From assembly GCF_019038415.1 (NCBI RefSeq), contig NZ_JAFKRG010000025.1, positions 1 through 36,837 on the forward strand: a stretch of DNA of 36,837 bases, in the 5' to 3' direction. This DNA is from Synechococcus sp. CCY 9618. GTDB taxonomy: Bacteria > Cyanobacteriota > Cyanobacteriia > PCC-6307 > Cyanobiaceae. This document shows positions 1 to 36,837 of this stretch, piece by piece (the stretch's first letter is position 1; every line of letters starts with the position of its first letter). The notes below the pieces were generated by a model that was not told the DNA's origin, did not search any database, and saw only the letters and a list, made by a program, of their open reading frames with translations. Made by a program: the position numbers and the translations under genes.

Positions 1-146
<146 letters not shown>

Positions 147-214
147 TCCGGTCTTCACCGGGCTAACTGGAATCCCCCTTGAAGGCCGGAGGAGGATTCT
201 TTCCTCCCATGGCG

Positions 215-242
215 AACCCCCTGTCTCGGCAGGGGGTTTTTT
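215..242 (+). terminator. Rho-independent terminator after psbA
   Basis: A 9-bp perfect stem (AACCCCCTG at 215-223 with CAGGGGGTT at 230-238) closes a 6-nt loop and runs into six T residues (237-242). It lies 70 nt after the psbA stop and before aroC, so it should end the highly expressed psbA transcript. Confidence 0.9.
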
Positions 243-322
243 CATGGCCTTCGCCGAATCATCCAAGGGGTGCGGCTGGGTAGGCTCCCCTCTTCGAGAG
301 GCCCGCTGGGCAGGGCGTTGCG

Positions 323-1411
323 ATGGGCAGCAGTTTCGGTGATCTGTTCCGGATCAGCACCTTCGGCGAATCCCATGGCGGCGGGGTGGGGGTGATCATC
401 GATGGCTGCCCCCCGCGGCTGTCGCTGGATCTGGAGCAAATCCAGGCCGAGCTTGACCGCCGCAAGCCGGGCCAGAGCCGCATCACCACGCCCCGCAGGG
501 AGGACGACCGAGTGGAGATCCTCAGCGGCCTGCTGGACGGCCTCACCCTGGGCACACCGATCGCCATGGTGGTGCGCAACCGGGACCAGCGGCCCCAGGA
601 CTACCAGGAGATGCAGGTGGCCTTCCGGCCCTCCCACGCCGATGCCACCTACCAGGCCAAGTACGGGATCCAGGCCCGCAGCGGCGGCGGCCGGGCCTCG
701 GCGCGGGAAACCATCGGCCGGGTGGCGGCGGGGGCGGTGGCCAAGCAGCTGCTGGCCCGCAGCCATGGCACCGAGGTGATCGCCTGGGTGCGCCGCATCC
801 ACACCATCGAGGCCCCCATCGATCCGGCCACCGTGAGCCTGGAGGCGGTGGAGGCCAACATCGTGCGCTGCCCCGACCCGGAGATCGCCGAGCGGATGAT
901 CGAGCGGATCGAGGCGATCGGGCGGGAGGGGGATTCCTGCGGCGGCGTGATCGAATGTCTGGTGCGGCGGCCGCCGGTGGGGCTGGGGATGCCGGTGTTC
1001 GACAAGCTGGAGGCCGACCTGGCCAAGGCGGTGATGTCGCTGCCGGCCACCAAGGGATTCGAGATCGGCTCGGGCTTCGGCGGCACCCTGCTGAAGGGCA
1101 GCGAGCACAACGATGCCTTCCTGCCCAGCGACGACGGCCGGCTCCATACGGCCACCAACAACTCCGGGGGCATCCAGGGGGGCATCAGCAACGGCGAGGA
1201 GATCCGCCTGCGGGTGGCCTTCAAGCCCACCGCAACGATCCGCAAGGCCCAGCAGACCATCGACGCAAGCGGCGCCGCCACCACCCTGGAGGCCAGGGGA
1301 CGCCACGACCCCTGCGTGCTGCCGCGGGCCGTACCGATGGTGGAGGCGATGGTGGCCCTGGTGCTGGCCGATCACCTGCTGCGTCAGCAGGGACAGTGCA
1401 GCCTGTGGTGA
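323..1411 (+). CDS. aroC: Chorismate synthase
   Basis: This 362-aa protein has the length and architecture of chorismate synthase, the FMN-dependent enzyme that converts 5-enolpyruvylshikimate-3-phosphate to chorismate, the last common step of aromatic amino acid biosynthesis. It opens with the family hallmark [14 protein letters not shown] at residues 6-19. Other family signatures are [20 protein letters not shown] near residues 119-138 and the central [12 protein letters not shown] stretch near residues 281-292 (FMN/substrate binding). The ATG at 323 puts the hallmark at the usual distance from the N-terminus. The gene is convergent with eda, 16 nt away. A cytosolic enzyme with no unusual features. 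Confidence 0.97.
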
Positions 1412-1427
1412 GGGCGTGGTGTCCGGC

Positions 1428-2027
1428 TCAGGGCTGGCCCGCCAGGTCGGCCAGGAGCTGCTCCAGCGAATCAGGATGGGCGGCTGCGGCCCCAGCGGCC
1501 TCCGGGCCACTGTCCGGCAGGGAGGCACCCAGGGCGACCGCATCGACGCCGGCCTCCAGCCAGGGCCGGACGTCGTGGGGATGCAGGCCACCGGCGGCGA
1601 TGCAGAAGGGCATCGGGGCCCCGAGGGGATCGGCCAGTCGCCTCCAGTAGCCCATCCCCACCGTGACGGCAGGGAACAGCTTGACGATCGGGCAGCCCCA
1701 GCTCCGGGCCCGGTTGACCTCTGTGGGGGTCATCACCCCCGGCACCAGGGTGAAGTCGGCCGCGGCGGCCTGCTCCAGCAGTTGCCTTTCGAGCACTGGA
1801 GAGACGCCGTAGGAGAACCCGGCCTCCAGGGCGGCGACCAGCGCCGCAGGGGTGCAGATCGAGGCGGCTCCCAGGAGCAGTTCCGGAAAGGCCGCGATCA
1901 ACTGACGGCACTGATCTGACCACCCCTGGCCGGGCCGCCAGGCGATCTCCACGTGGCGCACGCCGAGAAGCTGCAACCGATGCAGCCGCGGAGCCAGTCG
2001 TTCAGGCTCCCAGCTGCGAAGCACCAC
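1428..2027 (-). CDS. eda: KDPG/KHG aldolase (bifunctional 4-hydroxy-2-oxoglutarate / 2-dehydro-3-deoxy-phosphogluconate aldolase)
   Basis: The protein is a class I aldolase of the KDPG/KHG family, which cleaves 2-keto-3-deoxy-6-phosphogluconate to pyruvate and glyceraldehyde-3-phosphate. From the GTG at 2027 it is 199 aa. The family residues are visible: E27 and R31 in the HVEIAWR strand, the Schiff-base lysine K116 in CPIVKLFPA, and the phosphate-binding GGLHPHDV and ALGASL loops. The start is uncertain. In-frame sequence upstream of 2027 (reading QLIASLRHQPLLV) looks like the normal first helix and strand of the fold. It contains no ATG, GTG or TTG before an in-frame TAG inside the ftsH end, only CTG codons. 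The gene follows ftsH by 49 nt in the same direction. Confidence 0.9.
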   Translation of the reverse strand: MVLRSWEPERLAPRLHRLQLLGVRHVEIAWRPGQGWSDQCRQLIAAFPELLLGAASICTPAALVAALEAGFSYGVSPVLERQLLEQAAAADFTLVPGVMTPTEVNRARSWGCPIVKLFPAVTVGMGYWRRLADPLGAPMPFCIAAGGLHPHDVRPWLEAGVDAVALGASLPDSGPEAAGAAAAHPDSLEQLLADLAGQP

Positions 2028-2076
2028 CAGCAGGGGCTGGTGGCGCAGGGAAGCGATCAGTTGTCGGGGGCAGGTC

Positions 2077-3921
2077 CTAGACGTAGGCCGCTACCTGGAC
2101 ATCGCGGGAGATGAGCAGCTCCTGGAGCTGCTCGGCATCGACCGTTTCCTTCTCCACCAGCAGCTCGGCCAGTTCATCGAGAACGGCCCGATTGGCCACC
2201 AGCACCTCGGTGGCGCGGCGGTAGGCCTCGGCCACCAGCTGGGACACCTCCTCGTCGATCGCAGCCGCGGTGTCCTCGGAGAAGTCGCGCTCGGCGGCGA
2301 TGTCTCGGCCGAGGAACATGCCGCCCTGGGCGCGGCCGAGGGCCACCGGACCGAGGCGATCACTCATGCCGAAGCGGGTGACCATCTGGCGGGCGACGCG
2401 GGCCACCTGCTGCAGGTCGTTGGAGGCACCTGTGGTGACTTCATCCTCGCCGTAGACGATCTCCTCGGCGACGCGGCCGCCGAGGGCCACGGCCATCTGG
2501 TTCTGCAGGTAGGCCCGGGAGTAGAGGCCCGACTCCATGCGCTCCTCACTGGGGGTGAAGAAGGTGAGGCCGCCGGCCTGGCCGCGGGGAATGATGCTGA
2601 TCTTCTGGACCGGGTCGTAATCGGGCATCAGGGCGCCGACCAGGGCGTGGCCGGACTCGTGGTAGGCCACCAGGCGCTTGCGGCGCTCGCTCATCACCCG
2701 GTCCTTCTTCTCAGGGCCGGCCATCACCCGCTCGATGGCGTCGTTGACCTCATCCATCGACACTTCGGCCAGCTGACGGCGGGCCGCCAGGATCGCCGCC
2801 TCATTGAGCAGGTTGGCCAGATCGGCACCGGTGAAGCCTGGGGTGCGGCGGGCCACCTTGTCGAGGTCCACGTCCTTGGCCAGGGTCTTGCCGCGGGCAT
2901 GGACGCCGAGGATCTGCAGCCGGCCGGCGTAGTCGGGGCGGTCGACCACCACCTGGCGGTCAAAGCGGCCCGGGCGCATCAGGGCCGAATCCAGCACGTC
3001 GGGCCGGTTGGTGGCGGCCACGATGATGATGCCGGTGTTGCCCTCGAAGCCGTCCATCTCGGTGAGCAGCTGGTTGAGGGTCTGCTCGCGCTCGTCGTTG
3101 CCACCGCCGAGGCCGGCGCCCCGCTGACGGCCCACGGCATCGATCTCATCGATGAAGACGATGCAGGGGGCGTTCTTCTTGGCCTGCTCGAACAGGTCGC
3201 GCACCCGGCTGGCGCCGACGCCCACGAACATCTCGACGAACTCCGAGCCGGAGATGGAGAAGAAGGGCACACCGGCCTCACCGGCGACGGCCTTGGCAAG
3301 CAGGGTCTTGCCGGTGCCTGGAGGGCCCACCAGCAGCACACCCTTGGGGATCTTGGCGCCGACGGCGGTGAAGCGGTCGGGGTTCTTGAGGAAGTCGACC
3401 ACCTCGGTGAGTTCGAGCTTGGCGCCCTCGATGCCGGCCACGTCACCGAAGGTGACCTGGGTCTGGGGTTCCATCTGCACCCGGGCCTTGCTCTTGCCGA
3501 AGTTCATGGCCGGGTTGCCGCCGCCGCCCTGGGCCCGCCGCAACAGGAAGAACAGGCCGCCGAGCAGCAACAGGGGGAAGATCAGGCTGCCGATCGCCTG
3601 CTGCCAGGCCGCCGGCTCCCGGTTGGGCTGGACGGCGATGTCGACGTTGTGGTCGGTGAGCAGCTTGAGCAGGTCCTTGTCGGGGGCGAGGTTGACCACG
3701 GCGCGCTGGCCGTCGTTCTCCACCACCTGGGCGGTGCCGCGGTCGGGGGAGATCAGCACCCGGGAGATCTCATTGGCCTGGACGGCCTCGACGAAATCGC
3801 TGTAGCGGAGCGTGCGGGGTGCCCGGGCCGGATCGGGACGCTCGAGGAAGGCGGTGCCCACGGCGATCATCACGATCACCAGGAGCACGTAGAGCCCCGC
3901 ATTGCGCCAGCGTTTCTTCAC
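2077..3921 (-). CDS. ftsH: ATP-dependent zinc metalloprotease FtsH
   Basis: This 614-aa protein is a membrane-anchored AAA+ zinc protease. In order it shows an N-terminal transmembrane segment (about residues 8-26), a periplasmic/lumenal domain, a second transmembrane segment (about 109-127), an AAA+ module with Walker A GPPGTGKT (199-206), Walker B FIDEID (256-261) and a second region of homology around 303-322, and an M41 peptidase domain with HESGH at 421-425. Cyanobacterial FtsH hexamers degrade photodamaged D1 and other thylakoid proteins. The gene is 68 nt downstream of sat in the same orientation. Which cyanobacterial FtsH paralogue (1-4) this is cannot be settled by eye. Confidence 0.97.
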
Positions 3922-3989
3922 GACCCGGTCTCCTTGTGTGAGAATGAAAGTAACAGAACGTTAACCGGCTTCCGGCGCCGGAGGGGTGC

Positions 3990-5195
3990 TCAGGACACGG
4001 CCCTGAGCACCTCCACCACGCTACGGAAGGCGAACCATTCGGGGATCTCCTCGCCGGACCGCAGCATCTGACGGAACTGGGTGCCACTCAGTTTCCTGAT
4101 GTGGAGCCCGCGGGCCTGGGCATGCTCGGCGGTCACGTAGCCCTCCTCCTCGGTGTAGACGAGGTTGAGCGAGGGGACCGTTTCCATGCTCAGTTCGGTG
4201 GCCTGGTCGCGGGCGAAGTCCTGGGCCTCGTAGGGGCCGTAGAAATCCTCGCCGGTGAGGGACGATTTGCAGCCCGCCATGTCGCGGCCGATGATGAAGT
4301 GACTGCAGCCGTAGTTCTTGCGGATGATCATGTGCTGCAGGGCCTCCCGGGGGCCGGCCATGTGCATGGCGTAGGGCAGGTACGCCCAGCGGATGCGGGG
4401 GTTGGCCACCTCGGCGGCCAGACGCTCGTAGGTGGCGAAGCGCACCTCGCCGGCGATGTCGTCCTCCTGGGTGGGGCCGCAGGTGGGGTGCACCAGCACA
4501 ACCGCCTCGCGGCTCACGTTGGGGGCGTCGAGGGCGCGGGTGAACAGTTCGTAATGGGCCCGGTGGATGGGGTTGCGGCACTGGAAGGCCACCACGTCCT
4601 CTCCCGGGGGGAGGGTGCTGCGCACCTGGGCCGGCGTCCGGCACGGGAACACCCGTCGCGGCAGCCCCAGACCCTTGATGCGCCCGCCCAGGTAATGACG
4701 GCCCCGTTCGGTCGCGATCATGCGCACCGCCGGGTGCTCGAGGGAGGTGGTGCCGTAGCAGCCCCTGGCCTCCACCACTTTGTCGGGCTCCCAGCGGCTC
4801 TCCACGGTGAGCACCGCCAGGTCCTGCCCCTGGTAGGTGAGCAGCAGCCGGTCTCCCACGGCGATGCTGTCGTCATCGGTGTCGAAGACGATCGGCAGTC
4901 CGAACAGCAGCCCGCTGGTGGTGCGGTGCCCGGCCACCACGGACTCGTAATCCTCCTGGTGCATGAAGCCGCGCAGGGGGGAGAAGCCGCCGACGATGAG
5001 CAGTTCCACGTCGCAGGCATTGCGGTGGCTGCACTCCACCACCTTGTCCACCGAGGACCGTGCCGCGGCTCGGACCTCCTCCCGCTGATCCTCCGGAACC
5101 ATCAGATCCACCAGGGACCCCCCGTGAGGATCGATCAGACCCGAGGTATGGGCGGAGCGGCCGGCGTCGCTGGCGGTGCTGTTGGCGATCGTCAT
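3990..5195 (-). CDS. sat: Sulfate adenylyltransferase (ATP sulfurylase)
   Basis: The 401-aa product is the homo-oligomeric type of ATP sulfurylase, which makes adenosine 5'-phosphosulfate from sulfate and ATP, the first step of assimilatory sulfate reduction. It has an N-terminal PUA-like domain containing GGFSPLRGFM (residues 69-78), then the catalytic domain with QCRNPIHRAHYE (205-216, the QxRNxxHxxH nucleotide/sulfate site) and IIGRDMAGC. No APS-kinase domain is fused, and the length fits the stand-alone enzyme. The ATG at 5195 leaves a short polar N-terminus ahead of the conserved GGSLVDLMV. A cytosolic enzyme, probably transcribed with ftsH. Confidence 0.97.
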   Translation of the reverse strand: MTIANSTASDAGRSAHTSGLIDPHGGSLVDLMVPEDQREEVRAAARSSVDKVVECSHRNACDVELLIVGGFSPLRGFMHQEDYESVVAGHRTTSGLLFGLPIVFDTDDDSIAVGDRLLLTYQGQDLAVLTVESRWEPDKVVEARGCYGTTSLEHPAVRMIATERGRHYLGGRIKGLGLPRRVFPCRTPAQVRSTLPPGEDVVAFQCRNPIHRAHYELFTRALDAPNVSREAVVLVHPTCGPTQEDDIAGEVRFATYERLAAEVANPRIRWAYLPYAMHMAGPREALQHMIIRKNYGCSHFIIGRDMAGCKSSLTGEDFYGPYEAQDFARDQATELSMETVPSLNLVYTEEEGYVTAEHAQARGLHIRKLSGTQFRQMLRSGEEIPEWFAFRSVVEVLRAVS

Positions 5196-5260
5196 GGCGA
5201 CGGGCTGGGGGCCTCAAGGATGGTGTCTCATTCTCCCAGACCGGAGCACGGCCATGGGAA

Positions 5261-5280
5261 AGGGGCCCTTCCGGGCCCCT
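5261..5280 (-). terminator. Putative terminator hairpin after psbO
   Basis: An 8-bp perfect GC-rich stem (AGGGGCCC with GGGCCCCT) around a 4-nt loop sits 36 nt beyond the psbO stop. Read on the minus strand it is followed by only a short T run (TTTCCC), so termination strength is uncertain. Confidence 0.55.
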
Positions 5281-5315
5281 GGCGCTCCGAAACAAGCGGC
5301 CGTGCCGTGCTGGGC

Positions 5316-6134
5316 TCAGGCCTTGTCGAGACGGCCGTAGAGCTCACCGGTGATCTTGACGTCGACCGCCTGCTTGCCACCCATGTCGGTGTCGGAGGGC
5401 TGGATGGCGGTGAACACGCCGGCGAATTCGCCGGTGGAGGGATCCACCTTGGTGATCGAGAGGTCCATCGTGCCGGTGCCCTGGACGTAGCGCTTGACGT
5501 TCTCCTTGAGCAGGTCCTCGTCGTCACCGGCGGGAACCAGACCCATGGCGCTGCTGTAACCGGTGGTCAGACCCCGGCCCTTGGGATCGAGGAAGTTGCT
5601 GGTGCGGTAGCTGGGGGCGCGGTACTCGCCCCTGAGATCGGTGCTGGTGGACAGCGCCGTGCCGGCGGCTTCCGCCTTCAGCTCCTTGCTGGAGAACATG
5701 AAGGGCACTTCCTCACCGCCGGGGAGCAGCACGGTGATCGGCTGGAAGTCGATGCCGCCCAGTTCCTTGAAGAGCAGTTTGTCGCCGGAGACCGACAGGT
5801 CGCCGTAGACCTGATCGAGGCTGGAGGTGTAGCGGGTGAGGATCTTGCCGGCCACGAACTGGGCCTCCTGGCGCTTGTTGGCCGGCTCTCCCTTCACGAA
5901 CACTTCGGAGGGATGCATGCAGATCTCCCGCAGCTGGTAACTGCCGGAGGCGTCAAGGGGGATGGTGCCGCGGGCCGAGTCGGGCAGGGTCGGGCAGTCA
6001 TTGGCCAGACCGGTGTTGTGAATGTCTTCGTAGGTGAGATTGGCCCGATCAACGGCCTTGGCCCCGCCGCTGCATGCGGACACCAGGGTCAGGCACAGAG
6101 CCAGCACGAGGGCCAGCAGGGGACGGAAACGCAT
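5316..6134 (-). CDS. psbO: Photosystem II manganese-stabilizing protein PsbO
   Basis: PsbO is the extrinsic lumenal subunit that stabilises the Mn4Ca cluster of photosystem II. The ATG at 6134 gives 272 aa and starts a clean signal peptide. The open frame continues upstream, but that part is unrelated and GC-biased. The signal ends in a lipobox-like LVSAC (Cys21), so the mature protein may be lipid-anchored. The mature part begins with LTYEDIHNTGLANDCP, a classic PsbO motif. Cys47 and Cys72 are the expected disulfide pair. GGEEVPFMFSSKEL and FLDPKGRG are further family signatures. It is divergent from the small gene at 6247. Confidence 0.96.
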   Translation of the reverse strand: MRFRPLLALVLALCLTLVSACSGGAKAVDRANLTYEDIHNTGLANDCPTLPDSARGTIPLDASGSYQLREICMHPSEVFVKGEPANKRQEAQFVAGKILTRYTSSLDQVYGDLSVSGDKLLFKELGGIDFQPITVLLPGGEEVPFMFSSKELKAEAAGTALSTSTDLRGEYRAPSYRTSNFLDPKGRGLTTGYSSAMGLVPAGDDEDLLKENVKRYVQGTGTMDLSITKVDPSTGEFAGVFTAIQPSDTDMGGKQAVDVKITGELYGRLDKA

Positions 6135-6246
6135 GGGGAGAAGCCGCAGAGACGGAACAGGGACTGGGCTGGCCGGGATCCTACCGGTGCAAATCGCCCA
6201 TTCCTGATGGCTTGCGCGGCCTCTCAACAACCTGTATGAGAGAGCG

Positions 6247-6564
6247 ATGATCCAGCGCGCCACCGACCCGATCGACGCCTCCACCCCGCCTTCGCCCCCG
6301 GACGTCGAACCGCATCTCGAAGCCCTGCAGACCATCGCCGAGCACCTTGCCGGCCAGCCCGAAGCCCTCCTCGACCTGCTGCGTCGCATCGAGAAACTGC
6401 ACCGGGCCATCCAGGACGGCCCGTTCCGAAGCAGCCTGCCCAACGATCGCAGCGGACTCTTCAATGTGCTCTCCGAGATGGAGAGCAGCGGTGGCTGGCC
6501 CTATATCCCGCGGCTGCAGCTGCGCACCTTCATCGACCTGCTGGCACCCGATCCGGAATCCTGA
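6247..6564 (+). CDS. Hypothetical protein (105 aa)
   Basis: This 105-aa soluble protein has no signal or membrane segment. A disordered proline-rich start (about residues 1-20) is followed by predicted helices (AEHLAGQPEALLDLLRRI, LHRAIQDG) and an ending WPYIPRLQLRTFIDLLAP. I do not recognise a domain. The gene is divergent from psbO with a 112-nt shared promoter region. Its last 35 nt overlap the end of coaBC on the opposite strand. Codon use matches the neighbours, which supports a real gene. Confidence 0.7.
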   Translation: MIQRATDPIDASTPPSPPDVEPHLEALQTIAEHLAGQPEALLDLLRRIEKLHRAIQDGPFRSSLPNDRSGLFNVLSEMESSGGWPYIPRLQLRTFIDLLAPDPES

Positions 6565-7828
6565 GCGTCAGCACCTCGGCCAGGGCCGACAGCAGCCGGT
6601 GGGCCAGGGCCAGCTTGCCGCCGGCCTCGAAGCGCCGTTCCCTGGATCCCGGACCGAGCAGCCAGCCGTCGTTTGTGGCGGAAGCGAACCCGGCACCGGG
6701 CCGATCGATCGGGTTGGCGAACAGCAGGTCGCAGCCCTTGCGGGCGAACTTGGCCCGGGCCTCCTGGAGCACCTCGCCGCTCTGGGCGGCGAACCCGAGG
6801 ATCGCCTGAGCGGGCGGGCGCCGCCGCACCAGAGCCGCCAGCAGGTCGGGCACCGGCTCCCAGCCGGTGGCGAGGCAAGCCTCCAGATCCTGCTTGGCGA
6901 GCTTGGCGGTCTCCGGGGCACTGCGGCGGTGGTCGGCCACGGCGGCGGCCATGGCAATCGCATCGGCACCGGCCTGCAGCCCCTCCAGGGCCGCCTGCAT
7001 GGCCGCGGCGGTGTCGACGGGGTGGACCTGGAGCCCTTCCAGCCAGGCGGGATCGACCGCCAGGGGGCCATGGACCAGATCGACCGTGGCGCCGCGGAAG
7101 CGAGCGGCCTGGGCCAGCAGCACCCCCATGCGGCCGGTGCTGGGGTTGGTGAGGCAGCGGGCCGGATCGAGGGGTTCGCGGGTGGGGCCGGCGCTCACCA
7201 GCAGGCGCCGGCCCCGCCAGTCGCGGCGGCAGCCGACCAGCAGCAGGGATTCCAGGGCCAGCAGCAGCACCGCCGGGTCGGCCATGCGCCCATCCCCGAC
7301 CCGGTCGCAGGCCAGCAGGCCGCTGCCGGGTTCCAGGGGCAGCACCCGTTCCCAGGACTGGAGCTCCCGCCAGTTGCGACGCACCGCCGGGGCCGCCCAC
7401 ATGGCGCTGTTCATGGCGGGAGCGGCCAGCACGGGGGCCTCACAGGCGAGCAGGGTGCTGGCCAGCAGGGTGTCGGCCAGCCCGTGCACCCAGCGGGCCA
7501 GGCTGGTGGCACTCAGGGGGGCCAGCAGCACCACCTCGGCCCATTCGGCCAGCTCGATGTGCAGGGGCCGGGGCGCCTGGTGGCTCCACTGGTCGGCCTC
7601 CAGGTGGCAGGGCGCGCGGCTGAGGCTGGCCAGGGCCACGGCGCTCACCAGGCCCTCGGCGCTGGGGCTGAGCACGCAGCGCACCAGCGCCCCCCGCTGC
7701 ACCAGGGCACTGACCAGCAGGGGCAGCTTGACGGCGGCGATGCTGCCGCTGATCAGCACCAGCACCCGCCGACCGGCGAGGGGATCGCCGGGGCCTGAGG
7801 GAAAGGCCGGGGGGCCCTCATTCCTCAT
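6530..7828 (-). CDS. coaBC: Bifunctional phosphopantothenoylcysteine decarboxylase / phosphopantothenate-cysteine ligase
   Basis: This two-domain coenzyme A biosynthesis enzyme couples cysteine to 4'-phosphopantothenate (CoaB) and decarboxylates the product (CoaC). The ATG at 7828 gives 432 aa and places RRVLVLISGSIAAVKLP, the first strand and FMN-binding loop of CoaC, near the N-terminus. CoaC also shows APAMNSAMW and the LLAC...GDGRM loop carrying the catalytic cysteine region. CoaB follows with LLVSAGPTREPLD, TNPSTGRMG and GCDLLFANPI. The open frame extends upstream through the DUF2555 gene but is non-homologous there. The start overlaps the DUF2555 stop by 11 nt, implying translational coupling. 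Confidence 0.94.
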   Translation of the reverse strand: MRNEGPPAFPSGPGDPLAGRRVLVLISGSIAAVKLPLLVSALVQRGALVRCVLSPSAEGLVSAVALASLSRAPCHLEADQWSHQAPRPLHIELAEWAEVVLLAPLSATSLARWVHGLADTLLASTLLACEAPVLAAPAMNSAMWAAPAVRRNWRELQSWERVLPLEPGSGLLACDRVGDGRMADPAVLLLALESLLLVGCRRDWRGRRLLVSAGPTREPLDPARCLTNPSTGRMGVLLAQAARFRGATVDLVHGPLAVDPAWLEGLQVHPVDTAAAMQAALEGLQAGADAIAMAAAVADHRRSAPETAKLAKQDLEACLATGWEPVPDLLAALVRRRPPAQAILGFAAQSGEVLQEARAKFARKGCDLLFANPIDRPGAGFASATNDGWLLGPGSRERRFEAGGKLALAHRLLSALAEVLTLRIPDRVPAGR

Positions 7829-8036
7829 CAAAGGGTTCCTGGTCCACCAGATGGACGTAGGGCCGCGCCAGGTCCGGCCGGTGGATGGCCAGGGCCCGCA
7901 GCAGGTGCCAGTCGGCCAGGCCCGCGAAGGGGGAGGGGTAGTCATCGTCCTCCAGTCGCAGCGCCAGTTCGGCAATGGTCTGCTCATCGAAGGCCGCGAG
8001 CTGCTCGGGGGTGATGGAGGGGCTGGAGTCAACCAA
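7818..8036 (-). CDS. DUF2555 family protein (72 aa)
   Basis: This small acidic, soluble protein resembles the cyanobacterial DUF2555 family, with a core of QTIAELALRLEDDDYPSPF followed by WHLLRALA. Function is unknown. The best start is a TTG at 8036, since no in-frame ATG or GTG is visible upstream. Its 3' end overlaps the coaBC start by 11 nt, so both are probably read from one mRNA. It is divergent from the tRNA-Ala gene. Confidence 0.8.
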   Translation of the reverse strand: MVDSSPSITPEQLAAFDEQTIAELALRLEDDDYPSPFAGLADWHLLRALAIHRPDLARPYVHLVDQEPFDEE

Positions 8037-8084
8037 GGCGGGCGCCTGCAGGGGGGGACGGGATGGTGATAATGGCGATCGACA

Positions 8085-8157
8085 GGGGAATTAGCTCAGC
8101 TGGTAGAGCGCTGCGATCGCACCGCAGAGGTCAGGGGTTCGAGTCCCCTATTCTCCA
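8085..8157 (+). tRNA. tRNA-Ala (anticodon CGC)
   Basis: A full 73-nt cloverleaf is present: acceptor GGGGAAT (8085-8091) pairs with ATTCTCC (8150-8156), discriminator A at 8157. The third acceptor pair is G-U, the alanine identity element. The anticodon stem CTGCG/CGCAG encloses a loop with anticodon CGC at 8118-8120, reading GCG codons. The T arm carries GGTTCGAGTCC. The CCA end is not encoded. Confidence 0.95.
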
Positions 8158-8247
8158 TCCGCCATCTTCGCTGCCCGGCCTGGACCCGACGGTTCTTCGC
8201 CCCACGCCGAGCCCGCCGGCAACCCTCTCCCCCTCCTCCCGGCCCTG

Positions 8248-8409
8248 ATGAACTGGAGCAGCGACGCGGAAACCAGCCTCAGGGAGATCCCCTTCGTGGT
8301 GCGCCCGATCATCCGCCGGAAGATCGAATCCCTGGCCCGGGAAGCAGGTCTGGAGGCGGTGGATCTGGCCTTCTACCAGCAGGCCAGGGAGCGTTTCGGG
8401 CGTAAGTGA
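8248..8409 (+). CDS. Small PCP_red-like protein (ChlB C-terminal-domain-like, 53 aa)
   Basis: An ATG at 8248 opens a 53-aa frame ending in TGA at 8407-8409. The sequence (WSSDAETSLREIPFVVRPIIRR, then a helix ending in AFYQQARERFGRK) follows the pattern of the small C-terminal domain of the light-independent protochlorophyllide reductase subunit ChlB (PCP_red family): W, A, IPFxVR, paired basic residues and a closing Y-x-x-A. Stand-alone versions are annotated in cyanobacteria; their role is not established. Soluble, with no signal. It lies between the tRNA-Ala and another small gene on the same strand. Confidence 0.78.
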   Translation: MNWSSDAETSLREIPFVVRPIIRRKIESLAREAGLEAVDLAFYQQARERFGRK

Positions 8410-8453
8410 AACCTCGATGAGGTAAAAGAGGGGGTTGAACAGGGGTCCGCTCG

Positions 8454-8651
8454 ATGTCGCAGTCCAAGCGCGAACAGGTTGTCAGTCATCTGCGCTACAT
8501 CCGCCAGGAGCTGCGTGAGATGCACCAGGGCGTGATGGAGGACGGCCTCCTTCCCGAGGCTGGGGAGGTGCGGGGGGTGATGGCCCAGATGGAGGCCCTG
8601 CTCGAGCTGCTCGAAGGCAAGGGGTCCCGCAAGAAGGATGGGGACGGCTGA
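8454..8651 (+). CDS. Hypothetical small helical protein (65 aa)
   Basis: The 65-aa product is highly charged and predicted to be almost entirely helical (QVVSHLRYIRQELREMHQG, then VMAQMEALLELLEG), ending in a lysine/aspartate-rich tail. It may form a short coiled coil. I do not recognise the family. It follows the PCP_red-like gene by 44 nt on the same strand and is probably cotranscribed, with the strong terminator at 8774-8799 downstream. Confidence 0.65.
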   Translation: MSQSKREQVVSHLRYIRQELREMHQGVMEDGLLPEAGEVRGVMAQMEALLELLEGKGSRKKDGDG

Positions 8652-8773
8652 GCCGAGACGGCGGAGACCGGGCCCTGCGGCGTCAAGCCCCAGCAGGGAC
8701 GCTCCGGTCAGCGGCTGCCCCCCCTTGCCTGAGACGGAAGTGATTGGTTTGCTGGTGTCGTCCCCATCACCCT

Positions 8774-8799
8774 GCCCGGGCTTCGGCCCCGGGCTTTTT
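8774..8799 (+). terminator. Rho-independent terminator
   Basis: A 7-bp perfect stem (GCCCGGG at 8774-8780, CCCGGGC at 8788-8794) with a 7-nt loop is followed by TTTTT (8795-8799). It ends the small-gene transcript. Apart from this hairpin I see no gene in the interval 8652-8967. Confidence 0.85.
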
Positions 8800-8967
8800 A
8801 TTGGCATCCCCTATCGGTGGGGGGAAATTACTGCCAACACGCCAGAGATGGTGTAGACCAGTGGTCGCAGGGATTGGGCCGGGTGATGGGGATCACCGCC
8901 ATCGGCTTTCCACCCAACGGTGGTCAGCCCCCTGCCCCCCTTCCTCACCAGCGGCAGGTTCTCACCG

Positions 8968-9306
8968 GTGCCCCCCCGCTTCCAGCAGACCCGTTTCCAG
9001 CAGCGGATCACCCAGGCCGGTGACCTGCTGGAGTCCTGGGCCCGCAATCCCTGGCGCCGTCTCTCCCTGCTGATGATCGTGCTGCTGAGCGCCTTCGTGG
9101 TCGGCGGCAGCGTCGGCTCGATCACCGGAGCCCTCTCCCTCCTTGATCCCCTCGGAGCCCTGATCTGCGTGCTGGGGATCGAACTGGCGTCGCGGCTGAG
9201 GCGCCGTCTGCTCTCCCAGCGCGTGCAACTGCGGCTGCAGGTGCTCGACATGGCCCGCATGGGCCTGCTCTATGGCCTGCTGCTCGACGGCTTCAAGCTG
9301 CTGTGA
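8968..9306 (+). CDS. Ycf20-like (DUF565) membrane protein
   Basis: The protein fits the DUF565/Ycf20 family found in cyanobacteria and plastids: an N-terminal QTRxQQRI segment, then [21 protein letters not shown] (start of the first membrane span), a second hydrophobic span around [14 protein letters not shown], and a basic RLRRRLL stretch. In green algae and plants Ycf20-like proteins have been linked to non-photochemical quenching, but the bacterial role is open. I chose the GTG at 8968 (112 aa) because AGG lies 9 nt upstream and the family begins near this point. A longer version from the GTG at 8920 (128 aa) is possible. Its 3' end overlaps pyrB tail-to-tail by 14 nt. Confidence 0.82.
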
Positions 9307-10333
9307 GCGGTGGCGGCAGCGGCGCGGTGGCGGCGAGGAGATACAGGAGGGCCATGCGGATCGGGATGCCGTTGCGCACCTGTTCCTCCACCAGGCTGCG
9401 GTCGGGGTCGTCGAGCAGTTCGCCGGCGATCTCCACCCCCCGGTTCACCGGCCCGGGATGCAGCACCGGTACCCCATCGCCGCAGAGGGCAAGGCGGCGG
9501 TGGCTGAGGCCGTACCGACGGTGATAGGTGTCCAGGCTGGTGAGCAGGTGCTGCTGCATCCGCTCCTTCTGCAGGCGCAGGGTCATCACCGCGTCGGCTC
9601 CCGGCAGGGCCTCCTCCAGGCTTCGCACCACCTGCACCCGGCCCCGGGCGGCCACCGGATCGGCCCGCTGACCGGGAGGCGGCGCCGCCACGAAATCGGC
9701 GAAGCACTCGGGCAGCAGGGTGGGGGGGGCGCACAGGACGACGTCGGCGCCACAGCCGGTGAGGGCCCAGAGGTTGGAGCGGGCCACCCGGGAATGCAGC
9801 ACGTCGCCGACGATCACGATGCGCCGGCCCATCAGGCTGGCGGGGCCGGGAGCCTCAGGGCTGAAATGGCGGGCCAGGGTGAACAGATCCAGCAGACCCT
9901 GGCTGGGATGGCTGTGCAGACCATCACCGGCGCTGAGCACGGCCACCCGCTCGCCGCAGCGGTCCAGGTCGCGGGCCAGGCTGTGGGGAACGCCAGCGCA
10001 GCGGTGCCGCACCACCAGGATGTCGGCCCCCATGGCCACGTAGGTGCGGGCCGTGTCCAGCAGGCTCTCCCCCTTGCTGAGGGAACTGGCGGAGGGGGAG
10101 AAGCTCTGCACCTCCGCCGACAGCCGTTTGGCCGCCAGTTCGAAACTGCTGCGGGTGCGGGTGCTGGGCTCGAAGAACAGGCTGGTCATGAGCCGCCCCT
10201 GCAGGGCGGGCAGCTTGCGGGCACCGGCCACAGGCAGGGAGCGGAAGCGCTGGGCCAGCTCCAGGACGGTGGCGAAATCCTCGACCGAGAAGGACGCCAG
10301 GTCGAGCACGTGGCGGTGGCTCCAGCCGCTCAA
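9293..10333 (-). CDS. pyrB: Aspartate carbamoyltransferase catalytic subunit
   Basis: The 346-aa protein catalyses the first committed step of pyrimidine synthesis, carbamoyl phosphate plus aspartate to carbamoylaspartate. Family signatures: [13 protein letters not shown] (carbamoyl-phosphate binding), [18 protein letters not shown] and [11 protein letters not shown]. The start is a TTG at 10333 that overlaps the stop of the upstream glycosylase gene as TTGA. It gives the N-terminus [15 protein letters not shown], where cyanobacterial PyrB proteins normally begin. The open frame continues far upstream, but that part is the antisense-like shadow of the glycosylase gene. No regulatory subunit gene is in the window. 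Confidence 0.94.
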
Positions 10334-11019
10334 GGCATCCTGCTCCCGGCGAACGATCCAACCGTAGAGGCCAGTGCCGTGGCGAGCTCGTCCCGGCGGG
10401 GGGTGCGGTCGCCGCCGGCGCGCCGGCTCACACTGCGGCTGGCCCGCAGATACCAGCGCCAGGGCAGCTCCTGCCCCTGGGAGATGCCGATGCGCTGGGT
10501 CTGACACAGCGGATCCTCCCCCCGGGCCTGTTGCCGCTCGAGCAGGGCCGTCACCTCCGCTGGCCGGTGGGCCAGCCACAGGCCACCGGGGGGGGCGGCG
10601 ATCCGGCCGTCGTGGCGGCGGTCGATGCCGAAGCAGCGGGCCAGCAGGCCGGGCCCGGCCGCCTCCCGTTCCGGTCCTCCCGGCAGGGCCACCGCCCGCA
10701 GCAGCACGCCGCTGGCCCAGTCGCTCCGATCGGTGACCAGGTTGACGCAGTGGTGGACGCCGTAGGTGAGATAGACGTAGAAGCGACCGGGTTCGGCGAA
10801 CAGGGTCTCGTTGGCGGGGCTGCGGCGACGGTGGCCGTGGCAGGCGGGCTCCGACTGGGCGTAGGCCTCGGTTTCCACGATCACGCCCCAGCGCGGCGCC
10901 TCCGGGCCCTCCCGGTGCACCAGCAGGCAGCCCACCAGATCGGGGGCCACCTGCTCGGCGGGGCGGGCGAAGAAGGGAACCTCGAGGGCAGCGGGAAGAC
11001 GGGCGGTCAAGGGGGGCAC
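10330..11019 (-). CDS. 3-methyladenine DNA glycosylase (AAG/MPG family)
   Basis: The protein belongs to the alkyladenine DNA glycosylase family, which excises alkylated purines in base-excision repair. Motifs: LARPAEQ-type start ([18 protein letters not shown]), the catalytic strand GVIVETEAY with the active-site glutamate, [14 protein letters not shown] and [15 protein letters not shown] chose the GTG at 11019 (229 aa). The alternative GTG at 11112 would add a GC-rich low-complexity leader and leave only 30 nt to the divergent gene. The stop overlaps the pyrB TTG by 4 nt, so the genes are probably translationally coupled. Confidence 0.9.
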
Positions 11020-11142
11020 CGGAGCGGCGATGGTGCGGGGAAGCGGACCGGATCCGCTGGGGCCGGCCGGGCGGCCCCGGGCCGGGCCAGACTGGCACCG
11101 TCCAGACCTCACTTCGGCCGCGCGCCGATCCCCGGATCATCC

Positions 11143-11280
11143 ATGGAGACCGCCAGCTTCAACCTCGGCACCGTCCTGCTGGCCCTCAGCGGCCTGTTCG
11201 TGCTGAGCACCCTGTTCTTCGGCACCAAGGGGGGCTACTACGACACCGACAATTACGACGGCAACGGCACGGCCCACTGA
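11143..11280 (+). CDS. Small single-span membrane protein (45 aa), possible photosynthetic or NDH-1 complex subunit
   Basis: The ATG at 11143 opens a 45-residue frame ending in TGA at 11278-11280. It starts [18 protein letters not shown], has one hydrophobic span (about residues 8-27) and ends with a glycine/aspartate-rich tail ([16 protein letters not shown]). The composition, size and one-helix layout resemble small thylakoid complex subunits. I recall near-identical tails in picocyanobacterial proteins but cannot assign a complex, so no symbol is given. It is divergent from the DNA glycosylase gene. Confidence 0.8.
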
Positions 11281-11304
11281 GCCTGGGCCCCGTTCAGGGG
11301 GCTC

Positions 11305-11601
11305 TCAGGAGCGTCCGAGCCTTTCGGCCTCGGGACAGTCGCCGGTGGTGGGGAGATCGTCGGCAGCGGTCGAGCGGCTCACCGAGGCCAGCCGGGTGCT
11401 GACGGCCCCGATCGAAGCCAGGCGAACACTTTCTTCCCAGCTGTGGCGATCGTCGCCGTCCTCGTCGTCGTAGCGCAGGGTGACCAGGTCGCCTTCGATC
11501 TCCGCCACCAGGGCCCTCTCGATCCAGCGCTGCTGATCCAGGAGGTAGACCCAGACCGGCCGCTGCTCGAGGCGAAACCGTTCGAGCTTGCGATGCAGCA
11601 T
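11305..11601 (-). CDS. DUF6679-like conserved cyanobacterial protein
   Basis: From the ATG at 11601 the protein has 98 aa and begins MLHRKLERFRLEQRPVWVYL, with a core of LLDQQRWIERALVAEI-GDLVTLRYDDED and SWEESVRLASIGAVSTRLASV. This matches my memory of a conserved cyanobacterial family of unknown function (DUF6679). The core is predicted mostly beta-strand. In-frame starts exist upstream (ATG at 11652), but homologues begin at MLHRK. The C-terminal 25 residues are a variable polar tail. No membrane segment. Confidence 0.75.
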   Translation of the reverse strand: MLHRKLERFRLEQRPVWVYLLDQQRWIERALVAEIEGDLVTLRYDDEDGDDRHSWEESVRLASIGAVSTRLASVSRSTAADDLPTTGDCPEAERLGRS

Positions 11602-11701
11602 CGTGACGCCGCGGATGAAATTGATCCTAGGCAGCAAGGCCCGGGTCGCCATGTTCAGTGTGACCCGATCAGGATGACCCGATCCGGATGAGCCCAGCTC
11701 A

Positions 11702-12511
11702 ATGACACGATCGATCCCCGCCCCGGTGCTTCCCGGCACCGCCGCCAGCACAGAGGAGATCCGGCTGCAGCTGCGCAGCTGGCCCGAGGTGGAGACCTAC
11801 CTGAGCGGCTGCCGCGGGGTGATCGTGCCCCTGGGGTCCACCGAGCAGCACGGACCCACCGGCGCCATCGGCACCGATGCCCTCACCGCCGAGGCCGTGG
11901 CCCTGGAGGTGGGTCGGCGCACGGGGGTGCTGGTGACGCCGGCCCAGGCCTTCGGCATGGCTGAGCACCATCTCGGCTTCGCCGGCACCATCAGCCTGCA
12001 GCCCTCCACCCTGCTGGCGGTTCTGCACGACGTGGTGCTGTCGCTGGCGCGCCATGGCTTCGAACGCATCTATGTGATCAATGGCCATGGGGGCAACATC
12101 GCCACCGCCCGGGCAGCCTTCGCCCAGGCCTATGCCACGGCCGCGGCCCGGGGGCTGCCCGGGGCCGAGCGGCTCCGCTGTCGTCTGGCCAACTGGTTCA
12201 CCGCCGGACCGGTGATGCGCCAGGCCCGTGACCTCTACGGCAACCGGGAGGGTCACCATGCCACCCCCAGCGAGATCGCCCTCACCCTGCACCTGGAACC
12301 GAGCCTGATGGCCAAGCAGCGGCCCCTGCCGGAGGCCGCCCCGGCCGGGCCGATCCATGGCCCCGAGGACTTCCGCCGCCGCCATCCCGACGGCCGCATG
12401 GGATCGGATCCCTTCCTCGCCTCCGCCGACGATGGCGCCCGTTTCCTGGATCTGGCCGCCACCTCCCTGGCGGAGGACCTGGCCGCGTTCCTGGGGGAGG
12501 ACGGCGACTGA
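11702..12511 (+). CDS. Creatininase family protein (creatinine amidohydrolase-like metallohydrolase)
   Basis: This 269-aa protein belongs to the creatininase family of dinuclear metal amidohydrolases. The metal-binding pattern is complete: the glutamate and histidine of [10 protein letters not shown], the aspartate of GTDA, the histidine of INGHGGN and the glutamate in HHATPSEIA. Members include creatininase, MftE-like peptidases and the FAPy deformylase ArfB. True creatinine use is unlikely in a picocyanobacterium, so the substrate is unknown. Cytosolic. gatC follows 62 nt downstream on the same strand. Confidence 0.9.
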
Positions 12512-12573
12512 CACGCGAACCGGGCGAGTCCGGACGCCGATTAGGTTCAGGCTCCGAGGACGAACGATCGACG

Positions 12574-12867
12574 ATGGAGAGGATCACGGCTGAGGACGTG
12601 CGCAAGGTGGCCCAGCTGGCCCGGCTGGCCCTGCCGGAGGAGCGCATCGCCACCTACACCGGCCAGCTGGAGCGGATCCTCGACTACGTGGCCCACCTGG
12701 AGCAGGTGGACACCGAGGGAGTTCCCCCCACGACCCGGGCGGTCGAGGTGGTCAACGTGACCCGCCCCGATGCGGTGGAGCCCACGCCCGTGCGTGAGGA
12801 CCTGCTCAACCTGGCCCCCCAACGGGAGGGGGATTTCTTCCGGGTGCCCAGGATTCTCGGCGACTGA
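12574..12867 (+). CDS. gatC: Glutamyl/aspartyl-tRNA amidotransferase subunit C
   Basis: The 97-aa product is GatC, the small subunit that holds GatA and GatB together in the GatCAB amidotransferase, which converts Glu-tRNA(Gln) to Gln-tRNA(Gln). Diagnostic features: [17 protein letters not shown] at the start, [21 protein letters not shown] in the middle and the closing [22 protein letters not shown]. Length is normal. gatA and gatB are not in the window, as expected where the subunits are dispersed. It converges on crtR, 34 nt away. Confidence 0.95.
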
Positions 12868-12901
12868 GAAGGGGCGGGGACCAGGCCAGGCCGGGGCGCG
12901 T

Positions 12902-13921
12902 TCAGCGCACCGGGGAGACGGCGGTGCGGTGCAGCAGTTCCAGTACCCGCCGGCGGGCGTGGCGGGAGGGCATCAGGGCCGCCAGGGGCCGCAGACGGCT
13001 GCGGCGCTTCTTGTGGGAGCGGACTCCCAGAAAGATGTCGTAGAGGAAATTGAGGCCATCGGTGCGGGTCTCGAACAGGCCGAGCCGCTGGGGTGACCCC
13101 TTGGCATCAAGAATCGGCTTGGTGGCGTGATAAGCGGGCCGGTACTCGAACCAGGGGATCGAAGGCCAGAGATGGTGGATCAGGTGATAGTTCTGGCCCA
13201 TGATCAGCAGATTCATCAGCCTGCTCGGATAGACGCGGGCGTTGTGCCAGCGGCTGCGGGACTGGAAGGGGCGGTGAGGCAGATAGTCGAAGAACAGGCC
13301 CAGGGTGACGCCCACCATCAACGCCGGAGCGAACCAGCAGTTGAACACGAAGGAAAGGAAGTTGTAGCGGGCTGCCGCAACGACGATCAGCACGAAGATG
13401 GTGCGGGCCAGAGCCCACTCGAACAGCTCATGGCGGCGCCAGAGACGATGCTTGAAGAAGAAGACCTCGTGGTAGAAGAACCTCGGGGCGATCAGCCACA
13501 GGGGCCCGAAGGTGCTGACGATGTGGTCGGGATCGTGCTTCGGATCGTTGACGTGGGCATGGTGCTGCAGATGCACCCGGGTGAACACCGGGAAACTGAA
13601 GCCCAGCAGCAGAGCCGCCCCATGGCCCATCACCGCATTCCAGAAGCGGTTGGGATGGGCCGCGTTGTGGCAGGCGTCGTGGATCACGGTGCCCTCCAGG
13701 TGCAGGGCCAGGAAGCCGAGGGCCAGCAGGGGAGCCAGAGGCCAGCCCGCCACGAACCAGCCCCAGATGGTCAGGGCCGCCAGACCGTACCCGGCCAGGA
13801 ACAGGCCCACCGTGGGATTCCAGGGCCCAGGGGGATCCAGGAACTCCCTGGGAACGCTGCGCAGGGGCACGGGCGTGGTGGACACCACGGGATCGGACGA
13901 TGCTGCCAGCGTTTCACTCAT
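12902..13921 (-). CDS. crtR: Beta-carotene hydroxylase (fatty-acid-desaturase type)
   Basis: The 339-aa membrane protein belongs to the di-iron desaturase-like hydroxylases. CrtR adds hydroxyl groups to beta-carotene rings to form zeaxanthin in cyanobacteria. Histidine boxes: HDACH at 81-85, HLQHH at 117-121 and HLIHH at 246-250, with HDPDH at 129-133. Four hydrophobic segments flank them (about 37-60, 62-75, 100-113 and 172-212), as expected in this fold. The short polar N-terminus supports the ATG at 13921. Zeaxanthin is the main xanthophyll of picocyanobacteria, so the gene fits the host. Confidence 0.93.
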   Translation of the reverse strand: MSETLAASSDPVVSTTPVPLRSVPREFLDPPGPWNPTVGLFLAGYGLAALTIWGWFVAGWPLAPLLALGFLALHLEGTVIHDACHNAAHPNRFWNAVMGHGAALLLGFSFPVFTRVHLQHHAHVNDPKHDPDHIVSTFGPLWLIAPRFFYHEVFFFKHRLWRRHELFEWALARTIFVLIVVAAARYNFLSFVFNCWFAPALMVGVTLGLFFDYLPHRPFQSRSRWHNARVYPSRLMNLLIMGQNYHLIHHLWPSIPWFEYRPAYHATKPILDAKGSPQRLGLFETRTDGLNFLYDIFLGVRSHKKRRSRLRPLAALMPSRHARRRVLELLHRTAVSPVR

Positions 13922-14001
13922 GACCCGGGCCAGGTCCGAATCCCCAAGGTAGGACCCAGATTACGGAAGACACCCCATCGGCGCGACTCCCAGGCGGCGG
14001 C

Positions 14002-15552
14002 CTAGGGATTGGGCCCGATCGGCAGGGTGCGCAGGTTGGCGGTGACATCCACCAGGGGAAACTCCGTGGCGCCCCAGCCATCGGGGGGCAGCAGCGACGG
14101 GGCGCTCGGCCCGGGGGCCGCGGCGGCGCCGGCGGCGAAGGCGCCGTCGGTCCAGGCGAGCAGCAGCCCCCGCAGGGCGCCGCCGCCCTGTTCGAAGTGC
14201 GAGCGGAGGTTGAAGTGGTCGCCGTCCCTGGCCAGCACCAGCCGATGGCCGCCGCCCACGCTGCGGGCCTCCCCCGCCATGGGCCTGAGTGCCTCGGGCC
14301 CCGAGGGCACCACCCAGTCACGGCTGCCGCTCACCAGCAGCACCCGTGCATTCATGCCCTGGGCCGAGCCCTGGTCGAACAGCAGCGACATCGGCGGGCT
14401 GACCGCCACCACCGCCTTGACGCGGGGATCGGCCAGACCGGCCTGGTCGGCCGAGCTGAGGAAACTGCACTGCAACACCCAGCTGACGTTGCGCGACGGG
14501 TTCATCGCATCGGAGCAGAACCTTTTCAGCAGGGTGGCGCTGGGGCGGGCCCCGGCCAGCTGCAGCACCGTGGTGGCGCCGTAGGACTGGCCCATGGCCA
14601 CCACTTGTTCAGTACGCAGGCCCGCCGGCAGCTGCAGGGTGCCCGCCGCGGCCGCATCGATCACGGAGGTCACATCCATCGGACGCAGCCGCAGATCCTC
14701 CGGACTGGGCGGCGGCGTCTTGCCGGAGAGCATGGCCTGCTGCTGGGACCGGTCGCTGCCGGGGTGACGGGGCAGCAGCACGGTGTAGCCATGGCCGGCC
14801 AGGTGCCGCCCCCAGCCCTCGAAGCTCTCGGGGTCGTCCCAGAGGCCGTGGGAGATCACCACCAGGCGGCCGTTGGCGCCGCTCTCGGGCTGGATGGTGA
14901 CCACCTGCAGGGGCTTGGGTCGGTGCTGGACGGAGATCGCCAGTTCTTGGCGCTTCACCGCCAGCGGCCCGGCCTGGAGGAGGGCCGGGTTGATCCCCGC
15001 CGCCGGCAGGGAGGCCAGCAGGCCGTTGCCCTGGCGCTGCTGTCTGGTGATCCGATCGATGGCGAAGATCACCTGCTGCAGGTCCACCGAGGCGCTCTTG
15101 CCGGGCAGGGCCTCCAGCACCTCTAGGAGGGTCAGGTGGCCTTTCTCCTGAGTGGCCGACAGCGACGTTGCCAGTTCCCTGCTGTCGATCGGCTGGGGAA
15201 CCCCCTCCACCACCACCAGCGCCGACAGCAGCAGCAGCACCTGGCTGACGAGGGGCGAGCCTGCCGACTGCTCGGCGAAGGCCCGGATCGGCAGGGGAAG
15301 GGGGGTCTGGAAGGCCTTCACCAGCTTGCGGCCGATCTGCCCGTCGGTGGCCTGGTCGAGCTGGGCCAGGTCGCTGGTGCCGGAGAGCAGGGCCCCCTGG
15401 TTGCGCAGTTCCTTGAGCTTGATCGTGAAGGTGGTCTCGAGCAGGGGCAGGCGCAGCTGGATCTGCTCCAGGGCCCGTGCGGGCGTGGCCACCAGCAGGG
15501 AGCCGACCCCCAGCAGCAGGGCCGGCAGGCGGAGCAGGGAAACACGCTTCAT
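14002..15552 (-). CDS. Exported alpha/beta hydrolase with N-terminal DUF1400-like domain
   Basis: The ATG at 15552 starts a signal peptide (KRVSLLRLPALLLGVGSLLVATPARA) and gives 516 aa. The open frame upstream overlaps the tRNA-Leu flank and is not coding. The N-terminal part (LEQIQLRLPLLETTFTIKLKEL) resembles DUF1400, typical of cyanobacterial hydrolases. The C-terminal alpha/beta hydrolase domain has VVISHGLWDDPESF (oxyanion region), the nucleophile elbow GQSYGAT near residue 322, VLLVSGSRDWVVP (acid) and DGDHFNLRS (histidine). Probably a periplasmic esterase or lipase-like enzyme of unknown substrate. It is followed downstream by crtR on the same strand (80-nt gap). Confidence 0.88.
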   Translation of the reverse strand: MKRVSLLRLPALLLGVGSLLVATPARALEQIQLRLPLLETTFTIKLKELRNQGALLSGTSDLAQLDQATDGQIGRKLVKAFQTPLPLPIRAFAEQSAGSPLVSQVLLLLSALVVVEGVPQPIDSRELATSLSATQEKGHLTLLEVLEALPGKSASVDLQQVIFAIDRITRQQRQGNGLLASLPAAGINPALLQAGPLAVKRQELAISVQHRPKPLQVVTIQPESGANGRLVVISHGLWDDPESFEGWGRHLAGHGYTVLLPRHPGSDRSQQQAMLSGKTPPPSPEDLRLRPMDVTSVIDAAAAGTLQLPAGLRTEQVVAMGQSYGATTVLQLAGARPSATLLKRFCSDAMNPSRNVSWVLQCSFLSSADQAGLADPRVKAVVAVSPPMSLLFDQGSAQGMNARVLLVSGSRDWVVPSGPEALRPMAGEARSVGGGHRLVLARDGDHFNLRSHFEQGGGALRGLLLAWTDGAFAAGAAAAPGPSAPSLLPPDGWGATEFPLVDVTANLRTLPIGPNP

Positions 15553-15606
15553 GGGGCCGATCCTGGTGGCCGAAAGCGTAGGTCCGCCGCGGGAACAGAC
15601 CCTCCA

Positions 15607-15688
15607 TGCCCACCGGGGGACTTGAACCCCCACGACCTGAGCCACTGGAACCTAAACCCAGCGCGTCTACCAATTCCGCCAGGTGGGC
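15607..15688 (-). tRNA. tRNA-Leu (anticodon UAG)
   Basis: On the minus strand an 82-nt class II tRNA is present: acceptor GCCCACC pairs with GGTGGGC, discriminator A at 15607. The anticodon stem CTGGG/TCCAG encloses loop TTTAGGT with anticodon UAG (plus-strand CTA at 15652-15654). A variable arm and a GGTTCAAGTCC T loop follow. CCA is not encoded. Confidence 0.95.
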
Positions 15689-15754
15689 GAGGGCGAACTC
15701 TAGTCATTCCCGGTGGCCCGATTCCTCCGGGACCCCCCATCCTGAACATTCAGA

Positions 15755-16381
15755 ATGGCGCCAGACGCCAGCTCCGCCATGCTTGCCACCCTCGGAGGCT
15801 TCCTGGCCCTGCTGCTCGGGCTGCTGCTGCTGCTGCTGCCCCTGCTGGCCTCCGAGCTCAGTCGGGCCCGGGACTCGGTGTGGGGGGCGGTGGTGCTGCT
15901 GCTGGGCCTGGTGCTCGTCACCAGCGCCGACCGGCTCACGGGGGCGCCGATGCTGGCGGTGCTCTGCGGCGGCCTGCTGATCGGCCGGCTGGGGATGGAA
16001 GTGGGCCAGGGCCGCTGGCGGTTGCTGACGGAGGAGGAACGCCAACGGCTGTGGTCTGTGGAGCGCTGGCAGACCAGCCTGAGCCAGATCGGCGCCTCCC
16101 TCGGCCGCCTGCTGCAACTGGCCAGCGGCGTGGTGGGCGGGCTGGGCTCCTGGCTGGCGGAACGGCGGGCGGCCCGCCCCGCCAGCACCAAGAAGTGGGT
16201 GCGTCCCGAGCCGGAAGCGGCGCCGGCAGCAGAGGTGGAGGCACCGGAGGAGCCGGGCGACGATCCCCCCGTGGTCAGCGGCTTCGAGGAGATCGACGCC
16301 CTGCTGGAGCAGGCGCTGCCGGAAGCCCCGCTGGTGCTGGAAACGCCGGAGCCGGGGGAGGGTCGCGGCGAGGCGGGATAA
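15755..16381 (+). CDS. Ycf66-family membrane protein
   Basis: The 208-aa protein has two adjacent hydrophobic segments (about residues 9-31 and 42-57). These are followed by the Ycf66 N-terminal signature: ARDSVWGAVVLLLGLVL, TSADRLTGAPMLAVLCGGLLIGRL, then EVGQGRW. The C-terminal half is a polar, proline- and glutamate-rich tail. Ycf66 is conserved in cyanobacteria and some plastids; its function is unknown. A second ATG at 15779 (MLATLGG) may be the true start. It lies 25 nt before ileS in the same direction, so the two may be cotranscribed. Confidence 0.87.
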   Translation: MAPDASSAMLATLGGFLALLLGLLLLLLPLLASELSRARDSVWGAVVLLLGLVLVTSADRLTGAPMLAVLCGGLLIGRLGMEVGQGRWRLLTEEERQRLWSVERWQTSLSQIGASLGRLLQLASGVVGGLGSWLAERRAARPASTKKWVRPEPEAAPAAEVEAPEEPGDDPPVVSGFEEIDALLEQALPEAPLVLETPEPGEGRGEAG

Positions 16382-16406
16382 TCCAGCCTTCCCGCTCCCC
16401 GGCGAC

Positions 16407-19325
16407 GTGACGGCAAGCCCGGCGTCCTACAAGGACACGCTCAACCTGCTGCAGACGCCCTTCGCCATGCGGGCGAACGCGCGGGTGCGGGAGCCGGAAC
16501 TGCAGGCCTTCTGGAAGGAGCACGACCTCTACGGCCGGCTCAGCCGCGGCAACCCGGGCGAGCCCTTCACCCTCCATGACGGGCCGCCCTACGCCAACGG
16601 CGCCCTGCATGTGGGCCATGCCCTCAACAAGATCCTCAAGGACATCATCAACAAGCACGCCCTGCTGCAGGGGCGACGGGCCCGCTTCGTGCCGGGCTGG
16701 GACTGCCACGGCCTTCCCATCGAACTGAAGGTGCTGCAGGGCCTGGGCGGCGAGGAGCGGCGGGGGCTCACCCCGATCGACCTGCGCCGTCGGGCCCATG
16801 CCTATGCCCTCGAGCAGGTGGAGATCCAGAAGGGCGGCTTCCGCCGCTGGGGCATCTGGGCCGACTGGGACAGGCCTTACCTGACCATGAACAAGGACTT
16901 TGAGGCGGCCCAGATCGGCGTTTTTACCCAGATGGTGCTGGCCGGCCACATCTACCGGGGGCTGAAGCCGGTGCACTGGAGCCCCAGCTCCCGCACCGCC
17001 CTGGCCGAGGCCGAACTGGAATACCCCGACGGCCACACCTCCCCCAGCGTCTACGTGGCCTTTCCGGTGGTGGAGCTGCCCGCCCCGCTGGCCGCGGCCC
17101 TGGCGGAAGCCGGCATCGACGGCCCCACCGATGCGGCCCACCGGGAGCAGCTGTTCGTGGCCATCTGGACCACCACCCCCTGGACCCTGCCGGCCAACCT
17201 GGCGGTGTCGGTGAACGGCCAGCTGGACTACGCCATCTGCCGCGACGGCACCACCAACGGCGGCACCCCCCGCTACCTGGTGGTGGCCGCCCAGCTGGTG
17301 GACCGCCTGCGCACCAGCCTTGAGCGCCCCCTCGAACCCCTGCTCACCCTCAAGGGCGCCCAGCTGGAGGGGATCCAGTACCGCCACCCGCTGCTGGACC
17401 GCACCAGCCCCGTGGTGATCGGCGGCGACTACATCACCACCGAGACGGGCACCGGCCTGGTGCACACGGCCCCGGGCCACGGCGTCGACGACTTCAACAC
17501 CGGCAATAAATACGGCCTGCCGGTGCTCTGCCCGGTGGATGAGGCGGGCACCCTCACCGAGGAGGCCGGCCCCTTCGCCGGGCTCAACGTGCTCAAGGAT
17601 GCCAACCCGGCGATCATCACCGCCCTGCGGGACGCCGGCCTGCTGCTGGCGGAGCAGCGCTACGAGCACCGCTACCCCTACGACTGGCGCACCAAGAAAC
17701 CCACCATCTTCCGGGCCACGGAGCAGTGGTTCGCTTCGGTGGAAGGATTCCGCGCCCAGGCCCTGGAGGCCATCGACGCGGTGGACTGGCTGCCGGCCAG
17801 CGGCCGCAACCGCATCGAGGCGATGGTGCGCGATCGGGGCGACTGGTGCATCTCGCGCCAGCGCACCTGGGGGGTGCCGATTCCCGTCTTCTACCACCGC
17901 GAGACGGGCGAGGTGCTGCTCAATGCCGACACCCTCGCCCACGTCCAGGGGCTGATCGCCGAGCACGGCGCCGATGTCTGGTGGGAGCGGGACGAGGCGG
18001 AGCTGCTGCCGCCGGCGCTGGCCGACCAGGCCGCCTCCTGGCGCAAGGGCACCGACACCATGGACGTGTGGTTCGATTCGGGCTCCTCCTGGGCCGGAGT
18101 GCTCGAGGCCCGGGGACTGGGCTGCCCGGCCGATCTCTACCTGGAGGGCTCCGACCAGCACCGGGGCTGGTTCCAGAGCAGCCTGCTCACCTCGGTGGCC
18201 GTCACCGGCCAGGCCCCCTACCGGCGGGTGCTCACCCACGGCTTCACCCTCGACGAAAAGGGGCGCAAGATGAGCAAGTCGCTGGGCAATGTGGTGGACC
18301 CCACCGTGCTGGTGGAGGGCGGCAAAAACGAGAAACAGGAGCCCGCCTACGGCGCCGACGTGCTGCGGCTCTGGGTGAGTTCGGTGGACTATTCCGCCGA
18401 TGTGCCCCTGGGGCCGGGGATCGTCAAACAGCTGGCGGATGTGTACCGCAAGGTGCGCAACACGGCCCGCTACCTGCTCGGCAACCTGCACGATTTCGTG
18501 CCCGCCGACCACGCCGTGGCCATCGCCGATCTGCCGCTGCTGGATCGCTGGATGCTGCAGCGCACCGCCAGCCTGATCGAGGAGGTGAGCGCCGATTTCG
18601 AGCGCTTCGAGTTCTACCGCTTCTTCCAGGCCCTGCAGAACTTCTGCGTGGTGGACCTCTCCAACGTCTACCTGGACATCGCCAAGGACCGCCTCTACGT
18701 CAGCGGCGCCGGGGAGGCGCGCCGCCGCAGCTGCCAGACCGTGCTGCACCTGGTGGTGGAGCGGCTGGCGGGGCTGATCGCTCCGGTGCTGTGCCACATG
18801 GCCGAGGACATCTGGCAGAACCTGCCCTACCCGGTGGCCGAAGCCTCGGTGTTCGAGCGGGGCTGGCCCACGGTGCCGGCCAGCTGGTCCGCCCCGGAGC
18901 TGGTGGCGCCGATGCAGCGGATCCTGGACCTGCGGGCCCAGGTGAACCGGGCCCTGGAGGGCTGCCGCGGCCGGGGTGAACTGGGGGCCTCCCTGGAGGC
19001 CCAGGTGCAGCTGGAGCTGCTGGACACCGAACAGGCTGCGGCTGCCGGGGCCACACCGCTGGCCGAGGCCCTGGCGCTGCTGGCCGCCAGCCCCCACCCG
19101 GCCGTGGACAACCTGGCCGACTGGCTGCTGGTGTCGGACCTGCGACTGGGCGGGCCGCACCTGGAAGCCCCCCTGGCGGAGATCGAGGAGGAGGGAGTGA
19201 GGGTGCGCATCGCCCGGGCCGAGGGCAGCAAGTGCGAGCGCTGCTGGCACATCGAGACCGACATCGGCCGGCACCCCAGCCACCCCACCCTGTGCGGCCG
19301 TTGCGTGGCCGTGCTGGAGGGGTGA
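16407..19325 (+). CDS. ileS: Isoleucyl-tRNA synthetase
   Basis: The 972-aa class Ia synthetase charges tRNA(Ile). From the GTG at 16407 it shows GPPYANGALHVGHAL with the HIGH-type motif HVGH at 68-71, the GWDCHGLPIE region, a CP1 editing domain (TTTPWTLPANLAVSV; GTGLVHTAPGHGVDDF), KMSKS at 621-625 and an anticodon-binding helical domain. The C-terminal zinc finger uses Cys943, Cys946, Cys963 and Cys966. These features identify the bacterial IleS1 type. The stop overlaps the next start as GTGA. Confidence 0.97.
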   Translation: MTASPASYKDTLNLLQTPFAMRANARVREPELQAFWKEHDLYGRLSRGNPGEPFTLHDGPPYANGALHVGHALNKILKDIINKHALLQGRRARFVPGWDCHGLPIELKVLQGLGGEERRGLTPIDLRRRAHAYALEQVEIQKGGFRRWGIWADWDRPYLTMNKDFEAAQIGVFTQMVLAGHIYRGLKPVHWSPSSRTALAEAELEYPDGHTSPSVYVAFPVVELPAPLAAALAEAGIDGPTDAAHREQLFVAIWTTTPWTLPANLAVSVNGQLDYAICRDGTTNGGTPRYLVVAAQLVDRLRTSLERPLEPLLTLKGAQLEGIQYRHPLLDRTSPVVIGGDYITTETGTGLVHTAPGHGVDDFNTGNKYGLPVLCPVDEAGTLTEEAGPFAGLNVLKDANPAIITALRDAGLLLAEQRYEHRYPYDWRTKKPTIFRATEQWFASVEGFRAQALEAIDAVDWLPASGRNRIEAMVRDRGDWCISRQRTWGVPIPVFYHRETGEVLLNADTLAHVQGLIAEHGADVWWERDEAELLPPALADQAASWRKGTDTMDVWFDSGSSWAGVLEARGLGCPADLYLEGSDQHRGWFQSSLLTSVAVTGQAPYRRVLTHGFTLDEKGRKMSKSLGNVVDPTVLVEGGKNEKQEPAYGADVLRLWVSSVDYSADVPLGPGIVKQLADVYRKVRNTARYLLGNLHDFVPADHAVAIADLPLLDRWMLQRTASLIEEVSADFERFEFYRFFQALQNFCVVDLSNVYLDIAKDRLYVSGAGEARRRSCQTVLHLVVERLAGLIAPVLCHMAEDIWQNLPYPVAEASVFERGWPTVPASWSAPELVAPMQRILDLRAQVNRALEGCRGRGELGASLEAQVQLELLDTEQAAAAGATPLAEALALLAASPHPAVDNLADWLLVSDLRLGGPHLEAPLAEIEEEGVRVRIARAEGSKCERCWHIETDIGRHPSHPTLCGRCVAVLEG

Positions 19326-20521
19326 CCCGTCACCCCCTGCGGCGGCGGGAGGCGCTGGGGCTGATCGGTGCGCTGCTGGCCGCCGCCGGGGCGCCCGCCC
19401 GTGCCCTGCCGCCACCGCCACCGCCGCCGCCGCCATCGCCCCAGCCGGCCCGGGGCCGGGAGATCCGGGGCGTCTGGCTGACCAGCAACGACATGGGCAC
19501 CCTGCGGGATCGTGCCCGGCTGGGGGAGGCGCTGGGCCAGCTGGAGCGGCTCCACTTCAACAGCCTCTACCCGGTGGTGTGGAACGGGGGCTACGCCTAC
19601 TACCCCAGCGCCGTCACCGAACGGCGCAAGATCCAGTCGTTCACCTTCCGGGGGCTGCAGGGGCAGGACCTCCTGGCCGACCTGATCCAGCAGGGCCACG
19701 GCCGGGGCCTGCGGGTGATCCCCTGGTTCGAATTCGGCTTCATGGCGCCGCCCACCTCGGAGCTGGCCCGGCTCCATCCCGGCTGGCTGAGCCGGAAGCG
19801 CGATGGCGGCACCACCTCGATCAGCGCCGCCGGGGAGGTGGTGTGGCTCAATCCCCTGCTGCCCGAGGTGCAGGCCTTCATCACCGAACTGGTGCTGGAG
19901 ATCATCACCAACTACGACGCCGACGGCATCCAGTTCGACGACCACATGAGCCTGCCCAGCGCGTTCGGCTATGACGCCTGGACGGTGGCCCAGTACCGCA
20001 AGGACACGAAGAAGGATCCACCGGCCGATTCCGCCGATCCGGCCTGGGTGAAATGGCGGGCCGACCGGATCACCGCCTTCATGGAGCAGCTGCGCGCCGC
20101 AATCCGCAGCCGCAGGCCCGGGGCGATCGTGTCGGTGTCACCCAACTATCACGACTTCGCCTACAAGCTGCAGCTGCAGGACTGGCTGACCTGGGTGCGC
20201 AAGGGGATCGTCGATGAGATCGTGATGCAGGTGTATCGCCCGGATCTGGAGAGTTTCAACGCCCAGCTGGAGCGGCCGGAGGTGCAGGAAACGCGGCGCA
20301 GGATTCCCACGGCGGTGGGGATCATGACGGGCCAGCGCAACCGGCCGGTGGCCATGGAGCTGGTCGGCTCCCACGTGCTGGCGGCCAGGGAGAGGGGCCT
20401 GGGGATGGTGTTCTTCTATTTCGAAACCCTCTGGGAGCGGGCCGGGGAACCCGCCGCCGAACGCCAGGCCGCCTTCGCCGCGCTGTTCCCCACGGCCATG
20501 CCGATGGGGCGGGGGAGCTGA
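19322..20521 (+). CDS. Exported GHL10/DUF187-type glycoside hydrolase-like protein
   Basis: A GTG at 19322 overlaps the ileS stop (GTGA) and gives 399 aa. The N-terminus (LRRREALGLIGALLAAAGAPARA) looks like a twin-arginine signal peptide and is followed by a run of nine prolines. The mature part matches the GHL10 (DUF187, YngK-like) TIM-barrel family: REIRGVWLTSNDM, LERLHFNSLYPVVWN, VIPWFEFGF, the catalytic-region strand DADGIQFDDHM and VSPNYHDFAYK. The family is thought to act on peptidoglycan or polysaccharides; the substrate here is unknown. Its last 106 nt overlap the gene on the other strand. Confidence 0.88.
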   Translation: MTRHPLRRREALGLIGALLAAAGAPARALPPPPPPPPPSPQPARGREIRGVWLTSNDMGTLRDRARLGEALGQLERLHFNSLYPVVWNGGYAYYPSAVTERRKIQSFTFRGLQGQDLLADLIQQGHGRGLRVIPWFEFGFMAPPTSELARLHPGWLSRKRDGGTTSISAAGEVVWLNPLLPEVQAFITELVLEIITNYDADGIQFDDHMSLPSAFGYDAWTVAQYRKDTKKDPPADSADPAWVKWRADRITAFMEQLRAAIRSRRPGAIVSVSPNYHDFAYKLQLQDWLTWVRKGIVDEIVMQVYRPDLESFNAQLERPEVQETRRRIPTAVGIMTGQRNRPVAMELVGSHVLAARERGLGMVFFYFETLWERAGEPAAERQAAFAALFPTAMPMGRGS

Positions 20522-21207
20522 AGGGACAGCGGCGGACGGCCCCCCTTCTGCAGCGATGGCGCCAGGTGCACCCCGAGGCTGAAGGTGCCGGCCAGCACGC
20601 CGGCGGCCGCCATCAGCACACTCCAGAGCTGGACCGGCTTCAGGCTTCCGATCAGCTCGAGCAGCGACAGGTCGGCCGGATTCGGGCGCCGGGACAGCCG
20701 CTGCGGATCCTGCTGCTGCGGCTGCAGCACCTTCTCCCTCCAGTCGGCCAGGACGCCGTTGAACTCGTTGGAGTGGAGCGCCTCCTCCTTGAGGGGCAGG
20801 GTCTGGACGTACCAGTCGTAGCCGGGCTCCAGCAGCCCCTCGGCCTTGAGGCCCGCTTCAACGATGACAAGCAGCGGCAGATGGCGCACGTAGGCCATGG
20901 CGGCCTCGATCTGGTTCCAGGCGGTGGGCAGCTTCGTGTCATGGAGGCTCGCCTGCCGGGGGCCGCCGCGCTTGTCAAGCCCGGTGGGGAACCAGCTTCG
21001 TTCCAGGGCGATGACGACCATGCCGGAGCAGCTGTCCATCAGTTCGGTGATGGCCTTCAGCGGCGCCTCGGAACTGAAGGTGTTGCGGCCCACGGTCTTC
21101 GGTGTCAGCCCCTCGCTGCGCAGGCGCTCCTCGATCAGGCGCACGAAGCTTTCCTGCTCCGGCGTGGCGGTGGCGCCCACACTCACGAAAACGAGCTGAT
21201 CCTTCAT
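20416..21207 (-). CDS. Membrane-anchored TIR-like (nucleotide-binding fold) protein, unknown function
   Basis: The 263-aa product has an N-terminal alpha/beta domain. It opens with LVFVSVGATATPEQESFVRLI and continues through GRNTFSSEAPLKAITELM, GMVVIALERSW, then TAWNQIEAAMAY and LPLLVIVE. The strand order and the W97-x3-E101 motif in a helix recall TIR and nucleoside-deoxyribosyltransferase-like folds, in which the glutamate is the NAD/nucleoside-processing residue. This is an inference, not a firm match. One membrane span follows (about 193-217). Residues 229-263 are encoded entirely antisense to the hydrolase gene and look like run-through. The ATG overlaps the stop of the upstream gene as ATGA, so the two form an operon. 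Confidence 0.7.
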   Translation of the reverse strand: MKDQLVFVSVGATATPEQESFVRLIEERLRSEGLTPKTVGRNTFSSEAPLKAITELMDSCSGMVVIALERSWFPTGLDKRGGPRQASLHDTKLPTAWNQIEAAMAYVRHLPLLVIVEAGLKAEGLLEPGYDWYVQTLPLKEEALHSNEFNGVLADWREKVLQPQQQDPQRLSRRPNPADLSLLELIGSLKPVQLWSVLMAAAGVLAGTFSLGVHLAPSLQKGGRPPLSLQLPRPIGMAVGNSAAKAAWRSAAGSPARSQRVSK

Positions 21208-22847
21208 GGAGCGGACGCATCGATCGAGGAAAACGATGGCAGTGACCGGGGCGCCGCACCACTCCAGGCGATGCCGGCCAGGGCCGCCAGGTCCCGGTGC
21301 CAGCTGGTCAGGTCGTGGCGATCCAGGCGGGCCAGGTGGTCGTGCCCACAGGCCCGGGCCATCACCTGCATCAGCGCCACCGTGGCGCGGAAGAACCGCT
21401 CCAGCCGCTGGGCGGCGTGTTCCACCTCCAGGCGGCGGCGCAGCTCGGGATCCTGGGTGGCCACCCCCGCCGGGCAGCGGTTGGTGTGGCAGATGCGCGA
21501 GCCGACGCAGCCGATCGCCTGGATCGCCGCATTGGCCAGGGCGATGCCGTCGGCCCCCAGGGCCAGGGCCTTGACGCAGTCGGCCGGGGTACGCACGCCG
21601 CCGGTGACGATCAGGGTGACCCGGCCGCTGACGCCGCAGCGATCCAGATGGGCCCGGGCCCGGGCCAGGGCGGGAATGGTGGGCACGGAGATGTGATCGC
21701 GAAACAGCAGGGGGGCGCCGCCGGTGCCGCCGCCGCGGCCATCGAGGATCAGGTAGTCGGCGCCGGCCTCGAGGGCGAAATCAAGATCCTGCTCGATGTG
21801 CTGAGCGCTGAGCTTGAAGCCCACCGGGATGCCGCCGCTCAGCTCCCGCACCCGATCCCCGAAGGCGCGGAAATCGGCCGGGGTGCAGAGATCAGGGAAG
21901 GCCGCCGGGGAGCAGGCCGGCTCCCCTTCGGGGATGCCGCGGACCGCCGCGATGCGGGCGGTGACCTTGGCAGCGGGCAGATGGCCGCCGGTGCCGGTCT
22001 TGGCGGCCTGGCCGGCCTTGAAGTGGAAGGCCTGCACCCGGGACATCAGCTCCTCGCGGTAGCCGTACATCGCCGGGGCCAGCTCGTAGAAGTAGCGGTG
22101 GTTGGCGGCCTGCTCGTCGGGCAGCATGCCGCCCTCGCCGGAGCAGATGCCCGTGCCGGCCCGCTCGGCACCGGTGGCCAGGGCCAGCTTGGCCTCCTCG
22201 GAGAGGGCGCCGAAGCTCATGTCCGACACGAACAGAGGGATCTCCAGGCGCAGGGGACGCCGGGCCGCAGGGCCGATCACCAGCTCCGTGCCCACCGCTG
22301 CGTCACCGGCGAGGGGCCGGCGCGCCAGCTGGGCCGTCAGGATCTGGATGTCGTTCCACTGGGGCAGCTGGGCGCGGGGCACCCCCATCGACGCCACCGG
22401 CCCTTCCGCCCCGACGCGATCAAGGCCATGGGCGGCAAGCTGGTGGATCAGCTCCAGGCTGGGCTCCTCCGCCGTGGCGTGGGGCTCGGGCATCCCGTCG
22501 GGTTCGGGATCCCCATCGCCGTCGCCGGCTTCATCGCCATCCCCATCGCCTTTGCCGTCGCCGTCATCTTCTGCATCAACGGCAAAGGTGGTGCCCACCC
22601 GGTCGGCGGGAACGCGGGCATGGGTGCCATCGCAGTAGGGGGGCGTGGAGGTCTGCTTGCAGCGGCACAGCAGGGCCTTGCCGCTCTTCTCGGCCACGAA
22701 GGACAAGGGGGTGAAGTCGGTTCCCTGGTGAGAGCCATCACAGAACGGCTGGTCGGAGGAACGCCCGCAGGCGCAGTAGAAGTACTCCTTGCCCTCCTCC
22801 AGCTCGACGCGGATGGGAGTTCTGGAGGCCACCTTCGGTGCAGGCAT
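21204..22847 (-). CDS. CDGSH iron-sulfur / FMN-binding glutamate synthase-like fusion protein
   Basis: From the ATG at 22847 the protein has 547 aa. Two CDGSH zinc-finger-like 2Fe-2S motifs come first: C25-C27-C36-H40 and C61-C63-C72-H76. An acidic Gly/Asp-repeat linker (about 88-118) follows. The rest is the FMN-binding barrel of the glutamate synthase large subunit family: IPLFVSDMSFGALS, GTGICSGEGGMLPDE, VGFKLSAQHIEQDL, LDGRGGGTGGAPLLF, LIVTGGVR. A 3Fe-4S cysteine set lies at C447, C453 and C458. It lacks the amidotransferase domain, so it is not a complete GOGAT. It probably acts as a redox oxidoreductase of unknown substrate. The ATG at 22886 would add 13 residues. Confidence 0.88.
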   Translation of the reverse strand: MPAPKVASRTPIRVELEEGKEYFYCACGRSSDQPFCDGSHQGTDFTPLSFVAEKSGKALLCRCKQTSTPPYCDGTHARVPADRVGTTFAVDAEDDGDGKGDGDGDEAGDGDGDPEPDGMPEPHATAEEPSLELIHQLAAHGLDRVGAEGPVASMGVPRAQLPQWNDIQILTAQLARRPLAGDAAVGTELVIGPAARRPLRLEIPLFVSDMSFGALSEEAKLALATGAERAGTGICSGEGGMLPDEQAANHRYFYELAPAMYGYREELMSRVQAFHFKAGQAAKTGTGGHLPAAKVTARIAAVRGIPEGEPACSPAAFPDLCTPADFRAFGDRVRELSGGIPVGFKLSAQHIEQDLDFALEAGADYLILDGRGGGTGGAPLLFRDHISVPTIPALARARAHLDRCGVSGRVTLIVTGGVRTPADCVKALALGADGIALANAAIQAIGCVGSRICHTNRCPAGVATQDPELRRRLEVEHAAQRLERFFRATVALMQVMARACGHDHLARLDRHDLTSWHRDLAALAGIAWSGAAPRSLPSFSSIDASAP

Positions 22848-22970
22848 GGGAGGTTCTGCGGAGGGTCGATGGGCCGGAGGGCCCATTCCCAGTGTGGGGG
22901 CTATTCAGCGGGCCATGCGGCGCCTCGAGGGCCAGGGCGGGCGAGGCTGAGGACAGCCGCGGTGACCGCC

Positions 22971-24020
22971 ATGAAAGCGATGGTGCTGACCTCCTGTTGC
23001 GACATGGCGCACACGCCGGAGCCGCTGCGGCCCATGGAGCTGCCGCAGCCGGTGCCCGGCCCCGGGGAGCTGCTGGTGCGGGTGGAAGTCTGCGGTGTGT
23101 GCCACACCGAACTCGATGAGATCGAGGGCCGCACGCCCCCGCCCCGCTTTCCGGTGATCCCGGGCCATCAGGTCGTGGGTCGCGTGGCGGCCACCGGCCC
23201 CGGCGCGCACCTGTTCGCCCCCGGCGACGCGGTGGGCATCGCCTGGATCTTCCAGGCCTGCGGCAGCTGCGATTTCTGCCGCAGCGGCCGGGAGAACCTC
23301 TGCCCAGCGTTCGTGGCCACCGGCCGGGACGTGAACGGCGGCTACGCGGAGTATGTGACCGTGCCGGAGGCCTTCGCCCATGCCCTGCCGCCGGGGCTGA
23401 AGGCCGCCGCCGTGGCACCGATGCTCTGCGCCGGGGCGATCGGCTACCGCTCGCTGCAACTGAGCGGCCTGATGGATGGGCAGGATCTGGGCCTCACCGG
23501 CTTCGGGGCCTCCGCCCACCTGGTGCTGCCGATGGTGCGGCACCGCTTTCCGGCCTCGCGGGTGTTCGTGTTCGCTCGCAGCGCCGCCCAGCGGGCCTTC
23601 GCCCTGGAGCTGGGGGCCAGCTGGGCCGGCCCCACCGAAGCCGAAGCGCCGGTGCAGCTGCACGCGGTGATCGACACCACCCCCGCCTGGACGCCGGTGG
23701 TGGAGGCCCTGAAGAACCTGCAGCCCGGCGGCCGGCTGGTGATCAACGCCATCGGCAAGCAGGAGGCCGACAAGGCGGCCCTGCTGGGCCTCGACTACCC
23801 CCGCGACCTCTGGCGGGAGAAGCAGATCCGCTCGGTGGCCAACGTGACCCGCGCCGACGTGCGGGAGTTCCTGGCCCTGGCCGCCGCCGCCGGGATCCGG
23901 CCGGAGGTGAAGGAGTTCCCCCTGGCCGAGGCGAACAGGGCCCTGCAGGAGCTGCGCCGCGGCCAAGGGCGGGGGGCGAAGGTGCTGCGGATCGGCGCTC
24001 AGGGCCGGGGCAGCTGCTAG
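22971..24020 (+). CDS. Zinc-dependent alcohol dehydrogenase family protein
   Basis: The 349-aa product is a medium-chain, zinc-dependent dehydrogenase. Catalytic-zinc residues are visible at C41 (CGVCHTELDE, with H45 in the relay) and H66 (PGHQVVG). The structural-zinc cysteines are C97, C100, C103 and C111. The Rossmann loop is atypical: the expected GxGxxG reads GFGASAH. The ATG at 22971 gives the family start KAMVLTSC. Substrate is unknown; relatives include propanol-preferring and cinnamyl-alcohol enzymes. It is divergent from the CDGSH fusion gene and convergent with arsR, so it is not part of either unit. Confidence 0.88.
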   Translation: MKAMVLTSCCDMAHTPEPLRPMELPQPVPGPGELLVRVEVCGVCHTELDEIEGRTPPPRFPVIPGHQVVGRVAATGPGAHLFAPGDAVGIAWIFQACGSCDFCRSGRENLCPAFVATGRDVNGGYAEYVTVPEAFAHALPPGLKAAAVAPMLCAGAIGYRSLQLSGLMDGQDLGLTGFGASAHLVLPMVRHRFPASRVFVFARSAAQRAFALELGASWAGPTEAEAPVQLHAVIDTTPAWTPVVEALKNLQPGGRLVINAIGKQEADKAALLGLDYPRDLWREKQIRSVANVTRADVREFLALAAAAGIRPEVKEFPLAEANRALQELRRGQGRGAKVLRIGAQGRGSC

Positions 24021-24109
24021 TTGGCCAGGGGGGTGCGGCCTGAGCCCGGCTCGGTGATCAAGATCCGGCCGCATTCTTCACGATCGTTCCGGCCGCAGCC
24101 GCTGGCCGC

Positions 24110-24442
24110 TCACGGGCACAGAGGGGAGGGCCTGCCGCACTGGGCGCCCAGCGCCGCCAGCCAGCGGCGCAGCTGTTCGATCGCTTCCGGGCGCAGGCGG
24201 TAGTAGATCCAGCGGCCCTCCTGCCGATCGGCGAGCAGCCCGGCCTCCTTGAGCACCTTGAGGTGGAAGGAGAGCTTCGACTGGGCCAGGTCGAGATCGC
24301 CGGTGAGATCGCAGACGCAACGCTCGCCGCTGCCGAGGGCCTCGATCACCCGCAGGCGCAGGGGGTCGGCGAGGGCCTTGAGCAGGGCCCGGGCCTGATC
24401 GGATGGGATGGGCGGAGGGGCAACAACCGCTGGAACAGCCAT
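24110..24442 (-). CDS. arsR: ArsR-family arsenic-responsive repressor
   Basis: The ATG at 24442 gives 110 aa, a typical ArsR/SmtB winged-helix repressor. The helix-turn-helix is LDLAQSKLSFHLKVLKEAGLL and the wing is DRQEGRWIYYRL. The CVCDL motif just before it is the As(III)/Sb(III)-sensing cysteine pair of classical ArsR proteins, with a possible third ligand (C-terminal CGRPSPLCP cysteines). It is divergent from gap-arsJ, and a perfect palindrome lies in the 69-nt spacer. The inferred role is repression of itself and the export genes until arsenite binds. The open frame continues upstream as a shadow of gap. Confidence 0.92.
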   Translation of the reverse strand: MAVPAVVAPPPIPSDQARALLKALADPLRLRVIEALGSGERCVCDLTGDLDLAQSKLSFHLKVLKEAGLLADRQEGRWIYYRLRPEAIEQLRRWLAALGAQCGRPSPLCP

Positions 24443-24461
24443 GTGCTCGGCAACACGTATG

Positions 24462-24481
24462 AGATCAACTTTAGTTGATCT
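24462..24481. promoter_or_regulatory. Probable ArsR operator palindrome
   Basis: A perfect 9-2-9 inverted repeat (AGATCAACT-TT-AGTTGATCT) lies between arsR and gap. It is AT-rich compared with its surroundings. ArsR-type repressors bind imperfect or perfect palindromes of this size overlapping their promoters, so it probably controls both directions. It abuts an ATG at 24482, which makes that codon an unlikely start for gap. Confidence 0.8.
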
Positions 24482-24511
24482 ATGTTCGGGCCCTGGTCGC
24501 CCCTGTTCCGG

Positions 24512-25558
24512 ATGAAGATCGGCATCAACGGCTTCGGCCGCATCGGCCGGCTGGTGTTCCGCGCCCTCTGGGGCCGCCCCGGCATGGAGCTGGTGCACGT
24601 CAACGACCCGGCCGGTGACGCCGCCGCCGCCGCCCACCTGCTGGCGTTCGACTCGGTGCATGGCCGCTGGCCCCAGGCGGTGGAAGCGGGCGGAACGGGC
24701 TTTCTGGTTGGCCATCAGCGCGTGGGCTATAGCCAGCAGAAGGATCCCACCGCCGTGCCCTGGGGCGCCGCCGGGGTGGAGCTGGTGCTCGAATGCAGCG
24801 GCAAGATCAAAACTCCCGACACCCTGGAGCCCTACTTCAGTGCGGCGGGCCTCAGGCGGGTGATCGTGGCCTGCCCGGTGAAAGGAATGGTCGCCGGAGC
24901 AGAGGCGCTCAACGTCGTCTACGGCATCAACCACCACCTCTACGACCCCCAGCGCCACCGCCTGCTCACGGCCGCCTCCTGCACCACCAACTGCCTGGCG
25001 CCGCTGGTGCAGGTGGTGCACGAGAGCTTCGGGATCCGCCACGGCTCGATCACCACCCTCCACGATGTGACCAACACCCAGGTGGTGGTGGATGGGTTCA
25101 AAAGCGACCTGCGCCGGGCCCGCTCCTGCATCCAGAGCCTGATCCCCACCACCACCGGTTCGGCCCGGGCGATCGGCCTGATCTTCCCCGAGTTGGCCGG
25201 CAAGCTCAATGGCCATGCCATCCGGGTGCCCTTGCTCAATGCCTCGCTCACCGATGCGGTGTTCGAGCTGCGGCAGGAGGTGAGCGCCGAGCAGGTGAAC
25301 GCCGCCTTCGAGGCCGCCGCCAACGGGCCGTTGCAGGGGATCCTGGGCTACGAAATCCGGCCGCTGGTATCGATCGACTACGTCAACGATGCGCGCAGCG
25401 CCATCGTCGACGGCCTCTCCACGATGGTGACGGGGGGCACCCAGCTCAAGGTCTACGCCTGGTACGACAACGAGTGGGGCTACAGCTGCCGGATGGCCGA
25501 TCTGGCCTGCCATGTGGCCGCCATGGAAGCCACCCTCCCAGCCGGTGCCGCCCGATGA
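24512..25558 (+). CDS. gap: ArsJ-associated glyceraldehyde-3-phosphate dehydrogenase
   Basis: The ATG at 24512 gives 348 aa starting [19 protein letters not shown], the standard GAPDH NAD-binding start. An ATG at 24482 would add ten residues and touch the operator. The catalytic cysteine is C157 in SCTTNC, and the C-terminal WYDNEWGYS signature is present. Its place next to arsR and arsJ indicates the arsenate-detoxification GAPDH: it accepts arsenate in place of phosphate to form 1-arseno-3-phosphoglycerate, which ArsJ exports. This role is inferred from context; the fold and residues are standard. Its stop overlaps arsJ as ATGA. Confidence 0.92.
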
Positions 25559-26808
25559 AACAGCTCACGGGACTGCAGCAGTACGTGGTCGTCACGGCCA
25601 ACTACTGGGCCTTCACCCTCACCGATGGGGCCCTGCGGATGCTGGTGGTGTTCCACTTTCACCAGCTCGGCTACTCCACCCTGGAGATCGCCTTTCTGTT
25701 TCTTTTCTACGAATTCTTCGGCATCCTCACCAACCTCTACGGCGGCTGGCTGGGGGCGCGCTTCGGGCTGCGGCTCACCCTCTGGGCCGGAACGCTGATG
25801 CAGGTGGCAGCCCTGCTGATGCTGATTCCGGTGGCCGACAGCTGGCCGCGCTGGTGGAGTGTGGCCTACGTGATGGTGGCCCAGGCGATCAGCGGCATCG
25901 CCAAGGACCTCAACAAGATGAGCGCCAAGAGCGCCATCAAGACGGTGGTGCCGGAAACCCCCGAGGACCACAGCCGGGGCGAGGCCCAGCTGTTCCAATG
26001 GGTGGCGATCCTCACCGGCTCCAAGAACGCCCTCAAGGGGGTGGGTTTCTTCCTGGGGGGATTGCTGCTCACCACGATCGGGTTCAGCGCCGCCGTTGGG
26101 GCCATGGCCGCGGGCCTGTTTGTTTCCTTCCTGATCACCCTGGTGCTGCCCGGCGAGATCGGGCGCATGAAGCAGAAGCCGGCGTTCGGAGCGCTGTTCT
26201 CGAAATCGCAGGGCATCAACGTGCTGTCGCTGGCGCGCTTCTTCCTGTTCGGCGCCCGTGATGTCTGGTTCGTGGTGGCCCTGCCGGTGTTCCTGCAATC
26301 AGTGCTGGGATGGAAATACTGGGAAGCCGGTGGCTTCATGGGCCTGTGGGTGATCGGCTACGGGATCATTCAGGCCTCGGTGCCGGCCCTGCGGCGCAGC
26401 TGGGGCAAAAGCGGTCCGCCAGGGGTGTCTGCCGTGCAGTTCTGGAGCGCCGTGCTGACGGCCATCCCCGGCCTGATCGCCATCAGCCTGTGGCGCAATG
26501 TGGGCAATCCCGGGGTTGCGGTGGTGGTGGGCCTGGCAGCCTTCGGGGCCGTGTTCGCGATGAATTCCTCCATCCACAGCTACATGGTGCTGGCCTACAC
26601 CGATGCCGAATCGGTGAGCCTCAACGTGGGCTTCTATTACATGGCCAATGCGGCGGGCCGGCTGGTGGGCACGTTGCTCTCCGGTGCCCTGTTCCTGGTG
26701 GGCGGCCTGCAGGCCTGCCTGTGGGCCTCATGCCTGCTGGTGGCCCTGGCCTTCCTCTCAGGGATCCGTCTGCCGCCGCCCCTGCGGCAGCAGCTGGAGG
26801 CGGCCTGA
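25555..26808 (+). CDS. arsJ: Organoarsenical efflux MFS transporter ArsJ
   Basis: The 417-aa product is a major facilitator superfamily protein with about 12 membrane spans. The N-terminal [31 protein letters not shown] and [19 protein letters not shown], and later [21 protein letters not shown], are as I recall them for ArsJ. ArsJ expels 1-arseno-3-phosphoglycerate made by the adjacent GAPDH; the product then decays to arsenate outside the cell. The ATG overlaps the gap stop (ATGA), so both proteins are made together under ArsR control. No truncation is seen. Confidence 0.93.
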
Positions 26809-26852
26809 GCCAGGGCGACGCTTCGCCTGCGCCGCATCCAAAGAGCAGGGCC

Positions 26853-27090
26853 CTAATAGGGAATCGTGTAGGTGTTGCCCCGCTCACTGCGCACCAGGAA
26901 GGCGGAGGAGATCTGCCGGTAGGTGGCCAGGGTGGTGCGGCCATTGCTGGGCTCAGCAGGGCCAGGGTTCGCCCACCTTCTCCATCTCGATCTGCTTGCC
27001 GTCGGAGCGGAAGGTGACCGTGAACGAGGTGGAGCCGCCCGCGACCAGGCAGGCTTCAACGGCGCACAGGGCCACCAGTGGGGATCGCAT
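26853..27090 (-). pseudogene. Frame-broken small exported protein gene
   Basis: On the minus strand an ATG at 27090 opens MRSPLVALCAVEACLVAGGS (signal-like), then STSFTVTFRSDGKQIEMEKVGEPW, and stops within 50 residues. The next frame continues with protein-like sequence GRTTLATYRQISSAFLVRSE and NTYTIPY, stopping at 26853. Together they look like one about 78-residue secreted protein split by a frameshift near 26955-26965. I do not recognise the family. A sequencing error or a real pair of unrelated frames cannot be excluded. Confidence 0.4.
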
Positions 27091-27163
27091 CGGGCAGGGG
27101 CGCCGGGACAATCCACTCTCGCCCCCGCTGGGCGCAGGGCCGCCCCATCGATGTCGTGGCGCG

Positions 27164-27511
27164 TCAACTCTCATGGTCGCCTGCAAGCAGGATGTCGACC
27201 AACGCTTCCAGGACCTCAGTCATTTTCACAGGATTCAGCCGGCCGGCCACTCCAGAATTGATCGAGAAATTCGCAGTGAACAACTTACCGATGCGGACAA
27301 AGCTCTCACGCTTGAGCCCTCCATTGTCAAAGTCACTTTCCAGAAGCGGAATTGCCAGCCTATCTGTGTAGGACTTGCTGGTGATCTGACACAGCACAAA
27401 GTCCCAGATTCCAACGTCTGCAATGACCAAGGCCGGCCTGCGCTTGGCTTGCGACAGGTCGGAATAGGGGAACAGGATGAGTACGACGTCACCTATTGCA
27501 GGTGGGCCCAT
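27164..27511 (-). CDS. MazF/PemK-like toxin
   Basis: The 115-aa protein matches the PemK/MazF fold, ribosome-dependent or -independent mRNA endoribonucleases of type II toxin-antitoxin systems. Signatures: GDVVLILFPYSDLSQAKRRPALVI at the start (beta-barrel with the conserved basic residues), then LCQITSK, and a later SFVRIGKLFT with the catalytic-region basic/hydroxyl residues. The ATG at 27511 overlaps the antitoxin stop by 19 nt, the usual toxin-after-antitoxin order. GC is lower than in the flanking core genes, consistent with acquisition. Confidence 0.87.
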   Translation of the reverse strand: MGPPAIGDVVLILFPYSDLSQAKRRPALVIADVGIWDFVLCQITSKSYTDRLAIPLLESDFDNGGLKRESFVRIGKLFTANFSINSGVAGRLNPVKMTEVLEALVDILLAGDHES

Positions 27512-27702
27512 GCAGCTTCCTCTTCTGAGTTCAGCCAGTCAGCCGCTAGAGCCGTTTCACTTAAGACAACTCCGCTGATGACAGAGTCAGGGTCGTCAAC
27601 AGGAACGGAAACGAACACCTTCGCCCCCGCCTTCAGATGGACAGAGCTCTGGATTCTGATACGTCCATCTTTTTCAACGACAGCCTCAAATATGTTGTCC
27701 AT
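27493..27702 (-). CDS. Antitoxin of the MazF/PemK-like pair
   Basis: The 69-aa product lies directly before the toxin gene and overlaps it by 19 nt. The N-terminal half (IFEAVVEKDGRIRIQSSVHLKAGAKVFVSVP) is a small beta-rich, AbrB-like or DUF2281-like DNA-binding fold. The C-terminal half is acidic (LSETALAADWLNSEEEAAWAHL), as expected for the toxin-binding tail; this tail recurs in antitoxins of this kind. It probably represses its own promoter, in the 193-nt gene-free interval upstream (27703-27895). No other gene is seen in that interval. Confidence 0.82.
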   Translation of the reverse strand: MDNIFEAVVEKDGRIRIQSSVHLKAGAKVFVSVPVDDPDSVISGVVLSETALAADWLNSEEEAAWAHLQ

Positions 27703-27895
27703 AGGAATGTGCCAGTTCTCCTACGTCAGTATTCATTGAGCATAGCTCCAATGTTGTCGGCGTGAAAACAAGCGCGAACGCCACCTCTGAGATAGAGGGT
27801 CGAAAGGCCTCTTCTGCGCAGACGACATTGATCTCCGCCAGGCGAATCAATGCAGATCGGCTGCGGAGGGTGGTGCTGCATCTTCCACGCCCCGC

Positions 27896-28981
27896 TCACC
27901 CCCCCAACCCCCTACAAGCCCGCAACACCACATCGGCGCAGCGCCCGTACACAGCGGCCCGCCAGGCGGGGCTGTCGATCAGGAAGGCATCGCGCACCTG
28001 GCGGCGGATCGCTTCGCGGTGGGTGGTGGGGCGATCGGGCACGGCGTGCAGCCAGGCATCGGCGCGCAGGGCCGCCAGCACCTGATCGATCGGGCGGGTG
28101 CCGAACTCCAGGGCCAGAACGGTGAGCTCCACCGCAGGGAGCATTCGGCGCAGAAACACCGGCAACGAGCCCGACACCTCCGATGAGCTGGACGGGCCCA
28201 GGCCGGGCCGGGTGACCTCCGGGCCATACCAGCGCTGCAGCCGCTCCCAGTCATCGCCTGTGGCGCCGCTGCCGATCAGCTCCCCGAAGCCCCAGGGGCC
28301 CAGGCCGGTGTGCAGGTCGATCACCGCCAGGCGGCGGCAGGCCGGGCCCAGGTGCTCGGTGAGGATCTTCTCCAGGGTGGACAGCGACCAGCTGGGGCGG
28401 CTGCCGCCATAGAAGAGGCCGGTGGGATGGGTGTACTGGCCGCGCTGCAGCGCCGCCTGGTAGGCGGCCATCCCGTGCCCGCGGATGAAGGCCTCCAGCA
28501 GGATGTCGGCCCGTTGCCGCTCGGGCCCGTCCCAGTCGCCGGGCAGCAGGGCGTCGTGGAGGGCGTCGTAGGCCGGGTTCTGGGGCAGGGGGCCGCAGAA
28601 GTCGAGGCCGTTGCGGTTGAGATCAATGTTTTGTTCGTTGCCGCGGCGCAGCCAGGCGAAGCCATGGGGGTTGAGGGCATGGATCAGCAGCGCCCCGCCG
28701 CCGGCCGGCAGGGCGCCGTGGAGTTCATCCAGCAACACGCCCACCTGGCAACCAGATCCGGCCAGGCCCTCCACGCCGTGGGTGCCGGAGATCAGCAGCA
28801 GCAGGGACTCGGGCTCGGCGGGGCCCAGGGCCGCCGCATCGATGGCGAGCGGCTCGCCGGCCGGGCCGCGGTGATCGGGCAGGACATGGCTGGTGAGCCG
28901 GGCGCCGGCGCCAACGACGGCGGCCAGGAACGCCTCACGGGCCGAGCGGTAATCGGGGCGGAAGAAGTCGCTGGTGGCCAT
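27896..28981 (-). CDS. DUF2817 family M14-like zinc carboxypeptidase
   Basis: The ATG at 28981 gives 361 aa. The protein matches DUF2817, a branch of the M14 carboxypeptidase/succinylglutamate-desuccinylase fold. The zinc and substrate residues are in place: H68 and E71 in SGTHGVEG, ALNPHGFAWLRRGNE followed by NIDLNRN, AVIDLHTGLG (zinc histidine) and a late ALEFGTRP glutamate. Likely hydrolyses an amide or peptide; the substrate is unknown. No signal peptide. High GC, so it appears native, although it lies between two low-GC acquired segments. Confidence 0.85.
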   Translation of the reverse strand: MATSDFFRPDYRSAREAFLAAVVGAGARLTSHVLPDHRGPAGEPLAIDAAALGPAEPESLLLLISGTHGVEGLAGSGCQVGVLLDELHGALPAGGGALLIHALNPHGFAWLRRGNEQNIDLNRNGLDFCGPLPQNPAYDALHDALLPGDWDGPERQRADILLEAFIRGHGMAAYQAALQRGQYTHPTGLFYGGSRPSWSLSTLEKILTEHLGPACRRLAVIDLHTGLGPWGFGELIGSGATGDDWERLQRWYGPEVTRPGLGPSSSSEVSGSLPVFLRRMLPAVELTVLALEFGTRPIDQVLAALRADAWLHAVPDRPTTHREAIRRQVRDAFLIDSPAWRAAVYGRCADVVLRACRGLGG

Positions 28982-29409
28982 GGGGGTGGGGGTGGGGCCG
29001 TGGGCGATCAGCAGGGGTGGTCGTTGTGGCGCGGCAGCGCGAGAATGGATGGCTTCAGGGCGTAACGGTATGGATTGGGATCGGCGGCTGGGTCGGAACC
29101 GCTGCGATGACTCATCCAATACTCGCTGCTCTCCGTCTGCAAGCACCAGCTCCATTCTTCGCTGAAGCAGAACGGCACTTGGATTCCGATCAACATGAGC
29201 ATCGCTTGGATGTCGTTACACAAGACATTGCAGACGATTCCCTCAGCAACGAGCTCATCCTTCTCCCCCTCGAGAACGAGAATTTTCTTCGTCTCGATGG
29301 CGGGCAGGATTGGGCGAGAATGAAAGCACCTCTAACGCTCCAGATCAGAAGCGGGCCGAGACTTGGAAAATGATGAGTTATTCTTGCTTACGTCTTCTAC
29401 ATTTGGAAG
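28982..29409. other. Gene-poor left flank of the low-GC island
   Basis: No supported gene is seen here. GC falls from core level to about half across the first 200 nt. A 71-codon minus-strand frame (29008-29223) and a 118-codon plus-strand frame (29017-29373) both exist, but neither has a recognisable domain, and they overlap. They could be remnants of genes lost when the island arrived. Confidence 0.5.
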
Positions 29410-29632
29410 ATATTAGCCGTACCTAGAAGGTCCAGATGGACGCTACGTCGATCCGAATTGGGTGGCACGAAGAGTCGGTCTGATGGGTGTGTGGAGCTCG
29501 AGAGCTACCACCCCGAGCAAATAGCATCGTTGCAAGATGCCGAAATAATGCCCGGTATGATCTGATCGAAATCAAGAAGAAACGACCGAGAACGCCGACG
29601 AGACTCCTCCTGCCTTCAAAATCGTAACACAC
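29410..29632 (-). ncRNA. Candidate structured RNA downstream of drt3b
   Basis: This gene-free segment directly follows the drt3b stop. Read on the minus strand it contains hairpins: GCATC/GATGC (29524-29540), a near-perfect 8-bp stem with one bulge (GTGGAGCT/AGCTACCAC, 29491-29511) and GTCC/GGAC (29430-29441). An ACACAC tract (plus-strand GTGTGT at 29487-29492) overlaps the base of the second stem. Type 3 DRT systems carry an associated non-coding RNA, and an ACACAC template for GT-repeat synthesis has been reported for them as I recall. Boundaries are a guess; a random hexamer is a real alternative. Confidence 0.33.
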
Positions 29633-31735
29633 TCAGTACACACTGGTCCGCTGGCGGCGTTCAAGACTTCGAAAAAGTGACACGTCCTGCCAGTCGCTGA
29701 ACCATGGATGACTTTCAAGCCACTGCACAGCTCCTGTCAACTCCGCATTAGCCCTTGACTTACGCGTTCCGAGTTTTTCTACGGAGTCCTTGAGCAGTTT
29801 CTTCCTGAAGTCCTTTGAGAAGTGCGGGCAGGACAAAGCATCAAGCACCAAGTGAGTCACCTCTGAGGATGCTTCCAAGTCAACCTTAGAACAGTCGCGA
29901 ACACGATCAGCTATTGCTTGCTCGACTTCACGCACAGCATCCTCGTATCCCTTGCGGCCACCGGAATACCTCGCGAGCGTGATCAGGGAGAAGTAGTCAA
30001 GCTTGGACAACAGACCACCCTTTGGAACTACCCAAAGCTTCAATATGTGCCATGGAATTTCAAATTCCGCCCCCAACTGCCCAACCAGAGTTACCACATT
30101 TAGCGTTTCCAGCCCTGCACCTTGCATGGCTGGCCTCACCTCCGCGGTCTCCCTGAGAAAAGCGGTAGCCGAACGGAACACCTGCTCCTCCACAGCAAGT
30201 TTGACATCCCGTAAGCCAGTATATTCTAGGAATGACAATGCCAGCAGGATTGAGCTAGCCAGCCTTGTAGAGTGGTCCACAGTTGGTGAAACGGCATATA
30301 AGAAAAAAACCAGTTCGACAAGTAGCAATATGCATCGCCTGTACTTCGATGCGTCTCCATCTGAAACACTTTCTACCTGGCAAATTCGAATAAGATGGTT
30401 TGAGAGTGCGGGGATGAGGTAACCCGTAACCAAGCCGTAACCGAACTCGCTGCTACTGCAAACAGCCCGAATCTGCTTGAGGAACGCCGCCTTTAGTCTG
30501 TGAATACTTCGTATCTCCTTCGGAACGACTGCGAACTTCGGACTAGGCTCTCTAACCTCATCAGGAAGACCGGCTGCCTCTTCATCTGATAGATTTTTTA
30601 GATCCGCGCCTGGGTCAGCGCCAACACTTGACCGCATCGAAATAGTATCGATTAAGGCCGCTAATGGTCCCTTGATTCGTTCAATTGCCGCGGAGCGCTC
30701 GGTGATGAAGGGCCTTGCAAGCTTGATGGTTTTTTTGGAATTGATGGACAGGTGGTAGGTTTCCAGTTCAGCCGCGACCACTTCCGCAACCTCTGCCGCT
30801 ACCACTTCGTTAGCCGCGAAGACAAAGTAGTCATCTACATACCTGCGAACTACAAACCTCCCCGAGAGATGATCCCTACGTTTTTCTATGAACTTTGCCG
30901 CCCGGGCGTCTACGTCCTGAAGGATGATCTCAGCGAAGATCCGGCTCAGTTCAGGACCAACTAGAATTCCATTTGTCTCCGCCCAGTTGGCATCTCTCAT
31001 TTCGCGATCGATTTCGCCACCAAATGTGTTTGCACTCGCATCAATATGTTGCTTCACAACGCCTTTGGACTTCATTGCCCACGAAACAGAGTGGGTATAG
31101 ATGCTGCCAAAGCAGTTGCTTATGTCGAGCATCCAAAGAACAGGGTAACGCCGCTCCAAACCCAGGAACTCCTCGGATTCAAAGAACTTGTGCAGCCGAC
31201 GGTAGCCAGTATAGGCAAAAAACGAGGTTGGGTGGCGGAACAGAAAATGCTCAGAGTCAAGATCAACGCCAGCCGCAGCATGCTTAAGGTGATGGATGTT
31301 CTGATTCGAGTTTTCCACTAATGTGCGGCTACCGGCCTTCTTGGGAGCACGCAGAGACCAGCTGCTTCGCTGACAGTAATGAACCATCAACAAGTGGCGA
31401 TGCCTGTACATCTGAGCCCACCGTATCTGATTGCGGGGATGTGGAAGAGCCAGTTTCCGGTCCTTAACCGGACTCACTCGTACAGAGTATTGATAGGGAC
31501 GAGATGGGCTATTGTTCTTAGGATCAGGGTGTGGATCCAAGAGCTTAGCGATGAATGCTTCAAGCAATTCCGAGCCCGGCCACGAGCCTGCCCTTAGATC
31601 CTGCCGATGGGCCCTAGCCCATTGGTAGGTGCCCTCGTTGCTGAAGAAAAGAGGAACCTCCACGGGAGTGGTATCCGTCAGGAGGACGCGCAGAAAGTCG
31701 GAATCTCTTAGGGACTGCGTTTGATGTTTAGGCAT
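29633..31735 (-). CDS. drt3b: Antiviral reverse transcriptase, Drt3b-like
   Basis: From the ATG at 31735 the protein has 700 aa; an upstream TTG at 31753 is a weaker option. A long N-terminal region precedes the polymerase core: motif A LDISNCFGSIYTHS with D204, motif B-like NGILVGPELSRIFAE, and motif C RRYVDDYFVF with YVDD at 299-302, so both catalytic aspartates of motif C are intact. About 370 mostly helical residues follow, with no nuclease or protease motif that I recognise. Size, order and pairing with the upstream RT match Drt3b (UG8) of type 3 defense-associated RT systems. The start overlaps the drt3a stop by 8 nt. GC is near one half. Confidence 0.83.
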   Translation of the reverse strand: MPKHQTQSLRDSDFLRVLLTDTTPVEVPLFFSNEGTYQWARAHRQDLRAGSWPGSELLEAFIAKLLDPHPDPKNNSPSRPYQYSVRVSPVKDRKLALPHPRNQIRWAQMYRHRHLLMVHYCQRSSWSLRAPKKAGSRTLVENSNQNIHHLKHAAAGVDLDSEHFLFRHPTSFFAYTGYRRLHKFFESEEFLGLERRYPVLWMLDISNCFGSIYTHSVSWAMKSKGVVKQHIDASANTFGGEIDREMRDANWAETNGILVGPELSRIFAEIILQDVDARAAKFIEKRRDHLSGRFVVRRYVDDYFVFAANEVVAAEVAEVVAAELETYHLSINSKKTIKLARPFITERSAAIERIKGPLAALIDTISMRSSVGADPGADLKNLSDEEAAGLPDEVREPSPKFAVVPKEIRSIHRLKAAFLKQIRAVCSSSEFGYGLVTGYLIPALSNHLIRICQVESVSDGDASKYRRCILLLVELVFFLYAVSPTVDHSTRLASSILLALSFLEYTGLRDVKLAVEEQVFRSATAFLRETAEVRPAMQGAGLETLNVVTLVGQLGAEFEIPWHILKLWVVPKGGLLSKLDYFSLITLARYSGGRKGYEDAVREVEQAIADRVRDCSKVDLEASSEVTHLVLDALSCPHFSKDFRKKLLKDSVEKLGTRKSRANAELTGAVQWLESHPWFSDWQDVSLFRSLERRQRTSVY

Positions 31736-32954
31736 ACTTCCAGCACCCCACAATTTTCCCCACCCTTTGACTGGAGAACTTGGTCAATTGTCGAGTGCGA
31801 TGACCGGCGATGAAGGAGTACCGCGCCAGGTGTCGGCGTTGCCCGTTAGTGAGTGCTGCCGCAAGGCTCCTACTCAGCGAAGTTTTGCGACCCAACAGCA
31901 GCGCCCTCAGGAACGAGTCCAGCTTCGACAGTCCGCTTTCGCCCTGGTCATATGTGCTTGCGGAAACGGCAGGGTACGAGTAGAAAATTCCCACCTTAGG
32001 TCGATGCCCTTTCTGCCCGCCTGGAATTCTATAGTTCCCACTGAGGGCGCGGATTCGATCCTCAAATAGCGCGTAGTCATGGTCGATCAAGAACGCTCGG
32101 GCCGACAAGCACAGTCGTGATGAAACCTTTTCTATTTTCGCAGGTGCAATATCAATTGAAACCGCGTTTTTGTTTTTCTTTTGGGGCGTGATGGTGTACC
32201 GGTAGCCAAGGAATTCGATATGGCTGGGGAGCTTGTTGGCCTGCCCACCTTCGATCAATACGCCATGTGACTTTTCATGGTTGAGGCGCAGCCCACCCCG
32301 AGTTCGCAATTGGTCTCGAAGCCATGACTTTAGGTCAAGATGCTTGGCTTCCGCCGATGTCACAACGATAATGTCGTCTACGTATCTGGAATAGAAGTAA
32401 ATGTGATCATGGTTTGACAGGGCCCTGTCAATTGGCAGCAGGTAGTCCTCAGAGAGTACGGCGCTGGAAGGAACTCCTCGTGGGAGTCCGACAACGCCTT
32501 GTTCGGTACAGCCCTGGAAAAGAGAGCGCATGACCCGCACTGCTGATCGGGGCAAGCCAAGGTCATCTATCAGCCGCAGTTCGATCTGTTCTCTTGGTAT
32601 TGACTCATAGAACTGCCGCAGATCGAACCGATGAACTACAAAGGGAATGCCTTCTGAGAACATATTTGCGACAGTCGCATTCACTAAATGACGGTTGGCC
32701 TGCTTCACTCGTGTAACCTTCGAAAAGGTTGCCGTCGCCGCAGAGACCAGTAGGCGGTCCAGCATGTCCAGTGGTTGGTAAACCTCGAATTTTCCTCTGG
32801 GGCTTCTGAACAGCTGCATGGTCCACATCGGGCCCATTGCTCGACAGTGGGCCTCTTCAATGGAGCCCGTCCCGAAGATCGGAATTGCTTCCAGCCTCGG
32901 GTCGGCGTCACGAATGGCTCTTAGGCCGGCAAGTGTCATGGGACTAGAGAGCAT
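31728..32954 (-). CDS. drt3a: Antiviral reverse transcriptase, Drt3a-like
   Basis: The ATG at 32954 follows GGAG with a 4-nt spacing and gives 408 aa. A GTG at 33026 would add 24 residues. The RT core is complete: motif A VHRFDLRQFYESI with D111, motif B GLPRGVPSSAVLSE (157-169), motif C YSRYVDDIIVV with YVDD at 191-194, and motif D/E-like LNHEKSH and IEFLGYRY. The C-terminal thumb-like region is basic. Together with drt3b this is the two-RT layout of DRT type 3 (UG3 + UG8), in which both RTs and an ncRNA give phage resistance. No group II intron domain V or maturase region is seen. Confidence 0.83.
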   Translation of the reverse strand: MLSSPMTLAGLRAIRDADPRLEAIPIFGTGSIEEAHCRAMGPMWTMQLFRSPRGKFEVYQPLDMLDRLLVSAATATFSKVTRVKQANRHLVNATVANMFSEGIPFVVHRFDLRQFYESIPREQIELRLIDDLGLPRSAVRVMRSLFQGCTEQGVVGLPRGVPSSAVLSEDYLLPIDRALSNHDHIYFYSRYVDDIIVVTSAEAKHLDLKSWLRDQLRTRGGLRLNHEKSHGVLIEGGQANKLPSHIEFLGYRYTITPQKKNKNAVSIDIAPAKIEKVSSRLCLSARAFLIDHDYALFEDRIRALSGNYRIPGGQKGHRPKVGIFYSYPAVSASTYDQGESGLSKLDSFLRALLLGRKTSLSRSLAAALTNGQRRHLARYSFIAGHRTRQLTKFSSQRVGKIVGCWKYA

Positions 32955-33370
32955 AAAACTCCACAGCACAGGCCAATTTAGACTTCTTATTCGGTGGGGC
33001 GACGCGTGCGGTCTGCCGATGTCCACTTTTCTCAGACTTTCACCGGTAGTCTTGCCTGCTCAGGAGCCTGTCAGCGTTGTCTCCGTCAGGCGCGCCCTGC
33101 ATGATGGAGTGGGCTACCACATAGTGCTCATAACTTGTTTTTCGGCGGTTTCCGTGAACTACACCCACAATGTGATCCCATTCTGAGAACTCCTCGGGAA
33201 ACTGCTGGAGAGGTTCCCTCAATCCCTGGCGCTGCATGGCCTTGCGAAAGCAACGTCCACGTTGTAGCAGTGGCTCACGGGTCCCATCACCCCCTGTATC
33301 CAGAGATACCCAAGTCTTGCCAACCTCCCCACATTGAGCAGTTCAAGTCCCGCAAAGAGATCCAGCCCGC
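32955..33370 (-). other. Leader region upstream of drt3a
   Basis: This 416-nt stretch separates drt3a from the broken MFS gene and probably holds the DRT promoter. A 65-codon minus-strand frame (33040-33237, starting QRQGLREPLQQFPEEF) is protein-like, and the frame before it (to 33219) reads DLFAGLELLNVGRLARLGYL. They could be two pieces of one frame-broken gene. No domain is recognised. The segment may alternatively encode the DRT-associated RNA. Confidence 0.45.
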
Positions 33371-34273
33371 TCACCCCCGCGCACTGCGCAGGGCGAAAGG
33401 CACGGTGAGCAGCAGGCTCCCCCCGGCGACCACGCACAACCCCGGCAGGGAGATGTCGATCAGCACCCCCGAGAGGGCCTGGGACAGGGGATCGAAGGCG
33501 ACGCCGGCCAGCATGGCCAGGGCCATCACCCGGCCCTGCAGGGGTGCCGGGGTCTCCCGCTGCAACCAGGCGGTGGCCAGCACCCCCACCAGGCCGCCGC
33601 CGATCCCCATCGCCGCCAGCAGGGCGGCCGCCGTCCACCACTGGCAGGCCACCGCCAACCCCAGCAGGCCCGCCCCCAGCCCGGCCGACAGCCAGCCCAG
33701 CGCGCCCCCCGGATGGGCGATGGCACCGAACCGGCCGGCCCACCAGACCCCCACCAGGGCACCCACGCCGTAGGCGGCCTGGAGCCAGCCGTAGGTGGCG
33801 GCGTCACCGCCGAAGCGCAGCGTCACCAGCTCCACCACGCCGATCACCACCGGGCCCAGCACGGCGAGGTTGATCATGGCGATCAGCGTCAGGCCCGTGC
33901 GGATCGCCCCGTGGCCCCAGGCGAAGGCGACCCCTCCCGCAGGCCCTGCCCCAGGCCCCCCGTCGGGGCCGTGTCCGCCGCGGCCAAACGGGGCCGCACC
34001 TGCACGAAGCAGCCCACGGCGAGCAGCAGCAGAACGGTGTCGAAGGCCAGGGCCGCCGTCGCCCCGGCAACGGCCAGGGACAGGCCCGCCAGAGCCGGCC
34101 CGGCCACGTTGCTGATCTGCTCGCTGCCCTGGAGCCAGGCGTGGGCCTGGCCGAGATGGCGGTCCTCCAGCAGGCGGGGCCAGGGAGGTGCCCGAGCCCG
34201 TGCGCTGCAGCATCAGCCAGGTGACGGCGACGAACCAGAACTGGACGCCGGCGAACAGGAGGGATCCGCTCAT
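33371..34273 (-). pseudogene. MFS transporter pseudogene (internal deletion and frameshifts)
   Basis: The ATG at 34273 overlaps the stop of the upstream Coq4-like gene (ATGA). The first 30 residues (SGSLLFAGVQFWFVAVTWLML, then QRTGSGTSL) look like an early membrane span of an MFS exporter. At about 34190 the protein-like sequence jumps to another frame (HLGQAHAWLQGSEQISNVAG onward), and the span that normally lies between these parts is missing, so a deletion is likely. Near 33935 it returns to the first frame (VAFAWGHGAIRTGLTL) and continues through the later membrane spans to the stop. Two frame changes plus a deletion make it non-functional unless these are assembly errors. Confidence 0.75.
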
Positions 34274-34995
34274 GGCCGCCCCAGCCACTCAGCGAAGGGG
34301 CGCAGCTGGAGCTCCTCGCGCCACTGCTGCAGTGGCTTGGCCCAGCCCTCCTCCCAGCGCTGGGCGAACAGGGGCCTGGCCTCCCGCCCCATCTCCAGCC
34401 CGATCCGGATCGCCTCCACCAGGGGAGGCAGCAGCTCGGGCTCCAGGACGGTGATCGACAGCAGCGACTGGGCCGTGAGCGCCGAGGCCAGAGGATAGGG
34501 GAACTGGCTGAGATGGAAGGCCTGCAGGCCGATCTCGCCGATCACTGAGGTGTCGAAGCCGGTGATCACGTGCCAGAGGTCGTGGGTCTGGCTGAGGCGC
34601 AGCTCCACATACACCGCGTCGTTGGTGGGCTCCATGCCGGCATGGAGGTTGGGGTCGTAACCCAGCTGCCCCATGGCCGACCCATAGACCTGGCCGAGGC
34701 AGCCCTGCGGCAGGGCGGCGAGCTGGGTCAGGTCGTGGGCGGGGGGAATCCAGCGCTGATCGATCAGGGCAGCGCAGGCCGGATCGCGGCGCAGGTGCTC
34801 CGCCGCCAGCGCATAGGACGGGGTCTCGAGCAGGGCTTCGCTGAGGGCCCCCACCAGCTCGAGGCTGGTGTCGCCGCCGCCCATGGCCACGACGGTGCCG
34901 AAGATCCGGAACAGCTGGGGCGGCACCGCCTGGGCCTCGAACGGCGCAGCGGCGGGCAGAAGGGTGGTGGCCATGGCAGGAACCGCAAAGAACAT
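34270..34995 (-). CDS. Coq4 family protein
   Basis: The 241-aa frame has the Coq4 zinc motif HDLWHVITGFDTS...E: H138, D139, H142 and E154. Upstream are the family's LGQVYGSAMGQLGYDPNLH and the ND-x-YVELRLSQTHD approach. In eukaryotes Coq4 acts in ubiquinone synthesis. Picocyanobacteria make plastoquinone instead, so the role here is unknown. The ATG at 34974 (234 aa) is an alternative start and would leave the putative operator free. The stop overlaps the MFS pseudogene start, so the two formed an operon. It is divergent from tetR, which probably regulates it. Confidence 0.85.
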   Translation of the reverse strand: MFFAVPAMATTLLPAAAPFEAQAVPPQLFRIFGTVVAMGGGDTSLELVGALSEALLETPSYALAAEHLRRDPACAALIDQRWIPPAHDLTQLAALPQGCLGQVYGSAMGQLGYDPNLHAGMEPTNDAVYVELRLSQTHDLWHVITGFDTSVIGEIGLQAFHLSQFPYPLASALTAQSLLSITVLEPELLPPLVEAIRIGLEMGREARPLFAQRWEEGWAKPLQQWREELQLRPFAEWLGRP

Positions 34996-35027
34996 GAGCG
35001 TTGCTCACGTGCCTGAAAGTATGAGCA
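34995..35027. promoter_or_regulatory. Putative TetR operator half-sites
   Basis: The stretch carries a perfect TGAGC-GTT-GCTCA inverted repeat (34995-35007) and a further TGAGCA at 35022-35027 that is an inverted copy of TGCTCA 14 nt before it. Three half-sites between a TetR-family gene and the divergent Coq4-MFS pair suggest the regulator's binding region. Inferred from position and symmetry only. Confidence 0.5.
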
Positions 35028-35086
35028 TCCCTCGCGTTTTTCAACGGGGATGCGAGGATCGCTCGTGTTTGTTGGCGCCCCTACCC

Positions 35087-35746
35087 ATGGCTGACGCCTC
35101 CGCCACCCCCGCCGAGCCCTCGCCCCTGCGCCGCCAGCCGCGCCAGGCCCGCAGCCAGGAGCGGGTGCGCCGGATCCTGGCGGCGGCCGAGGAGCTGTTC
35201 GTTTCAGGCGGTGTCGGCAGCACCACCACCAACGCCATCGCCGCCAAAGCCGGGGTGCCGATCGGCTCCCTCTACCAGTTCTTCCCCGACAAGGGGGCGA
35301 TCCTGCGCCGCCTGGCCCAGGGCTACGGCGAGCAGCTGCACGAAGCACTCGCCGCCTTCGCCGGCGGGGAAGGGGCGGCGCTGCCCCTGGAGGCCTACAT
35401 CACCGGCACGGTGGCGCTCACCGATCGCTTCTTCCGCGACCACCCCGGCTACCCGGCCATCTTCATGGACGTGCAGGCCACCACCGCCGAGCTGCTGGCC
35501 ATCGAGGAGGAGGCCGATGCCCGGCTGATCGCCGACTGGTCGGGAACGCTGCTGGAGCGGGCCGCCGCCGAAGGGGCCACCCTCAGCGCCGAGGACGGCC
35601 GCCTGATCGCCTACGTGCTGGTGAAGACCATCGGCAACCTGCTGTGGCTCGCCGCCACCCAGGAGCCACCGCTCGGCACCCAGCTGGTGCGGGAAGCCTC
35701 GGAGCTGGCCATCGCCTACCTGCGGCGGCGCCTGGCCGCGGCCTGA
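35087..35746 (+). CDS. TetR/AcrR family transcriptional regulator
   Basis: The ATG at 35087 gives 219 aa. The DNA-binding domain is classical: RQPRQARSQERVRRILAAA, ELFVSGGVGSTTTNAIAAKAGVPIGSLYQFFPDKGAILRRLA (helix-turn-helix). The C-terminal ligand domain is all helical (FRDHPGYPAIFMDVQATTAEL and on). TetR regulators often control a divergent exporter or enzyme operon, here the Coq4-like gene and the MFS exporter. Because the exporter is broken, the regulator may have lost its main target. Its stop abuts the stop of the aldo/keto reductase. Confidence 0.9.
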   Translation: MADASATPAEPSPLRRQPRQARSQERVRRILAAAEELFVSGGVGSTTTNAIAAKAGVPIGSLYQFFPDKGAILRRLAQGYGEQLHEALAAFAGGEGAALPLEAYITGTVALTDRFFRDHPGYPAIFMDVQATTAELLAIEEEADARLIADWSGTLLERAAAEGATLSAEDGRLIAYVLVKTIGNLLWLAATQEPPLGTQLVREASELAIAYLRRRLAAA

Positions 35747-36697
35747 TCAGGCCCAGAGGTTCTCCAGGGTGTAGGGGCCGCCCTCCTTCACCCAGATGGA
35801 GCCATCGATGTAGCGGTGGCCGCGCTCCAGGCCGGCGATGGCCTCCATGTCCTCGGCGGCCAGGTCCCCCTCGGCGGCCATCAGGTTTTCGCACAGCCGC
35901 CCCGGGCTCACCGACTTGGGAATCACAGCGGTGCCCCGCTGCAGGGCCCAGCGCAGCAGCACCTGGGCCGGGGTGATGCCCCGCTGCTGGGCGATCGCGT
36001 TGATGGTGGGATCCTCCAGCAGCACCGGCTCCCCGGCGGGCCGGATGAAGGCGGGCCGGCCGGCCGACCCCAGCGGCGCGTAACCGGTGAGAGGGATGCC
36101 GAGGGCCTGACAGAAGGCGAGCAGCTCGTTCTGCTGCAGGTAGGGGTGAAGCTCCACCTGATTGGTCGCCGGCCGGATGCGGGCCTGCGCCAGCAGGGAC
36201 TCGAGGGTGGCCCTGCCGAAGTTGCTCACGCCGATGTGGCGGCACAGCCCCTGCTCCACCGCCGCTTCCATCGCCGCCCAGGTGCTGGCGATCGGCAGCT
36301 CCTCCAGGGGGATCAGATCGGCCGCCGTCTCCGGCATCAGCACGCCAGGCCGGAAGGCCACGGGCCAGTGGATCAGGTAGAGGTCGAGGTGGTCGAGCTG
36401 CAGATCGGCCAGGGTTCGCTCCAGAGCCGGCTGCACGTCCGCGGGGGCGTGGGCGTTGTTCCAGAGCTTGGAGGTGATCCAGAGCTGCTCCCGGGTCACC
36501 ACGCCCTCCCGGATGGCGGCACTCAACGCCTCACCGATCTCGGCCTCGTTGCCGTAGATCGCGGCACAGTCGATGTGGCGGTAGCCGAGCCGCAGGGCCG
36601 CATGCACCGCCGCGCCCACGTCCCCCGGCGGGGCGTTCCAGGTGCCCAGGCCGAGCATCGGCAGGGTGGAGCCGTCGTCGAAGCTCAGGGACTTCAC
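35747..36697 (-). CDS. Aldo/keto reductase
   Basis: The 316-aa product is an NADPH-dependent aldo/keto reductase. The catalytic tetrad is at canonical positions: D43 and Y48 (RHIDCAAIYGNE), K77 (TSKLWN) and H110 (LIHWP). VSNFGRATLESLL, QVELHPYLQQ, PLTGYAPLGS and the cofactor segment AVIPKSVSPGRLCEN follow. The start is a GTG at 36697. The end of an IS-type element lies about 35 nt upstream, so the native promoter may have been replaced. The substrate is unknown (small aldehydes or ketones are typical). Confidence 0.92.
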   Translation of the reverse strand: MKSLSFDDGSTLPMLGLGTWNAPPGDVGAAVHAALRLGYRHIDCAAIYGNEAEIGEALSAAIREGVVTREQLWITSKLWNNAHAPADVQPALERTLADLQLDHLDLYLIHWPVAFRPGVLMPETAADLIPLEELPIASTWAAMEAAVEQGLCRHIGVSNFGRATLESLLAQARIRPATNQVELHPYLQQNELLAFCQALGIPLTGYAPLGSAGRPAFIRPAGEPVLLEDPTINAIAQQRGITPAQVLLRWALQRGTAVIPKSVSPGRLCENLMAAEGDLAAEDMEAIAGLERGHRYIDGSIWVKEGGPYTLENLWA

Positions 36698-36731
36698 GGG
36701 AACACCGGGCAGGGGCCGCAGGACAGGCCAT

Positions 36732-36837
36732 TGAGACTAAGTGTGATTTCCCACCAGGTTGTTCATGCCTGCAGCTGAGCTAGCCGCTGTTGGGGGGTGA
36801 GGCCACCCAGGGCCATATGGCACCTGCGGCCGTTATA
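36732..36837 (-). mobile_element. 3' end of an IS3-family-like insertion sequence (partial)
   Basis: The element enters from the right edge. A minus-strand frame ends at 36763 with 24 residues reading YNGRRCHMALGGLTPQQRLA and then QLQA, like the C-terminus of IS3-type (rve integrase) transposases. The segment 36732-36762 after the stop (TGAGACTAAGTGTGATTTCC on the plus strand) is the likely terminal inverted repeat, beginning with TG as IS3 ends do. The other end and target duplication are outside the window. Confidence 0.7.
36763..36837 (-). CDS. IS3-type transposase, C-terminal end (partial)
   Basis: Only the last 24 codons and the TGA (36763-36765) are visible. The YN-x-RR-x-H-x-ALGGLTP pattern is the hallmark ending of the integrase-core subunit (OrfB) of IS3-family elements. 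No statement on intactness is possible. Confidence 0.75.
   Translation of the reverse strand, partial: YNGRRCHMALGGLTPQQRLAQLQA

Follow-up and report, generated by a model that had tools for sequence, protein, structure and literature searches.

Two overlapping reverse transcriptase (RT) genes lie on a contig of Synechococcus sp. CCY 9618 (NZ_JAFKRG010000025.1, positions 1 to 36,837; this whole stretch of 36,837 nucleotides is referred to below as the window). They raise the question of whether a high-GC cyanobacterium carries a complete type 3 defense-associated RT (DRT3) system, and whether such a system could operate in a host that lacks GreA, a protein on which defense by an E. coli DRT3 depends. 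Taking the evidence set out below as a whole, we consider it very probable that the locus is a complete DRT3 anti-phage operon, working as inferred from the E. coli systems.

Identity of the two reverse transcriptases

A preliminary description of this DNA had recorded two RT genes of about 408 and 700 aa overlapping by 8 nt, each encoding a YVDD box and an aspartate in motif A, and had read them as Drt3a and Drt3b (UG3 and UG8). The genes are as described: both frames (32954..31728 and 31735..29633) are intact on the minus strand and share the 8-nt overlap. In both proteins the YVDD box is present, as is the aspartate of motif A (D111 in Drt3a, D204 in Drt3b). The coding region and its surroundings are made up as follows.

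drt3a: 31728..32954, minus strand; UG3-type (class 2) reverse transcriptase, 408 aa from its ATG, the predicted RNA-templated maker of poly(dTdG).
drt3b: 29633..31735, minus strand; UG8-type (class 1) reverse transcriptase with an alpha-helical repeat domain, 700 aa from its ATG, the predicted protein-templated and protein-primed maker of poly(dCdA).
Island: 29340..33231, edges approximate, strandless; located between DUF2817 and the broken MFS gene, as drawn from blastn against genus relatives and from GC.
Left flank: 27896-29155; conserved DUF2817 gene.
Right flank: 33371-34288; broken MFS gene.

The drt3a ATG at 32954 is aligned with the starts of its homologues, and alternative starts are available for both genes, a GTG at 33026 that would extend Drt3a to 432 aa and a TTG at 31753 that would extend Drt3b to 706 aa. 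The 8-nt overlap is also found in three annotated DRT3 loci and in 11 of the 34 pairs measured.

Profile searches agreed with the earlier assignment. Against the NCBIfam equivalog models, which have curated cut-offs, the first protein scored 291.8 bits with NF041747 (Drt3a, cut-off 200) and the second 543.4 bits with NF041748 (Drt3b, cut-off 350), scores that exclude a chance match, while other RT families scored far lower. The best PADLOC models were likewise Drt3a (6e-90) and Drt3b (1.3e-172). Both proteins also matched the sequences of solved chains, Drt3a with 9z6y_A (2.5e-31) and Drt3b with 9z6y_H (2.2e-92) and 26cz (1.4e-76). On these profile matches, the locus is to be classed as a genuine DRT3 with drt3a adjacent to and upstream of drt3b.

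AlphaFold models of the two proteins (pLDDT of 91.1 for Drt3a and 83.3 for Drt3b) were compared with known folds using Foldseek. Among the 50 matches listed for each protein, the best PDB folds for the Drt3b model were DRT6, DRT4, UG15, and AbiK, while the best for the Drt3a model was DRT9, and group II RTs and DRT2 were listed as well; 9z6y was not among the 50 matches listed for either protein (library to 2026-04-08). The Drt3b model has a predicted class 1 RT fold with alpha-helical repeats, and the fold matches as a whole are what would be expected for a class 1 and class 2 RT pairing.

One alternative is that the proteins belong to a retron, a group II intron, a diversity-generating retroelement (DGR), or another single-RT Abi system, and that their tandem arrangement is a coincidence. 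Pfam offers some room for this, given that it recognized the RVT_1 domain alone, in both proteins. However, an Rfam search of the window returned two tRNAs and one sub-threshold lincRNA match (E 0.62), with no group II intron, no retron, and nothing at the site of the ncRNA candidate discussed below, in keeping with the earlier statement that such RNA features are absent. More specific candidates fell well below their cut-offs: the first protein scored 52.3 bits as a group II RT/maturase (cut-off 300) and 44.3 bits as retron St85 (cut-off 235), and the second scored 110.1 bits as Drt4 (cut-off 450). The HMM scores refute a retron, group II, or single-RT Abi reading, and we give an origin of this kind practically no credence.

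Among known DRT3 systems, the locus resembles EcoDRT3 (PDB 26cz), as described in excerpts of PMC13174585, in the Drt3a-Drt3b order, in a candidate ncRNA with ACACAC lying downstream, and in four Drt3b residues considered below. It differs in the divergence of its Drt3b (E 1.4e-76 over residues 15-701) and in having a cyanobacterial host without GreA. The DRT3 of PDB 9z6y/9z6z, which was compared by way of its PDB sequences and molecule names, aligned with Drt3b over 13-705 in two stretches and with Drt3a over 53-407, but is likewise divergent in sequence; excerpts of PMC13174585 and PMC13314766 cite Deng et al. as the study related to this system.

For a broader comparison, 111 other Drt3b loci were collected, comprising 80 genome contigs (the best 80 of 461 hits), 24 of the 32 viral contigs obtained, and 7 plasmids. 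A match to a Drt3a HMM, built from 32 rows of which 31 came from the loci searched, was found upstream of drt3b in each of the 105 loci for which 1000 nt or more of upstream sequence was available. The Drt3b proteins were aligned in 109 rows, the window included and three short rows left out, and none of the 108 others exceeded 34% identity to the window protein. Among the rows aligned, the highest identity (34%) was to Drt3b from Caballeronia mineralivorans, and the shortest tree path led to that from a Desulfobacterium MAG; unlike the window, these two belong to other phyla, and neither forms a supported sister grouping with it. In the tree, the window lies on a long branch of 1.83 changes per column and has no supported grouping, the branch length and a skewed composition preventing a firm placement. 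Judged from this alignment and tree, the window DRT3 is an outlying member of a known system.

Integration site and distribution

The preliminary description had placed the pair in a low-GC island beside a broken MFS gene. Both features were found: GC is 0.51-0.57 in the island compared to 0.63-0.75 for nearly all of the remaining window, and the MFS gene retains a 305-aa frame here compared to open frames of 401-439 aa in the four relatives checked, and approximately 240 bp that the relatives possess are absent beside 34177-34180. In blastn comparisons with genus relatives, homology on the left stops at approximately 29031 (29339 in one relative), and on the right it begins at 33210-33356, varying by relative.

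Ten genus relatives were compared at this site, seven of which have both flanks with cargo between them (L186 and L188-L193). Among the other three, L194 has a DUF2817 fragment joined to the right flank, representing a deletion, L185 is a short contig, and L187 gave no right-flank match in the stretch compared. In the seven, the DUF2817 gene and the proximal portion of the MFS gene are approximately 93-96% identical to those of the window, and between DUF2817 and the MFS/Coq4 side lie 5.8-9.5 kb of other DNA with a GC of 0.48-0.60. A tblastn search of the stretches from all ten relatives with Drt3a and Drt3b (E 1e-3) found no homologue. The combination of conserved flanks with differing low-GC cargo supports horizontal acquisition of the drt3a/drt3b island, as had been suspected from its composition and its place beside the broken MFS gene.

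To characterize the cargo, 20 proteins of the 49 predicted ORFs were scanned with PADLOC. Sixteen of the 20 matched PADLOC models, some weakly, while among ten ORFs from elsewhere in the window there was a single match, to FtsH. The matches in the individual relatives were as follows.

L186: Hp1 and Hp2.
L188: a dGTPase and an HNH protein.
L189: AriA and AriB.
L190: type I methylase, specificity, and restriction genes.
L191: NsnA.
L192: a PD-T4-6/mad6-like protein.
L193: OloA and OloB.

We take AriA and AriB in L189 to be PARIS, and OloA and OloB in L193 are presumably Olokun. Since PADLOC-matching cargo is present in all seven relatives with both flanks, the integration site is, in terms of model matches, a variable defense hotspot, and it may be a compact source of further cyanobacterial defense systems.

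Across a wider range of genomes, Drt3b exceeded the cut-off in one of 386 genomes of a phylum sample and in one of 300 genomes of a family sample, two samples that overlap, and Drt3a did so in one of 42 genomes of the genus. The genome was in each case that of Synechococcus sp. CCY 9618, and no other cyanobacterial genome in the phylum or family samples passed the Drt3b cut-off. Searches of the open-licence literature listed no description of DRT3 in cyanobacteria, and the string 'cyanobacteri' is absent from the main text of the DRT3 papers PMC13174585 and PMC13314766. The earlier remark that DRT3 is little described in this group is in line with both the genomes and the literature.

The ncRNA candidate and the Drt3b residues

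According to excerpts of PMC13174585, the template that Drt3a of EcoDRT3 copies into poly(dTdG) is an ACACAC loop in an ncRNA lying downstream, while Drt3b makes poly(dCdA). Downstream of drt3b in the window, the following elements were identified.

Candidate DRT3 ncRNA core: 29464..29614, ends approximate, minus strand; spans both strands of a predicted 12-pair closing stem.
Predicted hairpin: 29493..29509, minus strand; immediately 5' of the template and placed like 'stem-loop 4' of EcoDRT3.
5'-ACACAC-3' template motif: 29487..29492, minus strand; 140 nt beyond the drt3b stop.

The preliminary description ended just short of this candidate, which it left out, and gave no strand.

The motif was counted in the 110 other loci with at least 250 nt of downstream sequence (L114 ends too soon), a set that includes near-identical pairs and represents 88 distinct 21-nt sites. 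A sense-strand ACACAC was present within 300 nt downstream of drt3b in 107 of the 110, the exceptions being two Snodgrassella loci and one Colwellia bin. As controls in the same loci, antisense GTGTGT was found in 5, ACACAC in an equal stretch inside drt3b in 3, and ACACAC in 7.2% of dinucleotide shuffles. The offsets of the motif from the drt3b stop have quartiles of 120, 142, and 164 and range from 24 to 266. For the window itself, 59 of 2000 shuffles of its 300-nt downstream stretch contained ACACAC by chance. When a position matrix was constructed with the window excluded, the ACACAC site of the window came third among all positions on the two strands, the two higher-scoring sites lying inside the drt3b coding sequence without an intact ACACAC.

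The folding evidence was assessed separately. In both the MFE and centroid folds, the pairs of the closing stem are GGCA/UGCC and GAGGAGUC/GACUCUUC, a single unpaired G separating each, and the outer pairs of the predicted hairpin may involve the first base, or the first two bases, of the template. The fold energy of the window ncRNA is not unusual (z -1.30), its closing stem alone is not significant (p 0.30), and neither is the template-adjacent hairpin on its own (-5.7 kcal/mol, p 0.46). Across 101 loci, the window included and 7 loci skipped, the long-range helix reached p<=0.05 in 47 (approximately 5 expected) and the template-adjacent hairpin in 16. A covariance analysis was attempted with two MAFFT alignments, one of 13 loci and one of 15; the 15-locus alignment had no consensus base pairs, so the resulting model (R1) is sequence-only, and the position matrix was used instead. 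With its ACACAC template, the downstream ncRNA candidate has the position and motif of the third part of a DRT3 locus. The comparison of approximately 110 loci points to one predicted product in nearly all of them; excerpts of a 2026 review (PMC13314766) list the spread of DRT3 across taxa, and possible subtypes with other motif outputs, as open.

Excerpts of PMC13174585 assign gate functions in the Drt3b of EcoDRT3 to E22 and R241, a helper function to R71, and priming to Y666; by alignment, these correspond to E26, R265, R93, and Y700 of the window protein. In the 109-row alignment, the R265 column is R in every row, the R93 column is R in 105 rows, N in 1, and a gap in 3, the E26 column is E in 71, D in 33, H in 1, and a gap in 4, and the Y700 column is Y in 107 and a gap in 2. 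DRT3 is a system that produces dsDNA with one strand templated by protein, and the very diverged member found here retains the same template, gates, and primer.

This agreement bears on the possibility that the two genes form a DRT3-like pair that makes another DNA product or acts outside defense. The deep, long branch with no supported grouping would be compatible with such a change, as would the length of Drt3b, which at 700 aa is longer than most (quartiles of the others 650, 657, and 671) and is reached by only 3 of 104 others. Yet the gate, primer, and template all agree with the characterized system, and the location is a defense hotspot, so that we consider a different product or role very improbable and retain the reading of the locus as an anti-phage DRT3.

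Host factors and proposed mechanism

By analogy with the E. coli systems, Drt3a would repeatedly copy the ACACAC loop of the ncRNA to produce poly(dTdG), while Drt3b, with its C-terminal tyrosine as primer and the glutamate and arginine gates, would produce poly(dCdA) without a nucleic-acid template. The two strands would anneal to form dsDNA, host RecBCD would keep the level of this duplex low, and inhibition of RecBCD by a phage would allow the duplex to accumulate and lead to cell arrest. We infer synthesis, annealing, trigger, and outcome alike from the E. coli work.

Two host factors are reported for EcoDRT3 in excerpts of PMC13174585: loss of RecBCD renders DRT3 toxic in E. coli, and deletion of greA abolishes defense. 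The CCY 9618 genome contains a recC-recB-recD run (L164) whose products are best family hits below the equivalog cut-offs (537/582.9, 525.8/696.05, and 248.2/310.15 bits), with a RecC Pfam score of 238.9 bits against a cut-off of 25. By these matches the host has RecBCD, as in the E. coli wiring of DRT3.

GreA presents a different picture. There was no PF01272 match, and hence no GreA/GreB by this measure, in the genome of CCY 9618 (0/1), in a search whose control gave matches in 9 of 14 known genomes. Among the 42 genomes of the genus, none exceeded the cut-off for the GreA N-terminal domain, with 8 sub-threshold matches, and the Gre C-terminal domain was matched in 1 of 291 genomes of the class. 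An excerpt of PMC7026648 likewise describes cyanobacteria as lacking Gre factors, and their RNA polymerase as having high intrinsic proofreading activity. GreA was present in all 50 of the other DRT3 host genomes checked, drawn from the best 80 of 461 hits with 30 left out, mostly metagenome bins and uncultured isolates but also the isolates L088, L096, L109, and L114. Synechococcus sp. CCY 9618 is the sole GreA-less DRT3 host among those examined here. Because the 50 GreA-bearing hosts come from other lineages, the correlation between GreA and DRT3 carries no causal weight, and GreA is a host factor reported for one system rather than a defining DRT3 gene.

Given that DRT3 needs GreA in E. 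coli and this host is without it, either GreA is dispensable or replaceable here, or the system is inactive; the GreA step would correspondingly be absent, replaced, or the point at which the system fails. The high proofreading activity described in the excerpt of PMC7026648 might make the step unnecessary in cyanobacteria, or the requirement might be particular to E. coli. That this is a working DRT3 without GreA, in which the dsDNA-producing core is kept and the E. coli transcription link is absent or replaced, is a reading to which we give even weight for and against. If it is true, the core DRT3 mechanism does not include GreA. The host is a natural GreA-free background, which makes the GreA requirement directly testable.

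In the inactive case, the locus would be a genuine DRT3 by descent that arrived recently and stays silent or does not function, for want of a host factor that it needs, such as GreA. It shares the identity of the reading we favor and differs in function alone. Consistent with it are the lack of GreA in the host and its genus set against the 50 GreA-bearing hosts, the single occurrence among the 42 genomes of the genus, and a coding strand without a promoter-like site. This last result comes from a scan for the sigma-70 consensus only, which found fewer promoter-like sites in the window than in shuffles, and a terminator scan gave a count no higher than shuffles. At odds with silence, both frames are intact, as are the catalytic and gate residues, the priming tyrosine, and the template, in a protein pair whose Drt3b is so far diverged from the others. 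We regard a silent system as possible but rather unlikely, and a working DRT3 remains our preferred explanation.

The same set of 50 host genomes, from the best 80 of 461 hits, also provides an observation on RecBCD. A RecC match was found in only 28 of them, and the 22 hosts without one suggest that DRT3 does not have RecBCD as a fixed partner.

Variation in Drt3b residues and the downstream template motif

Comparison of Drt3b from other sources with EcoDRT3 Drt3b revealed substitutions at several positions. Drt3b of Moraxella caprae (L106) carries H at the position of the EcoDRT3b gate residue E22, and that of Phaeobacter (L039) carries N at the position of R71, a helper residue; both loci retain the arginine gate and the ACACAC template motif. 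The last D of the YVDD box is replaced by N in eight Drt3b rows (L064, L066, L067, L069, L073, L075, L080 and L090). In the tree, all eight lie within a single supported subclade, most of which is alphaproteobacterial.

The ACACAC motif was not found within 350 nt downstream of Drt3b at two Snodgrassella loci (L060 and L063) and one from Colwellia (L119), although Drt3b at all three retains the gate and primer residues. A shorter ACAC was present at a similar position in the Colwellia locus. It is possible that the templates of these three loci are degenerate or altered.

Drt3b on a Verrucomicrobia-bin contig and on contigs called viral

In the tree, Drt3b from a 3.6-kb contig of a Verrucomicrobia bin (L064) was nearly identical to Drt3b of Loktanella and Rhodobacter, indicating either a recent transfer or a mis-binned contig. 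Additionally, 24 Drt3b relatives were located on IMG/VR contigs (L121-L144), implying that contigs called viral also carry DRT3. Most have long open frames, while three are short and one is truncated by the contig end.

The integration site and other genes in the window

The interval between the conserved DUF2817 and MFS flanks is a variable integration hotspot in this genus, with different low-GC cargo in seven genus relatives (L186 and L188-L193). PADLOC matches among this cargo comprise AriA/AriB, OloA/OloB, type I restriction-modification, NsnA, Hp1/Hp2, dGTPase and PD-T4-6-like genes, and the adjoining cargo genes that lack a match are candidates for new defence genes. Comparison with relatives placed the following breakpoint in the window:

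34177-34180: MFS gene breakpoint, with loss of ~240 bp

A larger deletion in another relative, L194, has the same end point.

Other genes in the window include:

27164-27511, minus: PemK/MazF-like toxin (PF02452 match)
27493-27702, minus: small gene overlapping and upstream of the toxin gene (no Pfam match)
24482-26808, plus: ArsJ-associated GAPDH, together with the organoarsenical efflux MFS ArsJ; each scores above the NCBIfam cut-off
24110-25513, minus: frame opposite the ArsJ genes, with an ArsR-type HTH domain match

The small gene probably encodes the antitoxin of the PemK/MazF-like toxin; the pair (27164-27702) had no PADLOC match.
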